Part shown: positions 1 to 64,000 of the stretch, piece after piece | Layout of the letters: each line of letters starts with the position of its first letter | Numbering within the stretch: position 1 is the stretch's first letter | Origin: Borrelia hispanica CRI | GTDB taxonomy: Bacteria; Spirochaetota; Spirochaetia; Borreliales; Borreliaceae | Direction: 5' to 3' | Assembly: GCF_000500065.1 (NCBI RefSeq) | Contig: NZ_AYOU01000121.1 | Coordinates: forward strand, 248,001 to 312,000 | Length of the DNA stretch: 64,000 nt | Made by a program: the position numbers and the translations under genes | Notes under the pieces: model-generated | What the model was told of the DNA's origin: nothing | Databases searched by the model: none | The model's input: only the letters and a program-made list of their open reading frames with translations

Positions 1-1560
1 ATAAGATTTAATTATTTTATCTTGTGAATTATCGTTCTTTAAAATTTTGTTAGCAATAATTTTGCCTAATTGAACTCCTTCTTGATCAAATGAATTTATA
101 TTTAGTAGAAATCCTTCAAACATTACTTTATTTTCGTAATGAGAGAGTATAGCACCTATTGTATAAGGAGTAAGCTCTTTAGAGTATATTAATGCAGAAG
201 GTCTCTCTCCTTTAAAACTTTGATTTTGATTGATATTTTCTTTTCCAATAGCAAATGCAATTATTTGGGCTATTAGATTTGCTTTTAGTTTATCATTACT
301 TGATGTTCCCTCTAAAGAAACATCTTGTTTTAATTGGGATTGACTAAATCCTATTAAATCCATTGGTACTATTTCTGTTCCTTGATGAAGCATTTGAAAG
401 AATGAATGTTGCACATCTGTTCCAATTCCTCCCCAAATTATTCTGACTGTTTTATAGTCAATTTGTTCTCCAAATCTGTTTACGCTTTTTCCGTTGCTTT
501 CCATTTCAAGTTGTTGTAAATGAAGATAAAAATTTTCCATTGCTTTTGAATATGCAATAATACAGTTACTGCTATAATTTAGTATATTGCTTTCATATAT
601 ACTGATTATTGATGCTAGAAGGGGTGCATTTTCTCTTACATTTTTGTTTAGTGCTTGTTTGTCAACCTCATGAGCTCCTTTTAATATTTCTTTTGTAATA
701 TCTTCTGTAAAGCAAAGGGTTATTAGAGTAAGCCCTACAGCTGAGGTTGGTGAAAATCTTCCACCAATTGAATCATGCATCAAAAAGTATTCAAGGTATC
801 CTTTTTCGAGTGCCAACATGCTTCCTTGTGATGTAATGATTATAATTTGTTTTTTATATTCTTCAATTCCATTATCTTTTAATTTTTTAATTAAGAATTG
901 CATATTAGATGATGTTTCTAGTGTAGTTCCACTTTTTGATACTACAATAAATAGAGTTTCTTTAAGATTTATTTCACTTAAAACCTCTTCTGCTTCATCT
1001 GGGTCAACATTTGAAATAAAATATGCTTTCATTTTGCATAAATTTTTTTGTTTAGCATAGTTTTTAATTGTGGTGTATAGTGCTTTTGGCCCAAGACTTG
1101 AACCTCCAATACCAATTTGTACGACATTTTTAAAAGCCTTTCCATTTGTATTTTTAATCGTTCCATTTTGTATTTTTTTTGCAAATTCAAAAATTTTATG
1201 AAGTTCTCTTTCAAAAAATTCTCGCATATTTTCATTGTTATCTATAACTGTTGTGCCAAGTTGTCCTCTTGTTAAGTGATGTAAAACTTTTCTATTTTCA
1301 CTAAGATTAATATGTGTTCCATTAATGATTTCTTTATACTTTTCTATTAGATGTGCTTCATCGCTTAAATTTTGAAATAACTTTAAATGAGTTTCATTGA
1401 TTTGTTTTGTAGCATAGTTGTAATGTACGTGATTCCCTTCTATTTTGATGTCATATTCTTTAATTCTATTTTCATTTAATACTGTCTTTAGTTTTTCGGG
1501 ATTCATTTGTTTTAATTCTTGAAAACTTTTAAGCTTATTAAGATCATTATAATGAATCAT
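1..1560 (-). CDS. pgi: Glucose-6-phosphate isomerase, 3' end cut by window
   Basis: Interconverts glucose-6-phosphate and fructose-6-phosphate in cytoplasmic glycolysis, the main energy route of Borrelia. The frame is open from an ATG at 1558-1560 to the window edge, about 520 codons. From memory the Borrelia enzyme is about 530 residues, so only roughly a dozen C-terminal residues are missing. The reading frame near position 1 still encodes a helical Lys/Ile/Asn-rich stretch typical of the Pgi C-terminus. A GGAGG-type ribosome site lies just upstream, at about 1567-1571. It is the last of three minus-strand genes after the PBP and the ParB-like gene, with a gap of 36 bases, so co-transcription is likely. 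Identity rests on recognised sequence and gene order. Confidence 0.9.
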   Translation of the reverse strand, partial: MIHYNDLNKLKSFQELKQMNPEKLKTVLNENRIKEYDIKIEGNHVHYNYATKQINETHLKLFQNLSDEAHLIEKYKEIINGTHINLSENRKVLHHLTRGQLGTTVIDNNENMREFFERELHKIFEFAKKIQNGTIKNTNGKAFKNVVQIGIGGSSLGPKALYTTIKNYAKQKNLCKMKAYFISNVDPDEAEEVLSEINLKETLFIVVSKSGTTLETSSNMQFLIKKLKDNGIEEYKKQIIIITSQGSMLALEKGYLEYFLMHDSIGGRFSPTSAVGLTLITLCFTEDITKEILKGAHEVDKQALNKNVRENAPLLASIISIYESNILNYSSNCIIAYSKAMENFYLHLQQLEMESNGKSVNRFGEQIDYKTVRIIWGGIGTDVQHSFFQMLHQGTEIVPMDLIGFSQSQLKQDVSLEGTSSNDKLKANLIAQIIAFAIGKENINQNQSFKGERPSALIYSKELTPYTIGAILSHYENKVMFEGFLLNINSFDQEGVQLGKIIANKILKNDNSQDKIIKSY

Positions 1561-1596
1561 TAAGCATCCTCCAATAGTCTTTTTACGTATTTAAAT

Positions 1597-1995
1597 TTAA
1601 TTTTGTTTTTTTATTTTAAATATTTTTTTGATTTTTATTATTATTTTTTTTATCAATCTTATTATTGTGTTTTTTTCTGAATAATTTTTGAGTTCTTCTT
1701 CTCCTTCTTCTGCTTCACTTTTTGTAAATGATTTTCTGACATTATTTTCATCAAGTTCGATTTCAAGTAAGTTTTTTTTATCTTCTATTGGAATTACTTT
1801 GACATCGACCTCTTTATATCCAAGTTCTTTTAGTACTTGATATCTTCTAAAACCTGCCACTAGGTTTTTATTTTTATCTATTATTATAGGATAAATCAGA
1901 CCATGTTTTTTAATGCTTTCTTTAAGAGTTGTTGTATCTCCTATATTTTTTCTGATTCGTTTTTTGATTTTTATTTGTTCTAAATCTATTAACAT
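1597..1995 (-). CDS. Short ParB N-domain-like protein
   Basis: A 132-residue protein resembling only the N-terminal ParB/Srx nucleotidase-like domain. It has an early SIKKHGLIYPIII segment, a GFRRYQVLKELG segment matching the GERRxxA box of ParB, and ELDENNVRKSF matching the second conserved stretch. There is no room for the helix-turn-helix and dimerisation domains of a true ParB, and a separate chromosomal ParB is known elsewhere in Borrelia genomes. The last 25 residues are almost all Lys and Ile and could form a basic amphipathic helix. It starts 6 bases after the PBP stop and precedes pgi, so it is in their operon. Whether it binds CTP or DNA cannot be told from sequence. Confidence 0.7.
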   Translation of the reverse strand: MLIDLEQIKIKKRIRKNIGDTTTLKESIKKHGLIYPIIIDKNKNLVAGFRRYQVLKELGYKEVDVKVIPIEDKKNLLEIELDENNVRKSFTKSEAEEGEEELKNYSEKNTIIRLIKKIIIKIKKIFKIKKQN

Positions 1996-2001
1996 ATTTT
2001 A

Positions 2002-4776
2002 TTAATCCAATTGTATATTTTCTCCATTGACATCTTTATGTTCAATTTCATTATTTTGTTTTTCATCATTTACAATAGAATTTTTTTGAGGTTCTGTATT
2101 ATTTGGCTTATCTGTAGTATTCGTACTATCATCTATATTGTTATTGTCATCTATTATTTTGTTGTTGGTGTCGTCTTCTGTTTTAGCATCTTGGGTATTA
2201 TGTTCCATGTTTTCCTCTTTATTGTCATTTTCAAAATCTTCATTTTGTATATCCATATTAATATTATCATTAAATTTATCATTATTAATTGTATTAGTAT
2301 TATTTTCAGGAATTTTTTCATTTTCTGTTTTATTGTGTTGGTAAAAATCGTTTGTAAGATATTCAAATTCGGTAGTATCGAAGTTTAGTTCATCATTGTC
2401 ATTAATGTTGTCGATGCCATAAATATTGAATTCCATTTTATTTAAAAATTCAGATTTGTTTTCATAATATTTTGATTTTTCAAATGGTTGGCTTCCTGTA
2501 ATGAATATTTCGTTTATTATTGTTTCATTAGGTACACCTTCTGGTAATAGACCTGTTTCTGATTGAACTTGTACATTAATTATTCCTTTGGGTCGTATAA
2601 ATACCTTTTGGGGTAAGTTTTTATGATATTCTGCCATAAATTTACCCCAAGTAGGGCCAGCTAGTGCTGTTCCTGTGCCTGCAGTTCCCAATGAATATCC
2701 TTTTTTGTCAAAACCAACCCATATAGCCGTTGTTATATAAGGTGAATATCCTATTGTCCATCCGTCGGCCCAGTTTTGGGTTGTTCCTGATTTACCTACA
2801 ATATCGGATTTAAAATTTTTGAGATTTGTGTATTTTTGATTTGATAGAGTGCCATATTGGATTGTTGATTTCATCATATCTGTCATAATGTAAGCAGTTT
2901 GAGGAGATACTATTTGCGCATTAGCACCTTTATTCTTGATTGATGTTAGTATTTCAGATTCTACATTTGCTATTACTTTTCCATTTCTATCTTCTATATA
3001 TTTAATTCCGTATGGTTCTACTTCTTTTCCATTATTTCCTAAAATAGCAAATGCTCTTGCCATTTGTATTGGAGATGTTGATGTGACTCCAAGTGCAAGG
3101 GGATATACTTTGGGGAATATTTTATTTATTTCATTTTGATCTTTGATTCCTAGTAATTTAGCCGAATATTTAATTGCATTGTCGAAACCTAATTTATCAA
3201 GTATTCTAAGGGCGGGAATATTGAGAGATAAAGCGAGTGCTTTACGTGTTAAGACATTTCCTCGCCATTTTCCTCCATAATTTTCAGGGGCATACACCTC
3301 TCCTTCTTGATTAAAAAAGGCTACAGGAGAATCTGAGAGCATTGTTGCAGCTGTTATTTTTTTTAATTCAATAGCTGCTGAAAAATATAAAACTTTAAAT
3401 GCGCTTCCAGGTTGAATTTTTGCTTGAGTTGCTCTATTAAATTCGCTTCCCTTTCTATATCCACTTCCTCCAACCATTGCTTTTATGGCTCCTGTTGTGG
3501 TGTCTAGTGATATTAATGCACCTTCTGGTTGCACAAGTAAGTTTGGATTTGTTTTATTGTTTATTGTGTAAGCTCTTGTTGCTTTGTCTATTTTATCAAT
3601 GCCTAAAATTGCAGCAAAGCTTGCAAGAAGATCAATATTATCCTCATAAAATTTTCTTGTTTTTAATTTTGTGTATTGTCTGCCATTTATTCTAGTATTT
3701 CTTATGCCAAATAAATCGGATATTGTATCAATTATTGGTACTATTTCTGAATTTATTACTAATGTTTCAGATGATTTTGTAGAATTATACATTTTCCTTG
3801 CTTTTGTAATCATTTCTTGTGTAATTTCATTTGCATGTTTTTGTGCTTCAAGATCAAGTGTTGTATATATTGAGTATCCATCTTTGTATATATTTGCTTC
3901 TGATGGGAGGTATTTAGTTATTCGTTGTCTTACATATTCTGAAAAATAAGGAGCATGATCTTCTTTGTCAGATATAGCTGGTGTATCTGCCATACGAGTC
4001 CAGTCATAATTTTGCCAATATTCATTAAATTCTGATTCAGCTAATTCAGGGGTGATAATACCATGAGATACTACTTGATTTAATACAGCTCTTTGTATTT
4101 TCTTTGCGAATTTTGGATTGTAAAATGGTGAATAAAGTTTTGCATTTGGCAATTGTATAATCATTAAAACAGCTTCTGCGGTGTTAATATCTTTAACACT
4201 TTTATTGAAGAAAAATTTTGAAGCTGCTACTACGCCATAATTTCCATTTCCAAAATAGACTTTATTTAAGTATTTTTCAAGTATTTCATATTTTGATAAT
4301 TTTTTTTCAAGCTGTATTGCCCACCAAACTTCATTTAATTTTCTTAAAATAGATCTTTTTGCTTGATTTGTGTAGAGTAGTTTTGCTAATTGTTGTGTTA
4401 TAGTACTACCACCTGAGAAATATCTTCCAAGAACAATATTAAATGCAGCTCTTAAAATTCCCATTAATGAGAAGCCTCTGTGGAAAAAAAAGCTGAGATC
4501 TTCGCGTATTAAGAGTGTGTTTATTAAATTATTAGGCATTTCTCTTAAAGGTAATAATTCTCTGTTCTCATCAGATATAAATTGTGTTATGAGCTTACCA
4601 TTGGTATCAAAAAGTTTTGATGGTATAGCAGGGTTTATATTTCCAAAATTTTTATCTTTTTGAATATTTATAGTTTCAACTATGGCAATTGATAAAAAAA
4701 TGATTGAAAAACTGATAATAAAATAGGTAAAATAAACTAGCATGTTAGCTTTTTTGCTAAAATTGAGCCTTTTCAA
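2002..4776 (-). CDS. Class A penicillin-binding protein (PBP1a type)
   Basis: Bifunctional peptidoglycan glycosyltransferase and transpeptidase, 924 residues, anchored by one N-terminal membrane helix (about residues 12-34). The GT51 domain shows the EDLSFFFHRGF motif near residue 92 and GGSTITQQLAK soon after. The transpeptidase has the active-site SAFK near residue 457, SLN near 520 and KSGTT near 662. From about residue 792 the protein ends in a low-complexity tail of roughly 130 residues rich in Asn, Asp, Glu and Lys with no recognisable domain. The start is TTG at 4774-4776, supported by an AAGGA site about 7 bases upstream. It is first in the run PBP, ParB-like, pgi. Borrelia literature calls the counterpart a PBP; the symbol is left open. 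Confidence 0.92.
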   Translation of the reverse strand: MKRLNFSKKANMLVYFTYFIISFSIIFLSIAIVETINIQKDKNFGNINPAIPSKLFDTNGKLITQFISDENRELLPLREMPNNLINTLLIREDLSFFFHRGFSLMGILRAAFNIVLGRYFSGGSTITQQLAKLLYTNQAKRSILRKLNEVWWAIQLEKKLSKYEILEKYLNKVYFGNGNYGVVAASKFFFNKSVKDINTAEAVLMIIQLPNAKLYSPFYNPKFAKKIQRAVLNQVVSHGIITPELAESEFNEYWQNYDWTRMADTPAISDKEDHAPYFSEYVRQRITKYLPSEANIYKDGYSIYTTLDLEAQKHANEITQEMITKARKMYNSTKSSETLVINSEIVPIIDTISDLFGIRNTRINGRQYTKLKTRKFYEDNIDLLASFAAILGIDKIDKATRAYTINNKTNPNLLVQPEGALISLDTTTGAIKAMVGGSGYRKGSEFNRATQAKIQPGSAFKVLYFSAAIELKKITAATMLSDSPVAFFNQEGEVYAPENYGGKWRGNVLTRKALALSLNIPALRILDKLGFDNAIKYSAKLLGIKDQNEINKIFPKVYPLALGVTSTSPIQMARAFAILGNNGKEVEPYGIKYIEDRNGKVIANVESEILTSIKNKGANAQIVSPQTAYIMTDMMKSTIQYGTLSNQKYTNLKNFKSDIVGKSGTTQNWADGWTIGYSPYITTAIWVGFDKKGYSLGTAGTGTALAGPTWGKFMAEYHKNLPQKVFIRPKGIINVQVQSETGLLPEGVPNETIINEIFITGSQPFEKSKYYENKSEFLNKMEFNIYGIDNINDNDELNFDTTEFEYLTNDFYQHNKTENEKIPENNTNTINNDKFNDNINMDIQNEDFENDNKEENMEHNTQDAKTEDDTNNKIIDDNNNIDDSTNTTDKPNNTEPQKNSIVNDEKQNNEIEHKDVNGENIQLD

Positions 4777-5266
4777 ATTGTATCCTTCTAACGTCTTTCA
4801 ACGTAATTATACTATAAAATATGATAAACTTAACATTTTGCAAGTTGTTATTAATGTAAAAATATTGTTATAATGCCTTTTTATATGGGTTATTTTGATA
4901 TTTAAGTTTTTTAAAATGTAAGTTGATTCGTTATGAGAATTTGGAAAGATTGGGACTTTATGTGTGGGTGTTGTTGTTTTTTAAAATAAACAGTAAAAAT
5001 AATAAGAATTACAGATTAATACATTGAATGATGAATTATTTTTATGTTAGTGTTTTTTTGAAATTTTTATTTATAGAGTTGCTTTTTTGGAATAGATTTG
5101 ATCTTTATATGTGTGTTGAATAAAGTGTGAACTATTGGTTGTATCTAATATTTTGGGATAGAATTATTTTAAAGTATATGCATAAATTAAAATTTTTGAA
5201 TTGTATTGCTTTAAAGTTCCTGAATATCAATTTTAATATGTTTGTTAGATTTCAAAGGAGAGGTTT
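4777..5266. other. 490-bp intergenic region between PBP and plzA
   Basis: No credible ORF on either strand. It must hold the divergent promoters of the PBP gene (minus) and plzA (plus). The best plus-strand promoter match lies at its far end (4845-4874), almost 400 bases before plzA. A weaker match nearer plzA is TTGGTT, an 18-base spacer and TAGAAT around 5135-5165. A TATAAT on the minus strand sits about 35 bases upstream of the PBP start. Nothing in it resembles a tRNA or a known riboswitch. Confidence 0.6.
4845..4874 (+). promoter_or_regulatory. Sigma-70-type promoter far upstream of plzA
   Basis: TTGTTA at 4845-4850, an 18-base spacer and a perfect TATAAT at 4869-4874. Transcription would begin near 4881, giving either a leader of about 385 bases on plzA or a separate small RNA. 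No short ORF with a good ribosome site follows closely. In sequence this AT-rich, chance matches are frequent, so it is only a candidate. Confidence 0.4.
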
Positions 5267-6055
5267 ATGTTTTTTTCTAAAAAAATAAAAGATTATGAAG
5301 CTAAATATAGAGGTAAGGAAATTAAAATGAGTACTGAAATTAATAGTTTCCTTAATATTAAAAATTCTGTTGAAATAAAGGTTGGTACTTATGTGGTGGT
5401 TGGTGTTATTTATTCTATTTCTATGAGTTTTATTAAAATTATTTTGCAACAAGATGAAATTTTACCCGTCTTGGCACAAAATGGAAATTTAGGCAATATT
5501 AATATTAAGAGTTATGACAATAATGTTGTGGATAATTCTTTTTGTATTCCTTCTTTAATTGTTAAGTTGGTAAATACATCTTCTTATGCCATTCAAGATA
5601 AGGAATATAATTTGTTGACGCTAGAATTTATATCTTCTATGCCAGAAGAAATTTTAATTAAAATTGGGAAATTGCTTGATTTAAAGCTTGGTCAAAATCA
5701 AAGGATTCATGAGCGTATTATTATTGATAAAGAGTCTTTAAAAAAACTTAATCTTGCTTCTGATAAAGCTTTTGTTGAAGTTAATGGTATTAAGCATAAA
5801 TGTTTGATTAAAGATATGTCTTATGGAGGTGCTCTTTTGATATCTTATTTTGATTATGAAAAATTGGAAGAGAGTAATACCGATTTGATTTTGAGTTTTG
5901 ATGTTGCAGGTAAGAAAGTTTCTATTGTGGGGCAGGCAAGAAATTTAAGTGTTATTCAAACGCCCAATGGTAAAGTTTTAGCTATAGGTGTTGCATTTTG
6001 TGAAGAAAAAATTCCTCTTGACTATACAATGTTAATACATGATTATTTTAATTAG
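5267..6055 (+). CDS. plzA: PilZ-domain cyclic-di-GMP receptor PlzA
   Basis: The chromosomal c-di-GMP effector of Borrelia, linked in the literature to motility, tick-phase metabolism and gene regulation. The 262-residue protein has an N-terminal PilZ-like half and a C-terminal PilZ domain. The c-di-GMP motif RxxxR is R146 to R150 (RIHER) and the partner motif DxSxxG is D183 to G188 (DMSYGG), so ligand binding should be intact. There is no signal peptide or membrane helix, so it is cytoplasmic. The ATG follows a strong AAAGGAGAGG site. The TPR gene starts 8 bases after its stop, suggesting co-transcription. Identity is confident from motifs, length and position. Confidence 0.95.
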   Translation: MFFSKKIKDYEAKYRGKEIKMSTEINSFLNIKNSVEIKVGTYVVVGVIYSISMSFIKIILQQDEILPVLAQNGNLGNINIKSYDNNVVDNSFCIPSLIVKLVNTSSYAIQDKEYNLLTLEFISSMPEEILIKIGKLLDLKLGQNQRIHERIIIDKESLKKLNLASDKAFVEVNGIKHKCLIKDMSYGGALLISYFDYEKLEESNTDLILSFDVAGKKVSIVGQARNLSVIQTPNGKVLAIGVAFCEEKIPLDYTMLIHDYFN

Positions 6056-6062
6056 AGGATTT

Positions 6063-7151
6063 ATGCTTAAGAATATTGTTTATGTTTCTCTTCCTGAGAA
6101 TTTTACAAATCAGATTAAAGGTTTTGTATTTGATCCTAAGATATTATTGCCTGTTGAGGTTAGTGATATTGAGCACTTTTCTCAAGATGAACTTAGTTTT
6201 GAATCCATTATGTCTGCAATTCTTAAGATTTCTGCTTATGACCAAAATAATGTTAACTTTCCTTATTATAAGAAGCTTTTATTAGCTTTAAATCCAAATA
6301 TTATTAATATTCTTATTAATGTTGGTCTTTCGAAGATTGATGAGGGAGATTATAATTTGGCTCTTGAAATTTTTTTGTCATTAAAAGGTGTTGAAGGTGA
6401 GAATGAGGTTATTCTTTTTAATTTAGCATTATTATATGAAAAAATGGCTGAAAATTTTTTAAGACTTGAGCAACATATGGATGCTATTAGCAGTAATCAA
6501 AATGCTTTAAATATTTATGAAAGACTATTAACACTTGATAGTATTAATGAAAATGTATTTGCAAATGCTGGTTTTTTTTTTGTTAAGCAATATAAATTAG
6601 ATAGGGCTCAAGAATTACTGAGTCATTATTTAAAAATTTCTAGTAATTTAGGATTGAAGAATAAGGTAAATGAAATTTTAAATGTTATAGAGGTTCATAA
6701 AGATTTAGCTTTAAATCTTGAGAGAATATATGATTTGATAATTTTATCAAAAGAAGATGAAGCTATTTGTGAACTTATTAAACTATTAGAATATCATAAA
6801 GATTCCTGGAATGTTTGGTTCTTGCTTGGATGGGGGTATAGAAGAAAGGGATTTTACTTGCAGGCAAAAGATGCTTTTCTTAAAGTGTTATTTTTTGATT
6901 CTAATAATGTTGATGCTATGAATGAAATTTCAATTTGTTTAATGGAGTTGCTTAAGTTTGATGAGAGTCTTGAATATTTACTTAGAGCATTAAAACTTGA
7001 ACCTGATAATATTAAAATTATTTCAAATCTTGGTATTCTTTATTTAAAGATGGAGCGTAAAAAAGAGGCTAGAGAATATTTTCAAATCATTCTTGAATAT
7101 GATCCAAATGATCCTATTGCTCTTAAGTATTTGGAATTGTTAGAAAAATAA
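6063..7151 (+). CDS. TPR-repeat protein
   Basis: About 362 residues, predicted cytoplasmic, with tetratricopeptide repeats. These are clearest in the C-terminal third, where segments of the type WFLLGWGYRRKGFYLQAKDAF, ISICLMELLKFDESLEYLL and LGILYLKMERKKEAREYF follow one another at 34-residue spacing. The open frame begins at 6039 inside plzA, but the ATG at 6063 is preferred because it has an AGAGGA site immediately upstream and starts after the plzA stop. TPRs usually bind partner proteins; no catalytic domain is visible. Its tight link to plzA suggests shared expression, but no function can be named. Confidence 0.8.
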   Translation: MLKNIVYVSLPENFTNQIKGFVFDPKILLPVEVSDIEHFSQDELSFESIMSAILKISAYDQNNVNFPYYKKLLLALNPNIINILINVGLSKIDEGDYNLALEIFLSLKGVEGENEVILFNLALLYEKMAENFLRLEQHMDAISSNQNALNIYERLLTLDSINENVFANAGFFFVKQYKLDRAQELLSHYLKISSNLGLKNKVNEILNVIEVHKDLALNLERIYDLIILSKEDEAICELIKLLEYHKDSWNVWFLLGWGYRRKGFYLQAKDAFLKVLFFDSNNVDAMNEISICLMELLKFDESLEYLLRALKLEPDNIKIISNLGILYLKMERKKEAREYFQIILEYDPNDPIALKYLELLEK

Positions 7152-7158
7152 TTTAAAT

Positions 7159-8160
7159 TTATTCAGAAATAAATTTGTCTAGACTTGCTTTTTTGAGTCT
7201 GTTATTTATTGAATATCCAAGTTGATTATTATCTACAAATTCAGCAAGTATTTGTTTATGTGTTCTCTCAGATTCTACAAAAACTTTATAAATATTTTTT
7301 GCATATTCTTCTAATGTGTTAAATATACAGATGTGATTTGTATTCCAAAGCCTATTAAACCAATATGATTTAAAAGTATTTTTCATAATGAGTATTTTTG
7401 TATCTTGTCTTGATACATACTTTCTTATATTATCTTTTTGTCTGAATAAATAAACAGGTATGCGTGGTCTATAATGTTCCAATAAATTTCCTGGTGATTG
7501 GAGTATTTTTTTTCCCAATGAATATTCTACATTAAAGTTTCCATTAAGTTCTCTCTCTATCATTTCTTTTGTTATTGAGCCTGGTCTTAATATTGATACG
7601 TTGCTTTTAGCGTCAAAACTTATAACAGTTGATTCTATTCCAATTTTTGATACTCCATTTTTCTTAATGATTCCTTTAACAAGGCCATTAAGTTCCTTTA
7701 TTGCCATTTCAAAATTAGTGGCACTGGGACGTTTTGATAAATTTGCTGATGGAGCTGCTATTGGAACTTTGCTCATTTTGATTAATTTGAGAGCTATAGG
7801 GTCTGAAGGTATTCTGACTGCTATGCTTTCAAGACCGCCATTTATTAATTTAGATATCTTACCCGCATTTTTTAATATGAATGTTATGGGACCTGGGGTA
7901 AATTTGTTCATTAAAATCATAGCACTATCTGGTATATATTCTACAAGTTCTTTTATTTTTTCTATTGATTCAACATGTACTATTAGGGGATTTGTAATAG
8001 GACGCTTTTTGACTATAAAGAGCATTCGTATAGCATTCTCATCATATGCATTAGCTCCAATGCCGTATACTGTTTCTGTGGGAAATACTACTAATTCTCC
8101 TGAATTAATGAATTTCGCTGCTTTTTCTATTTCAGTTTCTTTTATTATTTCTGTTTTCAT
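7159..8160 (-). CDS. Threonylcarbamoyl-AMP synthase (Sua5 type)
   Basis: Makes threonylcarbamoyl-AMP from threonine, bicarbonate and ATP, the first step of t6A37 formation in tRNAs that read ANN codons. The YrdC domain fills residues 1 to about 200, with KKRPITNPLIVHV and APSANLSKRPSATN matching the nucleotide and carboxylate binding stretches. The SPGNLLEHYRPRIPVYLF linker and C-terminal domain make this the long Sua5 form rather than short TsaC. Length 333 residues fits Sua5. Its pathway partner TsaD is encoded in the same window at 44158-45174. It ends only 7 bases from the stop of the convergent TPR gene. Confidence 0.9.
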   Translation of the reverse strand: MKTEIIKETEIEKAAKFINSGELVVFPTETVYGIGANAYDENAIRMLFIVKKRPITNPLIVHVESIEKIKELVEYIPDSAMILMNKFTPGPITFILKNAGKISKLINGGLESIAVRIPSDPIALKLIKMSKVPIAAPSANLSKRPSATNFEMAIKELNGLVKGIIKKNGVSKIGIESTVISFDAKSNVSILRPGSITKEMIERELNGNFNVEYSLGKKILQSPGNLLEHYRPRIPVYLFRQKDNIRKYVSRQDTKILIMKNTFKSYWFNRLWNTNHICIFNTLEEYAKNIYKVFVESERTHKQILAEFVDNNQLGYSINNRLKKASLDKFISE

Positions 8161-8259
8161 TAATGTTACCTATTAAGGTTATCTTAGTATACTTATTAAA
8201 TCAAAAAAATTGCAAATAAACAATTTAGGACAACTAATTAATTTTGTGTTATAAGTCTT

Positions 8260-9090
8260 ATGCTTTATATTGTGATATGCAATATGATACAATGTGTAAT
8301 TATGATAGGTTTATTTGGTCTTAGGTATGTTGACTTGAGATTTATATTTTTATTTTTGATTGTTGCTACTATGCAATTAAATAGTGCTACTGTAGGGCTT
8401 GCTTCGTGGTATGGAGAAGCTTTTCATGGTAAGACTACTGCTAATGGCGAGAAATTTGATATGACTGCTCTTACAGCGGCTCACAAAGAGCTTCCATTTA
8501 ATAGTGTTGTAAGAGTTACCAATTTACTTAATAATAGAACTGTTGTTGTAAGAATTAATGACAGGGGACCTTTTAGAAAAGATAGGATAATTGATTTATC
8601 AAAATCTGCTGCTGAAAAGTTAGATTTTATAGGAATAGGTGTTGCTCCTGTAAAAATTGAAATATTAAAACAAGTTGATATAAAAAATATTGAAAACCAA
8701 AAATCTGAGAACAATCTTGATGTTAAAGATGTTCCTAAGAGTAATTCTAATAATGATGTTGTTGATTTAAAAACAGATAAAGGTGTTGTTGTGGGAAAGG
8801 AACATACTGAAGTTGCAGGTCAAATTTTAAATAATACAGATAAAGAGCCAGATTTTTACATACAAGTTGGTTCTTATAAGACTAAAGATTATGCTCAAAG
8901 GGCTTATAAGATTCTTGAAAAAGTTGGTCTTAATGTTTTTGTAAACTCACATGGACCTTTTTTTACAGTATTTATTCCTACTTATGCTGATGATGTACAA
9001 AAGAATGTTGAGCTCATTAAATCTACAGGATACAAAGACATTTTGGTGAGAAAGACTAAAATCCCAGGAAATAATATCCTTATGGATTAA
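8260..9090 (+). CDS. rlpA: RlpA-like protein with DPBB and SPOR domains
   Basis: Exported protein of up to 276 residues. After a hydrophobic N-terminal segment comes the double-psi beta-barrel of the RlpA family, with [18 protein letters not shown] and [19 protein letters not shown] charged linker follows, then a C-terminal SPOR domain ([18 protein letters not shown]) that in other bacteria binds denuded septal glycan. Some RlpA proteins are lytic transglycosylases; activity here is unproven. There is no lipobox cysteine, so despite the old name it need not be a lipoprotein. The start is uncertain: ATG 8260, ATG 8302 or TTG 8335 (which has AGG upstream and gives a compact signal peptide). The 3' end overlaps the convergent helicase gene by 11 bases. 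Confidence 0.85.
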
Positions 9091-11134
9091 TATTTTGATC
9101 TGTTTTAAAAAATGTATTTATTGTATGTTTGATAGTTGTAAAGTTTGAGTAGTAAGTTTTGATTTTAGGTAATGATTTTAAAAATAATTTACCATAAGTT
9201 TTGTTGTAAATTCTTTTATCAAAACATACTATGATTCCATAATCTTTCGAGTCTCTAATTAGTCTTCCAAATCCTTGTTTAAATTTTATTATTGCTTGTG
9301 GTAATGTTTCTTTTATAAAAAAATTTTCATTTGTTTTTTTAGCCAATTCATTTTTTGCTATTAAGATTGGATCTGAAGGAGTTTGAAATGGCAGTTTGGG
9401 GATGATAATCATTGTTAATCGATCTCCTTTAATGTCAATTCCTTCCCAAAAATTTTTTATTCCTATAAGTACACTTTTTTGGGGTGATTTTTTGAATGAA
9501 TTTATAAGTTCATTTTTTGGTAATTGTCCTTGTATGAAAATGTTTATGTCATTTTTAAATAAAAAATCTTTGATGTTTTGACTTATGTATTCTAAACTTT
9601 TAACCGAAGTTAGGAGAATTAGGGTTCCTCCTTTGTTTAATATCACAAGTTCTTTAATATATCTTATTGATTGATTTAAAAATCCTTCTTCATTGTTAGG
9701 ATTTTCAATATCTGATGTAATTGTAAGTATTGATTGTTCTTGATAAGGAAACGGGTATGGTAAATTTTCCATTTCGATATGTTTATTACTTAAATTTAGC
9801 CCCGTTTGATTTAAAAAGTATGAAAATGATTGATTTATTATAAGAGTAGCTGATGTAAAAATTATTCTTTTTGTTCGTTGATACATGATTTTATTTAGTT
9901 CTGGACCTAAATAAATTTCTGATGTTTGAAATATAGGGATATTTTTTTTATTTTCTATCCAAAAACAAAGATTATCATCTTGATTTTCAGATATAAAATT
10001 TTGAATTAATAATTTTGTTTGATCTAAATTTTTAATTAATCTATTTAGTTCTATTTTTGCTGTTTTGTTTTCTATATTTTGTATTATTGATCTTATGGTT
10101 ATTTGATAATTTTCTAGATGATAAATGATATTTTGTAGATATGTTTTAATACGTATATAAAAGTTTGTTTTATGTGTATCACTGGTAATTCTATAAGTTG
10201 ATGGTAATTTTTCTTGTATGTTTATTATGTATTCTATGTTTTCAAAGTTTTGTATTGTTAAAATTTCAAAATCTTTCTTATAGATGTTATTTATATTTTG
10301 TCGTTTAATTATTTTATCTATTTTTATGAAAATTTGTTTTATTCCAGTTTTTGAAAAATTTTTATTAAATAAGCTTCTTGCAGCTTCTTCTAAATAGTGA
10401 GCCTCATCAACTATTATGTTTTTTATGCTAGGTAATATTAAATTAATATTTATGTTTTCTTCTTCAAAATTATTTTCATGATTTTCTTTTTCCATTAATA
10501 TTTCGTTTCTTATATAAAGGTCGTTTAAGAGTAAATGGTGATTAGTTATAATGATATCGCATTCTAATATTTTATTTCTTGCTTTTTTAAAAAGACATTT
10601 GTTCTCATTAGGACAGGTGATTTCTGAGCATGTTTCAGGATTTGCTGATACTTCTTCCCAAATTTGTTCATCTATGAAATTAAGTTCATCTTTATCTCCT
10701 GTTTTTGTGTTTTTTGCCCAGTAGGTTAATGTTTCTAAATTTTTTTTATTTAGTGTATATGTTAAAAGGCTTTTCTTGAGTTCTTCGAGTCTTCTAAGGC
10801 AGATATAATTTCGCATTCCTTTAATTATGCCAAACTTAATCTTAAAAGGAATAATCTTCTTTAAGGATTTAATATCTTTTTTTATTAGTTGTTCTTGAAG
10901 GTTAATTGATGATGTTGAAATTATGACTTTTTCTTTTGTTTGGTGAATGAAATCAATAGCAGCAATGAGATATGCAAGACTTTTGCCAGTTCCTGTTGGT
11001 GCTTCAATGACTAAAAAGTTTTCATCCCTAAATGTTTGTTTTATTTTGTCTATCATTCTAAGTTGTGTATCTCGTCTTACAAATCCTTTGATATTTAGTT
11101 CTGCTTGTTGAAGTATATATTCACTTAAGTTCAT
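9080..11134 (-). CDS. DinG/XPD-type superfamily 2 helicase with Fe-S motif
   Basis: ATP-dependent DNA helicase of the DinG/Rad3 type, 684 residues, likely acting in repair or replication-transcription conflicts. The Walker A motif APTGTGKS is at about residues 45-52 and the DEAH box appears as [10 protein letters not shown]-terminal helicase motifs include [11 protein letters not shown] and [14 protein letters not shown]. Four cysteines, C112, C169, C174 and C180, have the C-x4-C-x5-C spacing of the DinG iron-sulfur cluster, so the cluster ligands are all kept. No exonuclease domain is fused. The ATG start is preceded by a weak site. It is divergent from dus, 272 bases away. Confidence 0.85.
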
Positions 11135-11406
11135 TTATTCAGCATCCTTTTACTATTTTTACAAATTTTTATGTACTGTGATTAATTTTATTGTACAATT
11201 TAAAGTTTTTTATATTTTATATTATGATATTGCAAATTTGTTATTGTTGTTCATTTTCATAGGTAGTTTTAATATATTTTTATATATCATTTAGATTGTA
11301 AGTAAATTTTTATCATTGCTTTTGATTTTAAAATTTATGTTTAAGTCATTCCTTTACCATGTTATTTTCTTGTTATATTATTTATTTTATGACTTTTTTA
11401 AATAAT

Positions 11407-12384
11407 ATGAAGCGTCCCATTATGATTTTAGCTCCAATGGAAGATGTTACAGATACTGTTTTTAGAAATTTAGTTCATTTTATGGGAAATGGAAAGTATG
11501 GTCCTGATATTTATTTTACTGAATTTATTTCTGTAAAAGGACTTTTAAATAAATCAAAGAACTCAATACAACATATTTTGACAAAAAATGATGAGCTTAG
11601 TCGACCTTTGATTGCTCAAATTTGGGGTGATGACCCTGATAAGTTTGTGAAGGCAATAGAAATTTTGAGTAATTTGGGATTTTGGGGCATTGATCTTAAT
11701 ATGGGTTGTCCAAAGAAAAAAATAGTTAAAAAAGGTGTTTGTTCTGCTTTGATTAATAATAAGTCCTTAGCCCATGAAATAATTATTGCAAGTAAAGAGG
11801 CATGTTTAAAACATGGATTACCTCTTAGTGTTAAAACTAGACATGGTTTTTTTTGTTCTGAGGTTGAAGATTGGTTGGGTTTTTTACTTAAATTAGGTAT
11901 TGATATGTTAACCGTGCATCCTAGGCTTGTTATTAATCAAAGTGAAGGGCCTATAGATGTTAATGTATTTGATGAACTTGTTAAATTAAGAAATGAAATT
12001 AATCCTTATGTAGTAATTATTGGAAATGGAGATGTTTTAAGTTTAAATCAGGCATATCAAATGATTAATAGGTATTCTATTGATGGGATAATGTTTGGTC
12101 GTGGAATATTAAAAAATTTAAACTTGTTTAGAATAGATGAGCCTAACTTTTTAAATAGTGATTTAAATTTTAGGTTAAATATATTAAAATTGCACATAAC
12201 GGATTTTCATTCTACTTGGGGTATTACTAAAGATTTTAATAAACTTAAGAAGTATTTTAAAATTTATTTTAATGAAAATGAAATATGTAGTGAATATTTT
12301 TATAATATTATGAGCTCAAGTAATTATGATGAACTTTTTGAAAATCTAAATCGAATTAATGTTGTAGGAGATAAGCTTAAATAA
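11407..12384 (+). CDS. tRNA-dihydrouridine synthase
   Basis: Flavin-dependent reduction of uridine to dihydrouridine in tRNA D-loops. PMEDVTD near the start binds FMN. NMGCPKKKIVKKGVC holds the catalytic cysteine, and IIGNGDV and GIMFGRG match the phosphate-binding end of the TIM barrel. The open frame reaches back to 11359, but the family N-terminus corresponds to the ATG at 11407 (MKRPIMILAPMEDV). No start here has a clear ribosome site. The C-terminal part is somewhat short and diverged. The stop overlaps the valS ATG by one base, so the two are co-translated. Subfamily (A, B or C) cannot be set by eye. Confidence 0.88.
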   Translation: MKRPIMILAPMEDVTDTVFRNLVHFMGNGKYGPDIYFTEFISVKGLLNKSKNSIQHILTKNDELSRPLIAQIWGDDPDKFVKAIEILSNLGFWGIDLNMGCPKKKIVKKGVCSALINNKSLAHEIIIASKEACLKHGLPLSVKTRHGFFCSEVEDWLGFLLKLGIDMLTVHPRLVINQSEGPIDVNVFDELVKLRNEINPYVVIIGNGDVLSLNQAYQMINRYSIDGIMFGRGILKNLNLFRIDEPNFLNSDLNFRLNILKLHITDFHSTWGITKDFNKLKKYFKIYFNENEICSEYFYNIMSSSNYDELFENLNRINVVGDKLK

Positions 12385-15017
12385 TGAGCGAAGAACTTTC
12401 AAGCAGTTACGATCCTAAAGTTTTTGAGGATAAAATTTATAAGAGATGGTTGGATAATGGTGTCTTTAGTCCTAATGATAAGATTGAATTAAAATTTAGC
12501 ATGGTAGCACCTCCTCCAAATGTTACAGGTATTCTTCATATGGGACATGCTCTTAATTTTACTTTGCAAGATATTCTTGTTCGTTATAAAAGGATGAAGG
12601 GATTTAATACTCTTTGGCTTTTTGGTACAGATCATGCTGGAATTGCAACTCAGACAGTTTTTGAAAAACAACTTAGAGAAAGTGGCAAAAGTAAAGATGA
12701 TTTTAGTCGTGAAGAATTTATTGAAGGAATTCTTGAATTAAAAAATAAGCATAGAAAAATAATTGTTAATCAGGTAGAAAAGCTTGGGGCTTCTTATGAT
12801 CATTTGCGTGAGAGGTTTACTCTTGATGATGGACTTTCAAGGGCTGTTAATAAAGTTTTTATTGATTTATATAATAAGGGGCTAATTTATAAGGGAGAAT
12901 ATCTTGTAAATCTTGATCCTGGTTCTGGAAGTGTTGTGAGTGATGAAGAAGTTGAATATAAGGAAATTTTGGGTAAGATTTATTTTGTTAAATATTTATT
13001 GTGTGATGGTAGTTTTATTGAAGTTGCAACTACTAGACCTGAGACAATGTTTGGAGATGTAGCTATTGCTGTTAATCCCAATGATGAGAGATATAAATCT
13101 TTAATTGGGAGAGAGGTTATAGTTCCTATTGCAAATAGAAAAATTAAGATAATAGCTGATGATTATGTTGATATGGAATTTGGTAGTGGTGCTTTAAAAA
13201 TAACGCCTGCTCATGATCCTAATGATTTTGATATTGCAAAAAGGCATAATCTTGCCAAGATAAATATTTTGAATAAGAATGCAAAGCTTAATGAAAATGT
13301 TCCAATTGAGTATCAAGGTTTAAGTGTTAGTGCAGCAAGAAGTAAAATAGAAAAAGATTTAATAGACAAAGGATTTTTAATAGATGTTAAAAATCATAAG
13401 CATCAGGTTGGGCATTGTCATAGATCTGGAGAAGTTATTGAACCTTATTTGTCAAATCAGTGGTTTGTAAGGATGAAACCGTTAGCCGATGCTGCTTTAC
13501 AAGCATTAATTGATGGTAAGATTAGGTTTTATCCTAAAAAATGGGAAAATACATATAAACATTGGTTATCCAATATTAAAGATTGGTGTATATCTAGACA
13601 GTTGGTTTGGGGACATAGGATTCCTGCTTGGTATGATGTTCAGACAGGAGAGATTGTTGTTAGTGAATTTGATCCTTCATTGAGTGAGCGTTATAGTGGA
13701 AGAAGTTTTATTAGAGATTCAGATGTACTTGATACTTGGTTTTCTTCTTGGTTGTGGCCATTTTCTTCTCTTGGATGGCCAGATGTGACTTTTGATCTTA
13801 AAAATTATTATCCTACAACTACTTTAGTTACTGCTTATGACATAATATTTTTTTGGGTAGCAAGGATGGTAATGGCAGGAATTGAATTTATGGGAGAAGT
13901 TCCATTTAGAGATATATATATAACTCCTCTTTTAAGAGATAAAAAGGGACAAAAGATGTCAAAATCTTTAGGTAATGGTATAGATCCTCTAAAGATTATC
14001 GATCAGTATGGAAGTGATGCATTACGATTTACTCTTTCATTTTTGTCCGTACAAGGACAGGATTTGAACATTGACACTAAAGATTTTATGTTTGGGGCTA
14101 AATTTGCAAATAAAGTATTTAATGCATCTAAGTTTATTTTATCAAATTTAAAGGGTAGGTTAGTATTAGATAGTTTGGAATTTGATGACATTGATAAGTG
14201 GCTAATTACAAGGTTAAATTCAACTATTGCTGCTATAGATTGTTCATTTGAAAATTATAAGTATAATGAAGCTACAAAAGCGGTATATGAATTTTTTTGG
14301 AATGATTTTTGTGATTGGTATATTGAAATTAGTAAGATTAATTTATATAGTGATGATTTTGATTTACAGAATATAACTATTTCTAAATTAATTTTTTTCC
14401 TAAAAGAATCTTTACTTATTATGCATCCCTTTATTCCTTTTATTACCGAAGAAATTTATTCTAAGGTTATGTCGTTAAAAGATATATTGGCTTTGAAAAA
14501 GTATCCTGAATTTACAGTTCAAAGAGATTTTAGAGAAGAATTTCAGCAATTTAATTTATTTAAAGACTTTATTATTTCAATGAGAACTCTTAGAAGTGAA
14601 TTTAATATAGTTCCTAATGTTAAGATTAATGTTGCTTTGAAATTTGATAATACTTTTCAGTCTGAAAAGTATTTTAAAAAAAATGAATATATTGCAAAAA
14701 AACTTATTAATTTTGATTGTATTTTTTACAATGAAAATTATGAAAATATGATAGGAGTTCCTAATGTTAATTTTGAGAGTTTTGCAGATATTAAAAATCT
14801 CATAGATACTGATAAAGAACTTACAAAACTTAGTAAACAATTAGAAAAATATGAAAAACTTAAAAATGTAACTCTTCAAAAGCTTGAGAATCAAAACTTT
14901 TTATCAAATGCTCCTGATGAGATTATTAATTTTGAGAAGTTAAAATTAGAAGAATTTGATTCTTTTATTGTGAGAATTAGTAATTATATTTCTAATTTAA
15001 AGAAATCTAATTACTAA
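12384..15017 (+). CDS. valS: Valyl-tRNA synthetase
   Basis: Class I aminoacyl-tRNA synthetase charging tRNA-Val, 877 residues, cytoplasmic. The HIGH motif is HMGHAL within PPPNVTGILHMGHAL near residue 45. The KMSKS motif is intact in KGQKMSKSLGNGIDP near residue 525. The editing domain lies between them, with TTRPETMFGDVAIAVNP. The Val-specific anticodon domain is followed by a C-terminal coiled coil (about residues 810-877) typical of ValS. Translation is coupled to dus through a TAATG overlap. Length, motif order and full conservation leave no realistic alternative. Confidence 0.98.
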   Translation: MSEELSSSYDPKVFEDKIYKRWLDNGVFSPNDKIELKFSMVAPPPNVTGILHMGHALNFTLQDILVRYKRMKGFNTLWLFGTDHAGIATQTVFEKQLRESGKSKDDFSREEFIEGILELKNKHRKIIVNQVEKLGASYDHLRERFTLDDGLSRAVNKVFIDLYNKGLIYKGEYLVNLDPGSGSVVSDEEVEYKEILGKIYFVKYLLCDGSFIEVATTRPETMFGDVAIAVNPNDERYKSLIGREVIVPIANRKIKIIADDYVDMEFGSGALKITPAHDPNDFDIAKRHNLAKINILNKNAKLNENVPIEYQGLSVSAARSKIEKDLIDKGFLIDVKNHKHQVGHCHRSGEVIEPYLSNQWFVRMKPLADAALQALIDGKIRFYPKKWENTYKHWLSNIKDWCISRQLVWGHRIPAWYDVQTGEIVVSEFDPSLSERYSGRSFIRDSDVLDTWFSSWLWPFSSLGWPDVTFDLKNYYPTTTLVTAYDIIFFWVARMVMAGIEFMGEVPFRDIYITPLLRDKKGQKMSKSLGNGIDPLKIIDQYGSDALRFTLSFLSVQGQDLNIDTKDFMFGAKFANKVFNASKFILSNLKGRLVLDSLEFDDIDKWLITRLNSTIAAIDCSFENYKYNEATKAVYEFFWNDFCDWYIEISKINLYSDDFDLQNITISKLIFFLKESLLIMHPFIPFITEEIYSKVMSLKDILALKKYPEFTVQRDFREEFQQFNLFKDFIISMRTLRSEFNIVPNVKINVALKFDNTFQSEKYFKKNEYIAKKLINFDCIFYNENYENMIGVPNVNFESFADIKNLIDTDKELTKLSKQLEKYEKLKNVTLQKLENQNFLSNAPDEIINFEKLKLEEFDSFIVRISNYISNLKKSNY

Positions 15018-15033
15018 TTAGAATTTGTTTGTA

Positions 15034-15711
15034 TTATTCTTTTTGTGCTACTAACATATGTCTTTTGTTATTAAATCCTTTTATTTTAAGATAATTAAAA
15101 TTGGCAAGTTTTAATCCGTCTTTTACAATTCTTGCTGCAGAAAATGTTGAGAGTTTTGTTCCGGTTTTGCTTTTTTGTGAGATTATTGTAAATATTTCTT
15201 TGTTCCACATTCTAATATTTTTGCTTGGAGTAAATCCATCTAAAAACCAGTAATCTATGTACTTTGGTAATTCTTTAAGTTTGTCTTTAGCATCACCAAT
15301 GAGAATTTTTAAATTAATATTATTTGATATTTGATATTTTATATTTTTTATTGGTATTTTTGGATATTTTTTAAGCATTATCTTGAAATATTGTATATCG
15401 TTATTAAAAAATTGTGATATTTTTTTTATTTGTTCTTTTTTTAATGGAAATTTTTCAATTGAGTAATAGTTAATTTTTGTTTTAATATTGTTTTCTATTA
15501 AATATTTTAAGAGGGCTATTAAATTTAGCCCTGTTCCAAATCCTAATTCTGCAATTTTTATGTTTTTGGCGGTTGCAAGTTCTTTTTCTAGTTTACATCC
15601 TTTAATAAATACGTAATTGCTCTCTTCAAGTCCATATTGAGGATCATAATAAATATCTTTAAATTTACTTGAATATATAGTCTTACCTTGGAATATTAAT
15701 TTGTGAGTCAT
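15034..15711 (-). CDS. mnmD: tRNA (5-methylaminomethyl-2-thiouridine) methyltransferase, free-standing MnmD
   Basis: A 225-residue protein matching only the methyltransferase half of MnmC (DUF752 family), which converts nm5U34 to mnm5U34 with S-adenosylmethionine in tRNAs for split codon boxes. The N-terminus runs DIYYDPQYGLEESNYVFIKG, then the SAM site IAELGFGTGLN, then WFLDGFTPSKNIRMW containing the DGF.P.k...W signature, and a TFSAA.IV motif. The FAD oxidoreductase half is absent here; an MnmC-like oxidase is encoded separately at 32993-34072. The gene is convergent with valS. It has no obvious promoter of its own beyond AT-rich sequence around a hairpin at 15736-15766. Confidence 0.85.
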   Translation of the reverse strand: MTHKLIFQGKTIYSSKFKDIYYDPQYGLEESNYVFIKGCKLEKELATAKNIKIAELGFGTGLNLIALLKYLIENNIKTKINYYSIEKFPLKKEQIKKISQFFNNDIQYFKIMLKKYPKIPIKNIKYQISNNINLKILIGDAKDKLKELPKYIDYWFLDGFTPSKNIRMWNKEIFTIISQKSKTGTKLSTFSAARIVKDGLKLANFNYLKIKGFNNKRHMLVAQKE

Positions 15712-15735
15712 TTTTATAAATAAATTACAAGATAA

Positions 15736-15766
15736 TAATTTAATCTCTCTAGGAGAGAATAAATTA
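15736..15766. repeat. 31-base hairpin upstream of mnmD
   Basis: Inverted repeat with arms TAATTTA (15736-15742) and TAAATTA (15760-15766) enclosing a CTCTC / GAGAG stem with a three-base loop, broken by a single A-A mismatch. It lies 25 bases upstream of the mnmD start and could be a transcript structure in the leader or a protein-binding dyad. No run of T follows on the minus strand, so a terminator is unlikely. Confidence 0.5.
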
Positions 15767-15880
15767 AAAAATCCATTACTCTTAAAGACAATAACAGTAA
15801 TGTTATATATATTAACCCTGAATTTTGTTTGACTAGTATAATAGGATGTAGCTACTAAATTTAAACATTGTTACCTTTAA

Positions 15881-15915
15881 AGAGAAACTAAATCATGATT
15901 TAGTTTCTCTTTTTT
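15881..15915. terminator. Perfect 30-bp palindrome with T-run downstream of groES
   Basis: Arms 15881-15895 and 15896-15910 are exact reverse complements (AGAGAAACTAAATCA and its mate), followed on the + strand by five more T at 15911-15915. On the minus strand it lies 15 bases past the groES stop and is followed by a shorter TTTAA, so it should end groES transcripts. The better T-run faces the other way, so it may work in both directions. It contains no spacer between arms, so the RNA loop must take bases from the centre. Confidence 0.7.
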
Positions 15916-15924
15916 CTTATTCTT

Positions 15925-16197
15925 TTATTCTTCTATAATGGCTATTATTTCTTTTGCTTTTAGAATTAGGTGCTCTTTATCTTCAATCTTCACGGCAGCT
16001 CCAGCATATTTTTCATAAAGCACTGTGTCTCCGACTTTAACATTAATGTCTTCTTTGTTGGAGCCAATAGCCATAACTGTTCCAATATGTGTTTTCTCTT
16101 TTGCATTTTCTGGTATATATAATCCTGAAGTTGTTTTACTTTCGGCTTCTTTTATTTTTATTAAAACTCTATCAGCTAAAGGTTTAATATTTTTCAT
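15925..16197 (-). CDS. groES: Co-chaperonin GroES
   Basis: Heptameric lid of the GroEL folding chamber, 90 residues. [24 protein letters not shown] is interrupted here only by normal family variation and includes the mobile loop. [25 protein letters not shown] is the usual C-terminal half. The open frame extends to a TTG at 16203, but the ATG at 16195-16197 is preferred because it lies 9 bases from the AAGGAGA site at 16207-16213. groEL is not adjacent, which is known for Borrelia. A sigma-70 promoter lies 30 to 60 bases upstream; no CIRCE-type inverted repeat is visible. The gene ends at a strong palindromic terminator. Confidence 0.97.
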
Positions 16198-16227
16198 TTT
16201 CAAACATCTCCTTAATTTGATAATATA

Positions 16228-16257
16228 AATATACGAAAAAGTGAAGTGTTAAGTCAA
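16228..16257 (-). promoter_or_regulatory. groES promoter
   Basis: On the minus strand TTGACT (16257-16252), an 18-base spacer and TATATT (16233-16228). This places the start of transcription about 20 bases before the GroES ATG ribosome site. It is a good match to the Borrelia sigma-70 consensus. Confidence 0.65.
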
Positions 16258-16273
16258 TATCTTTTAATAACAC

Positions 16274-16302
16274 TTGAAAATTAGCTTTATTTTAAAGATA
16301 AT
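16274..16302 (+). promoter_or_regulatory. Promoter of the ABC-F gene
   Basis: TTGAAA at 16274-16279, a 17-base spacer and GATAAT at 16297-16302, about 38 bases before the TTG start of the ABC-F gene. It is back to back with the groES promoter and fits the divergent arrangement. Confidence 0.55.
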
Positions 16303-16340
16303 TCTTTTAATAAAATGTCAAGTTTAGGTGGAAAAATAGT

Positions 16341-17972
16341 TTGATAAGAGTAAATAATTTAGAAGTTACATTTGGAGAGAGAGTTTTATTTCAAGATGTA
16401 AATATTAAGTTTTCTTCTGGAAATTGTTATGGAATAATAGGAGCTAATGGTGCAGGTAAGAGCACTTTTTTGAAAGTTTTGGGTGGCACGATTGAGCCTA
16501 GTAAGGGTGAAATATTAATTGCTAAGAATCAAAGAATGGCTGTTCTTGAACAAAATCAATTTGCATATGATGATTTTCAAGTTATTGATACTGTGATTAT
16601 GGGGCATAAAAAGCTTTATTCTATTCAAAAAGAAAAAGATGAAATTTATGCAAAACTTGATTTTAATGATGAGGATGGCATTAGAGCAGGAGAACTTGAG
16701 GCAGAGTTTGCTGATCTTGGAGGTTATGAAGCAGAATCTAATGCTGCAGTTCTTTTAAGGGGGTTAGGTATAGATGAGTCTCTGCATTTTAGTTTAATGA
16801 GAGATGTTGAGGCGGCCTTAAAAGTGAGAATACTTTTAGCTCAGGCTCTTTTTGGTGATCCTGATATATTGCTTCTTGATGAGCCTACTAATAATCTTGA
16901 TATTCAATCGATTAAGTGGTTGGAAGAATTTTTAATTAATTTTGAAAATACAGTTATTGTTGTCTCACATGATAGGCACTTTTTAAATCAAGTTTGTACT
17001 CATATTGTTGATATTGATTATGGAAAAATTCAAGTTTATCTTGGTAATTATGATTTTTGGTATGAAACTAGTCGAATACTTAATAAGCAATTGAAAGATG
17101 CTAAGAAAAGATCTGAAGAGAAAATAGCAGAACTTAAGACTTTTATTCAAAGATTTTCAAGTAATGCATCAAAATCTCGCCAAGCAACTTCAAGAAAAAA
17201 GTTGATTGAAAAAATTAAAGTTGAAGATTTAAAACCGTCTTCAAGAAAATTTCCTTATGTTAATTTTAAAATTGAACGGGATCTTGGCAAAAATGTTATC
17301 ACAATTAAAAATTTAACCAAAGAATTTGAGGGACAATTTATTTTAAACAAATTTAGTATTGTCGTAGAACCTGGACAAAAGATTGTTTTTTTAGGTAGTC
17401 CAATTTCAGCAAGTTATCTTTTTGATATCATTACTAATGAAGACAGAGATTATAAGGGACATTATGAATGGGGTTCTACTGTTAATTTTGAGTATTTTAA
17501 AAAGGATAATGAAGAATATTTTAATGTAAATTTAAGTTTAATAGATTGGCTTAGACAATATTCTAAAGAAGGCGATGAGACTTATATTAGAGGGTTTTTG
17601 GGGAGGATGCTTTTTAGTCAAGATGAGGCTTTAAAGGGAGTTAATGTTCTCTCAGGAGGTGAAAAGGTAAGATGTATGCTTTCAAAGATAATGCTTAGTG
17701 GTGCTAATGTATTATTATTGGATCAACCAACTAATCATTTAGATCTAGAGGCAATTACATCTCTAAATACTGGACTTAAAGATTTTAAGGGAGTTGTTTT
17801 GTTTACATCTCATGATCATCAGTTTATTGATACAATTGCTAATAGAATTATTGAATTTACTCCTAATGGCATAATTGATCGTTTTATGACTTTTTCTGAG
17901 TATATTGAGGATGTCAAAGTTAAGGAATTGCGGGATAAACTTTATGAAGGACATTCCATATTGAAACTTTAA
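16341..17972 (+). CDS. ABC-F ATPase, YbiT-like, with a degenerate second site
   Basis: Soluble 543-residue protein with two ABC domains and the YbiT-type linker (about residues 240-310, containing SANASKSRQATSR-like residues), expected to act at the ribosome rather than in transport. Domain 1 has a good Walker A (GANGAGKST, 34-42) and LLLDEPTNNLD with E181. Its signature region (about 152-163) lacks LSGGQ, as I recall for E. coli YbiT too. Domain 2 has a good signature, LSGGE at 437-441. Its Walker A has become GSPISASYL (352-360) without the lysine, and its Walker B is followed by Q462 instead of glutamate. Only one composite ATP site looks competent. Start TTG at 16341 with AGGTGG about 9 bases upstream. 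Confidence 0.88.
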   Translation: MIRVNNLEVTFGERVLFQDVNIKFSSGNCYGIIGANGAGKSTFLKVLGGTIEPSKGEILIAKNQRMAVLEQNQFAYDDFQVIDTVIMGHKKLYSIQKEKDEIYAKLDFNDEDGIRAGELEAEFADLGGYEAESNAAVLLRGLGIDESLHFSLMRDVEAALKVRILLAQALFGDPDILLLDEPTNNLDIQSIKWLEEFLINFENTVIVVSHDRHFLNQVCTHIVDIDYGKIQVYLGNYDFWYETSRILNKQLKDAKKRSEEKIAELKTFIQRFSSNASKSRQATSRKKLIEKIKVEDLKPSSRKFPYVNFKIERDLGKNVITIKNLTKEFEGQFILNKFSIVVEPGQKIVFLGSPISASYLFDIITNEDRDYKGHYEWGSTVNFEYFKKDNEEYFNVNLSLIDWLRQYSKEGDETYIRGFLGRMLFSQDEALKGVNVLSGGEKVRCMLSKIMLSGANVLLLDQPTNHLDLEAITSLNTGLKDFKGVVLFTSHDHQFIDTIANRIIEFTPNGIIDRFMTFSEYIEDVKVKELRDKLYEGHSILKL

Positions 17973-17994
17973 TCACATTTTTGTTCATTACAGG

Positions 17995-19680
17995 ATGTTT
18001 GTGATTTTGAAATTAAATTTTTGTATTTTAATTTTTTTTAGTGCTTATTTTTCTCTATTTGCAGATGTTAATCTTTATTTTCAAAGAGCTTTAACTGGGC
18101 AAGTTTTAGGAAATCCTATCCTTGATGAGAGACGTGATACTATTACTGTATTAACGAAGGATAGGTGGTTAATAACTTATACTATGTCTTTTGGTAAAAA
18201 GTATTCTTATAGGTTAGATAGAACTCCTTATCCCTTTTTATTAAAGGATTTTGGTAATGGGTATTATGTTATTACAGTACGTAATGAAGTTCAAAAAATC
18301 CGAAGAGGAAGACTTATATGGAAATATAATCTGGGTGTTTCTCCTATAAAAGCCCCTTCAATAGGTAATGGTTATATTTTAATTCCTACGGTTGATGGTA
18401 GAGTTATTGCTTTAAGACTTGGTGATGGTCATAAGGTTTTTGAGGTTGATATAGAAGGGCAAGCATTAACCTCATCTGTTGTTTTTGAAAATGGTAATTT
18501 TTATATTGTCAATGAAAATGATGAAATGTTTGCTTTTAATGTTAATGGAGAACAGATATGGAATATTTCGCTTATGTCCTCTCCTAGTGCATTGATGATC
18601 AGTACTGATAATAAAATAATTGTTGGATTGCAATCTGGAGAGATTGTCATTTATGATAGTGATTTTGGTGATGTATTAAATTCTGTTAGTTTAAATTATC
18701 CTATTAATTTTTTGTTTGAAAAATTTAATGGAGAGTATGTTGCAGTATCTGATATTGGTGTTTTTTTTAATTTAAGTAAAAATCTTGAAATTATGTTTTT
18801 CAAAAATTTATCTTTAAATATTAAAGAAGCTGTGCTTTACAATAATAAAAATCTTTGTCTTGTTATGAAATCAAATGGTGTTTTAGTTCTTGATGAATAT
18901 TTTAGACCCGTTGATAGATATGATGATATGAAGGAGATATCCGGACTTGTGGCTAATGTTGGATTCATTGTTACTGGAGGATTTAATTGGATATTGACCA
19001 CTTATTATTATCAATATAAAGATATGCTTGACATTATTGTTTGGAATCATACATTGGGTAATAGATATCATCAAAATAGAATAGATTTTAGAGAAAAATC
19101 TTTAATGGAACATGAAGATGTTTATTTGACCCTTGATGAAATGTTAAATTCTGCATATGACAAGGTTGCTTATCGTAAATTTTTAAGTATGCTTGATTCT
19201 ATTTTAAAGAAATATGGTAGTTTTCCTAAAAGATATTTAAATTTATATAAAAAGGCTATTGATAATTGGCTTTCTCCAAAAGATGGAATTGATAGAATCT
19301 TTCAAAGAGGACAATTGTATAAATATTTTATGTATGTTGATGATATGTCCGCAATTAAGAGTTTTGTTAATGTTGCAATTCATGAGAAAGATATTAGCAA
19401 TGTAATTCAGTTGATTAAAAATATTGCCAAATTTGAATATTATCATGATCAAGATGAACTTGTATATAATTATATTCAATATATAATATTGAATTATCAG
19501 GGTAATTTAGAGATAGCTTATGCTGTTCTTTTAAGCTTACGCAAGATAATTGTAAATTCTTCTGAAGAGAATCTTACAAAGTATAGAAGTAAATATCTAA
19601 CTCTTTTGAAATTTATCAAGCGACAAAATTTTTCTGAAAAAATTAATGACTTTGCTAATGAAATTATTGCAATTCTTTAA
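17995..19680 (+). CDS. Exported PQQ-type beta-propeller protein
   Basis: A 561-residue protein with an N-terminal signal peptide (hydrophobic to about residue 22, ending FSLFADV, no lipobox). The N-terminal 300 residues carry PQQ/pyrrolo-quinoline-like propeller repeats, for example IWKYNLGVSPIKAPSIGNG, VIALRLGDGHKVFEVDIEG and MFAFNVNGEQIWNISL. These resemble BamB-type scaffolds rather than a quinone enzyme. The C-terminal 200 residues are helical with no known domain. It follows the ABC-F gene by 22 bases and precedes p83/100. It is probably a periplasmic structural or assembly protein, but a role in outer-membrane biogenesis is only inferred from the fold. Confidence 0.7.
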   Translation: MFVILKLNFCILIFFSAYFSLFADVNLYFQRALTGQVLGNPILDERRDTITVLTKDRWLITYTMSFGKKYSYRLDRTPYPFLLKDFGNGYYVITVRNEVQKIRRGRLIWKYNLGVSPIKAPSIGNGYILIPTVDGRVIALRLGDGHKVFEVDIEGQALTSSVVFENGNFYIVNENDEMFAFNVNGEQIWNISLMSSPSALMISTDNKIIVGLQSGEIVIYDSDFGDVLNSVSLNYPINFLFEKFNGEYVAVSDIGVFFNLSKNLEIMFFKNLSLNIKEAVLYNNKNLCLVMKSNGVLVLDEYFRPVDRYDDMKEISGLVANVGFIVTGGFNWILTTYYYQYKDMLDIIVWNHTLGNRYHQNRIDFREKSLMEHEDVYLTLDEMLNSAYDKVAYRKFLSMLDSILKKYGSFPKRYLNLYKKAIDNWLSPKDGIDRIFQRGQLYKYFMYVDDMSAIKSFVNVAIHEKDISNVIQLIKNIAKFEYYHDQDELVYNYIQYIILNYQGNLEIAYAVLLSLRKIIVNSSEENLTKYRSKYLTLLKFIKRQNFSEKINDFANEIIAIL

Positions 19681-19713
19681 TTCATTTTGTTGCTAATTTT
19701 ATGTTATCATGTA

Positions 19714-19741
19714 TTGAATACATCTTGTATTGTGTTAAAAT
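19714..19741 (+). promoter_or_regulatory. Promoter of p83/100
   Basis: TTGAAT at 19714-19719, a 16-base spacer and TAAAAT at 19736-19741. The predicted start is about 60 bases before the p83/100 ATG, which has an AGGGGAG ribosome site. It lies in the 129-base gap after the propeller gene, so p83/100 probably has its own transcript. Confidence 0.5.
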
Positions 19742-19809
19742 TGATGTTTTAATTTATACCGGTTTAGTTAATGATTAAGTTTATAATTTAACCAGGGGAG
19801 AATTTTATT

Positions 19810-22056
19810 ATGAAAAGAATATGGGCACTTTCTAGTTTATTATTTGTTTTTTTAAATATTTTTACTTTTCATGCTAGAGAGGTTGATAAGAAAAAATTAA
19901 AAGATTTTATTAATATGGATCTTGAGTTTGTCAATTATCGAGGTCCTTATGATTCTACAGACACGTATCAACAGATATTGGGTATTGGTGAATTTTTGGC
20001 TAAAAATTTAGTTGATAATAAGGCTAACTATTACAATAAATATTATGTTAATAGGCATATTGATCGTGAAGATGAAAAAAGTAGTTCTGATGTTTTTGTT
20101 ATTGGTTTAAATTCATCTCTTGATAGTATTTTAAATCTTAGAAGAATACTTACAGGATATTTGATGGAAGGTTTTAAATACAGTAAAGAAAGTGCAGAAT
20201 TGCTTGCCAAGGCTATTACGATATATAATGCTGCTTATCGAGGTGATTTAGATTATTATAATAATGCTTATATTAATTCTTCTCTTACAGATTTAAATAA
20301 GCATAATGTAGGGCTTTCAAGAGTTTATAGTCAATGGGCTGGAAATACTCATATTTTTATTCCTCTCAAAAGAAATATTTTGTCAGGAGACATTGAATCA
20401 GATGTTGATCTTGATAAAATAGTTACGGAGAGAGTAGTAGCCTCTCTTTTAGGTGAAAATGAAGAAGTTGGTACAAATTTTGCAAGAGATTTAACAGATG
20501 TTCAAGATGAAATGCGTGATGTTGATCAGAAAAAAATTGATATTGAATCTAATACTTTAAAGAGTCTTGATGATGAATTGAATGAAACCATTGATAATCT
20601 GAGAGAACAACTTGAGAAAGCTACAGGTGATACTGAGAAAAAAGAAATTGAGAAACAAATTGATGATAAAGTGTTTGAAAGAGATGTTTTAAAAGGTAAA
20701 ACAGAAGAACTTAAAAAGTCACAAAAAAAGTTAGATAGTTCTCAGGAAAAATTGGATAAGCAGAGGGGTATAGTAAAGGATAAGATACAAGAAAATATTG
20801 ATAAGAGTAATAAAGATAAAAACTTACCAAAGCCTGGAGATATAACTTCTCCAAAAGTAGATGAAAAATTGCAATTAACCGAGACTATTGAAGATTTAGA
20901 AGAGCAACTCAATAAAGCTACTGATGATACTGAAAAGAAAGAAATTGAAAAAAAAATTGATGATAAGATAGTGCAAAGAGATGCTTTAGAGGATAATAGA
21001 GATGAGCGTAAAGAGGTAGATAATGGTAGCTTGGATAAACAAAAAGATCCAGTTAGGAATAGGTTGCAAAGAAATGTTGAGCGCAAAAATCAAAATAATA
21101 ATTTGCCAAAGCCTAAAGCTATATCACAAAATAATGGAAAATCACAGTTATCTAAGGATTTAGCACAACAACTTAAGAAGGCTATTGATGATGCTGAGAA
21201 AAAAGAAATTGAGAAACAAATTGATAATAACATATTTCAAAGAGATGCTTTAGAGGATAATAGAGATGAGCGTAAAGAGGTAGATAATGGTAGCTTGGAT
21301 AAACAAAAAGATCCAGTTAGGAATAGGTTGCAAAGAAATGTTGAGCGCAAAAATCAAAATAATAATTTGCCAAAGCCTAAAGTTACATCACAAAATGATG
21401 AAAAATTAAAATCAGTTGATGAATTGAAAAGACAACTTGAAAAAGCTACATCAGATATTCCAAAAAATTCTCCTAATATTGCAAATAAGCAATCTTTGCA
21501 AGAATTGACCGATAAGTCTTTAAATGCTAAAGAAAAATTGGTTCAATCTGAAGATGTGAATAAATTGTCCACTGAAGATAAGGACAAAACGCCTGTATTT
21601 TTGGAAATTTTAAATCCTAGTACTAATTTAGGTGTTCTTAGGTTAATTGATTCAGATAAAGAGAAATTAGATAAAAATTATCAGTACGGTATTAGGAGGT
21701 ATGGGGTTTATGAGAGGAAAGATGATTTTGTTGCTATAAAACTTTGTTCAGGTATTGCAAAACTTCAATTACTTAGCAAATCAGAAAATTTAAAAGTTAA
21801 ATCTCAAGCAGGTTTTGAATTGAGTAGGGATTCGTCTCTTTATGTTGATTCTGAAATGATTTTAGTAGTTGTTAAAGATAATAATGCTTGGAAATTAGCA
21901 AAGTTTTCTTCAAATGATTTGAGTAAATTTGTTCTTTCTGAAGATGAAGTTTTACCATTTACAAGTTTTACTGTTAATGCAGGTCATATTTATTTACAGG
22001 ATGCGTCTAAGTCAATTATTACTTTAGATGTAAATACTTTGAAAAAAACAAATTAA
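19810..22056 (+). CDS. P83/100 antigen with tandem internal repeats
   Basis: The classic Borrelia p83/100 (P93) serological antigen, 748 residues, with an N-terminal signal peptide (to about residue 20). Residues 30-220 are a conserved globular part. Residues 230-560 are a highly charged coiled-coil region rich in Lys, Glu, Asp and Gln. It is built from units of about 88 residues beginning near EKKEIEKQIDD and ending near NNLPKPK. Two units share an identical 145-bp stretch (20974-21118 and 21238-21382), and an older unit precedes them. Residues 590-748 form a C-terminal beta-rich domain. The ATG follows AGGGGAG. Function is unknown; it is thought to be periplasmic or envelope-associated. Confidence 0.93.
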   Translation: MKRIWALSSLLFVFLNIFTFHAREVDKKKLKDFINMDLEFVNYRGPYDSTDTYQQILGIGEFLAKNLVDNKANYYNKYYVNRHIDREDEKSSSDVFVIGLNSSLDSILNLRRILTGYLMEGFKYSKESAELLAKAITIYNAAYRGDLDYYNNAYINSSLTDLNKHNVGLSRVYSQWAGNTHIFIPLKRNILSGDIESDVDLDKIVTERVVASLLGENEEVGTNFARDLTDVQDEMRDVDQKKIDIESNTLKSLDDELNETIDNLREQLEKATGDTEKKEIEKQIDDKVFERDVLKGKTEELKKSQKKLDSSQEKLDKQRGIVKDKIQENIDKSNKDKNLPKPGDITSPKVDEKLQLTETIEDLEEQLNKATDDTEKKEIEKKIDDKIVQRDALEDNRDERKEVDNGSLDKQKDPVRNRLQRNVERKNQNNNLPKPKAISQNNGKSQLSKDLAQQLKKAIDDAEKKEIEKQIDNNIFQRDALEDNRDERKEVDNGSLDKQKDPVRNRLQRNVERKNQNNNLPKPKVTSQNDEKLKSVDELKRQLEKATSDIPKNSPNIANKQSLQELTDKSLNAKEKLVQSEDVNKLSTEDKDKTPVFLEILNPSTNLGVLRLIDSDKEKLDKNYQYGIRRYGVYERKDDFVAIKLCSGIAKLQLLSKSENLKVKSQAGFELSRDSSLYVDSEMILVVVKDNNAWKLAKFSSNDLSKFVLSEDEVLPFTSFTVNAGHIYLQDASKSIITLDVNTLKKTN
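20974..21118 (+). repeat. Perfect 145-bp direct repeat in p83/100, copy 1
   Basis: Identical base for base to 21238-21382, at an offset of 264 bp (88 codons), so the frame is kept. It encodes residues about 389-436 of p83/100. Sequence flanking the identical block remains similar but has diverged, for example GCT against GTT right after it. Confidence 0.95.
21238..21382 (+). repeat. Perfect 145-bp direct repeat in p83/100, copy 2
   Basis: Second copy of the block at 20974-21118, encoding residues about 477-524 of p83/100. The flanks differ while the core shows no substitution, which points to recent duplication or gene conversion rather than ancient repeat conservation. Confidence 0.95.
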
Positions 22057-22137
22057 ATTCAATCATTTATTAAACAATATGTTTGTTAATGCAAGCAGGA
22101 AGGATAAAATTTTGTTCATTCTTGTAATGATGGAAAA

Positions 22138-22210
22138 TCGGGACAGTGAGATTCGAACTCACGATCCCCTGCTCCCAAAGCAGGTGCCTTAGCCGCTAGG
22201 CCATGTCCCG
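22138..22210 (-). tRNA. tRNA-Pro(UGG)
   Basis: On the minus strand CGGGACA pairs with TGTCCCG to form the acceptor stem, with discriminator A. The anticodon arm is CCTGC, loop TTTGGGA, GCAGG, giving anticodon TGG. The T arm shows GTTCGAAT. CCA is not encoded. It follows tRNA-Arg by 8 bases in the same transcript. Confidence 0.97.
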
Positions 22211-22218
22211 AAAAATTA

Positions 22219-22292
22219 CGCGCCAATTAGGACTTGAACCTAAAACCTACAGATTAGAAGTCTGTTGCTCTCTCCAATTGAGCTATTAGCGC
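22219..22292 (-). tRNA. tRNA-Arg(UCU)
   Basis: Minus strand. The acceptor is GCGCTAA with TTGGCGC (one G-T pair), discriminator G. The anticodon arm is ACAGA, loop CTTCTAA, TCTGT, giving anticodon TCT, which reads AGA/AGG. The D arm AGCTCAATTGGAGAGAGC and T loop GTTCAAGT are normal. CCA is not encoded. It is first of a two-tRNA unit with tRNA-Pro. Confidence 0.97.
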
Positions 22293-22309
22293 CTTTGAGC
22301 CTAAAATTG

Positions 22310-22338
22310 AGTATACCATGTTGAAAAATCCTTGTCAA
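22310..22338 (-). promoter_or_regulatory. Near-consensus promoter of tRNA-Arg-Pro
   Basis: On the minus strand a perfect TTGACA (22338-22333), a 17-base spacer and TATACT (22315-22310). The predicted start is near 22303, about ten bases before the tRNA-Arg 5' end. Confidence 0.85.
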
Positions 22339-22396
22339 GAAAGATATTATTGCTTATCCTTTATTATGACTATACATATAATTTATAATTATTTTT

Positions 22397-23014
22397 ATGG
22401 TTAATATTGATTTAATTGTAGATGAAACTTTATCTCGCTATCCTTATGTAAAACCTTTTTTAACTTTTAAAAATAATTACGAACTTTTAATAATGGTGAT
22501 TTTGAGTGCAAGAACGACTGATAATATGGTTAATAAGATTGCACCTAAACTTTTTGATAAATATGGTGATTTTAAAAGTTTGGCATGTGCTGATTTAGTA
22601 GATGTTGAAAAATTAATTTATAAATTAGGATTTTATTCAAATAAATCTAAAAATATTATAAATTGTGCACGAATGATTTTAGAAGATTTTAATGGTATTA
22701 TTCCAGATAATATTTTTGATCTTATATCTTTGCCAGGAGTAGGTAGGAAAACAGCCAATGTTATTCTTGGTGTTGTTTATAAAAAGCCAGCTATTATTGT
22801 AGATACTCATTTTAGTAGAGTTGTGATTAGACATGGAATTACTTTTGAGAAGACACCTTTAAAAATTGAATTAGATTTAAGAAATAGAATACCGGCTGAT
22901 AAACAATATAGATTTTCTATGGCTATTAATAGGCATGGAAGAGATATTTGTACATCACGTAGTCAAAATTGTAAGAATTGTTTTTTAGAAAAATTTGCAC
23001 CAAGACTTGTTTGA
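22397..23014 (+). CDS. nth: Endonuclease III with only three of four Fe-S cysteines
   Basis: DNA glycosylase/AP lyase that removes oxidised pyrimidines, 205 residues. The helix-hairpin-helix LPGVGRKTANVILG supplies the catalytic lysine, and VDTHFSRV the catalytic aspartate, so the active site is intact. The C-terminal iron-sulfur loop has C185, C192 and C195 with the C-x6-C-x2-C spacing of E. coli Nth. The expected fourth cysteine six residues later is alanine (A201, codon GCA at 22997-22999), and the protein ends four residues after that. ATG start at 22397, with no clear ribosome site. It is convergent with the permease genes. Confidence 0.93.
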   Translation: MVNIDLIVDETLSRYPYVKPFLTFKNNYELLIMVILSARTTDNMVNKIAPKLFDKYGDFKSLACADLVDVEKLIYKLGFYSNKSKNIINCARMILEDFNGIIPDNIFDLISLPGVGRKTANVILGVVYKKPAIIVDTHFSRVVIRHGITFEKTPLKIELDLRNRIPADKQYRFSMAINRHGRDICTSRSQNCKNCFLEKFAPRLV

Positions 23015-23021
23015 TTATGAT

Positions 23022-23873
23022 TTATGATGATATGAAAAATTTTGTGTGTTTTTTTAGTTTGAGACTTATTGATGTTAAGATAATGTTTATAGTTAATAAT
23101 ATTATTAGGGGATTTATCCATATCCAAACATATTCTTTTCCCATTTCTATATATCTTAAAAGTTCTCCAAGACTTGGATAATAGCTTTTGTTTTGTTGTT
23201 GTAAAAAATTTATTACTTCAAAAGTTGTTAGGCTTTTTGAGATTTGTAGAGGAATAATTGATGAAATTGATGAAAAAATTTCGGGAAATATGTGATATAT
23301 TATTATTCTATATTGGCTTGCACCCATCATTTTACTTGCTTTTATATAATCAAGGTTTTTAATTAGTAGTGTGTTATTTCTTGTAATGAATGAAAATTTG
23401 ATCCATCCGTGTACTATTGCTAGTATAAATGATACTTCTAGTATGTTGTAGTTTTTTTGTTTTGAAAAATAATAAAGAATTAACGTTAATATATAGAAAA
23501 ATGGTATTGTTTGTAATGATTCTATTAATTTTGAAATTATCAAACAAGTTTTGAATTTGAGATTTCCGATTATTATTCCTACAAAAATTCCAATTATTGC
23601 AGAAATTGCTGCATAACTAAATGAAAGTAAAATAGAATTTCTAGTTGCTAATATTAATCTTGATAATATATCTCTACCCATTTTATCAGTTCCTAAAGGA
23701 TTTGTATTTGTTGGTGCTTGCGGCAATTTGTTTGTTTGCTTAATATATATTTTATTTGGGTCTTTCTTATATATTGCAAATTTTGTATTTTCATTTATTA
23801 AATTAGGAATTATTATTAGAAATAAAATGAAAATACTCAATAATAAAATATATAATCTTTTAAATTTATTCAT
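23022..23873 (-). CDS. Oligopeptide ABC transporter permease (OppC/DppC type)
   Basis: Inner-membrane permease of a peptide-type ABC importer, 283 residues. One N-terminal helix is followed by a periplasmic stretch with NPLGTDKMGRDILSRLI, the typical OppC/DppC TD..GRD motif. Several helices follow. The cytoplasmic EAA-like loop reads YIKASKMMGASQYRIIIYHI. Its ATG overlaps the stop of the upstream permease gene (TAATG), so the two are translated together. No ATPase or binding-protein gene is adjacent. It must share components encoded elsewhere, as Borrelia peptide transporters are known to do, or serve a separate substrate. Confidence 0.85.
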   Translation of the reverse strand: MNKFKRLYILLLSIFILFLIIIPNLINENTKFAIYKKDPNKIYIKQTNKLPQAPTNTNPLGTDKMGRDILSRLILATRNSILLSFSYAAISAIIGIFVGIIIGNLKFKTCLIISKLIESLQTIPFFYILTLILYYFSKQKNYNILEVSFILAIVHGWIKFSFITRNNTLLIKNLDYIKASKMMGASQYRIIIYHIFPEIFSSISSIIPLQISKSLTTFEVINFLQQQNKSYYPSLGELLRYIEMGKEYVWIWINPLIILLTINIILTSISLKLKKHTKFFISS

Positions 23874-24820
23874 TATTCTAATATATCCTTATAAGGATTC
23901 ATATTGTATGTTAATATATCTGTTATTAAATTTGTTATTAGCATAATGAATACTCCAACAAATAGTAAGTCTCTGTAAACTATATAATCGTTATTTTTTA
24001 TTGCATTAATTGTTAAAGCTCCAATCCCATCAATTCCAAATGTTATCTCAATAAAAGAGGAACCAAAGAATGATGTTGTAAGGGTGGATCGTAGGTGTGT
24101 GATTAATGAAGTTAAAGAGGGAATTAATGCATGAAATGTTATTATTGAAAAATTTTTAATACCCCTTGATTTTGCACTTATTATATAAGGTTCAGATAAA
24201 TTTTTTGTTAGGGATTGTTTAAAAATTACAGCGTTAAATATGAAAAATGAAAAAAACCATGCAAATCCACCTATTATCAGGTTTTTTTGATTTATGTTGA
24301 GGTAGTAAAGTAGAGTAATTACTAACATTATGATTAAGTTTCTTGGTAATGAATGTAAAAATAGCATTATATATTCTAAAATATTATTTAGAATTGTATT
24401 TTTTACAAAAAATGTCCATATAATAATAAAAAAAATGGCTATTAAGTAAGATAATATTAAACCTGGAATTGATATTGTTAATGTGTTTTTTATTTTACTA
24501 AAAATGACACTTATTGGTGATTTGCCTTTTATAAGAGGGGTATTATAGGTAGTTCTCCAGATTATTCCTTGATATTGGGTTTTATATACTATGTATAGAG
24601 ATCCTGAGATGTGTTTGGCAAAATAATCTTTACTTAATGGAGTATTTGGATCAAAATCATATATTAACTTGTAGCTTTCAATACTTTTAATTAATCCGAT
24701 ATATTCCAAATAGTCTTTAAATACATTTGTTTTTATAAATGGAACATTTGGACGATTATTTGAAAATGCATTTAATATTGATATACAAAAAAATGTTGAC
24801 ATAATGACGTTAATCGCCAT
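23873..24820 (-). CDS. Oligopeptide ABC transporter permease (OppB/DppB type), start uncertain
   Basis: Partner permease, 315 residues from the first ATG, with several membrane helices. An EAA-like loop reads PYIISAKSRGIKNFSIITFHALIPSL, of the DppB A(R)..G pattern, and GSSFIEITFGIDGIGALTINAI is near the end. A strong GGGAGG ribosome site lies at about 24857-24862, more than 30 bases before the ATG. The frame stays open back to just past that site, with no ATG, GTG or TTG between. The sequence in that stretch would extend a plausible N-terminal helix. The true start may therefore be a rare codon such as ATA. The gene is followed immediately by the OppC-type gene. Confidence 0.82.
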   Translation of the reverse strand: MAINVIMSTFFCISILNAFSNNRPNVPFIKTNVFKDYLEYIGLIKSIESYKLIYDFDPNTPLSKDYFAKHISGSLYIVYKTQYQGIIWRTTYNTPLIKGKSPISVIFSKIKNTLTISIPGLILSYLIAIFFIIIWTFFVKNTILNNILEYIMLFLHSLPRNLIIMLVITLLYYLNINQKNLIIGGFAWFFSFFIFNAVIFKQSLTKNLSEPYIISAKSRGIKNFSIITFHALIPSLTSLITHLRSTLTTSFFGSSFIEITFGIDGIGALTINAIKNNDYIVYRDLLFVGVFIMLITNLITDILTYNMNPYKDILE

Positions 24821-24856
24821 ATATAATACATTTTTTATGATAAATATAGCTGTAGT

Positions 24857-25297
24857 TTACCTCCCTTTATTAAGAATTTTTATTTTTTCAAAATAACTGA
24901 GTAAAAAATAAGATATCAGTGAAAATATTATTGATATTAAGTAAAAATTTTTGTCTATGTTTGTATTGTTTGATGTTTGTTTTATGTTTAATATATTGCC
25001 TTGGTAATAATTTTCATCTTCATCAGAATTTTTTATGATAATTGAATTTTGAGGATAATAACCTAGTTTGCTTGCTTCTCTTAAGATAGCTGGTTTCGAT
25101 ATTTGTAAGTTAATATATTTTGTTTTTAAATTTTTTTGTATCATTTTTAAGTTTTCAATATGATTTTTCATTATAATGAGATTGTTGTTTAATTTTTTAT
25201 AGCTAATAATTCCTGTTTCTCCAAAAATTGGTGCTATCATGAAATAACTTATTACACCTACGTAAATGGAAAACATAATTTTTTTTATTAGGAACAT
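24857..25297 (-). CDS. DivIC/FtsB-like septum formation protein
   Basis: A 146-residue single-gene-length protein with an N-terminal membrane helix, a coiled coil (about residues 35-75, LNNNLIIMKNHIENLKMIQK and on) and a short ILREASKLGYYPQNSIIIKN segment. That segment resembles the conserved end of FtsB/DivIC (IAREKLG.V.PGE.V). A second hydrophobic segment lies at about 118-136, which classical FtsB lacks. FtsB/DivIC proteins bridge the early and late divisome. No ribosome site precedes the ATG; instead the inverted-repeat sequence of the intergenic region ends three bases from it. Assignment rests on architecture and the short motif only. Confidence 0.6.
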   Translation of the reverse strand: MFLIKKIMFSIYVGVISYFMIAPIFGETGIISYKKLNNNLIIMKNHIENLKMIQKNLKTKYINLQISKPAILREASKLGYYPQNSIIIKNSDEDENYYQGNILNIKQTSNNTNIDKNFYLISIIFSLISYFLLSYFEKIKILNKGR

Positions 25298-25300
25298 ATT

Positions 25301-25389
25301 ATATTGTAATTATATCTTTAATATATTATATTTACAAGTATATAATTACAATATAATATATTCCATAGCATGTTATATTGTAATTATAT
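25301..25389. repeat. Three copies of a 15-base AT-rich motif, one inverted
   Basis: ATATTGTAATTATAT occurs at 25301-25315 and 25375-25389, and its exact reverse complement at 25340-25354. The second and third copies extend to about 22 matching bases with two differences and could form a long hairpin around 20 unpaired bases. They fill most of the divergent gap between the DivIC-like gene and the acidic protein gene, and copy one ends three bases before the DivIC-like ATG. Confidence 0.85.
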
Positions 25390-25448
25390 GCTTGTTGAGT
25401 ATGAGTATGTTGTCTTTGTTTAACTAAATTTGGAGAAAAATTTTTAAT

Positions 25449-27020
25449 ATGATAAGTCATAAGAATTCTTTCTTTATTAAAGAAGGCCCTAAAAAAGTTG
25501 ATTTTGATATTGATAGTGTGTTTTTGCAGCACTCAGTTAATGCACAAGTTGTTTCTATACATTCTGATGATATTAAAGTTTTATTGGATGAAAAGTTATT
25601 AAAACTTGATTCTTCTTTAAAGCAAAGGCATGGTGAGTTGGTTGATTATTTAAAAAAGGTTGAGGTACGTATTTCTAGAGTTGAAAAGACGATACTTGAT
25701 CGTAGTTTGGATTCTCTTGAAAATTCTGATAATTCTAGCTTAAAATCAATGGGTTTTATTGAATCTCATGATGACATTATTGTTAGAGATAATGAATTTG
25801 GTGAAATAGTAAAACGAGAGAATAATTTGCCAAATGTTTCGCTTGCTCAGGAAGAATTAGATGCTTTACTTGAAGGGCTTAATGAAATTTCAAGTGATAA
25901 TAAGAAGAATTTTGATAATGGTAATAATGGTAATACTTTAGAGAATGATTTTGCATCCGAAGAAATCTTGATGGATGATCGTAAGAGTTTAGATATCGAT
26001 AATAATTTATCCCTATACAATAATGATATACATGGTGTTCAAGATAAATTATCAAAAACAGAAAAAGATGAATCCTTAAAAACTAATTTGTTAATGTCTG
26101 GGGATATTGATAAATTAGAAGAATCTTCTTCTTTAAAGATGGATAATCTTGTTCATAAGAATGGTAGTGAGCAGGCTTCTGCTGCAAGTTTGGATGAATA
26201 TAATGAGGTTTCGACTAATTCTTTTATTGATGAGAGCCCTACTAATATTGAGTTGAAGAGTGAGGGTGATTATATTGATAATTATAATGTAAATGACATT
26301 ACTTCAGATATGAAAAATGTAGAGAGTGATGTTTCATCTTTTGAGAAGGATCATTTGGGTAAATATGAACAGCATTTTTTAAATCCCAATTTAAATGAAG
26401 CTATATCTTTAAGCCAAGATTTGCAAGATTCAAATAATGTGGAAATTCAGGAAGATAATAAAGAATTAAATGGTTTAATTGATATTTCTGATCATAAGGT
26501 TAATAGCTTGGAGATGACTAATGGTGTCAATTTACGAGAAAGTGATCATGATTCCACTTTAACAGTGGAGCATAAAAATAGTCATGTTGTTTCTGCTAAT
26601 TTGAAAAAGTTTGATAATTTTGAAGATGTGTTAAAAGCAGATTTAAATTATGTGGATTTGCAAAATTGTATTAAAGATTTTGAAGAGAAAAATCTTTATG
26701 ATGATGCAGGTGATTTAGAAGAGAAAGTGGAACAGGGTGAAAAATTAAATGCATCTTATCTAAAAGAACAAGAGACTACTGGAGACAGTCATAATTCTTG
26801 TAATTTTAGTTTTGCTGATGTTGAGGCTATAATAAATAAATTTAATGATAATGATTATTTAAGTCAGATTAATTTAAGTGATGAAGAACGTGACGTGTTA
26901 GTTAAGTTTATTGATAATTTAGAAAATGAACTTTCTTTTAATCCTCAGGGTAATAATTTTAAAATTAAAAAAGAATATGAAATTTTACAAAAAATTAAGC
27001 GTTTACTAGAAAGAGAGTAG
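25449..27020 (+). CDS. Acidic low-complexity protein of unknown function
   Basis: 523 residues, very rich in Asp, Glu, Asn, Ser and Leu, without signal peptide or membrane helix, so probably cytoplasmic. A short ordered segment at 45-80 (IHSDDIKVLLDEKLLKLD and on) looks like a coiled coil. The C-terminal 60 residues (LSQINLSDEERDVLVKFIDN and on) look helical. The middle 350 residues appear disordered. I recognise no family. The ATG at 25449 has GGAGA about 13 bases upstream, which is rather far. The next gene follows by 28 bases and may be co-transcribed. Position next to a DivIC-like gene does not by itself indicate a role. Confidence 0.75.
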   Translation: MISHKNSFFIKEGPKKVDFDIDSVFLQHSVNAQVVSIHSDDIKVLLDEKLLKLDSSLKQRHGELVDYLKKVEVRISRVEKTILDRSLDSLENSDNSSLKSMGFIESHDDIIVRDNEFGEIVKRENNLPNVSLAQEELDALLEGLNEISSDNKKNFDNGNNGNTLENDFASEEILMDDRKSLDIDNNLSLYNNDIHGVQDKLSKTEKDESLKTNLLMSGDIDKLEESSSLKMDNLVHKNGSEQASAASLDEYNEVSTNSFIDESPTNIELKSEGDYIDNYNVNDITSDMKNVESDVSSFEKDHLGKYEQHFLNPNLNEAISLSQDLQDSNNVEIQEDNKELNGLIDISDHKVNSLEMTNGVNLRESDHDSTLTVEHKNSHVVSANLKKFDNFEDVLKADLNYVDLQNCIKDFEEKNLYDDAGDLEEKVEQGEKLNASYLKEQETTGDSHNSCNFSFADVEAIINKFNDNDYLSQINLSDEERDVLVKFIDNLENELSFNPQGNNFKIKKEYEILQKIKRLLERE

Positions 27021-27048
27021 GATTATCTATTTAATTAGATACTATTTT

Positions 27049-27567
27049 TTGTTTTTTATAACCTCAATTTTATTTTTATTTTTAACCTTTTTTTACTTTA
27101 TTAATAAATTTTTAAATCAAATTGATTTTGATTTTGATGATTTAATCAATGATGTGAAATCATATAATATGAATTTTTTTAAAGATTTAGATTTGGAAAA
27201 TTATTTTTCTAAGACTTTGTTTGATAATGACTTAGTTAATTCTTATTATTTATTATCATCAGTTAATGGTATGTTAATTTATAAATCAAAAGATGATTCA
27301 ATTTATAGATTGTCTGACAAATTAGAACCAACTTTTTTAATAAATAGTATATTTATTAAAAAAGTTAAAGTTAACTTTGAATTAAGTGATGATTTTATAA
27401 GTTTAGTTGTATACTATAATATCCTGCCCAAGAGCAGGATACTTTATATTTTGTATTCTTACTTCTTTGTAATATCCTTTTTATATTTTTGTTTTTCTGT
27501 CTTTGTTTTATATCGATTATATCGAGATATTAATTGTGATCATTGTGTTCTAGATGATCTTCATTAG
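27049..27567 (+). CDS. Small membrane protein, unknown
   Basis: About 172 residues with a hydrophobic N-terminal helix (residues 1-22) and a second near the C-terminus (about 140-162), separated by an Asp/Asn/Leu-rich region that would be periplasmic. The predicted start is TTG at 27049 with no visible ribosome site, so the true start is uncertain. Its 3' end overlaps the convergent DUF4340 gene by 38 bases. It includes a G+C-rich hairpin at 27420-27441 within the reading frame. No family recognised. Confidence 0.6.
   Translation: MFFITSILFLFLTFFYFINKFLNQIDFDFDDLINDVKSYNMNFFKDLDLENYFSKTLFDNDLVNSYYLLSSVNGMLIYKSKDDSIYRLSDKLEPTFLINSIFIKKVKVNFELSDDFISLVVYYNILPKSRILYILYSYFFVISFLYFCFSVFVLYRLYRDINCDHCVLDDLH
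27420..27441. repeat. Eight-bp-stem hairpin inside coding sequence
   Basis: TATCCTGC and GCAGGATA are perfect arms around the loop CCAAGA, in the 3' part of the small membrane protein gene and about 90 bases beyond the stop of the convergent DUF4340 gene. It is unusually G+C-rich for this chromosome. It might help end the minus-strand transcript, but the T-run expected of an intrinsic terminator is absent on that strand and poor on the other. Confidence 0.45.
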
Positions 27568-28525
27568 GTTCGTTATCTTTTTGTTCTATTTTTTTTTCTA
27601 AATTAAAGACATCAAAGAATGACCATCTATTGGTAGTATAATAATATACATCATTGTCTCTTTTCATTAAAATATCTTTATTTTTTTCATCTTTATTAAT
27701 ATAAATATCAATGTTATTAATACTTTTATTGTCCCATTGTATTTCAATATTATATTGTAGGTTATAATCATTGATTTTACTTTGATCTATTTCAAGCCCA
27801 TCTGTTGTGAAGTCTTGAATGATTTGTAAAAGTTTTTCTTGTTTTAATACTTTTTGATTGATGAAGTAAAGGCCGTCTTTAATATATACTTTATAATCAC
27901 TTTGTATTGAATTTTCTTCAGATTTTATTGATTTGTTTGCTATTTTAAAGGATAAACTTTCTATTTTTGCATTGTTTTCATTAAAGAGTTTGGTATCGGC
28001 AAATGTGTTGTAAGAGTTGCCTTTGTAAGATAGAAAGATATTATTTGTTAGATATACATTCTCGTCACTTCCCTTGATATAAGACAATCTTGAATCTCCT
28101 TCTCCTGGATTGCCAATAAATATTTCTGTTAGCAAATTATTTTGTTCATCAAAAAATTTAAAAGCAGGATTTTCGTTTATTCCCAATTCTTTATGTTTTT
28201 TTGGATTTCTGCTTACAAGTTTATTTTTTTGGAGTTTTTCTAGATTTTGAATCATAGAATTAACTCTTTGTTCATCAATTGGAAGTTTGATATCGTTGTA
28301 TTTCAGTTCCCAACCTTTCCCTGATTTTATAATTGTTCCCTCAAGAGCTGTTTCAATTTTTGCAGTTTTCTTAAAGTCAATTGTAAACAATTTTTCTTCT
28401 AAAAGTCTTGTAACTTGGTTTTGCTTTGAGAAAATTATTCCTAACAAAAATGTGGATATTAATATTATGATTATTACTATTTTTATGTTTTCTCTCATTC
28501 CTAGCAATGTTTGTTTATTGTTCAT
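27530..28525 (-). CDS. DUF4340-family membrane-anchored protein
   Basis: 331 residues from the preferred ATG at 28525, which has AAGGAG five bases upstream; the open frame runs on to 28579 inside the GldG gene. A single N-terminal helix (about residues 14-34) is followed by a periplasmic domain of the DUF4340 type. That domain has WELKYNDIKLPIDEQRVNSM, a repeated lipid-barrel-like unit, and EIFIGNPGEGDSRLSYIKGS. The family is typically encoded beside GldG/ABC-2 systems, as here. Function is unknown. It is the last gene of the rnz-gldA-gldF-gldG cluster. Confidence 0.8.
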   Translation of the reverse strand: MNNKQTLLGMRENIKIVIIIILISTFLLGIIFSKQNQVTRLLEEKLFTIDFKKTAKIETALEGTIIKSGKGWELKYNDIKLPIDEQRVNSMIQNLEKLQKNKLVSRNPKKHKELGINENPAFKFFDEQNNLLTEIFIGNPGEGDSRLSYIKGSDENVYLTNNIFLSYKGNSYNTFADTKLFNENNAKIESLSFKIANKSIKSEENSIQSDYKVYIKDGLYFINQKVLKQEKLLQIIQDFTTDGLEIDQSKINDYNLQYNIEIQWDNKSINNIDIYINKDEKNKDILMKRDNDVYYYTTNRWSFFDVFNLEKKIEQKDNEPNEDHLEHNDHN

Positions 28526-28538
28526 AAGTTCTCCTTCA

Positions 28539-30041
28539 TTAGTTGATTTTTCGTTTTTTTGTAAATCTAATAAGTCCAAATATTATTATTGCTATAGGTA
28601 ATATGACCAAATTTATGACTATTAATGAAAATTTTGCATTTAACATTTCTTTTGAAGAATTTATAAATTTGAGTTTTGAACGTACTTCTCTTGATTTGAT
28701 GCTAAAAAAAGCTTCCTTTTGCATTAAATAGTCTGAGATTCGTCCAGCAAATTCAAAATTAGAGGGTGAACCATTATACATGTAATCGCTAAAGATCATG
28801 CTTGAACCTAGTAAAACTATTTTTGAATTTGTAGATTTGATGTCTTTATATAGACTTTTAATTTTTCCTTCAACTGAATATCCAAGAATTTGTTGATTTT
28901 CTTTATCAAATGTTTTAGGTATATTAAATGAATACATGGCTATGTTTGAAACTTCTTCGTTGTTGGCTTGCCAAGATTCTTTAGAACTTGTAAATAGGGG
29001 TGAATATTTTATGTCATCATTATTTTCTTTTGTTTCTATAAGATTTAGTGAATTACTCCAAGGAATGATAGCATCGTAAAAATTTTTAAGTAAAGGATTA
29101 TTAGGATCTGTGATATTATTTTTATTAATCAATATCCATGGGTAATAGGTTTGAAAATTACCTCCTAAGAAAAGACTTGGTGATCTTTTGTCAAGTATAA
29201 TATTTTCATTATATTTAATACCATAACTTTCAATTAGATTAAATATTGGAGATTGAATAGAAGTTGTTGTATATGGGTTTTGAGGATTATAATCAATTTT
29301 ACTTGTAGTTATTAATATTCTTCCATTATTGATGATAAACTCATCAATTTTTTTTAATGTATTCTCATTTATGTCTTTAGAGCCGATAATAAATAATCCA
29401 TTGATGTCTTGTAGTTGTTCGTTTTCTAGATTTATTTCTTTAACTTCTGTTTTAAAAACTTTTTGCATTATTTCTATAAAGTTTTTATGTGTTGCTTTTA
29501 AATTTGCATCTCCAAATACGAGTCCTAATATTTTTTGTGTATTATTTATTAATTTGTCCAAACTGCTTGCAAGATCATATTCTAAATTGCTAATTTCTGT
29601 TACTATTGGAAGTACTTCACGTTTGCCTTCATATGTGATTTCAATTCCTGAATATATTTTTAGTATGGAGAGTTGATTAATTTCTCGTAAATCTATTTGT
29701 TGTGATGGAATTCCAATTTGTTCTAATGGAGTTGCTATTTTATCAGCATCTATGTCTTTATAAATTACTTTTCCTCTTGCAGCGTCAGAAAAACTTGTTA
29801 AAAAATTTTTTATTTGTTCTGGGAATGCAAAATAATTGCCAAGGCTTGCAGAATTATAATAAGTAATATATATTTTTTCATTTGCATTTGAAAATAAATC
29901 TTTTGTAACTTGAGAAATCGTAAAAGCTTTGTTTTTAGTAAGGTCTATTTTGAAAGTAAAAATAGATATGTTACAAAAGATGAGCAATATTATTATAAGG
30001 TTTAAGGTTAAATTTAAAATCTCTTGATGTTTGTTTTTCAT
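28539..30041 (-). CDS. GldG-like ABC-associated protein
   Basis: 500 residues with an N-terminal membrane helix, a large periplasmic domain and a C-terminal helix (about 475-495, LIVINLVILPIAIIIFGLI). This is the architecture of GldG/ABC-type uncharacterised transport proteins. The N-terminal LTKNKAFTISQVTKDLFSNA and YDLASSLDKLINNTQK segments match the family. GldG acts with GldA and GldF; in Bacteroidetes they affect gliding, but Borrelia does not glide, so the substrate is unknown. It begins 7 bases after the permease stop and precedes the DUF4340 gene, so the four genes form one unit. Confidence 0.82.
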   Translation of the reverse strand: MKNKHQEILNLTLNLIIILLIFCNISIFTFKIDLTKNKAFTISQVTKDLFSNANEKIYITYYNSASLGNYFAFPEQIKNFLTSFSDAARGKVIYKDIDADKIATPLEQIGIPSQQIDLREINQLSILKIYSGIEITYEGKREVLPIVTEISNLEYDLASSLDKLINNTQKILGLVFGDANLKATHKNFIEIMQKVFKTEVKEINLENEQLQDINGLFIIGSKDINENTLKKIDEFIINNGRILITTSKIDYNPQNPYTTTSIQSPIFNLIESYGIKYNENIILDKRSPSLFLGGNFQTYYPWILINKNNITDPNNPLLKNFYDAIIPWSNSLNLIETKENNDDIKYSPLFTSSKESWQANNEEVSNIAMYSFNIPKTFDKENQQILGYSVEGKIKSLYKDIKSTNSKIVLLGSSMIFSDYMYNGSPSNFEFAGRISDYLMQKEAFFSIKSREVRSKLKFINSSKEMLNAKFSLIVINLVILPIAIIIFGLIRFTKKRKIN

Positions 30042-30048
30042 AAAATAA

Positions 30049-30783
30049 CTATCTCCATTTTTTTAATCTTATGCTATATGCGCTTAGTATTAAAAATGTA
30101 ATTGTAAACGTGCTGAAGTAAATTAGATCTGATAAGTTTAATATTCCCATGTTAAAATAACCAAAATGATTACTAATTGAGATAAAATTTAATATTTGTC
30201 CAAATATATTGTCTTTTCCAAATATCATTACTAACTTTCCCGAAAATACTATTATGACCAAAACAAAAACGCTTAATATGTAAGACACTATTTGACTTTT
30301 AGTAATGGAAGATATAAAGACTCCTATGCTAAGCACTGAATAAGAATAAAGAATTATTCCTAAATATTGAAGGAATATTATTCCAAGATCAAATTCACCC
30401 ATAAAGATTGTCATTAATGTTAGTGGCAATGTAAGAGCAAAAAGTATTAGTGTAAATATTTTAAGTGTAATAAATTTGCCAAGTACTATTTCTTGTGGAT
30501 TTATTGGTAGTGCATAGAGTAATTCAATACTTCCCGTTTTGTATTCTTCTGAGAATACTCCCATACTTAGAGCTGGGAGAACTAACATTAAAATTATAGG
30601 CATTGATGAGAAATAAGACATCAATGAGGCGTTGTCTTTGATAAAAAATCCTGATAAGAAAATAAAAGAAAAGTTTACAAATATTAAGAAAAATAATATT
30701 ACAACATATGCAGTTGGCGTTCCAAATAAAACTTTTAATTCTTTTTTTGACAAAATTAAGGATTGTCTTAGATCTATTTTCAT
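30049..30783 (-). CDS. ABC-2 permease (GldF-like)
   Basis: 244 residues with six predicted membrane helices. It begins LILSKKELKVLFGTPTAYVV, which is characteristic of the ABC-2/GldF N-terminus, and includes FSEEYKTGSIELLYALPI, the conserved E.(Y)..GT.ELL..lP loop of ABC-2 exporters. Its ATG overlaps the upstream ATPase stop by four bases. It should form a transporter with the GldA-like ATPase and GldG-like partner. Export rather than import is expected from the ABC-2 fold. Confidence 0.87.
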   Translation of the reverse strand: MKIDLRQSLILSKKELKVLFGTPTAYVVILFFLIFVNFSFIFLSGFFIKDNASLMSYFSSMPIILMLVLPALSMGVFSEEYKTGSIELLYALPINPQEIVLGKFITLKIFTLILFALTLPLTLMTIFMGEFDLGIIFLQYLGIILYSYSVLSIGVFISSITKSQIVSYILSVFVLVIIVFSGKLVMIFGKDNIFGQILNFISISNHFGYFNMGILNLSDLIYFSTFTITFLILSAYSIRLKKWR

Positions 30784-31706
30784 TCTTTTCTCTCCTTTGT
30801 TAATTTGCTAAATATTTTTTCTAAACTTTCATGTTTTGGAATCATTGCTTTAAGTATCATTCCTTTACTTGTAATATAATTAAAAAGTTCTCTTTCACTT
30901 TTATTGGGTTTGAGTTTTAATGAAACATTGGTTTCTTTTTCAAATTCTTCTATTTTAATTGATGTAAATATATCATTGTTATAAAAATGTTCTTTGATTG
31001 TTTCAGAATCTTTATAAATAATAAGTTCTATTTCAGATTCTTGAAGTCTGTTTTTTGCTATATTTGCTTTAGTATCATCAGCAATAATTTGTCCATTATT
31101 AATAATGACTATTCTTTTGCATATTGATTCAACTTCACTTAAAATGTGAGATGAAAATAGTATTGTACTGGTTTTTGCAAGTTCTTTTAAAAAGTCTTTA
31201 AATTCAATAATTTGGTTTGGGTCAAGTCCGTTTGTAGGTTCATCTAGTATTACAAGTTTGGGATTATTAATTAAAGCACCAGCTATTCCTACTCTTTGTT
31301 TAAAGCCTTTTGATAATGTAGATATTAGTTTATTTTTGACACTTTCAAGTTTAAAAATACTGATTGCTCTCTCTATTTCTTTATTGTGATTTGTAACACC
31401 TTTAATTTCGGATATAAAGTTTAAATATTCCTTGACGGATAATTCAGGATAGAGGGCTAATTTTTCAGGTATGTAGCCTATATTTTGTAATATTTCTTTT
31501 GGATTTTTTGTTATATCTTTTCCAAAGATTTTTACATTGCCTTTATTTGGATAGTGAAATGATGTTAAAATTTTGATTAATGTGGATTTTCCTGCTCCAT
31601 TTGGGCCAAGTATTCCAAGTACTTCTCCTTCGTTAACTTTGAAGCTAACATTTAAGAGAGCTGTAAATGAACCATATGTTTTAGTAATGTTGTTTACATT
31701 GATCAT
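30780..31706 (-). CDS. ABC transporter ATPase (GldA-like)
   Basis: ATPase subunit of the ABC-2 exporter, 308 residues. Walker A is GPNGAGKST (about 34-42). The signature is LSKGFKQRVGIAGALI, with SKG in place of SGG as is usual in ABC-2 ATPases. Walker B is LVILDEPTNGLDPNQ, and the switch histidine is in SSHILSEV. The C-terminal 80 residues are the variable domain seen in GldA/NatA proteins. The ATG has a TAAGGAG-type site in front. It lies 21 bases after rnz and overlaps the permease gene, so one transcript is likely. Confidence 0.92.
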   Translation of the reverse strand: MINVNNITKTYGSFTALLNVSFKVNEGEVLGILGPNGAGKSTLIKILTSFHYPNKGNVKIFGKDITKNPKEILQNIGYIPEKLALYPELSVKEYLNFISEIKGVTNHNKEIERAISIFKLESVKNKLISTLSKGFKQRVGIAGALINNPKLVILDEPTNGLDPNQIIEFKDFLKELAKTSTILFSSHILSEVESICKRIVIINNGQIIADDTKANIAKNRLQESEIELIIYKDSETIKEHFYNNDIFTSIKIEEFEKETNVSLKLKPNKSERELFNYITSKGMILKAMIPKHESLEKIFSKLTKERKE

Positions 31707-31727
31707 TTGTTATCTCCTTAGATATTA

Positions 31728-32687
31728 TTATTTTATAATAAATTTATCTTTATTTGCTTTAAGTTTCATACCGTCTTTTGCTAAGAATATGTTTCCATTT
31801 GGATATTCTTGTTGTGCTTCATTTAGTAATTCATGTAGGTCTTTATTTAAAGTATATCTTTCACTGAAATGTATAAGTCCAGTTTGATATACTTTTGCTT
31901 TTTTTGTAATTTGTGCTGCTAATTTTGCTGTTAAATGTAATTTTTTTTTAGCTTCTTCTTTTAAGTCATCTTTAAATGTACTCTCAATAATTACTAAATT
32001 GAAATTTTGAATATATGTGCTTAATTCTTCAAAGTAAGCTGTATCTGTAATATATGCAAATTTTAGTCCTTTTTTTATTTCTCCTAATATTTCAGAAGGA
32101 ACTATTTTTCTTCCATTCAGCATTACTTCATATCCTTCTTGTAGTTTTTTTCTAATAGGTCCTTTTGGTATATTTAGGCTTTCTGCTTTTTGTGTGTCAA
32201 ATTTTCCAGGTTTATCTTTTTCTATAAATAAATATCCAATACAATCTATTGAATGTTTAAGTTTTATGTATTCAATTCTTTTTCTTTTGTCTTCATATAG
32301 TACAGGTTCTGTCTTATTAATTATTATTTCTTTATATATTATTTGATAATTTTTATGTACTCTTAAGAGTTCAATATTTGTTTCTAAATATTTCTTGATA
32401 CCTATAGGGCCAATAATGGTTAAAGGTTCTTTTCTTGTATCACCACTTTGTGCCATTAACATTACTATTCCAAGTAATCCTGTGATATGATCGGCGTGTA
32501 AATGTGTGATACAAATCATTTTAATTTTTTGCCATGATATTTTTTGTTTCCTAAGAGACATTTGCGTAGCTTCTCCACAGTCAAAAAGAACACTTTCTCC
32601 GTGATATTCAATTAAAATAGATGTTAAATATCTGTTGTGTAATGGTCTTGTGCCTCCTGTGCCAAGAATATTAATATTAAAATTCAA
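31728..32687 (-). CDS. rnz: Ribonuclease Z
   Basis: Zinc-dependent endonuclease that trims tRNA 3' ends, 319 residues. The metal motif is THLHADH in [14 protein letters not shown], with GTGG(T)[10 protein letters not shown] at the N-terminus and LIHFSERYT near the C-terminus as in RNase Z. The four tRNAs in this window do not encode CCA, which fits RNase Z processing. The preferred start is TTG at 32685-32687, seven bases from a GGGAG site; an in-frame TTG at 32693 is too close to that site. The gene is first in the rnz-gld cluster. Confidence 0.92.
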
Positions 32688-32992
32688 AAACAATCTCCCA
32701 ATTCTTTTTGTTTAGTAAATTATAGACATACATGTTAAAATTGACTTTTAAAATGTGCATGATTATATTGGTATTTTGCATTTTTTTTAAATGATTTTTT
32801 AATTTAATAGTAGATACTCCTTGATATTACATATTGAGTATTTAATTTTATAAAAGATAGATATATTTTATTTTTACTATTATGTTTTATTTTGCACACA
32901 CTGCAAACATTATATTATTTTTTTTGATAATTTAGAAATGTTTCACATAGGAATTATTTATTTTAATGAAAATTCTAATACAAATGAATTGG
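32688..32992. other. 305-bp intergenic region upstream of rnz
   Basis: No supported ORF. On the minus strand a TATAAT at 32724-32719 probably belongs to the rnz promoter, though its -35 is poor. On the plus strand TTGACT, about 17 bases, and TTATAT (about 32751-32779) resemble a promoter, but no plus-strand gene follows until 34224. A small RNA or nothing at all could explain it. The rest is A+T-rich sequence without clear dyads. Confidence 0.45.
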
Positions 32993-34072
32993 TTATTTAA
33001 TAGTACCTTTTTTATTTGAATGATTATATAAGTTTTCATATCTTTTAATATCATAATAAGTTGGTAGATTAGATTTGTTTTCAATATAATCTAAGATTTT
33101 TTTAGATAAATATGGTGCCATTGATATTCCTCTTGTTCCAAATCCATTTAAGATAAATATATTTTTATATTGTGGATGTTCCCCAAGGAATGGTTCTCTA
33201 TCAATTGTGGCAGGTCTTATGTGTGCTTTGTGTTTTATTACTTTGTAATTTAAATTTGTAATTTTTTCCAGTTTTTTTAATAATTCTTTTTTTGCCCATT
33301 CATTTGTTTTTGTATCTAAAGTGTTCCATTCATAAGTTCCTCCAAGATAGTATTTACTATTGTCTAGAGGTATTAATGATACATGTCTATTGTATATTTC
33401 TTTTAGATTAAGACCTTTAATTTCTACTATAAGCATTTCTCCTTTTGCTAGTTTAAATGGAAGATATGAAAAGAGCCCTTCAATTTTTTCTCTATATCCT
33501 TTTGTAAATATTAGTTTTTTAAATTTAAGTTTGTTTATTGTAAAGAAATTTTTATCTATTTTAAGATTTTTATCATTTATTTCTTGTTCTGTATATGCGT
33601 GATATTTAATAAAGTATTTTTTGAGATTGTTTATATATAGTTCTGTATTAATTGTTGCTCCCTTTATTAATATGCCTCCATCATTGTCATTACAGAAATC
33701 GTTTATTTTGTCATTTTTTATTTCGATAATAAACTTTTCTATATTTGAATAATTATTTATTTTAGAAAGTAATTCTTCTTTTTGTGTTTTTGTAGTAAAT
33801 GGTCTAAAGATAGGAATTTCTTTTAGAAGATTGCAATTAATATTTTTTTCTATTTCTTTGTAATATTGAATTGCAAATATAAAAATTTCAGATTCTCTCC
33901 AGGCAATATTCATTTTTCTTCCCATAATAGGGTTAATAAGTCCTCCTGCTATTGTTGTTGCTTTTTGAATGCCATCATCAAATAAAATTACACTTTTTTT
34001 TCTTTGAAGTATTTCATAAGTTAAAGTACTCCCAGCAATCCCACCACCAATAATTGCAAATTCATATTCCAT
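32993..34072 (-). CDS. FAD oxidoreductase resembling the MnmC oxidase domain
   Basis: 359 residues of the DAO fold. The FAD motif IIGGGIAGSTLTYEIL begins at residue 6. AGGLINPIMGRKMNIAWRES follows. The C-terminal HIRPATIDREPFLGEHPQYK plus NGFGTRGISMAPYLSKKIL is the pattern R..T.Dr.P..G..P and G.G.RG...aP that I recall from the oxidase half of MnmC and related proteins. In MnmC that half converts cmnm5U34 to nm5U34; the methyltransferase half is the separate gene at 15034-15711. Alternatives are glycine- or D-amino-acid-oxidase-like enzymes. The ATG has AAAGGA upstream. It is convergent with nothing and divergent from clpP2. Confidence 0.65.
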   Translation of the reverse strand: MEYEFAIIGGGIAGSTLTYEILQRKKSVILFDDGIQKATTIAGGLINPIMGRKMNIAWRESEIFIFAIQYYKEIEKNINCNLLKEIPIFRPFTTKTQKEELLSKINNYSNIEKFIIEIKNDKINDFCNDNDGGILIKGATINTELYINNLKKYFIKYHAYTEQEINDKNLKIDKNFFTINKLKFKKLIFTKGYREKIEGLFSYLPFKLAKGEMLIVEIKGLNLKEIYNRHVSLIPLDNSKYYLGGTYEWNTLDTKTNEWAKKELLKKLEKITNLNYKVIKHKAHIRPATIDREPFLGEHPQYKNIFILNGFGTRGISMAPYLSKKILDYIENKSNLPTYYDIKRYENLYNHSNKKGTIK

Positions 34073-34176
34073 TTAATTTTCCTTTATGTTAAGTTTGATT
34101 TTTTTGAATAATTATTTATTTTAATATATTATTTATGTTTTATATGTGCGAGGAGATTTAAAAACCTTTTGTTTTT

Positions 34177-34206
34177 AATTATAATTATGTATATTTAATT
34201 ATAATT
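34177..34206. repeat. Inverted repeat just upstream of clpP2
   Basis: AATTATAATTA (34177-34187) and its exact reverse complement TAATTATAATT (34196-34206) flank eight bases, ending 17 bases before the clpP2 ATG and covering the likely leader start. It could be an operator or a transcript hairpin; the all-A/T composition makes a chance match possible. Confidence 0.4.
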
Positions 34207-34223
34207 GTTTAAAAGGTAAGTTT

Positions 34224-34814
34224 ATGGATTTTAAAGATATGAATGTGCAAACAGAAATACAAAAATCATTAGAATTTGCATTAAAGAGTAGATCAATAGT
34301 TATTACAGGTGAAATTGATAAAGATACTTCTAAGTTATTTCAAGAAAAAATATTATTTTTAGAAGCATCAGATTCTACAAAACCAATATTTGTTTACATT
34401 GATTCAGAAGGTGGTGACATTGATGCTGGTTTTGCTATTTTTAATATGATACGTTTTGTAAGACCCAAAGTTTTTACTATTGGAGTTGGACTTGTTGCAA
34501 GTGCTGGTGCTTTGATTTTCTTAGCAGCAGATTCAAAGAGTAGGTTTTCTTTGCCGCATGCAAGGTATTTATTGCACCAACCATTAAGTGGTTTTAAAGG
34601 TGTTGCTACAGATATTGAAATTTATACAAATGAACTTAATAAAGTCAAGAGTGAACTTAATGATATTATTGCAAAAGAGACGGGTCAGGAGCTTGATAAA
34701 GTTGAAAAAGATACCGATAGGGATTTTTGGTTAGATAGCGAATCAGCAGTAAAATATGGGCTTGTCTTTCAGATTATTACTACTAGACTTGAACTTGAGA
34801 AATTTATTTCTTAG
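34224..34814 (+). CDS. clpP2: ATP-dependent Clp protease proteolytic subunit (second ClpP)
   Basis: Serine peptidase subunit of a Clp complex, 196 residues, cytoplasmic. The catalytic triad is complete: S93 in GLVASAGALIFLA, H118 in YLLHQPLSG, and D167 in TDRDFWLDS. GGDIDAGFAIFNMIR matches the head domain. Borrelia has another clpP next to clpX elsewhere, so this is the extra copy, possibly forming mixed rings. ATG at 34224 with AAAAGG about eight bases upstream. A lipoprotein gene overlaps its 3' end by about 20 bases. Confidence 0.92.
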   Translation: MDFKDMNVQTEIQKSLEFALKSRSIVITGEIDKDTSKLFQEKILFLEASDSTKPIFVYIDSEGGDIDAGFAIFNMIRFVRPKVFTIGVGLVASAGALIFLAADSKSRFSLPHARYLLHQPLSGFKGVATDIEIYTNELNKVKSELNDIIAKETGQELDKVEKDTDRDFWLDSESAVKYGLVFQIITTRLELEKFIS

Positions 34815-35520
34815 TTTGTTGGTATTATCTTGTAGTTTTTCAAAAAGGGATTTTAGTATTTTGGAATTTAGTGTTATTAATTTCCAAAAAAATTTAATTT
34901 CAATTAATGTATTAGTAGATATTGCTTATAATTTATCTTTTTTAGATTTTGATGTAGTGATTGTTAAAAATTTAAGGAATAAAGAGGAGTTAGATCTTAT
35001 TAATAATAAAGTTGCATTTGGAGATTTTCAAAATGCATATTTTATTAGACAAAATGATATTTTATCGATAAGTATTCTTTCTAAAGAGAAAATTAAAATT
35101 CAAATTTTAGATTTAATAGAGGGATTTTATGGATATAGATTGGGTGTGGTTGTTGATTTTGTGTTTAAAGATCGGCATTATGGGATTGTTATTTTTAATT
35201 TTGATGAAAAAATAGCTAATAATTTGGATATTGATATTGTTAATGATCAAATTAGATATTTAAGTTATAGGTATAAAAATTTGCTTTTTATTTTAGATAA
35301 GAGTGAACTTATTTTGTTAAATATGATTATTAATAATGGTTTTTTTAATTTAATTTATAATTCTATTAATCCTTTTTATATCATTAATGCCATTAGTTCT
35401 AAGGTTTATTCTAATTTTGTAGCACAAATTTCTATTCATTCTTTAAGGTATGTTGTTTTAAGTTATTTGTATAATAATTTTTATATGAGTAGTTTTCCAA
35501 AAAGTATTTTAATTAAATAG
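34795..35520 (+). CDS. Putative lipoprotein overlapping clpP2
   Basis: About 241 residues. A short signal peptide, MRNLFLSLLVLSC, ends in a spirochaete-type lipobox, so the mature protein should begin at that cysteine and be lipidated. The remainder is rich in Ile, Asn, Leu and Phe with no recognisable domain. The frame is open from 34756, inside clpP2; TTG at 34795 (or 34789) is preferred because it gives a normal lipoprotein signal. Either way it overlaps the clpP2 end, so translation is coupled. A link to protein quality control is only suggested by that coupling. Confidence 0.65.
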   Translation: MRNLFLSLLVLSCSFSKRDFSILEFSVINFQKNLISINVLVDIAYNLSFLDFDVVIVKNLRNKEELDLINNKVAFGDFQNAYFIRQNDILSISILSKEKIKIQILDLIEGFYGYRLGVVVDFVFKDRHYGIVIFNFDEKIANNLDIDIVNDQIRYLSYRYKNLLFILDKSELILLNMIINNGFFNLIYNSINPFYIINAISSKVYSNFVAQISIHSLRYVVLSYLYNNFYMSSFPKSILIK

Positions 35521-35539
35521 GTTTTGAAATTTTTAGTTC

Positions 35540-35568
35540 TTGACATCATGATTGCATTGTTATATTAT
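35540..35568 (+). promoter_or_regulatory. Near-consensus promoter of tRNA-Leu
   Basis: TTGACA at 35540-35545, a 17-base spacer and TATTAT at 35563-35568. Transcription would start about four bases before the tRNA 5' end. Confidence 0.8.
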
Positions 35569-35578
35569 TACTACCGAT

Positions 35579-35662
35579 GCCGAAATGGTGGAAGTGGTAG
35601 ACACACAGGACTTAAAATCCTGAGGAGGAAGCTCCGTACCGGTTCAAGTCCGGTTTTCGGTA
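35579..35662 (+). tRNA. tRNA-Leu(UAA)
   Basis: Class II tRNA of 84 bases. The acceptor is GCCGAAA with TTTCGGT (G-T at the first pair), discriminator A. The anticodon arm is CAGGA, loop CTTAAAA, TCCTG, so the anticodon is TAA. The long variable arm GAGGAGGAAGCTCCGT is typical of leucine tRNAs. The T arm is ACCGG, TTCAAGT, CCGGT. CCA is not encoded. It ends three bases from the stop of the convergent DUF368 gene. Confidence 0.97.
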
Positions 35663-35664
35663 TT

Positions 35665-36531
35665 TCAAATTTTAGGATTATTGTTATTATTGAATAGGTT
35701 GTTTATATAAATTCCGCCAATAAATAAGATAATTGAAAAGACATAAATTTGTGGGCTAAATTTTATTTGAAGTTTGGTTGTAAGAAATATTATTTGTATA
35801 ATTGTTCCTGAAATTAGTCCTATAGATAGATATAGAAAATCGATTAAATATTTTTCCATTGTTTTTTTAATTATTATTATTGTAATTCCTATTCCTATTA
35901 TTGTAAAAGTGCTAAATATGATACATGGTATTATTTTAATTTGTGCTATTATGTTGATTATTTCTTTATAAGTTCCAAGACTTAATAATATGAGTGAACC
36001 TGAGATACCTGGTAATATCATTGCGGAACCACCTATTATTCCTGAACAGGCAAGTAATAAATAGTATTGAATTGAGGTTTTATCTTGATTTGTTGTTAGT
36101 TTTAGTGATACGTCATGATGCTTTAGGATTAAGAGCAATAGTATAGTTAAAAGGCCAGATGTAAATAATAAGTATTTATTAATTTTTGTATTGATGTTAA
36201 ATGTTGAATTTGTATTAATTTCTTTTTTTAATGTAAATATACTTCCTAGGATTAATCCTATAAAAAATATATTTAAATACATTTCTTTTGTTGAATTGTC
36301 TAAAATATAGTTTTTAAGTATTTTTGCAAATATTGTTGTTGAGGTTAATATTCCAAGTGATAATTTCCCTAAAAAAATTATGTTTTCTTTTACTTTTTTT
36401 AGTTTTATAAGACTTGTTGACGAATAAATGATGTTATAGTATATTCCTGTTATTAAGGCTATCGTGCCTCCTGAAATGCCTGGTATTATACTTGCGATAC
36501 CAATTAAGAGGCCTTTTATATAAATTCCCAT
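35665..36531 (-). CDS. DUF368 family polyprenyl-phosphate transporter
   Basis: Integral membrane protein of 288 residues with about eight helices. It has two PGISGG-type re-entrant motifs: SIIPGISGGTIALITGIY near the N-terminus and MILPGISGSLILLSLGTY near residue 180, an internal duplication typical of the family. DUF368 proteins were recently shown in other bacteria to return undecaprenyl phosphate to the cytoplasmic leaflet for envelope synthesis. That role would fit the MurG and PBP genes in this window. Start ATG at 36531 without a clear ribosome site. It may be co-transcribed with the MazG-like gene upstream. Confidence 0.87.
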   Translation of the reverse strand: MGIYIKGLLIGIASIIPGISGGTIALITGIYYNIIYSSTSLIKLKKVKENIIFLGKLSLGILTSTTIFAKILKNYILDNSTKEMYLNIFFIGLILGSIFTLKKEINTNSTFNINTKINKYLLFTSGLLTILLLLILKHHDVSLKLTTNQDKTSIQYYLLLACSGIIGGSAMILPGISGSLILLSLGTYKEIINIIAQIKIIPCIIFSTFTIIGIGITIIIIKKTMEKYLIDFLYLSIGLISGTIIQIIFLTTKLQIKFSPQIYVFSIILFIGGIYINNLFNNNNNPKI

Positions 36532-36564
36532 AGTAATTTATGTATTTACATAGAATTAATGTTT

Positions 36565-36894
36565 TTATCTCTCATCACCCTCACCACTAATTGTACCGTT
36601 TTTATGTCTTTTTTTTAACTTTTCTAGATTGGTTATTGCAACATCTTCAAGTGTTATGCCAAGGTTATTACTTAAATTTGAAATATACCACAATACGTCA
36701 CCAAGTTCTTTCTTTATTGCTAATAAATATTCTTCATCAAGGATATATTCTCTATCTCGACCTAATTTTTTTATTTTTTCTACCACCTCTCCTGTTTCTC
36801 CAGCAAGTCCAAGTGTGGTTAAAATCAATTCTTCTTTTTTGTTTTTATATTTTGCAGTTTGCTTAGCTTTTGTTTGATATTCATTTAATTCCAT
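36565..36894 (-). CDS. MazG-like nucleotide pyrophosphohydrolase
   Basis: A 109-residue all-alpha NTP pyrophosphatase. The metal-binding helices show GLAGETGEVVEKIKK (the E..E motif near residues 33-37) and KKELGDVLWYISNL (E..D motif near residue 65). The single short domain resembles phage gp37/RS21-C6-type proteins rather than full MazG. Such enzymes clear non-canonical nucleotides such as modified dCTP. The ATG is preceded by a weak site. It lies 33 bases upstream of the DUF368 gene on the same strand. Confidence 0.83.
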   Translation of the reverse strand: MELNEYQTKAKQTAKYKNKKEELILTTLGLAGETGEVVEKIKKLGRDREYILDEEYLLAIKKELGDVLWYISNLSNNLGITLEDVAITNLEKLKKRHKNGTISGEGDER

Positions 36895-36992
36895 AATTAA
36901 GACTAGTGTAATATAGTTTTTATTTATTTACAAGTTTATTTATTATTTCTTTTTTTTTAAAGTTTTATTATATTAATTGGGGTTTAGCTATT

Positions 36993-37880
36993 ATGAGTAA
37001 ATGTATTCTTTTATTTGCAATTCTATTCTTTTTTGCACAATTTAATTACATATATTCTTATCCTGAGATACAAAGTTTTTCAAATAAAGATCCTGTTTTT
37101 TATGATCTGAGAAGAAAAATTGTTAAATATAATAAAAGAGAAAATGTTCCTTTGTTTATTTATTTATATCGAGTAAGGGAAGGTGATACTTTTTTTAGGA
37201 TTGCAAATAAATTAAATGGTTGGCAAGCTAGTATTGCTACAATTAACATGTTAGATTCTCCTGTTTTAAAGGTAGGACAAGAAATTTTATTCCCCAGTAA
37301 GAAAGGTCTTTTTATCCTTAATAGTAAGGAATATAGATTTAATAATTTACTCTTAGCAACAAGGGATTTAAAAAAAGCAGAAAAAATAAAAATTAAGAGA
37401 AATAATAAGATTTATGATTTTTATTTTTTTGATTCGATTGAACAGCCAAAATTAAGTTTTTTTTCAACTACAGAAATGCTTTTCTTTTTAAATTCTGATT
37501 TTATTTTTCCTTTGAAGAAATTTATTATAAGTTCTGATTTTGGCTTTAGACCAGATCCTTTTACTGGTGTTAACAATTTTCATACAGGTATAGATCTTGC
37601 AGCTCCAATTAACACTTTGGTTTTTTGTTCAGCTTATGGTGTTGTAGGTTTAGTTGGGTTTAATAATGTTTATGGTAATTTTGTTGTTGTTGAACATAAA
37701 AATAATGTTAAATCTCTTTATGGACATCTTAATTCTTATTTTGTCAAAAGGGGGGATATTTTAAGAACAGGAGATATTATTGGTAAAGTAGGACAAACTG
37801 GTAGATCTACAGGGCCTCATTTACATTTTGAAATATTAAAGAGAGATGCTCCTGTTAATCCTATAACAATTTTAAAATAG
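36993..37880 (+). CDS. LysM and M23 metallopeptidase protein
   Basis: Exported putative peptidoglycan endopeptidase, 295 residues. A signal peptide (residues 1-24) is followed by a LysM domain at about 57-102 (YRVREGDTFFRIANKLNG). An M23 domain occupies about 180-292, with all zinc and catalytic residues: HTGIDLAAP, YGHLNSYF and GPHLHFEI. It should therefore be active, unlike many EnvC-type activators. ATG at 36993 follows GGGG by ten bases. It stands alone between the divergent MazG-like gene and the convergent rrp2. Confidence 0.92.
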   Translation: MSKCILLFAILFFFAQFNYIYSYPEIQSFSNKDPVFYDLRRKIVKYNKRENVPLFIYLYRVREGDTFFRIANKLNGWQASIATINMLDSPVLKVGQEILFPSKKGLFILNSKEYRFNNLLLATRDLKKAEKIKIKRNNKIYDFYFFDSIEQPKLSFFSTTEMLFFLNSDFIFPLKKFIISSDFGFRPDPFTGVNNFHTGIDLAAPINTLVFCSAYGVVGLVGFNNVYGNFVVVEHKNNVKSLYGHLNSYFVKRGDILRTGDIIGKVGQTGRSTGPHLHFEILKRDAPVNPITILK

Positions 37881-38095
37881 ACAAAATTATATTATTAAAT
37901 TGTGTTTATTATTATGTTATATTTTAAGATAAATTTAAATATAAGGGTGTAATTTTTTGCTACACTTTATTTAAAAGATTTATTTAATATGTTTCGACTT
38001 GATATATTATTGTTGCTATTGGAATTTTTTTAGTATAAAAAATATACATCATCAGATAATGGCTATATTGTTTTATATTGATTATTAATTAATAG

Positions 38096-39451
38096 TTAAT
38101 GTATGTTATACTCTGTGATTTTATTGTGTAAAGTTTTTCTTCCAATTTTAAGTATTTCAGCACATTTACTTTTATTATTCTTTGAATGAAGAAGTGTTTG
38201 TTTGATGATCTCTTTTTCTGCTTCTTTTAAGCTTATTCCTATTGGTAGTGTTATATTGAATGTTTGATTTGTGTTATTTTTGATTTTAGGAGGTAGGTCA
38301 TCTTTAACAATTTGTTTCCCTTTAGATAAGATTAATGCACTCTCAAGTACATTTTTTAATTCTCTAATATTTCCTGGCCAATCATATGCATAAAGAGCTT
38401 TTAGTGCATCATTGGAAATACTTTTTTCTTCTTTATTATTTTCACTTGCAACATCTTTAATTAATATTTTTGTTAAATTTGGAATGTCATCTTTTCTTTC
38501 TCTTAATGGTGGAATATTTATATTTATTATATTAAGTCTATAAAATAAATCTTCTCTAAATTTTCCTTTTTGAATTTCTTCTTCAATATTTTTATTTGTT
38601 GCTGTTAGTAACCTAATGTCAACTTGCATAGTGGTCTCTCCGCCTACTCGTTCAAATGTTTTATTTTGCAGTACTCTTAGTAATTTTACTTGTACTTCAG
38701 GTGATACTTCTACTATTTCGTCTAAAAATATGGTTCCTTTATCTGCTAGTTCAAATCTACCTTTTTTTTGAGAAATTGCACCTGTGAATGCTCCTTTTTC
38801 ATGTCCAAAAAGTTCGCTCTCAAGTATGCTTTCAGATAGTGCGGCACAATTGACTTTAATAAAAGGTTTGTCGTTTCTATTTGATAAATCAAATATTGCA
38901 TCTGCTATTACTTCTTTTCCAACACCGCTTTCTCCAGTTATTAGAACAGATGCTTTTGATTTTGCAATTTTTTTTACAAGTTCTAAGATTTTTTGCATTA
39001 TAAGTGATTTTCCAAATATTTCTTCATAATAGCTTAAATTTTTTCGTATAATTACGTTTTTTTGTAATATGTTTTGTTGTTTTTTATCATTCTTTTTTTT
39101 TAGAGCTCGCTTGATGATTAATAATAATCTTTCAAGGTCAACAGGTTTTGTTAAAAAGTCATAAGCACCTTCTCGCATAGCATCAACAGCTGAATCTACA
39201 GTGCCATGTGCTGTAAGAATGATAAAAGGTATATTTGGATTTCTGTCTTTTACAATTTTTAATAATTCTTCTCCTGATATTTGAGGCATTCTAAGATCAG
39301 AGATTATAGCATCGATTTTTTCATTTTGAATTGTTTCAAGCGCTTCTTCGCCATCACTAGCAGTAAATACAAAGTAACCCTCTTCTTCAAGATAAGTTGC
39401 TATTCCTTCTCGTATGTTTTTTTCATCATCTGCTACTAATAATTTACTCAT
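38096..39451 (-). CDS. rrp2: Sigma-54 response regulator Rrp2
   Basis: NtrC-type enhancer-binding activator, 451 residues. The receiver domain at 1-120 has the phospho-acceptor D52 in IISDLRMPQ and K102 region TKPVDL. The AAA+ domain at about 145-370 has GESGVGKEV, the sigma-54 contact loop GAFTGA, and GTIFLDEI. The C-terminal Fis-type helix-turn-helix includes CAEILKIGRKTLHNKI. In B. burgdorferi Rrp2 switches on rpoS through sigma-54. The rpoS gene and its sigma-54 promoter lie 7.5 kb away in this window. The ATG overlaps the hk2 end by eight bases, so the two are coupled. There is no helical reason to doubt activity. Confidence 0.97.
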   Translation of the reverse strand: MSKLLVADDEKNIREGIATYLEEEGYFVFTASDGEEALETIQNEKIDAIISDLRMPQISGEELLKIVKDRNPNIPFIILTAHGTVDSAVDAMREGAYDFLTKPVDLERLLLIIKRALKKKNDKKQQNILQKNVIIRKNLSYYEEIFGKSLIMQKILELVKKIAKSKASVLITGESGVGKEVIADAIFDLSNRNDKPFIKVNCAALSESILESELFGHEKGAFTGAISQKKGRFELADKGTIFLDEIVEVSPEVQVKLLRVLQNKTFERVGGETTMQVDIRLLTATNKNIEEEIQKGKFREDLFYRLNIININIPPLRERKDDIPNLTKILIKDVASENNKEEKSISNDALKALYAYDWPGNIRELKNVLESALILSKGKQIVKDDLPPKIKNNTNQTFNITLPIGISLKEAEKEIIKQTLLHSKNNKSKCAEILKIGRKTLHNKITEYNIH

Positions 39452-40604
39452 TTTCTAAACATCCTTCAATTAAAATTTTGCCCTTATTTAGTTTTGGAAG
39501 TGTTATTGTAAAAGATGTTCCTTTCATTTCTTTACTTTCTACAAAAATTTCACCACCATGTTCTTTAACTATTTTATAGGAAATGGTGAGTCCTATACCA
39601 CTTCCATTTTCTTTTGTACTGAATTGGGGTTTAAATATATCGTCTTTTGTTTCGTTTTTTATTCCATTAGCATTATCTTTAATAGAAATATAAATGTTAT
39701 CTTCATTTTCATGAGTAAATATTTCTATTTTTTTTATTTTTTTATTTGATTCAAGTAATGCTTCTTCTGCATTTTTGACTATGTTAATAATTACTTGTCT
39801 TATAAGTTTTTCATCAATTAATACAAAGCTTACTTTTTTTAAACCGAGTATAAATTTAATATTTTTGTTTTTTAATTCTGGATTTAATAGATTATATACA
39901 CTTTTTATAATGTCTGAGATATCTCTTTTTTGTGGCATTATTTTTATTGGTCTTACTGTTAATAAAAAATCTGTTACTGTTTTGTCCATTCTATTTATTT
40001 CTTCTTTAATTATTTTAAAGTAATGATTTGCTTTTTTGCTTTCGATGTTTTGTCTATCTATTTCTTTTTTAAGTAGTTGTAAATTTATATCAATTGCTCC
40101 TAGAGGATTTTTGATTTCATGTGCTATGTTTCTTGCATGTCTTGTAAATGCAGCTAAAGCTTCAGCTCTTCTAAAGAGTTCTTCTTTATGTTTTTTATCT
40201 TTAATATCTTCAATTAAAATGATATTGCCTTCAAGTTTTTGATCTCTTACATATGGCATAAATGATATTTTGATATATATATTTGTTGAAATTTGTACTT
40301 CAAATCCTATTATTTTATCTTCATTTGTTGCTAGTTCTTCTATGAGATTTGTTAGTGTTGGAATTGAAATATCTTTAAGAGTTTCTAATTTATATTTGGG
40401 GCTTATAGATAGAATTTGAAATAACATTTTGTTTAGATAAATTATGTTGTTGATTTTATCAAGTACCATAATTCCTTCATTAATAGATGCAAAAATACCA
40501 TCATATATTTCTATTTTTTTATAAATATCTTGTATGAATTTAAGTTTTTGGTCACTTGATAATTTATTTAATTTAGTCAATGTTTTTTTTAAAAATTTGC
40601 TCAT
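39444..40604 (-). CDS. hk2: Sensor histidine kinase Hk2
   Basis: Cognate kinase of Rrp2, 386 residues, with no membrane helix, so a cytoplasmic sensor. A PAS-like domain covers about residues 35-140 (GIFASINEGIMVLDKINNII). The HisKA domain has the H-box FTRHARNIAHEIKNPLGAI. The HATPase domain shows NIVKNAEEAL, DNANGI and GSGIGLTISYKIVKEHGG. Its start codon overlaps the stop of the holB gene (TAATG) and its end overlaps rrp2, placing it inside a five-gene operon headed by murG. The signal is unknown. In B. burgdorferi acetyl phosphate can also supply Rrp2 phosphate. Confidence 0.95.
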   Translation of the reverse strand: MSKFLKKTLTKLNKLSSDQKLKFIQDIYKKIEIYDGIFASINEGIMVLDKINNIIYLNKMLFQILSISPKYKLETLKDISIPTLTNLIEELATNEDKIIGFEVQISTNIYIKISFMPYVRDQKLEGNIILIEDIKDKKHKEELFRRAEALAAFTRHARNIAHEIKNPLGAIDINLQLLKKEIDRQNIESKKANHYFKIIKEEINRMDKTVTDFLLTVRPIKIMPQKRDISDIIKSVYNLLNPELKNKNIKFILGLKKVSFVLIDEKLIRQVIINIVKNAEEALLESNKKIKKIEIFTHENEDNIYISIKDNANGIKNETKDDIFKPQFSTKENGSGIGLTISYKIVKEHGGEIFVESKEMKGTSFTITLPKLNKGKILIEGCLENE

Positions 40605-41647
40605 TAATCCTCATAATGTAACATTAGATTTTCGATTATTAATTTTTTATTTTGATTGTAAGGATTATATTTCAGTATGTATTTTAAATATTCTAATCTT
40701 TGTAAGTATGTGTTTATATCTAAATTTTGGTTTAAAAATTCATTTCTAAGTTGGCTTATAAGTTCTTCTAAAAAGAGACCGAATATGTTGTCGTCTTTTA
40801 TGAAATTAATTGAACTTAGATTAAATATACTTTGTTTTTCTTGTATGATATTTAAAATTTTTTTAACTTCTTCTTGTAATTTTGTGTGTTCTTCGCTATT
40901 AAATGATTTAAAGTATTCTTCTATTGTAAGCTTGTCATTTTTTTTAAAAGTTTCCTGAAAGAGATTAATTTCAAATTCTCTGTTTTCTTTTTTGAATGTG
41001 TATATTCTAAGTCTTGATAAAATTGTTTTTGGAATTTTGTTTTTATTTCTTGTAGTTAAAATGAAATAGATCTTTGAAGGTGGTTCTTCTAGTATTTTTA
41101 ATAATGCATTATAGACATTAAAATTAAGGTTTTCAATTTTATTAATGTAAATTACCTTTATCTTGTTTTTTTCAGATAATACCCAATGTTTAATTGTTCT
41201 AACATCCTTAATTGTAATGTTAAAATTTATCTCTTTAATTATTTCTTCAATTTTATTAATAAGTTCTTTTTTTGTTGTGTCATTGTATTGATTGTTATAG
41301 TAGACATTATTAATAAAATTGATATTTGTTTCTATTTTTTTTAAATTTTTGTCACTACTAAAGTTGTATTTTGCAAAGATAATATTTTTAACATATTCTA
41401 GATATCGATTTATAACTTCGTTTGATGTTGAGCTGAGATAAGCTTTTGCTTCCACTATATTAAGATCTGAGAGAATAATTAAATTAGGATTTGTTAAATT
41501 TTTTATGTTTAGAATTTCTTTTGCGAGTGCAATTGCAGTTGTCTTTTTAAAAGAAAATCTTTCTCCCCAAAAAAGCATTGCATTTGGTAAATTTTCTTTT
41601 TTGTATTCATTAATTATTGTTTTAGCTATTTCAGGTAATATTTTCAT
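40604..41647 (-). CDS. DNA polymerase III delta-prime-like clamp loader subunit
   Basis: 347 residues of the clamp-loader AAA+ fold. The N-terminus LPNAMLFWGERFSFKKTTAIALAKEIL stands where the P-loop should be. It keeps KKTT but lacks the glycines, so ATP binding is doubtful, as in delta-prime generally. VIYINKIENLNFNVYNALLKILEEPP and the sensor-1/SRC region TILSRLRIYTF (SRL instead of SRC) confirm the family. No zinc module cysteines are present. It loads the beta clamp at the replication fork. The gene lies between cvpA and hk2 in a tight operon, which ties replication and regulatory genes to one transcript. Confidence 0.8.
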   Translation of the reverse strand: MKILPEIAKTIINEYKKENLPNAMLFWGERFSFKKTTAIALAKEILNIKNLTNPNLIILSDLNIVEAKAYLSSTSNEVINRYLEYVKNIIFAKYNFSSDKNLKKIETNINFINNVYYNNQYNDTTKKELINKIEEIIKEINFNITIKDVRTIKHWVLSEKNKIKVIYINKIENLNFNVYNALLKILEEPPSKIYFILTTRNKNKIPKTILSRLRIYTFKKENREFEINLFQETFKKNDKLTIEEYFKSFNSEEHTKLQEEVKKILNIIQEKQSIFNLSSINFIKDDNIFGLFLEELISQLRNEFLNQNLDINTYLQRLEYLKYILKYNPYNQNKKLIIENLMLHYED

Positions 41648-41664
41648 ATTTTTACTTCTCTTTG

Positions 41665-42147
41665 CTATGTTTTTGATATTTTAAATAGGTAATTTATTCC
41701 AGGATTGAGATATTCAAGAAAGTTACTTCCTTCTAAGAAATAGCTAGGATTAAATATTTGTTGAGCATGAATTATATATACTACAATTGCTATTATTCCA
41801 AAAGCTTCAAGTAAACCAAGTACAAGACCAAGTATTCTGTTGAAAAATAGTAATTTAAGATGACTTATTATTGATTCAATTAATGCTTGTAAAATCAAAA
41901 ATCCTATGTGTATTACTAGGAAAAATACTAATAGTGCTTGAACATATGATAAATCAAGGATTGGCGATATTAATATCTTGAAATCATTAGTTTTATTGTA
42001 AAGTAAAAATATTAAAGTAAAAATTTCGACAAATCCAGTAATTTCTTTAATAAAACCTCGTAAAAATCCTCTGAGTCCTAATGATGTAAAAATTATTATT
42101 ATTAATATGTCAACTATGCCTGTTATTTTAAAAGGATTGTTTAGCAT
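41665..42147 (-). CDS. cvpA: CvpA-family membrane protein
   Basis: 160 residues with four predicted helices: [27 protein letters not shown] at the start is the CvpA signature with conserved RGF.(K/R)E, and the fourth helix is around residues 105-130. The family is named for colicin V production in E. coli but its direct role is unsettled. Loss often affects envelope stress or filamentation. The ATG at 42147 lies within the end of murG (20-base overlap) with GAGGA five bases upstream, so it is translationally coupled to murG. Confidence 0.85.
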
Positions 42148-43237
42148 TTATGTCCTCAAATTCCTTTAATAATAGATTGGCTATTATATTTGATGAATCT
42201 TGATTGTGAAATTTTTTTATATTCTGTTTTATTATATTAAATTTTTCTTTATTATCTAAAATTTCTTTTATCAAGTTTATGATTTTAATTTCATTTAAGT
42301 CATCCTCATCTATTTTTAAACATGCATTTTGATTTACTAATAAATTTGCATTTTTAACTTGATCTCCTCGTGAGCCCTTTATAAATGGAACAAGTATTGC
42401 GCATGCACCAGCATTTGCAAATTCCTTAATGGCCCCAGCTCCGGCTCTGCTTATTATTATATCTGAAAATTTTATTATACTTGCCATTTCTTCTGCATTA
42501 AAAAATTGTCTTCTTAGATAATTGTCTTCTCTAGTTGGATCTACATTTTTGCCACATTGGTGAATAAAATAGACATCAATCTTGTTTTTTATATTTATAA
42601 CTAATTTGTTTAAAATTTCTGCTCCAAGGGAACCCCCAATTATGCTAATTATGGGTTTTTGTGTATTTTGAGTTAAATTCTTGATTATATCTGATTTTGG
42701 ATTTAGAAATTCTTTTCTTATTGGTGATCCTGTATATAAGACATTTTTATTTTTAAAATATTTTGTGCTTTCTTGAAAGCTTATATGTATTTTGTGTGCA
42801 AATTTTGAGTTAATTTTTGTTGCAAGTCCAGGATCAAGATCCATTTCGTGAGTTATACTTTTTACTCCAAGTAAGCTTGCTGCAATAATAGGAGGACTTG
42901 ATACAAAACCACCAGTTGCATATATGATTTGTGGTTTATATTTTTGTATGATGAGAAAGCTTTTTATTATTCCAAATATTACTTTGAAAAAATCAGTGAA
43001 ATTTTGTAAAGAGAAATATCTTCTGAGTTTCCCTGATGGAATTGCAATAAATTTGATGTATTCGTATTCTTGAATAAGTTTTTCTTCTATTGAATTTTTT
43101 TTCCCCAGCCAAAAAAATTCAATATTTGTATCGTATTCTTTTAATTTGGAAATTATTGCTATTCCTGGAAAGATATGTCCTCCTGTGCCCCCTCCTGTAA
43201 AAAAAATCCTTTTCTTAGTGTTTATATACTCTTGCAT
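42128..43237 (-). CDS. murG: MurG, lipid II synthase
   Basis: Peripheral membrane glycosyltransferase that adds N-acetylglucosamine to lipid I, 369 residues. [17 protein letters not shown] is the G-loop. [23 protein letters not shown] carries a family H/E stretch, with D instead of the more usual N in HEQN-type sequences. [13 protein letters not shown] is the second G-loop. [26 protein letters not shown] binds UDP-GlcNAc. It heads the operon murG-cvpA-holB-hk2-rrp2. The ATG at 43237 has no strong ribosome site but the N-terminus matches the family. Confidence 0.96.
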
Positions 43238-43366
43238 CTATTGTTTAAATCCCTACATTTTTTATTTTAATTTAATAACATATTTTAATGCAAATATTGT
43301 ATCTTTTATTTTAGAGAATCGATCATTTATTATACTAAAATAAATAGTTTTTATTATTGCAATATG

Positions 43367-44161
43367 TTAAAAACTGTTTTTTAAAAAAAATTCAATTTGA
43401 ATGTCTTTTTTTTTCGAATTATTGTTTAGAGTAGAATGTTTTATTATTGAATGAGTAACTTTAGTTGCTTGTTTTAATGCATATTCTATTTCATATGTTT
43501 CAAGATATCCTATTAGCAAGCTTGTAAATAGGTCTCCTGTTCCACTAAAATTTTGTTCTAATTTTTCTAAAAAAAATTCTGAATATTCCTTTGTTTTTGT
43601 ATTGTAAGCAGCAGTTCCTATGAAATTGTCTTTTTCTATGCTTGTAACTATAATTGTTCCTTTTATTTCAAGCTTTGATGTTGCTTTTATTATTTCATCT
43701 TTATTTCTAATTTTTTCAGTTTTTGCTAACATTTTTAGCTCTGTAATATTTGGTGTTATTATATCTGCATGTTTTATTATTTCTCTAAAACCACTTACTA
43801 TTTTGTAATCAAAAGTAGGATAGAGCATGTTATTGTCTGCAAAAACAGGATCGATTATTATTTTTTCAAATTCAAATAGTTTGAGAGTTTGTTCTATTAT
43901 TTTATGTTGTTTGTTGTTTCCAAGAAATCCACTATAAAATATATCAAAATTTTCATTTTGATTTTTCCAGGATAATATAAACTTTGTTAATTTATTTGTT
44001 AAATCTATTATTTCGAATTCTTTGTAATTTGTTGTTGCAGAGAGAACAGAAGTTACTAGTGGACAAACTTGAATATTAAATGATGATATTACTGGTATGC
44101 ATATTGTAAGTGATGCTTTACCTATGGTTGAAATATCATGCATGGCTAATACGCGTTTCAT
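43367..44161 (-). CDS. pdxK: Pyridoxal/pyridoxine kinase
   Basis: Phosphorylates vitamin B6 vitamers to give pyridoxal 5'-phosphate, 264 residues, ribokinase-like fold. The start [18 protein letters not shown], the substrate segment [20 protein letters not shown] and the anion-hole motif [15 protein letters not shown] all fit PdxK/PdxY. Borrelia lacks de novo B6 synthesis, so salvage is needed. Its ATG overlaps the tsaD stop by four bases. It is last of the run deacetylase-tsaD-pdxK downstream of rpoS. Confidence 0.9.
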
Positions 44162-45174
44162 AATTTTACTCCTTTTTTATATTTATAATTTTCTATTCTG
44201 GAGTTTGCATTAGTTTCAATGGGACTTGCTCCATATTTTAAATACATAAGATATCCAATTCCTGCAATCATTGCTCCGTTGTCTGTACAAAGGTCAATTG
44301 GGGGATAGTATGTTTCTATTTCAAGGTTTTTAATTTTTTCTCTTAAATAAAGATTGCTTGCGACTCCTCCAGATATTATTAATTTTTTTATGTTAGTATC
44401 CTTTATTGCTCTTTTTATTGGAATTATTAAATTTTCAAAAGCTGCTCTTTGAAAACTGGCAGCAATATTGTTATTTGTTGTTTTGGCATTGTCATTTTTA
44501 AATTTTTCAAGTTGATGTATGCATGCTGTTTTGAGTCCCGAATATGAGAAGTCGTATCTATTTTCTTTTTTGTCAAAAATTGTAATTGGAAAATTAAATG
44601 CATATTGGTTGCCGTCTATAGCCAATTTTTCTATATTTGGGCCACCAGGAAATCCCATGTTATAATGTTTTGCTATTTTGTCAAATGCTTCTCCACAAGC
44701 ATCATCAAGTGTCCTTCCAAGTATTGCAATATCATCAAAATTATTTTGTTTGGCAAGTATTGTATGCCCTCCACTTAATACTAATGATAGAAATGGATAT
44801 TCTATTGTGTGATTTAGCAAAGGTGCATAAAGATGTCCTAAAATATGATCAATACAAATTAGAGGTTTTTTTAAGGCAATGGATAGTCCTTTGGCAAAGT
44901 TTACACCAACAATTAAAGAGCCAATAAGCCCAGGTTTAGATGTAACTGCTATTAAATCTATTTCAGATATATTTATTTGAGCACTTGTTATGGCTTGTTG
45001 GCAAACATACATAATGAATTCTGTATGTAGTCTTGAGGCAATTTCTGGTACTATTCCGTAATATTTTTTGTGTTCTTTTTGACTAAGTTTAATGTTGCTT
45101 AAAATTGTTTTGCCATTTTCTACTATAGCTGCACAACAATCATCACATGAGCTTTCTATTCCAAGTACCTTCAT
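44158..45174 (-). CDS. tsaD: tRNA threonylcarbamoyltransferase TsaD
   Basis: Transfers the threonylcarbamoyl group to A37 of tRNA with TsaB and TsaE, 338 residues, ASKHA fold. The N-terminus [19 protein letters not shown], the metal motif [11 protein letters not shown] (H-x3-H), [10 protein letters not shown], and [12 protein letters not shown] all match. It was formerly called O-sialoglycoprotease (gcp). The Sua5 enzyme that makes its substrate is at 7159-8160. Its start lies inside the upstream deacetylase gene (32-base overlap) and its end overlaps pdxK, so the three are translated as a block. Confidence 0.96.
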
Positions 45175-46066
45175 TGTTTTCCTCTCTTTGATAAAGGTTT
45201 ATTAAATTTTTAAATACAAATTCTTTCTTTAACTCTTCTGATTCTTGTTGAAGTATTTTAAGGGTGTTTTTCGACCAAATATGTCCTATTACCTTGACAA
45301 TTCCTTTTGTTCTAGCTATTTGTTTTGCTCGCTCAAGTGCTTTAATTACAGATTTTTCATTATCTCTATTATCAAGGAATATATCTCTTTGTTCTACTAA
45401 AATCCCAATGTTTTTACCAGTTTGTACAGATATGCTGTCTTTAGTAGTGAGACTGTCAAAGAAATATTTATTTTTTTCTTTAAGTTTTATTAACATGATT
45501 TTCATAATATTTTCATTTGAGGTAATGAGACTTCCCATATGATTATTCATTATCTTTGCATTTGGATATGCATTGAATGTTGTTTCAATTTTTGTTCGTA
45601 TAGTAATTTCATCATCATTTATATTGATATGAAATTTTTCTATTGAATTTTTATGCTTTGATTGCATTGGGAAATGAATCATTATAATTTTGTTTTTATT
45701 TTGTAGCTTGTTATAAAATTCCATTGATTTTGGTAAAAAGGGAATAATTGAAAAATTAATGTTTAGATTAATTTTTATAAATTCGTCTAACATAAATTCG
45801 TCATATCCAACGTCATCAATTATAAGATAAAATTCTGGTTTTGAATTGTTGAGTTTTAATTTTTGTTTTGTTTTTGTTAAATTTTGTCTTTTAAGTTTTG
45901 CCAATTTATCTTTTAACTTTAAATTAATGTTATTGTTATTGGATTTTAGATATGCAAAACTAGAAAACAATATACTTATTGACGCAAAAGATGTAATTAT
46001 GATAAACAATACTTTAATTTTTAACTTATGTTTTTTAATAAAAACATAAATAGTTTGAATATTCAT
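45143..46066 (-). CDS. Divergent polysaccharide deacetylase-like protein
   Basis: 307 residues with an N-terminal membrane helix (about 18-38) and a periplasmic domain of the divergent polysaccharide deacetylase (YibQ/DUF610) family. Family motifs in order are [36 protein letters not shown] and VIGHIWSKN. The Asp, His and catalytic residues of the NodB-like barrel are kept. The biochemical substrate of the family is not established. It lies 45 bases after rpoS and overlaps tsaD, so it could be transcribed from the rpoS promoter. Confidence 0.8.
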
Positions 46067-46111
46067 TCTCAGAAATTCTTATTATATATAAATATGTGAC
46101 TAAGTCAATAT

Positions 46112-46915
46112 TTATTGATAAAGTTCTTCTCTGAGTTTTTTTAGTACTCTTTTTTCGATCTGTCTTACAGTTTCTGAAGATATTCCAAGTTCCGTAGAAA
46201 TATCTTTTAATGTGCTTTTTTTATCACTATTGTCCAAATTGTATCTTTTCTTGATTATATATCTTTCTTTTTCATTTAGTTTGGTTTCTAGTATGTAGTT
46301 TAGATGCTTTAATGTTGAATTTTGTTCAAGAGTACTCTCAGGATTAAAAGAATTATCTTCATAAAGATTTAGTAGCGTGGAGTTTTCTGAGCCTTCAATC
46401 TTTTTATCAAGAGAATATTCTTTTTCAAGATAAGGAATAATCTTTACATATTGAGCAGTTGTCAAGTTAAATCTTTCCATTATGTCTTCTTTTTTGGGTG
46501 ATTTTTCTTCTTCCATTAGATATTTATTTATTTGAAGTATTAAATTTTCTTTTCTGTATGGCACCTTTACGAGTCTTGTTTTTGTATTTAATGCTCTTTG
46601 AAGAGATTGTTTAATCCAAAATGAAGCATAAGTTGAAAATTTGGTGTTTTTACTTGGATCATATTTTTCTGCAGCTCTAATTAAACCTAAATTTCCTTCT
46701 TGGATTAGATCTTCTATTTTTAATCCTTTGCCCGCATATCTTTTAATTATCTTGAGAACTAAACGTAAGTTGGCATTTATCATTTGGTTTTTTGCTTTTA
46801 GACTTCCTAGTTTTATCTGTTTTGCAAGTTCGATTTCTTCTTCGTGAGTTATAAGTCTATGTTCTCTTACAGATTTTAGATATATATTTAAATCTTCATT
46901 GCTAAATATATTCAC
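46112..46915 (-). CDS. rpoS: Alternative sigma factor RpoS
   Basis: Host-adaptation sigma factor, 267 residues. Region 1.2 begins near residue 5 (LNIYLKSVREHRLITHEEE). Region 2 has LRLVLKIIKRYAGKGLKIEDLIQEGNLGLIRA and YASFWIKQSLQRAL. Region 4 has LKDISTELGISSETVRQIEKRVLKKLRE as helix-turn-helix. Region 1.1 is missing, as in group 2 sigma factors of small size. The start is GTG at 46913-46915 with GGAGAA six bases upstream. A well-formed sigma-54 promoter lies about 60 to 75 bases upstream. Its activator Rrp2 is in the same window. Confidence 0.97.
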   Translation of the reverse strand: MNIFSNEDLNIYLKSVREHRLITHEEEIELAKQIKLGSLKAKNQMINANLRLVLKIIKRYAGKGLKIEDLIQEGNLGLIRAAEKYDPSKNTKFSTYASFWIKQSLQRALNTKTRLVKVPYRKENLILQINKYLMEEEKSPKKEDIMERFNLTTAQYVKIIPYLEKEYSLDKKIEGSENSTLLNLYEDNSFNPESTLEQNSTLKHLNYILETKLNEKERYIIKKRYNLDNSDKKSTLKDISTELGISSETVRQIEKRVLKKLREELYQ

Positions 46916-46974
46916 ACTACTTCTCCCATCTTTTAAATTTTGTGTATCAACATCCTTCTCCCTTTTTGATGTGA

Positions 46975-46990
46975 TGCAAAAATCATGCCA
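46975..46990 (-). promoter_or_regulatory. Sigma-54 (-24/-12) promoter of rpoS
   Basis: On the minus strand TGGCAT (46990-46985), GATTT, TTGCA (46979-46975), which matches the TGGCAY-N5-TTGCW consensus in every defined position. Transcription should begin near 46964, leaving a leader of about 50 bases. It lies in the 111-base gap between flgJ and rpoS, consistent with known Rrp2/RpoN control of rpoS in Borrelia. Confidence 0.9.
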
Positions 46991-47026
46991 ACTTAGAAAA
47001 TAATTGATATTTTTATTAAATATTAA

Positions 47027-47359
47027 TTATTTTCTAAGATTATTTGTTGTTTTAATTTGATTGTAGATTACATCAGCAAGTCTAAAACTTTTGGATTTGG
47101 CTATTTGTTTTGCTCTTTCTGAATAAATCATGTCTTCAAAAATTTCTTCTGTTTGTCCTCCATTAATTAAATTATTTTCTTTATTTAAAGAATTTTTCAT
47201 ACTCTTGAGCATTTGATTTACAAATATTGCTTCAAATTCTAGAGCAGCTTCATAAAGTTTATTGTCATTTTTGTTTTGATTTATTTCCTCTACTTTTTCT
47301 TTTAATATTTTTATTTGATTTTGTGTCTTTATATATTGTGAATTGATTTTATTTATCAT
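47027..47359 (-). CDS. flgJ: Flagellar rod-binding protein FlgJ (N-domain only)
   Basis: 110 residues matching only the rod-capping N-terminal domain of FlgJ: KLYEAALEFEAIFVNQMLKSMK, then GGQTEEIFEDMIYSERAKQIAKS. The C-terminal muramidase domain of enterobacterial FlgJ is absent, as in other spirochaetes, so wall cutting for rod passage must come from another enzyme. It starts two bases after flgI ends and closes the flgF-flgG-flgA-flgI-flgJ cluster. The sigma-54 promoter of rpoS follows directly. Confidence 0.85.
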   Translation of the reverse strand: MINKINSQYIKTQNQIKILKEKVEEINQNKNDNKLYEAALEFEAIFVNQMLKSMKNSLNKENNLINGGQTEEIFEDMIYSERAKQIAKSKSFRLADVIYNQIKTTNNLRK

Positions 47360-47361
47360 AT

Positions 47362-48342
47362 TTATTCCTCTAAAATTAATTCTCCGTATAGTTTATAAAT
47401 TTTATTTGCTCTTTTAATTATTTGTATTAATTCTTTGTTATTAAACTTAGTTGAATTATTTGATATAAATTCATTTAATTTCATCTTTTGTATTTCTATT
47501 TTTATCTTTTTATTTGTTTTGTTACTAAATAAGTCTTCTTCATTTTTTTCAATTGAGAATACGAGGGGTCCTATTTCTGCATTTGTGCTTGCCATAATTA
47601 TTTTATTTTGTTCATTGATTAAAACTTTAGGCATAGTTTCTATTTCTATTTTCTCAATTTTACTTAGTAGTCCAATGTCATCAACTTCAATTTCTATAAT
47701 ATTTCCTGATTTTATATTGTTTTTTATGTTATTTTTTGTTAGATTTTGACTTATTAAATTTATTAGAGAATAATCTTTATTTTTTAAAATTATATTGTAA
47801 GTTGTATAGGTCTGATTCTCATGTATTGTTGCTCCATTTAATATGTACCCTGTACCTTTTGATTTATCATTGATTATTATTGGTCCTGATGCAGTTGCTA
47901 ATAACTTTCCTTGTTTGTCTTTAAATTCTGTTTTTAAAAGTATGCCGTTTGTTAAATCTTTTGAATCTAGCATAGATGCTATGTAAACATTATGATTTGC
48001 ACCTTTAATCATATTTCCATTTATTTTGATTGCTACACTGACTAATGCGATGTTTTTGATTCCTGTTTTGGTTAGATCTATTTCGTTAATACCAATTTTG
48101 TTTAAAATTTGATTTAAAATTTCTTTTTCTTTAATTGAATCTCCTTTATCAGTAAGTCCTGCTACTATTCCAATTCCTGTTAATATTTGTGAATTAGCAG
48201 GTTGTATTTCAGAAATATTTTTTATTTTTGTTTGTTCATTTATTTGTTTGTCAGCATTATTTTGATTAGAAAAATTTTTAATTTGATTTTCTTGTGCAAA
48301 TGAGCTTAAATTTAATATAATTAACATTATCAGTTTTTTCAT
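47362..48342 (-). CDS. flgI: Flagellar P-ring protein FlgI
   Basis: Forms the periplasmic P-ring (P-collar-associated ring) around the flagellar rod, 326 residues. A signal peptide of about 15 residues (MKKLIMLIILNLSSFAQE) is followed by a variable stretch. Family sequence then runs LTGIGIVAGLTDKGDS, VAIKINGNMIKGANHNVYIAS and NAEIGPLVFSIEKNEE. Spirochaetes have periplasmic flagella and lack the outer L-ring, so only the P-ring is expected. It lies 135 bases after flgA, with an imperfect hairpin in the gap. Confidence 0.87.
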   Translation of the reverse strand: MKKLIMLIILNLSSFAQENQIKNFSNQNNADKQINEQTKIKNISEIQPANSQILTGIGIVAGLTDKGDSIKEKEILNQILNKIGINEIDLTKTGIKNIALVSVAIKINGNMIKGANHNVYIASMLDSKDLTNGILLKTEFKDKQGKLLATASGPIIINDKSKGTGYILNGATIHENQTYTTYNIILKNKDYSLINLISQNLTKNNIKNNIKSGNIIEIEVDDIGLLSKIEKIEIETMPKVLINEQNKIIMASTNAEIGPLVFSIEKNEEDLFSNKTNKKIKIEIQKMKLNEFISNNSTKFNNKELIQIIKRANKIYKLYGELILEE

Positions 48343-48438
48343 GATTTTGTTCCTTTGTATGGCAATATAGTTTACCTTTATTTTAATATTATTTCAATTG
48401 TTTAATCTTAGGTGTTTTATTTGGTTTTCTTTGTTTAT

Positions 48439-48477
48439 ATAAAGTGAAATGAAAATGATACTTTTTATATAAGTATA
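48439..48477 (-). repeat. Imperfect hairpin between flgA and flgI
   Basis: Directly after the flgA stop on the minus strand TTATATAAAAAGT is followed 14 bases later by ACTTTATATAA, giving an 11-base stem with a two-base bulge. It could cause partial termination or protect the transcript end between flgA and flgI. All-A/T stem, so only tentative. Confidence 0.35.
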
Positions 48478-49116
48478 TTATTGTTGCTTTTGTATTTGAT
48501 TTAGCTTAATTTCTTCATTTTTCATTATATTTTGTAAAACAATATATTTATTTTGATTTAATGAATTTAAACTTAAGGTTTCGTTGTTGCTTGTTGTGTT
48601 TATTTGGTATTTAAAGTAAACATTATGTTCGTTTAAATTTTGTCCCGTCTTTAAAGTTGTTTTTGCAAATACAATTGGTTCTATGATGTCTATGTACATA
48701 TTTATTTTGTTATATTTTTTATAGTCTTCAAATTGTTTTGCATAGTAAATTATGATTTTTTGTATAGGTATATTTTTATATGTTGTTTGGTTTGTTATTT
48801 TAAATTTTATATTGATTGCTGATTGATTGTGGATATTGATTTCTGATTCATCAAAACTGAATTGTAATATGTAGATATTTTTATTTTTAAGAGTTTTAGT
48901 GATATGACTAATCATAGAATATATTATTTGTTTTTTTTTGAAATGTGGACTTACATAAATTTGTGATAAATTATTTCCATTGCATATTTTTGAATATTCC
49001 CTTGAAAAAAAATATACTTTGCTGGGAGACATTTTAAAGCAGGTATCATAAGCTTTTATATATAATAAATTTATTGTGAGTAAGTAAAATATAAACTTAC
49101 TTTTGAGTGTCGTCAC
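48478..49116 (-). CDS. flgA: FlgA-like P-ring assembly chaperone
   Basis: 212 residues with a short N-terminal signal peptide and a C-terminal SAF-type domain recognisable in EPIVFAKTTLKTGQNLNEHNV and YIVLQNIMKNEEIKLNQIQ. FlgA binds FlgI in the periplasm before ring assembly; the position between flgG and flgI supports it. The first 110 residues are poorly conserved. Start is GTG at 49116, overlapping the flgG stop by four bases (GTGA), so it is coupled to flgG. Confidence 0.75.
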   Translation of the reverse strand: MTTLKSKFIFYLLTINLLYIKAYDTCFKMSPSKVYFFSREYSKICNGNNLSQIYVSPHFKKKQIIYSMISHITKTLKNKNIYILQFSFDESEINIHNQSAINIKFKITNQTTYKNIPIQKIIIYYAKQFEDYKKYNKINMYIDIIEPIVFAKTTLKTGQNLNEHNVYFKYQINTTSNNETLSLNSLNQNKYIVLQNIMKNEEIKLNQIQKQQ

Positions 49117-49910
49117 TGTCTCTTTAAGTTGTTAGCGATTCCTAGCATATTGTCTGAAGTATGGATTGCTTTTGAGTTTATTTCATAAGCCCTTTGTGCA
49201 ACTATCATTGTTACCATCTCTTCTGCGATTGCTACATTTGACATTTCAAGCATTCCTTGTTTAAGTTTACCCATTCCATTGCTTCCTGGAATTCCGGATA
49301 TTTCCTCTCCCGATCCTATTGTTTCTTTGAATATGTTGTTACCAATTGCATTGAGTCCTGAAGGATTTACAAATCTTGTGATTTCTATTTGTCCAAGCTC
49401 AATTGGTTCAAGACCTTCGTTAACTTTTACAGATATGATTCCTTCTTGAGAGATTGCAATAGAGTTTTTGATGTATTCTTCAGGAAATGATATTTCTGGT
49501 AACAATATGTATCCTTGGCTTGTTACTAAATTTCCATTTGCATCTATTTTAAATGAACCATCTCTGGTATATCCATAAGTGCCATCTGATAAGAGAACCT
49601 TATAAAATCCATCACCTTCAATTGCGACATCAGTATTTAAATTGGTAACTTGTAGATTGCCTTGTTCAAATAATCTGTGTGTTGCTGATACTTTTGTTCC
49701 ATGTCCAACTTGATTTCCCAGAGGGGTTACTGTGTCTTCAGTTGCAGGTGTTCCTGCTCTTCTTTGTGTTTGGTATATTAAATCTTCAAATTCAGCTCTT
49801 ATTTTTTTAAATCCGATAGTGTTTACGTTTGAGAGATTATTAGCAATTGTGTCTACATTATATTGTTGTGCTTTCATTCCGCTAGCTGATGTCCAGAGTG
49901 CTCTCATCAT
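49113..49910 (-). CDS. flgG: Flagellar distal rod protein FlgG
   Basis: 265 residues. The N-terminal rod/hook motif is MMRALWTSASGMKAQQYNVDTI, continuing with NNLSNVNTIGFKK. The C-terminal motif is GMLEMSNVAIAEEMVTMIVA, then QRAYEINSK. QTQRRAGTPATEDTVTPLG is the FlgG-specific insertion. Length equals typical FlgG (about 260). The ATG follows AAGGAGT. It starts 12 bases after flgF and shares its transcript. Rod proteins are exported by the flagellar type III system without a signal peptide. Confidence 0.95.
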   Translation of the reverse strand: MMRALWTSASGMKAQQYNVDTIANNLSNVNTIGFKKIRAEFEDLIYQTQRRAGTPATEDTVTPLGNQVGHGTKVSATHRLFEQGNLQVTNLNTDVAIEGDGFYKVLLSDGTYGYTRDGSFKIDANGNLVTSQGYILLPEISFPEEYIKNSIAISQEGIISVKVNEGLEPIELGQIEITRFVNPSGLNAIGNNIFKETIGSGEEISGIPGSNGMGKLKQGMLEMSNVAIAEEMVTMIVAQRAYEINSKAIHTSDNMLGIANNLKRQ

Positions 49911-49922
49911 ATATTTACTCCT

Positions 49923-50771
49923 TTAGAACTTTCCAATTTCGTTGATTAATTTGCCAAGAAGTGCATCTTCAGTTTGTATTGTTTTTTGATTTGCTTCATA
50001 AACTCTGTTAACCGTAATCATTGAAACCATTTCATTAATTGCATTTACATTTGAACATTCTAAAACCCCTGATTCAATTTTAGGTCTTAAATTTATAGGA
50101 ATATTTTTAGCTTTTCCAGATATTTCTGTGCTATACCATAGTGAACTTCCTTGTTTTTTTAAAAATCTTGTTTTTTCAAAATTGACAATTTTTAAATTGT
50201 CTAGTAGTTCATAATTTTCCCATGAATTTTCACTTTCACTTACAAGCCTTTTGGGATTGCTTTCGAATGTTGCATTGTGAAATATCTGCCCTTGGTCTGT
50301 TATTTTGAAATTATTATCTTTTATGTGTATGTGTCCTTTTTCTCCAATAACAGGGTATCCATCTTTTGTAATAAGTATGCCTTCTCGTCCAAGTGTAAAA
50401 GAGCCATTTCTTGTATATCTTTCTCCTTCAGGTGTTTGTACAACAAAAAAGCCTTCTTCGGTTAATGCTAAGTCAAGAGGATTGCCAGTTATCTTTAGTG
50501 GTCCTTGTTCAAAGGATGTGTATATTTCGTTTTCTTCAACTCCTGTTCCAAGCTTTCCAACAATAGGTGCTGTTTCTAGATATCCTTTAGGAAATTTATA
50601 AAGGCCATCATCATTAGTCCGTCTAATTAGCATTTCAGGAAAAGCTTTTTGAACAGATAAATCTTTTTTATATCCTGTAAGGTCAATATTTGCTAAGTTG
50701 TTGGCTATAACTTCTAATCTATGTCTTTGTGCTATCATTCCACTAGCAGCTGTATAAATTCCTCTTACCAT
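49923..50771 (-). CDS. flgF: Flagellar proximal rod protein FlgF/FlhO
   Basis: 282 residues of the FlgF/FlhO group. The N-terminus is MVRGIYTAASGMIAQRHRLE, then VIANNLANIDLTGYKKD. The C-terminus is SGVLECSNVNAINEMVSMIT, then VNRVYEANQKTIQTED. The name flhO is used for Borrelia and B. subtilis counterparts. It is the first gene of the rod/P-ring cluster and has a very good sigma-70 promoter upstream, in keeping with the known sigma-70 control of Borrelia flagellar genes. ATG with AAGGA upstream. Confidence 0.93.
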   Translation of the reverse strand: MVRGIYTAASGMIAQRHRLEVIANNLANIDLTGYKKDLSVQKAFPEMLIRRTNDDGLYKFPKGYLETAPIVGKLGTGVEENEIYTSFEQGPLKITGNPLDLALTEEGFFVVQTPEGERYTRNGSFTLGREGILITKDGYPVIGEKGHIHIKDNNFKITDQGQIFHNATFESNPKRLVSESENSWENYELLDNLKIVNFEKTRFLKKQGSSLWYSTEISGKAKNIPINLRPKIESGVLECSNVNAINEMVSMITVNRVYEANQKTIQTEDALLGKLINEIGKF

Positions 50772-50797
50772 ATAAATCCTTATTACTTCTTTTTATA

Positions 50798-50825
50798 ATT
50801 ATAAATATGTTATCATAAAAGTCAA
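50798..50825 (-). promoter_or_regulatory. Sigma-70 promoter of the flgF operon
   Basis: On the minus strand TTGACT (50825-50820), a 16-base spacer and perfect TATAAT (50803-50798), ending 27 bases before the flgF ATG. This suggests housekeeping expression of the rod/P-ring genes rather than a dedicated flagellar sigma factor. Confidence 0.8.
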
Positions 50826-50870
50826 TATTTTTAATTTCAAGAATATTTTCTTTTATGATATCTGTTTGTT

Positions 50871-50895
50871 TTTATTTGGGTATGACCCAAATAAA
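50871..50895. repeat. Perfect 10-bp inverted repeat in the flgF/DUF2147 gap
   Basis: TTTATTTGGG (50871-50880) and CCCAAATAAA (50886-50895) flank TATGA. It stands 46 bases upstream of the flgF -35 element and 14 bases upstream of the -35 of the divergent promoter. No T-run follows on either strand, so it looks more like an operator than a terminator. Confidence 0.6.
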
Positions 50896-50908
50896 TTGAA
50901 ATATTAAT

Positions 50909-50937
50909 TTGTTGTTAAATGATTGAGTTTGTATAAT
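50909..50937 (+). promoter_or_regulatory. Upstream promoter P1 of the DUF2147 gene
   Basis: TTGTTG at 50909-50914, a 17-base spacer and TATAAT at 50932-50937. The predicted start is near 50944, giving a leader of about 100 bases on the DUF2147 transcript. Confidence 0.55.
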
Positions 50938-50950
50938 TATGTATATAAGG

Positions 50951-50985
50951 TATCTTTTGCAAAAGATATAAAATAAATGTATAAT
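50951..50985 (+). promoter_or_regulatory. Palindrome fused to promoter P2 of the DUF2147 gene
   Basis: TATCTTTTGCAAAAGATA (50951-50968) is a perfect 18-bp palindrome. Its centre supplies TTGCAA (50957-50962), which has a 17-base spacer to TATAAT (50980-50985). The dyad therefore covers a possible -35 element and also the first bases of the transcript from P1. This is the geometry of a repressor site. Confidence 0.5.
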
Positions 50986-51042
50986 TCTTTTTTATTATGA
51001 GGTGTTTAAAGTATTTTTTTGATGTTAATTTTAGGAGTTTGT

Positions 51043-51573
51043 ATGAGTAGAAATATATTAAAAATTGTTTTTTTATTCTGGTTTGTGTTTTTTTTATTTG
51101 CAGAATCTGAGAATAAAGAAAAGGATGGTAGTGAGGTTTTGGGATATTGGGTTGGCTATGATGATAAGACCAATGTTAAAAATTCTGTGATTTATGTTTA
51201 TAAGTATAATGATAAGGTTTATGGTAGGATTTTAAATGTAATTAAAGATGGCAAAATACATGATATTAATAACCCTTCTGGGTATAAGGTTGTAGGTTTT
51301 GAACATTTAAGTACTGAAGGACTTGATTTTATGTGGGGTCTTCAGTATTTTAAATCTTCTGAAAAATGGGATAAGGGTAAAATTATTGATCCTAATAATG
51401 GCAAAATTTATAGTTCTGAGATGAGAGTAGATCCAAAAACTGGAAATCTTATTACTAAGGGTAAAGTGTGGATTTTTGGTAGAAGTAAAGTTTGGACACG
51501 AGCTAAAGAAGATGAAATTCCTAATTTGGATGTAGATGGGATAGTGCCAAATCCTCCTGTTGTAGAAGAATAA
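51043..51573 (+). CDS. DUF2147-family exported protein
   Basis: About 176 residues with a signal peptide (MSRNILKIVFLFWFVFFLFA) and a beta-rich DUF2147 domain beginning GYWVGYDDKTNVKNSVIYVY. The domain continues NPSGYKVVGFEHLSTEGLDF and SEMRVDPKTGNLITKGKVWIF. The family is lipocalin-like in other bacteria but its ligand is unknown. There is no lipobox cysteine. The open frame starts at 51019, but ATG 51043 has an AGGAG site five bases upstream and leaves a normal signal peptide. apt follows by 25 bases. Two candidate promoters and two palindromes lie upstream. Confidence 0.8.
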   Translation: MSRNILKIVFLFWFVFFLFAESENKEKDGSEVLGYWVGYDDKTNVKNSVIYVYKYNDKVYGRILNVIKDGKIHDINNPSGYKVVGFEHLSTEGLDFMWGLQYFKSSEKWDKGKIIDPNNGKIYSSEMRVDPKTGNLITKGKVWIFGRSKVWTRAKEDEIPNLDVDGIVPNPPVVEE

Positions 51574-51598
51574 ATATTTGATATTAATGGAAAATTTG

Positions 51599-52129
51599 AT
51601 GATAGATAAAATGGGATATTATGATAAATTTATCATGAAAGTGCCTAACTTTCCAAAAGAGGGTATACTTTTTTATGATATTACAAATGTTTTGCTTCAA
51701 ACAGAAGCTTATAAGTCTTTAATGGAAGATGCACATGCCTTTTATTCGTCAAAAAAAATTGATTGCATTGCTGCTATTGAATCAAGAGGGTATTTAATAG
51801 GTGCTCCTTTGGCTTTAAAGATGAATTTGCCTCTTTTGTTGATTCGTAAAGGAGGGAAGCTTCCACGTCAAGTCTTACGAGAGGAGTATGAACTTGAGTA
51901 TGGATTTGGCAGTATTGAAATACATAAGGATGATGTTAAACAACACACAAATATTTTGTTGGTTGATGATATTTTAGCTACTGGAGGTACTCTAAGAGCA
52001 GCTGCTGGATTGCTTGAGAGAGCGGGTGGAGTGATATCGGATATATTTTGTTTTATTGAGCTTGTATCAATAAGAGGGAGAGATATTTTGGGAGAGTATA
52101 ATGTAAATTCTCTTGTTAGATATCCCTAG
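51599..52129 (+). CDS. apt: Adenine phosphoribosyltransferase
   Basis: Salvages adenine with PRPP to AMP; Borrelia cannot make purines, so it is needed. 176 residues. The substrate region is KVPNFPKEGILFYDIT and AIESRGYLIGAPLALK. The PRPP motif is LLVDDILATGGTLRAA. The frame is open to 51578, but ATG 51599 (MIDKMGYYDKF) aligns with the B. burgdorferi start as I remember it and has GGA seven bases before it. It probably shares a transcript with the DUF2147 gene. Confidence 0.95.
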   Translation: MIDKMGYYDKFIMKVPNFPKEGILFYDITNVLLQTEAYKSLMEDAHAFYSSKKIDCIAAIESRGYLIGAPLALKMNLPLLLIRKGGKLPRQVLREEYELEYGFGSIEIHKDDVKQHTNILLVDDILATGGTLRAAAGLLERAGGVISDIFCFIELVSIRGRDILGEYNVNSLVRYP

Positions 52130-52207
52130 CAATTTATTTAATAAATAATTTGTATTATTCATGAAATAAATATGAAGTATTAATGAATATGATTTAAATT
52201 TAAATAA

Positions 52208-52236
52208 TTGACTTTAAATTTAATTAAAATTATAAT
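52208..52236 (+). promoter_or_regulatory. Promoter of rplU-prp-rpmA-obg
   Basis: TTGACT at 52208-52213, a 17-base spacer and perfect TATAAT at 52231-52236, 30 bases before the rplU start. One of the best matches in the window, fitting a ribosomal-protein operon. Confidence 0.8.
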
Positions 52237-52265
52237 GTTTAGCTGAATATTGAGAGGTGATTGTA

Positions 52266-52577
52266 ATGTATGCGTTAGTAGAGATAAAAGGTAAACAATA
52301 CAAAGCTGTGAAGGGAGAAATGTTAAGAGTAGATAGAATTGTAGCAAATAGTGGTGATAAATTGGACTTCAATAGTGTAATGCTTGTAAAGAAAGATGAA
52401 GATGTAAAAATAGGCAAGCCTTATGTTTTAGGTTCTTGTGTAAAATGTACTTATTTAGAAGATAAGAAAGATAAAAAAGTTGTTTCTTATAGATATAGAA
52501 GAAGAAAGGAAAGCGAACGAAAGGTTGGGCATCGTCAATCTTATTCTTATATTTTAGTTGATGATATAATTTGTTAA
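52266..52577 (+). CDS. rplU: Ribosomal protein L21
   Basis: 50S subunit protein, 103 residues, binding 23S r[20 protein letters not shown] opens the family and [20 protein letters not shown] is the basic RNA-binding loop with the conserved RR...GHRQ. The start is ATG at 52266, eight bases after GAGAGG; the longer frame from GTG 52257 overlaps that site and is unlikely. First gene of rplU-prp-rpmA-obg. Confidence 0.97.
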
Positions 52578-52580
52578 TTA

Positions 52581-52913
52581 GTGATTAATGTTTTGATAAG
52601 AACCCATAATGATATAATTATTTATATTTTAGCTAATGGACATGCTAGGAGTAATGGTTATATTAATATAGTTTGTTCCTCTTTTTCTTTTATTTTAAGA
52701 ACTTTTTTGAGTATTCTTGATTATGAGAGAGAGGATTTTGCTGTGGATCATTCTTTAAAAGGTTATTTAGAATTTCGAGCTTCTTTTGAAGCTTTGAATA
52801 AGGAGAGTCTTTTTTATCATAGTAAATTTTTGATACACGGTATAAAGGATTTGTGTTTTGAATATCCTTATGATATTAAATTAATTTTGGAGGAAATTAG
52901 TGGCAACAAGTAA
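52581..52913 (+). CDS. prp: Ribosomal-processing cysteine protease Prp-like (DUF464)
   Basis: 110 residues, between rplU and rpmA as in Firmicutes. The catalytic pair H21 in ILANGHARS and C32 in INIVCSSFS is in place, with the spacing seen in Prp. In Firmicutes Prp removes an N-terminal leader from L27. Here the downstream L27 has no leader, so its substrate is unclear. The C-terminus [14 protein letters not shown] and on is family-like. Start GTG at 52581, four bases after the rplU stop, without an obvious ribosome site. Its end overlaps rpmA by 14 bases. Confidence 0.83.
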
Positions 52914-53145
52914 AAGTGGTGGTAGTTCTAAGAATGGAAGAGATTCTATATCTAAAAGGCTTGGCGTTAAGAGAAGTGGTGGACAATTTGTAAGAGCGGG
53001 GGAAATAATTATAAGGCAAAGAGGTACAAAATTTCATAAAGGTAAGAATTCTGGGATTGGTAGAGATCATACAATATTTGCTTTAAAGGATGGTATAGTA
53101 GAATTTAAAACTTCTAAAGGTCGAAAATATATAAATATTATTTAA
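52900..53145 (+). CDS. rpmA: Ribosomal protein L27, no leader sequence
   Basis: 50S protein whose N-terminus reaches the peptidyl transferase centre, 81 residues. It begins (M)[15 protein letters not shown], so the functional N-terminus is exposed without processing. [20 protein letters not shown] is the conserved core. The start is GTG at 52900 with GGAGGAA just upstream. An in-frame stop lies at 52882 with no start codon between, so no Firmicutes-type leader can be encoded. The 5' end overlaps prp by 14 bases. Confidence 0.97.
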
Positions 53146-53184
53146 TATCATTACTTATTTAATTTTATTACAATTGAGGTTGAT

Positions 53185-54168
53185 TTGCATCTATTTAAAG
53201 ATTCTTTAAATGTGACTGTCTCTTCAGGGAATGGGGGTGCAGGATGTGTCTCTTTTTTGCGTGAAAAATTTAAGGCTAAAGGAGGTCCTGATGGAGGTGA
53301 TGGAGGAAGGGGTGGAGATGTAATTTTTAAAGTTAAGTCAAACCTTAAAACTTTGTCTCTTTATAGAAATGGCCAAAAACTTAGTGCTAGTAATGGAAAA
53401 TCTGGAATGGGTTTAAAGAAAAGTGGAGCTGCTGGGTCAGATTTGATTATTTTTGTTCCTCCAAATACTTGCATTTATGATACTGATGCTAATTATATGT
53501 TATTTGAGCTTAAAAATTTTGATGATGAAGTTGTTGTTTTGAAAGGTGGAAGAGGTGGTCTTGGAAATGCAAATTTTAAAAGTTCTACAAAACGAACACC
53601 AAGATTTGCTCAACCAGGAGAGTCTGGGCTTACTTTAAATTTACGCCTTGAATTGTCATTAATAGCTGATATTGGACTTGTTGGGCTTCCTAATGCAGGT
53701 AAATCTTCTCTTATCTCTAAAGTAACTGCTTCACGATCAAAAGTTGCAAATTATCCTTTTACAACTAAAATTCCACATTTTGGTGTTTTGAGAGTTTCTT
53801 ATAATGATTTGATTATTGCTGATGTACCTGGAATAATTGAGGGTGCAAGTCAAGGTATAGGTCTTGGTTTTGAATTTTTAAGACATATTTCTAAGACTCA
53901 AATTTTAGTTTTTTTGATAGATGTTTCTAGTAATGATTTTATGAATGCTTATGATATTCTTATTAATGAACTTAGAGCATATGATATTGAACTTTTAAGG
54001 AAAAAGCGCATAATTGTTGCTAGTAAACTTGATTTAGAGGGTGCAACTGAAAATTTTAATCAGTTGAAAAGGGTTTTGGATGAAGAGAGGGTGTTAGGAA
54101 TTTCTATTTATAATAATATCGGAATAGATGAACTTATTAGTGAATTTTTTGCTTTAGCAGAAATTTGA
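53185..54168 (+). CDS. obg: Obg/CgtA GTPase, short form
   Basis: Ribosome-assembly GTPase, 327 residues. The N-terminal Obg fold (1-158) is glycine-rich (GGPDGGDGGRGGDV). The G domain has GLPNAGKSS (G1), TTKIPHFGV (G2 with T), DVPGIIEGAS (G3) and a NKxD position of the type SKLD. The C-terminal OCT domain found in Bacillus Obg is missing, and the protein ends with the G domain. Start is TTG at 53185 with GAGG upstream. It is the last of the rplU operon, a usual placement. Confidence 0.95.
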   Translation: MHLFKDSLNVTVSSGNGGAGCVSFLREKFKAKGGPDGGDGGRGGDVIFKVKSNLKTLSLYRNGQKLSASNGKSGMGLKKSGAAGSDLIIFVPPNTCIYDTDANYMLFELKNFDDEVVVLKGGRGGLGNANFKSSTKRTPRFAQPGESGLTLNLRLELSLIADIGLVGLPNAGKSSLISKVTASRSKVANYPFTTKIPHFGVLRVSYNDLIIADVPGIIEGASQGIGLGFEFLRHISKTQILVFLIDVSSNDFMNAYDILINELRAYDIELLRKKRIIVASKLDLEGATENFNQLKRVLDEERVLGISIYNNIGIDELISEFFALAEI

Positions 54169-54264
54169 AGGTATTTATCTTGTCTTTTTTATAAAATATA
54201 GATCAGTATTATGCAGATTTTAGTTTCTTTGATTGATGAATTAAATTTATAATAGGGGAGATTG

Positions 54265-54837
54265 ATGAGAATAGCAATATTGGGTGGTACTTATAATCCT
54301 GTTCATATTGGACATATGTTTTTGGCAAAAGAAATAGAACATTTTTTAAATGTTGATAAAATCTTATTTATTCCTACTCATAAACCTGTTCATAAATGTG
54401 TTGAGGATATTAGTGTTCAAGATAGAGTAACAATGCTTAAATTGGCAGTACAATATGAAGATAATATGTTTGTTGATGAATGTGATGTGATACATGGTGG
54501 GGTAACTTATACTATTGATACTATTGCTTGTATTAGAAATAAATATGCTAATGATGATATATATTTGATCATTGGAGATGATCTTTTTGAAACTTTTGAT
54601 TCATGGAAAAATCCGGAAAAAATAATTGAATCTGTTAATCTTGTGGTTGTTCATAGAATTTATAGCAAGAGATTGAGTAGTCGATTTAGACATATTTATG
54701 TTGATAATAGGGTATTTCCTATTTCGTCTTCAGAGATTAGAAATAGAATTGAACGAGGATTACCTGTGGATTATTTGCTTCCTTTTGATGTTTTGAGATA
54801 TATTAAAAGTAATAATTTGTATGTTAAAGGTAGATAG
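54265..54837 (+). CDS. nadD: Nicotinate-nucleotide adenylyltransferase
   Basis: Joins nicotinate mononucleotide and ATP in NAD synthesis, 190 residues. The nucleotidyl transferase motif is [11 protein letters not shown] (HxGH end) and the second signature is [13 protein letters not shown] (SSTxIR-like). The preferred start is ATG 54265, four to eight bases from the AGGGGAG site; the in-frame TTG at 54262 is too near to that site. The LCP-type gene follows with no gap. Confidence 0.95.
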
Positions 54838-56022
54838 TTGAGGAGAGAATTATTTTTTTTAGTTCTAATCATTTTGATAATTCTTGGTATTGTAATTTTC
54901 TTTGTTGATATTTCTAAAAGAGAGCAAATATATTTTGAACTAAATACCAAAAGCAATATTAGCTTTTTATTCCTTGTAGAAGATGATAATGAAAATCTTT
55001 TAAGTATGCAAGAAGTTTTTATTAATATAAAGACAGGAAATGTTGGATTTTTGGATATTCCTATTTATACAGGTTATGAAGATTTTAAAGGAAATATTTC
55101 GTGGTTTGAGGCTTTGTATAAAAAAAATAATTTTACTGAATTTTTATTTAAAGTATCTAAACAATTGAATCATGAACCTGATTATTATATTCGTTTTAAA
55201 AAGGATAATTTTGTGAGGTTTGTTGATTATCTTGGTGGAGTTCGATTTCTTGTTAAAAATCCTGTTAAGGTATATAACTTGGTACACTCTATATTAATAC
55301 CTTCTGGTAATTCTGTTTTTGATGGTGATAAAGTTTATGATTATTTAAGCTATTTCAGAGATATTGCTTCTTATGATGAACGATTTGAATTTTATAAAGA
55401 ATTTTTTAAAAAAATTTTAATACAATTTTCTGATTTTCAAAAAGAATATGATTATTTTTCTAAAATGTATGTTATGTTAGATACTAATCTTTCTGAAACT
55501 GTATTTAAGTATATTCTTGCCAATTATAAAATAAATGATGAGAAGCTTATTTTTGTTAATATTAAGGGTCAAGAAGAAACATTTAAAGATGATGATGATA
55601 ATTTAATAAAAGTTATTTTTCCTTATTATGGGGGAGCAGTTCTTAAGGAATCAATAGAAAATTTGAATAGGATTTTAATAGATGGAACTAAAACCGAGGA
55701 TGTAATTAAAATTATTATTTTAAATGGCACGCAAACTGCTGGACTTGCAAGGAATGTAGCAGATATTTTTAAATCTTTAAAATTTAAGGTTATAAGATTT
55801 GGGAATGCAGATAAGCATAATTATTCTCATACTGTGATTATAAATAATTCTGATAATTTGGAGATTGCTATTAAGGCTGGAGATGTTATTAGGGCAAGAA
55901 ATATCAAGCCAATCTCTGAGTTTAATATGGATATTTTGGGGCTTGATATCTCTGATATGAGTCCTGATGTTGTGATAATTTTGGGAGATGATTTTGATGG
56001 AAGATATGTTAAGAGTCGATGA
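54838..56022 (+). CDS. LytR-family (LCP/LytR_C) membrane protein
   Basis: 394 residues with a strong N-terminal membrane helix (LVLIILIILGIVIFFV). The middle resembles a diverged LCP domain, with INIKTGNVGFLDIPI in place of the usual PRDT loop, YYIRFKKDNFVRFVDYLGGV which is well kept, and a poor set of catalytic arginines. The end (about 290-385) is a LytR_C domain, IIILNGTQTAGLARNVADIF and on. LCP proteins attach polymers to peptidoglycan, but Borrelia has no teichoic acids, so its substrate is unknown. Start TTG directly after the nadD stop. It overlaps rsfS. Confidence 0.75.
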   Translation: MRRELFFLVLIILIILGIVIFFVDISKREQIYFELNTKSNISFLFLVEDDNENLLSMQEVFINIKTGNVGFLDIPIYTGYEDFKGNISWFEALYKKNNFTEFLFKVSKQLNHEPDYYIRFKKDNFVRFVDYLGGVRFLVKNPVKVYNLVHSILIPSGNSVFDGDKVYDYLSYFRDIASYDERFEFYKEFFKKILIQFSDFQKEYDYFSKMYVMLDTNLSETVFKYILANYKINDEKLIFVNIKGQEETFKDDDDNLIKVIFPYYGGAVLKESIENLNRILIDGTKTEDVIKIIILNGTQTAGLARNVADIFKSLKFKVIRFGNADKHNYSHTVIINNSDNLEIAIKAGDVIRARNIKPISEFNMDILGLDISDMSPDVVIILGDDFDGRYVKSR

Positions 56023-56347
56023 TATTAAGAAGTTATGTAAAATTATATCTGATTTTGGTGGTATTGACGTTTTAGGTATTAATGTTAGTTCTGTTTGCAA
56101 TTGGGCTGATTTTTTTATTATTGTTTCATTTTCATCATTTAAACATATGGAAGTTTTGTATACTGAAAAATTAATAACTTTTTTTAATGAGAGAAATTTA
56201 AATTGTTGTCTTCAAGGTAAAGGTTTCCTTTTTGATTGGACGGTTATTTCTTGTGGGGGTCTAGTTATACATTTAATGAGTAAAAATTCTAGAGAATATT
56301 ATGAACTTGAAAAAATATGGGATAAGGGAGAAGTTATTTATTCTTAA
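55997..56347 (+). CDS. rsfS: Ribosomal silencing factor RsfS
   Basis: Binds L14 and blocks subunit joining in starvation, about 116 residues. Family features are the DIKKLCKIISDFGGIDVLGI opening, NWADFFIIVSFSSFKHMEVL which matches DyFVIatg.S..h, WTVISCGGLVIHLMS and the closing REYYELEKIWDKGE. The frame is open from ATG 55988. ATG 55997 has GGGAG nine bases upstream, but 56006 is also possible. The 5' end lies in the LCP-type gene and its translation is probably coupled. Confidence 0.92.
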   Translation: MEDMLRVDDIKKLCKIISDFGGIDVLGINVSSVCNWADFFIIVSFSSFKHMEVLYTEKLITFFNERNLNCCLQGKGFLFDWTVISCGGLVIHLMSKNSREYYELEKIWDKGEVIYS

Positions 56348-56387
56348 GAGTTATTAATTAAAAAAAATAAAAATATCACAAGAATTA

Positions 56388-56416
56388 TTTACAAAAAATT
56401 AAAAATATTCTAGATT
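56388..56416 (+). promoter_or_regulatory. Candidate spoVG promoter
   Basis: TTTACA at 56388-56393, a 17-base spacer and TAGATT at 56411-56416, 29 bases before the spoVG start and 15 before its AGGGAGG site. Confidence 0.5.
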
Positions 56417-56445
56417 TAAAACATGTATTTTAGGGAGGCCTAGAA

Positions 56446-56736
56446 GTGAATATTACAAATGTAAGAATTAGGAGAGTTGATAATAAAGATTCCAGTTCGA
56501 AGCTATTAGCATATGTTACAGTTACTTTTGATGATTGCTTAGTTTTACATAATATCAGAGTTATTAGGGGGCAAAAAGGCGTGTTTATTGTTATGCCTAA
56601 TAGGAGAACTAAAGTTGGAGAGTATAAAGATATTGTGCATCCTATTAATCAAAGTTTTAGAGAGATTTTGCAAAGTGCTATTTTTAAAGAATATGTCAAA
56701 GAAAACCCTGCAAATTTTGAACTTGAATTAGTCTAG
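56446..56736 (+). CDS. spoVG: SpoVG nucleic-acid-binding regulator
   Basis: 96 residues, almost identical in pattern to SpoVG of other bacteria: [48 protein letters not shown] and [12 protein letters not shown]. In B. burgdorferi it binds DNA and RNA and controls several genes. Start GTG at 56446 with a very strong AGGGAGG seven bases before it. It appears to be a single-gene transcript, followed by the tRNA-Gln promoter. Confidence 0.97.
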
Positions 56737-56745
56737 ATAATATTA

Positions 56746-56774
56746 TTGACAAAGTTTATTGTATTTTGTATCCT
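56746..56774 (+). promoter_or_regulatory. Promoter of tRNA-Gln
   Basis: Perfect TTGACA at 56746-56751, a 17-base spacer and TATCCT at 56769-56774, with the tRNA 33 bases downstream. The transcript may continue into ctc, which starts 22 bases after the tRNA. Confidence 0.7.
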
Positions 56775-56806
56775 TTTGACTTGTGGATAATTAGTTGTTA
56801 AGTATT

Positions 56807-56878
56807 TGGGACGTGGACAAGTGGTAAGTCACCTGGTTTTGGTCCAGGCATTCGAGGGTTCGAATCCTTCCGTCCCAG
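56807..56878 (+). tRNA. tRNA-Gln(UUG)
   Basis: Acceptor TGGGACG with CGTCCCA, discriminator G. Anticodon arm CCTGG, loop TTTTGGT, CCAGG, so anticodon TTG. T arm GAGGG, TTCGAAT, CCTTC. CCA is not encoded. Borrelia is expected to charge it through Glu-tRNA-Gln amidation, though nothing in this window tests that. Confidence 0.97.
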
Positions 56879-56900
56879 TATTTATATTAGGAGTTTTGTT

Positions 56901-57449
56901 GTGTATAGTAGTAGGATTTTAAGGTATGAGGGTCGCTCTAGGTTTGGTTCATCATGTGCTCGTATTTTACGAGCAAAGTCCGAAATACCAGCTGTTGTTT
57001 ATGGTAAAGAAAGTGATGTTTTGCATATAAAGATCAATAGTAATGAATTTGATAAAAAATTTGCTAAATTTACAGATAATACTGTTTTGCTTTTAAATGA
57101 TGGTATGGTTGAAAAATGTGTTTTCATTAAAGATGTTAGTGAAAATCTTACAAAGAAATTTATTTATCATATTGATTTTTATGAAGTTGATAGAACTAAG
57201 GAAATTGAAAGGGATATATCAATTAAATTTGTAGGAGCTTCTGTTGGTGTTAAGGAAGGTGGTACCTTAAGTGTACTTCGTAATATAGTTAAAGTTAAGG
57301 CTCTTCCTTTGAATTTACCCGAGTTTGTTGAGGTAGATTTAACTCCTGTTAAAAAGGGAGATCAAATAACTTTGAAAGATATTGTGCTTTCTGATAATGT
57401 AAAACTTTCTGAGACAGATGAAAATTTGGTGGTTTTATTTGTAAAATAA
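56901..57449 (+). CDS. rplY: Ribosomal protein L25 with CTC domain
   Basis: Binds 5S rRNA, 182 residues. The N-terminal L25 domain (1-95) has [20 protein letters not shown]. The C-terminal TL5/CTC domain (100-182) contains [20 protein letters not shown]. This two-domain form is called Ctc in B. subtilis. Start GTG at 56901 with AGGAG about eight bases upstream; a TTG at 56898 is also in frame. It begins 22 bases after tRNA-Gln, and pth follows by five bases. Confidence 0.92.
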
Positions 57450-57454
57450 AAAAT

Positions 57455-58021
57455 ATGAATTTATTAATAGTTGGCCTAGGTAATCCTGGGTCTAATTTTT
57501 TGCATACTAGACATAATGTTGGTTTTGGATTTATAGATAAGTTAGTTATGAAAAATGCTCTTTCGTTAAGAAAATCCAAAAACTATGAATATTCAGATTT
57601 TAATGTTGATTCTAGGCGAATCGTTTTAATTAAACCTTTAACTTATATGAATTTGAGTGGTAATATTTTTCCTTTTGTTTTTTCTAAATTTTATATGAAA
57701 ATAAATAATTTATTAGTTGTAGTTGATAATGTTGATTTACCTTTGGGAAAGTGTAGACTTAGAAAGGTAGGGGGTGCTTCTACTCATAATGGGCTTCGTT
57801 CTATTTCTGAGAGTCTTGGAAGTACTAAGTATAGTAGGCTCTACATTGGGGTTGGAAATAATACTGCTTTTGGTCTTAAAGATTTTGTTCTTTCAAAATT
57901 TAATGATAGTGAACTTGTTCGTGTTAAAAATGTATTTAATTTTTTAAGTGAAGAAATATTGGGTATAGATGAGTTTAGTTTTGAACGTAAAATTGCAACT
58001 ATTAATTCTAGTAGTTTTTGA
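57455..58021 (+). CDS. pth: Peptidyl-tRNA hydrolase
   Basis: Releases peptides from prematurely dropped peptidyl-tRNA, 188 residues. [20 protein letters not shown] includes the catalytic histidine in [39 protein letters not shown] and IGVGNN are family motifs. ATG 57455 has a weak site after ctc. The stop overlaps the tilS ATG (TGATG). It sits in the stress and translation block ctc-pth-tilS-ftsH, an order also seen in Firmicutes. Confidence 0.96.
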
Positions 58022-59337
58022 TGGTTTGGGATAATATAATAACAAGAATAGAAGATTTTTATAAAAAAAATTTATTAATTAAAGGGAAAGTAATTGTTGC
58101 CTTTTCTGGGGGTCCAGATTCTACTGTTTTGTTATTAAATTTAAAGGAATATTTAAATAATAATATTGTTGCTCTTTATTTTGCGCATTATATAAGATCA
58201 GAGATTGAACAAAATTTAGAAATAGAACATGTTAAGAAATTTTGTGATTTGCATGATATTGTTTGTCAGATAAAGAGGTGTGATGTTGATATAAAAATAA
58301 AAGCGAAGCAATCGGGTATTTCTATTGAAGAATTGGCTAGAAAATATCGATATAATGCTTTATTAGAAGCTCTTAATGAAAATAATGCTAGTTATGTTGC
58401 TCTTGCTCATAATAAAAATGATCAATTTGAGACTTTAATAATGAGATTTTTTCAAGGTTCATTTTTGGATGGCTTTGTTGGTATTCCAGTTATTAATAAT
58501 TTCATTATTAGGCCTTTGCTTGAGGTGTCAAGAGAAGAGATTGAAAGATTTTTGTCTATTAATAATATTGTTTATTCTATTGATAGTACTAATCATGAAG
58601 ATTTGTATTTAAGAAATAAAGTTAGAAATAATCTTGTTCCTGTTATTAAAAAAATTTTTAAAGGATATGAAAAAGGGTTAAGGAGAATAGCTGATTTTTC
58701 AAAGGAACTTACAAACTATTTTGATAGAGAAGATTTTCTTCCCTTTGTTAAAGGTAATTATTATTATTCTTTTGATGCTATGGTTTTTTTTAATTTGCCA
58801 AAATATTTGGTTTTTAGAAGTGTTTTTAAAATTTTAAATTTAGAAAAAATTGTGTCAAATTTGTCATATGGATCTTTAGGTGAGATTTTTAGGGTAAGTC
58901 TTAATAATAAAAGGAGTAGTATTTTACTTAAGAATGATGATTTTTTTTTGGAGAAACGTAGAGATAAGGTTAATCTTATTTTTAGGAAGTCTGAGGAAAT
59001 GCGTAGACCTTTTGATTTTTTCTTAAGAGTTAATGAATATCATAGTTTATCTTTAGGTAAGATTTTGTTAGAATGTTTGGAGTGTGAAGATGATTCTATA
59101 CTAACATTGAGATGTTGTTCTTATGAGTTTAGGCATAAATTTTTTAAAAGAAAGTTGCAATCAAAGAAGTTCTTTTCTAAGTTTGTAAGATATAATCCAC
59201 TTTATTTAATGTTGTTAGTATTAAATGATAAGATAATTGGAATTATTGATTTAAATACTTTAAACTTAATGTGGAGTGATAAGAATATTCTTAAAAAAAT
59301 TAGTATATCTTTATTCGGAGGATTTTTAAAGGAATGA
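58021..59337 (+). CDS. tilS: tRNA(Ile)-lysidine synthetase
   Basis: Changes C34 of the CAU-anticodon tRNA-Ile to lysidine so that it reads AUA, a frequent codon in this A+T-rich genome. About 438 residues. The PP-loop is VAFSGGPDSTVLL near residue 25. LAHNKNDQFETLIMRF holds the H.. .DQ.ET motif. The C-terminal TilS domain is less conserved. The preferred start is ATG 58021, overlapping the pth stop by one base; an upstream TTG at 58018 is in frame. The end overlaps the ftsH start as ATGA. Confidence 0.93.
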   Translation: MVWDNIITRIEDFYKKNLLIKGKVIVAFSGGPDSTVLLLNLKEYLNNNIVALYFAHYIRSEIEQNLEIEHVKKFCDLHDIVCQIKRCDVDIKIKAKQSGISIEELARKYRYNALLEALNENNASYVALAHNKNDQFETLIMRFFQGSFLDGFVGIPVINNFIIRPLLEVSREEIERFLSINNIVYSIDSTNHEDLYLRNKVRNNLVPVIKKIFKGYEKGLRRIADFSKELTNYFDREDFLPFVKGNYYYSFDAMVFFNLPKYLVFRSVFKILNLEKIVSNLSYGSLGEIFRVSLNNKRSSILLKNDDFFLEKRRDKVNLIFRKSEEMRRPFDFFLRVNEYHSLSLGKILLECLECEDDSILTLRCCSYEFRHKFFKRKLQSKKFFSKFVRYNPLYLMLLVLNDKIIGIIDLNTLNLMWSDKNILKKISISLFGGFLKE

Positions 59338-61244
59338 ATATTAACAATAATAATTTGAATAATAATGGTAAATCTAATAATAAAAAGAAAAATAAGAATT
59401 GGATTTTGGGTCTTGTTGTTGTTTTCTTAGTTTTAGCAATATTCATGTCTTATTTTATGCGTGGTGGAGAGAATTATAAAAACGTTCCTTATAGTACATT
59501 TCAGACTTATTTAGATAGTGGTTTGATTGAATCAGTTGTGATTATTGATAAGAGTCAAATTCAGTTTATTGTCAAAAATTCTAATTTAGGAAAGTCTTAT
59601 TTCTCTACTAGTATTCCTTATTTTGATATTAATTTACTTGCGGAGCTTAAAGCCAAGCGAGTAGAAGTGAGTTCTGGAAAGAGTCAATCGTCTTTAATTG
59701 GCGTTTTACTTCAAACTTTACCTTGGATATTATTTTTTGTTTTCTTTTTCTTTATTTTTCGTCAAACTCAAGGTGGGAGTGGAAAGGTTTTTTCATTTGG
59801 AAAAAGCAATGCTCAAAAATATGAAGCAGGAAAGAATAAAGTTACTTTTAAAGACGTTGCTGGGCAAGAAGAAGCAAAACAAGAACTTGGTGAAGTAGTT
59901 GAATTTCTTAAATACCCTAAAAAATTTGAAAAAATTGGTGCCAGAATTCCTAAAGGTGTTCTTTTGGTTGGATCGCCTGGAACAGGAAAGACTTTGCTTG
60001 CTAAGGCTGTTGCAGGGGAAGCAGGAGTAAATTTTTTCCATATGTCGGGTTCTGATTTTGTTGAGATGTTTGTAGGGGTTGGTGCAAGTCGTGTTAGAGA
60101 TCTTTTTGATAATGCAAGAAAAAATGCTCCTTGTATAATTTTTATTGATGAGCTTGATGCTGTTGGGAGAAGTCGTGGAGCTGGACTTGGTGGTGGTCAT
60201 GATGAGAGAGAACAGACTCTTAATCAGTTATTAGTTGAGATGGATGGTTTTGGGACATATACTAATGTAATAGTGATGGCAGCTACAAATAGACCTGATG
60301 TTCTTGATTCTGCTTTGTTGAGACCAGGTAGATTTGATAGGCAAGTAGCAGTTACTTTGCCTGATATTAAGGAGAGAGAAGCAATATTAAATATACATGC
60401 TCAGAAGACTAAGCTTGCAAAAGAAATCGACTTAAGAGTGATAGCAAGAGCTACCCCTGGTGTTAGTGGTGCTGATCTTGCAAATTTAATTAATGAAGGT
60501 GCTTTGATTGCTGCTAGAAATAATCAATCTGAAATTTTTATGCATGATTTGGAAGAAGCTCGGGATAAAATACTTATGGGAGTTGCTAAAAAATCTATGA
60601 CTATTACTGATAGGCAAAAGCTTGAAACAGCTTATCATGAAGCTGGGCATGCTTTGCTTCATTATTATCTTGAACATGCTGATCCTTTACATAAAGTTAC
60701 TATTATTCCTAGGGGTAGAGCTCTTGGTGTTGCCTTTTCTCTTCCTAAAGAAGATAGACTTTCAATAAATAAGAATCAAATTCTTGATAAAATTAAAATA
60801 TGTTATGGTGGTTATGCTAGTGAACAGATTAATTTAGGTTTTACTACAGCTGGTGTTCAGAATGATTTAATGCAAGCTACTAATTTGGCAAAGAAAATGG
60901 TTACAGAATGGGGTATGGGAGAGGATGTAGGTCCTATATTTTTGGTAGATGATGAAGCTCCAATTTTTCTTCCAAAAGAATTTTCTAAATCAAAAGCATA
61001 TTCTGAAAATACTGCTGATAGAGTAGATAGGGAAGTTAAGAGAATTCTTGAAGGATGTTTAAAAGAAGCATCAGATATTTTAATGAAGCATAAGGATCAG
61101 TTAATAAAACTTGCGGAGGCCTTGATTGCAAAAGAAACTTTAACAGATAATGAGGTGAGGGAACTTTTAGGTTTTGAATTAATTGAGAGTGATTATGAAC
61201 TAAGTTTAAAGCAATCTAAGCAAGAAGAGACAATTGATAGATAA
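59334..61244 (+). CDS. ftsH: ATP-dependent zinc metalloprotease FtsH
   Basis: Membrane AAA+ protease that degrades unassembled or damaged membrane proteins, 636 residues. Two helices (about 23-41 and 122-142) flank a periplasmic domain. The AAA+ domain has GSPGTGKT (Walker A), [15 protein letters not shown] (Walker B), [18 protein letters not shown] (second region of homology). The zinc site is HEAGH in [14 protein letters not shown], with the third ligand region [10 protein letters not shown]. Translation is coupled to tilS by ATGA overlap, with AAGGA upstream. It should be essential. Confidence 0.98.
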
Positions 61245-61266
61245 AACAAGTTTTTAAGGAGTCTTT

Positions 61267-62745
61267 GTGGTTGTCTTAAAAATTGTATTGTTGTTTTTAA
61301 TTTTTGTAAATTTAAGTGCCAATTTAAATAAGAGAGACGAAGATATATCTAAGATTCTTTTGATTGAGTCTAAAAGTTTTAATGGTACTCAAAGAGGACT
61401 TGATATGCTTTATGGTTCTCTTGAATTTAATTTAAAAAATTCCGATTCTCTTTATGAGCTGTCATTGAGGAATGATATTTCATTGTTAGATAGGATTTAT
61501 TTATTAAAATCAGCCATAGAGATTAATAATTTTTCACTTGTAAAACCTTTGGATTTATACTGTCAATATTTTTCATTAATTTTGGATCAAAATGAGGATA
61601 TTGATAAGAACAAAGAAATTATTGATATTTATGATAAGTTGGATGGTGATTTAAAAAATGATAAAGACTTGATTTATATGAGACTTGAGGCGTCCAGTAG
61701 ACTTGGGGATTTTAGTGGTACTTTTGATAAAGTATTAAAAAGTGCTTTTTCTGTGTATAGTGATGATATAAGGTTTTTTAAGTGGTTTTTAAAGGAAGAT
61801 AAATTTTTTGCAAGTCTTTTTACTAAGCTTAAGTTAAAGGAAGATTCTTTTTTTGAAAATGAAAATATTGATTTTATTTTTAAAAATACAACATTAAATG
61901 AACCTAATGCTGTTGCTTTGTTTACTTTTCTTAAGAATAAAAGCAAACAAATAAATGGTGTTCAGAGTATGTATTTGCTTAAATATCGTCTTTTAACACC
62001 TGATGAGGCCTATGGTTTTTTTAAAGAAGATCCGCCAAGTACGTTGCGTAACTATAAAATGTTTTATGATCTTTTGGGTGATCCTAATATACGAGAAGAA
62101 TTTTTAAATTATTATAAAAACTTGTCTGGTGTATATTTTGTAGATGATAAGAATAATGTTGCAGTATTTAAAAATGGTGTTTTAGTAAATTTTTTTTCCA
62201 AAATATTGAATTATACTTCAAATTTAAATTTAGATGAGAAATATCTGAATAAGGTTTATTTCAAAAATAAAATTCCTATTCGTTATGAAAATGTTTTGTT
62301 TGGTTATAATGTTTATTATTCTGTTTATCCTTATGTTAGTATGATTGAGGTTCAGTACCCAAATAAAAAAGCCGTTTATATTTTTTCTTTGGATTCTTTT
62401 CGTTATGAAATTTTTGATAATTTTAGTTATAGTTTTGATTATGTAGGTATTAATAATTTTTTAATAGCCGATGTTCCAGAAATTTTTGTTCCTAATATGT
62501 TGAATTTGAGTCCAAAGCGAGTTTCTTCTTTTGATATTCGACAAGCTTTGATATCTAAAAAGATTTTTAATGAGAATGATGTTGTTGAAGTTAGAAATTA
62601 TTCTTTTGGAGAATTAACTTCAGTTTATAGAAAAATTAATGACTCTAAGAAGTTTAATTATATTGAAATTTATGATAAAGGAGTTTTTAAAGCTAAAAGA
62701 GTTATTTTAGATGATTCTTTGGATATCTATCGTAACATTAAGTAG
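61267..62745 (+). CDS. Exported protein of unknown function
   Basis: 492 residues with a clear signal peptide (MVVLKIVLLFLIFVNLSAN, no lipobox), followed by about 250 residues of helical sequence and then a beta-rich C-terminal half with many Tyr, Phe and Asn. No known family is recognised. Start GTG at 61267 with AAGGAG six bases upstream. It begins 22 bases after ftsH and stops 16 bases before the HtrA-like gene, so the three may be one transcript. That context would fit envelope quality control, but this is inference. Confidence 0.7.
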   Translation: MVVLKIVLLFLIFVNLSANLNKRDEDISKILLIESKSFNGTQRGLDMLYGSLEFNLKNSDSLYELSLRNDISLLDRIYLLKSAIEINNFSLVKPLDLYCQYFSLILDQNEDIDKNKEIIDIYDKLDGDLKNDKDLIYMRLEASSRLGDFSGTFDKVLKSAFSVYSDDIRFFKWFLKEDKFFASLFTKLKLKEDSFFENENIDFIFKNTTLNEPNAVALFTFLKNKSKQINGVQSMYLLKYRLLTPDEAYGFFKEDPPSTLRNYKMFYDLLGDPNIREEFLNYYKNLSGVYFVDDKNNVAVFKNGVLVNFFSKILNYTSNLNLDEKYLNKVYFKNKIPIRYENVLFGYNVYYSVYPYVSMIEVQYPNKKAVYIFSLDSFRYEIFDNFSYSFDYVGINNFLIADVPEIFVPNMLNLSPKRVSSFDIRQALISKKIFNENDVVEVRNYSFGELTSVYRKINDSKKFNYIEIYDKGVFKAKRVILDDSLDIYRNIK

Positions 62746-62761
62746 CTTTTAAAAATTATTG

Positions 62762-64000
62762 ATGCATAGAAAAATTTTTATTGTCATTATGTTAATTTTT
62801 TCATGCAACACAATAAGAGATATAGATGACAAACAAATTTATTATGTTCCATCTGAAAGTATAAGTAAGCATATTGAGGACAATAATTTTGAATTTGCTC
62901 TTTCAAGTTATTATAATCTAAAAAATAATGGTTTTGAAATGGAGCAGAGTATTTTGGATTTAAGAGATAAAGCTTTATCTGGAATTCAAAATGAATATTT
63001 AAATTTTTGCAAATCTAAAGATTATGAGAGAGCATTATTTAAGCTTGAAACTTTAAATTTGTTTGGTATTATGCTTAATGAAAGCAAAGAACAATTAATT
63101 TTAAAACATCTTGAGAGTTTGAGGCACAAGGATCCCATGCTTGCAAGTTTTTTTGCAAAATATTATTTGTTTGATAATAATTTTGATTTTTTGCGAAATT
63201 TTGTTATTCATGAGAAATCTCCTTCAAAAAATGTTTTGCTCGACACATCTGTGTTAACAGTTTGGGTAGATATGGGCACTAAGATTTTAAATGGTAATAG
63301 AGTACCAAATATTGCTCTAGGGTCTTCTTTTGTTATTGATAATCTTAAGGGATATGCTTTGACCAATTATCATGTAATTAGTTCTCAGGTTAATAGTGAT
63401 TATAATGGAGTTTCCAATCTTTATGTTAAACTTCCAAGAGGCAAGGGTGAAAAGCTTCCAGCAGAAGTTATTTCTTATTCAAAGGAGATGGATCTTGCAT
63501 TAATTAAGGTTTCTTTTAAATTAGAGCATCAATTTAATTTGGATTATTCTTCAAATATTAATATTGGAGACAGGATTTATGCTATGGGTTCTCCTTTGGG
63601 ATTTGAGAAGACTATTACTTCAGGAATAATTTCTGGTAAGAATAGAAACCTGTTGTCTGTGGGTGATTCTTATCAAATTGATGCTGCCATTAATCAGGGA
63701 AATTCTGGTGGACCTGTCATCAATGAGAATGGAGGTTTTGTTGGCCTTACATTTGCTGGATTTGTATATTCTCAAGGTCTTAATTTTGTAATACCTTCAA
63801 AATGGGTTTTAAAGGTATTGCCCTTTATGTATAGAGGTGGTGTTTTAAAAAATAATTGGTTAGGTTTTACTTTTTCAGAAAGTTTAAATAATTTGGAAAT
63901 ATCATATGTAGTTCCTAATTCGCCCGCAGATATTGGTGGACTTAGAAGTGGAGATTCTATTTTAAGTGTTAATTCTTTGAAATTTGATAGTTTAAGAGAA
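62762..64000 (+). CDS. HtrA-like serine protease lipoprotein, 3' end cut by window
   Basis: Partial gene, 413 codons to the window end. A short signal peptide, MHRKIFIVIMLIFSC, ends in a lipobox, so the protein should be a lipoprotein. About 165 helical residues follow, then a trypsin-like domain. Its triad is complete: histidine in YALTNYHVISS, aspartate in KEMDLALIKVS and serine in NQGNSGGPVIN. A PDZ domain begins near the window end (EISYVVPNSPADIGGLRSGD). It is distinct from the better known Borrelia HtrA, which is encoded elsewhere and lacks this helical N-domain as far as I recall. Ribosome site weak; a TTG at 62759 is also in frame. Confidence 0.85.
   Translation, partial: MHRKIFIVIMLIFSCNTIRDIDDKQIYYVPSESISKHIEDNNFEFALSSYYNLKNNGFEMEQSILDLRDKALSGIQNEYLNFCKSKDYERALFKLETLNLFGIMLNESKEQLILKHLESLRHKDPMLASFFAKYYLFDNNFDFLRNFVIHEKSPSKNVLLDTSVLTVWVDMGTKILNGNRVPNIALGSSFVIDNLKGYALTNYHVISSQVNSDYNGVSNLYVKLPRGKGEKLPAEVISYSKEMDLALIKVSFKLEHQFNLDYSSNINIGDRIYAMGSPLGFEKTITSGIISGKNRNLLSVGDSYQIDAAINQGNSGGPVINENGGFVGLTFAGFVYSQGLNFVIPSKWVLKVLPFMYRGGVLKNNWLGFTFSESLNNLEISYVVPNSPADIGGLRSGDSILSVNSLKFDSLRE

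Follow-up and report, generated by a model that had tools for sequence, protein, structure and literature searches.

Bacterial endonuclease III (EndoIII, Nth), as represented by the structures from E. coli (PDB 2abk) and Geobacillus stearothermophilus (1orn/1p59), has an HhH-GPD fold, a catalytic Lys and Asp, and a C-terminal loop in which the motif C-x6-C-x2-C-x5-C supplies the ligands of a [4Fe-4S] cluster. Among HhH glycosylases, “clusterless” MutYs have been cited (PMC11078426), and the depositors of a solved MutYX structure (PDB 8uuc), an adenine glycosylase of another branch, state that the cluster is absent. An EndoIII with three of the four ligands has been made in the laboratory: the C199S mutant of DrEndoIII2, altered at another Cys than the one missing from Borreliaceae Nth, has comparable activity although it is unstable, and it still carries mostly [3Fe-4S] (PMC9268735). 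For B. burgdorferi, a cell content of under 10 iron atoms and a lack of Fe-S proteins have been reported, along with the use of zinc-thiolate proteins (PMC3147059). The first-pass annotation of this locus remarked that Borrelia is known for doing without iron in many enzymes. Both the iron-poor state of Borrelia and the existence of clusterless MutY/HhH glycosylases are already known.

The nth gene described here lies in a window of 64,000 nucleotides from Borrelia hispanica CRI (the whole stretch of DNA that was analysed), and its features are listed below in window coordinates.

22397..23014, + strand: nth, endonuclease III, an open reading frame of 205 aa with an ATG start and a TGA stop
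22730..22750, + strand: HhH hairpin LPGVGRK with the catalytic K118 (22748-22750), conserved without exception in 36 Borreliaceae and in 34 outgroup homologues
22802..22804, + strand: catalytic D136, invariant in 36/36 Borreliaceae and 34/34 outgroup homologues
22949..22951, + strand: C185, first cluster-ligand position, kept in 36/36 Borreliaceae (codons TGT 25, TGC 11)
22970..22972, + strand: C192, second cluster-ligand position, kept in 36/36 Borreliaceae (TGT 27, TGC 9)
22979..22981, + strand: C195, third cluster-ligand position, kept in 36/36 Borreliaceae (TGT 34, TGC 2)
22997..22999, + strand: A201 (GCA), aligned with the fourth cluster Cys (E. coli C203), non-Cys in 36/36 Borreliaceae

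With its predicted HhH-GPD fold, its hairpin Lys and its Asp, the protein is a member of the Nth/HhH-GPD family. It matches Pfam HhH-GPD (1.1e-25), and NCBIfam TIGR01083 (nth) is by far its best NCBIfam family (1.7e-59), despite a score of 200.7 bits that lies just under the cut-off of 211.7. EndoIII structures are matched both by sequence and by fold, and the length is that of bacterial EndoIII. The AF2 model (pLDDT 94.6; TM 0.91 to 1p59) predicts a full EndoIII fold, and the secondary structure is the same in a second model, of a Borreliella Nth. Across the cluster loop, pLDDT is 84 and 82 in the two ten-residue blocks concerned, and the loop geometry in the model is partly inherited rather than independent, because most rows of the alignment are four-Cys relatives. 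The phmmer match to MutYX (8uuc) stops at query residue 148, ahead of the cluster loop. The closest relatives, from two Borrelia genomes, are 98% and 97% identical across Nth. A search of 36 Borreliaceae genomes gave one HhH-GPD protein per genome, namely this Nth; MutY is absent from these genomes, and the possibility of another, intact Nth or MutY encoded elsewhere was rejected on this basis. Ahead of the gene, on the opposite strand, are tRNA-Pro and tRNA-Arg, and it is followed by convergent genes that by eye are permease-like. Also upstream, at 19810-22056, is a 748-aa protein with repeated charged segments, which we take to resemble the p83/100 antigen family.

The C-terminal loop reads C185-TSRSQN-C192-KN-C195-FLEKF-A201-PRLV. 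In the alignment to E. coli Nth (2abk), C185, C192 and C195 fall on C187, C194 and C197, and the next residue of the motif falls on C203. The first-pass annotation had noticed the E. coli spacing of the three Cys, the Ala at the fourth position, the end of the protein four residues later with no Cys nearby, and the retention of the catalytic Lys and Asp; the open reading frame and the 2abk alignment confirm all of this, in that only PRLV follows A201, the only other Cys are C64 and C90, and both catalytic residues are present. The complete C-x6-C-x2-C-x5-C motif is absent from all 36 Borreliaceae, which have A, S, V or T at the fourth position. The set of cluster Cys is thus incomplete (one of four is missing), which is a mark of clusterless HhH glycosylases, but the motif is not lost in full, and the Borrelia enzyme differs from MutYX in that it keeps the loop and three Cys. 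A second difference from bacterial EndoIII concerns the Lys-Pro pair that relatives have in the cluster loop, as ARKP (K/R in 28/34, P in 32/34); it is also lost in Borreliaceae, where position 189 is S/N/A/G (mostly S/N) and position 190 is K/V/Q/A/E/L (mostly K/V).

An intact nth open reading frame was found once in each of the 36 Borreliaceae species, with Ala at position 201 in 29, Ser in five, Val in one, Thr in one and Cys in none. In a column-by-column alignment, the same column is Cys in all 34 best homologues from other spirochaete families, and a scan of named genomes found the strict C-x6-C-x2-C-x5-C spacing in 73 of 74 further non-Borreliaceae homologues, whose organisms partly overlap those of the 34. 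The 74th, from Rectinema subterraneum, has a few extra residues between loop Cys two and three and keeps four Cys. Since Cys201 is missing across the family and present in its relatives, the sequences are most simply explained by one old loss on the Borreliaceae stem, before the Borrelia/Borreliella split; the alignment across Borrelia, Borreliella and other spirochaetes that had been proposed as a check thus places the loss most simply on the family stem (Cys lacking in 36/36 versus 0/34). The earlier suggestion of another ligand finds no universal candidate. A new terminal Cys (C205, the last residue) occurs in 17 of the 18 Borreliella (loci L019-L036), is Tyr in the remaining one (L025) and is absent from Borrelia, and one species has lost D/E183. 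A displaced fourth ligand was likewise rejected, as no Cys, His, Asp or Glu after C195 is invariant across both genera.

The Fe-S machinery of the family was surveyed in the same 36 genomes. The SufB/SufD core (SUFBD) was found in 0/36 Borreliaceae versus 14/14 control genomes, and A-type carriers in 0/36 versus 9/14. NifU_N matches in Borreliaceae are limited to a SufU-like open reading frame of about 132-145 aa (at most 32 bits), which adjoins a SufS-like cysteine desulfurase and, in the two loci examined, retains the known SufU positions (CGD, SGC and the third Cys). SufU is a sulfur-transfer protein that acts with SufBCD in cluster assembly; here, the desulfurase and the SufU-like protein may perhaps serve tRNA thiolation instead. 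In a sample of 98 Spirochaetia, members of other families that lack SUFBD carry a strong NifU/IscU match, the one exception being a fragmentary draft (G434, 80% complete) that has neither. The loci concerned, together with those of a second former Fe-S protein, are as follows (L, locus; C, contig).

L075:88-1356 and L075:1423-1824, + strand: SufS-like and SufU-like pair, no SufB/SufD partners
C164:130678-130884: SufU-like gene in the genome of the window
L071:877-2025, - strand: PsgB, with homologues in 35/36 Borreliaceae
C121:173690-174820: PsgB in the genome of the window

The only radical-SAM homologue in Borreliaceae is HemW-like, and its CxxxCxxC motif is cut to the first Cys in all 30 loci. 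It corresponds to NCBIfam TIGR04419 (“HemN-related non-iron pseudo-SAM protein PsgB”; 591 bits), an existing entry, and the loss of its motif is therefore already known. PsgB and Nth have undergone the same kind of change in the same genomes, in that a homologue of an Fe-S enzyme was retained after loss of the cluster motif. PsgB differs in belonging to an unrelated family, in having lost two of three Cys, and in being broken by stops in one Borrelia genome (G006) and not found in another (G010). Because PsgB retains one of its cluster Cys, a kept Cys need not imply a kept metal.

By the Nei-Gojobori method (ratio of means), nth has a dN/dS of 0.156 in Borrelia and of 0.114 in Borreliella, values that place the gene under purifying selection. 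For the C-terminus (the last 31 residues, 175-205), the ratio is 0.26 in Borreliella, where the region is looser, and 0.12 in Borrelia, where it is not. Position 201 is fast (2.6 times the gene mean, 86th percentile) and now drifts among small residues, and F196, P202 and R203 are newly invariant in Borreliaceae. H180, five residues before C185, is invariant as well, and is already found in 28/34 of the four-Cys outgroups. C185, C192 and C195 are unchanged although their codons switch synonymously between TGT and TGC. If the Cys evolved at the average rate of the rest of the loop, the probability that all three stay unchanged would be near 4e-5; by a cruder column count, in which 9 of 23 loop residues are invariant, a random triple would be invariant with a probability of 0.047. 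The strength of this result varies with the yardstick, so that retention of the three Cys hints at a function but does not prove one.

Judged from these sequence comparisons, Borreliaceae Nth is probably a working endonuclease III that gave up its [4Fe-4S] cluster; we infer the absence of the cluster in the protein from the missing Fe-S machinery and from the literature. The fourth ligand Cys was most simply lost once, in the Borreliaceae ancestor, while the catalytic Lys and Asp, the predicted HhH fold and purifying selection are kept. The enzyme would fold and act as a bifunctional pyrimidine glycosylase/AP lyase in the cluster-free state. The C-terminal loop would then be held by local packing (F196, P202 and R203) plus C185, C192 and C195, which may act as structural thiols or, with perhaps similar likelihood though more speculatively, form a Zn2+ site. 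Observations against a cluster-free enzyme include the invariance of three ligand Cys across 36 species despite synonymous codon changes, a pattern that a cluster still in place would readily explain, and the raised C-terminal dN/dS of Borreliella. The first-pass annotation had placed the enzyme “on the way to, or already at” cluster independence. Independence is well supported by the context (no SUFBD or A-type carriers, a lost radical-SAM motif and the published scarcity of iron), but “on the way” is better replaced by already there at the family stem, as no Borreliaceae retains the fourth Cys.

Coordination of Zn2+ or another non-iron metal by the three remaining Cys, with a single ion in place of the cluster, would itself be a cluster-free state, so that the two proposals overlap; we regard it as a tentative refinement, somewhat less likely to be right than wrong. 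The putative site would consist of the three Cys plus H180, water or a carboxylate. The invariance of the Cys despite varying codons fits such a site, as do the invariance of H180 in Borreliaceae, the zinc-thiolate proteins used by B. burgdorferi (PMC3147059) and the occurrence of zinc sites in HhH glycosylases (the zinc linchpin of MUTYH, which lies elsewhere in that protein; PMC12938805). However, H180 is common in four-Cys relatives and predates the Cys loss, and no newly acquired residue of Borreliaceae is an obvious fourth zinc ligand. In its fullest and similarly tentative form, the proposal is that the Fe-S site of the ancestral Borreliaceae EndoIII became a site in which three Cys bind a metal other than iron, most likely zinc, and still keep the DNA-contacting loop in place, and that this change was one step in the elimination of Fe-S clusters across the family.

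It is unlikely that Nth still holds an Fe-S cluster on three Cys, either as [3Fe-4S] or as a [4Fe-4S] whose fourth ligand is not a Cys, is exogenous or, in Borreliella, is C205. Such an arrangement is chemically possible, because DrEndoIII2 C199S forms [3Fe-4S] and stays active (PMC9268735), so that a cluster is compatible with three ligands; the invariance of the three ligands and the C205 of most Borreliella are also in its favor. But it fits badly with genomes that have no SUFBD, no A-type carrier and no recognised IscU/NifU scaffold beyond the SufU-like protein, and with the few iron atoms reported per cell (PMC3147059). Moreover, the two genera have no fourth-ligand candidate in common, and fast-evolving position 201 has no consistent Asp, His or Ser replacement.

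Very improbable is a decaying nth whose product is dispensable or inactive. B. burgdorferi nth mutants have no ROS/RNS phenotype and no sensitivity to peroxide or NO donors (PMC5013056). They also remain able to infect mice and to switch vlsE (PMC2779866), so that the physiological importance of Nth seems modest; the less constrained C-terminal loop of Borreliella also fits a decaying gene. Against this stand the intact open reading frame in 36/36 species, the low dN/dS (about 0.11-0.16) and the invariant catalytic residues. A sequencing or assembly error in this genome, which a fourth Cys in other Borrelia would have suggested, can be dismissed because no other Borrelia has that Cys and the position is non-Cys in 36 independently assembled genomes of the family.

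Fixation of the three-Cys state in the sole Nth of an entire family appears to be unreported. In the open-access literature, we found no mention that Borrelia Nth lacks this ligand, nor any paper that brings together Borrelia, endonuclease III, 4Fe-4S and cysteine, and the available portions of the literature on BB0745 do not discuss the cluster; earlier notice in subscription papers is possible. The role of the [4Fe-4S] cluster of EndoIII is disputed, being described as structure, as DNA search by charge transport, or as neither, and Borreliaceae offer a natural test, as the enzyme was kept through the whole Borrelia-Borreliella radiation despite the loss of a ligand. If their enzymes cut damaged DNA normally without the cluster, then the cluster would not be needed for catalysis. 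The family also shows how a nearly iron-free lineage edits its few former Fe-S proteins one at a time.
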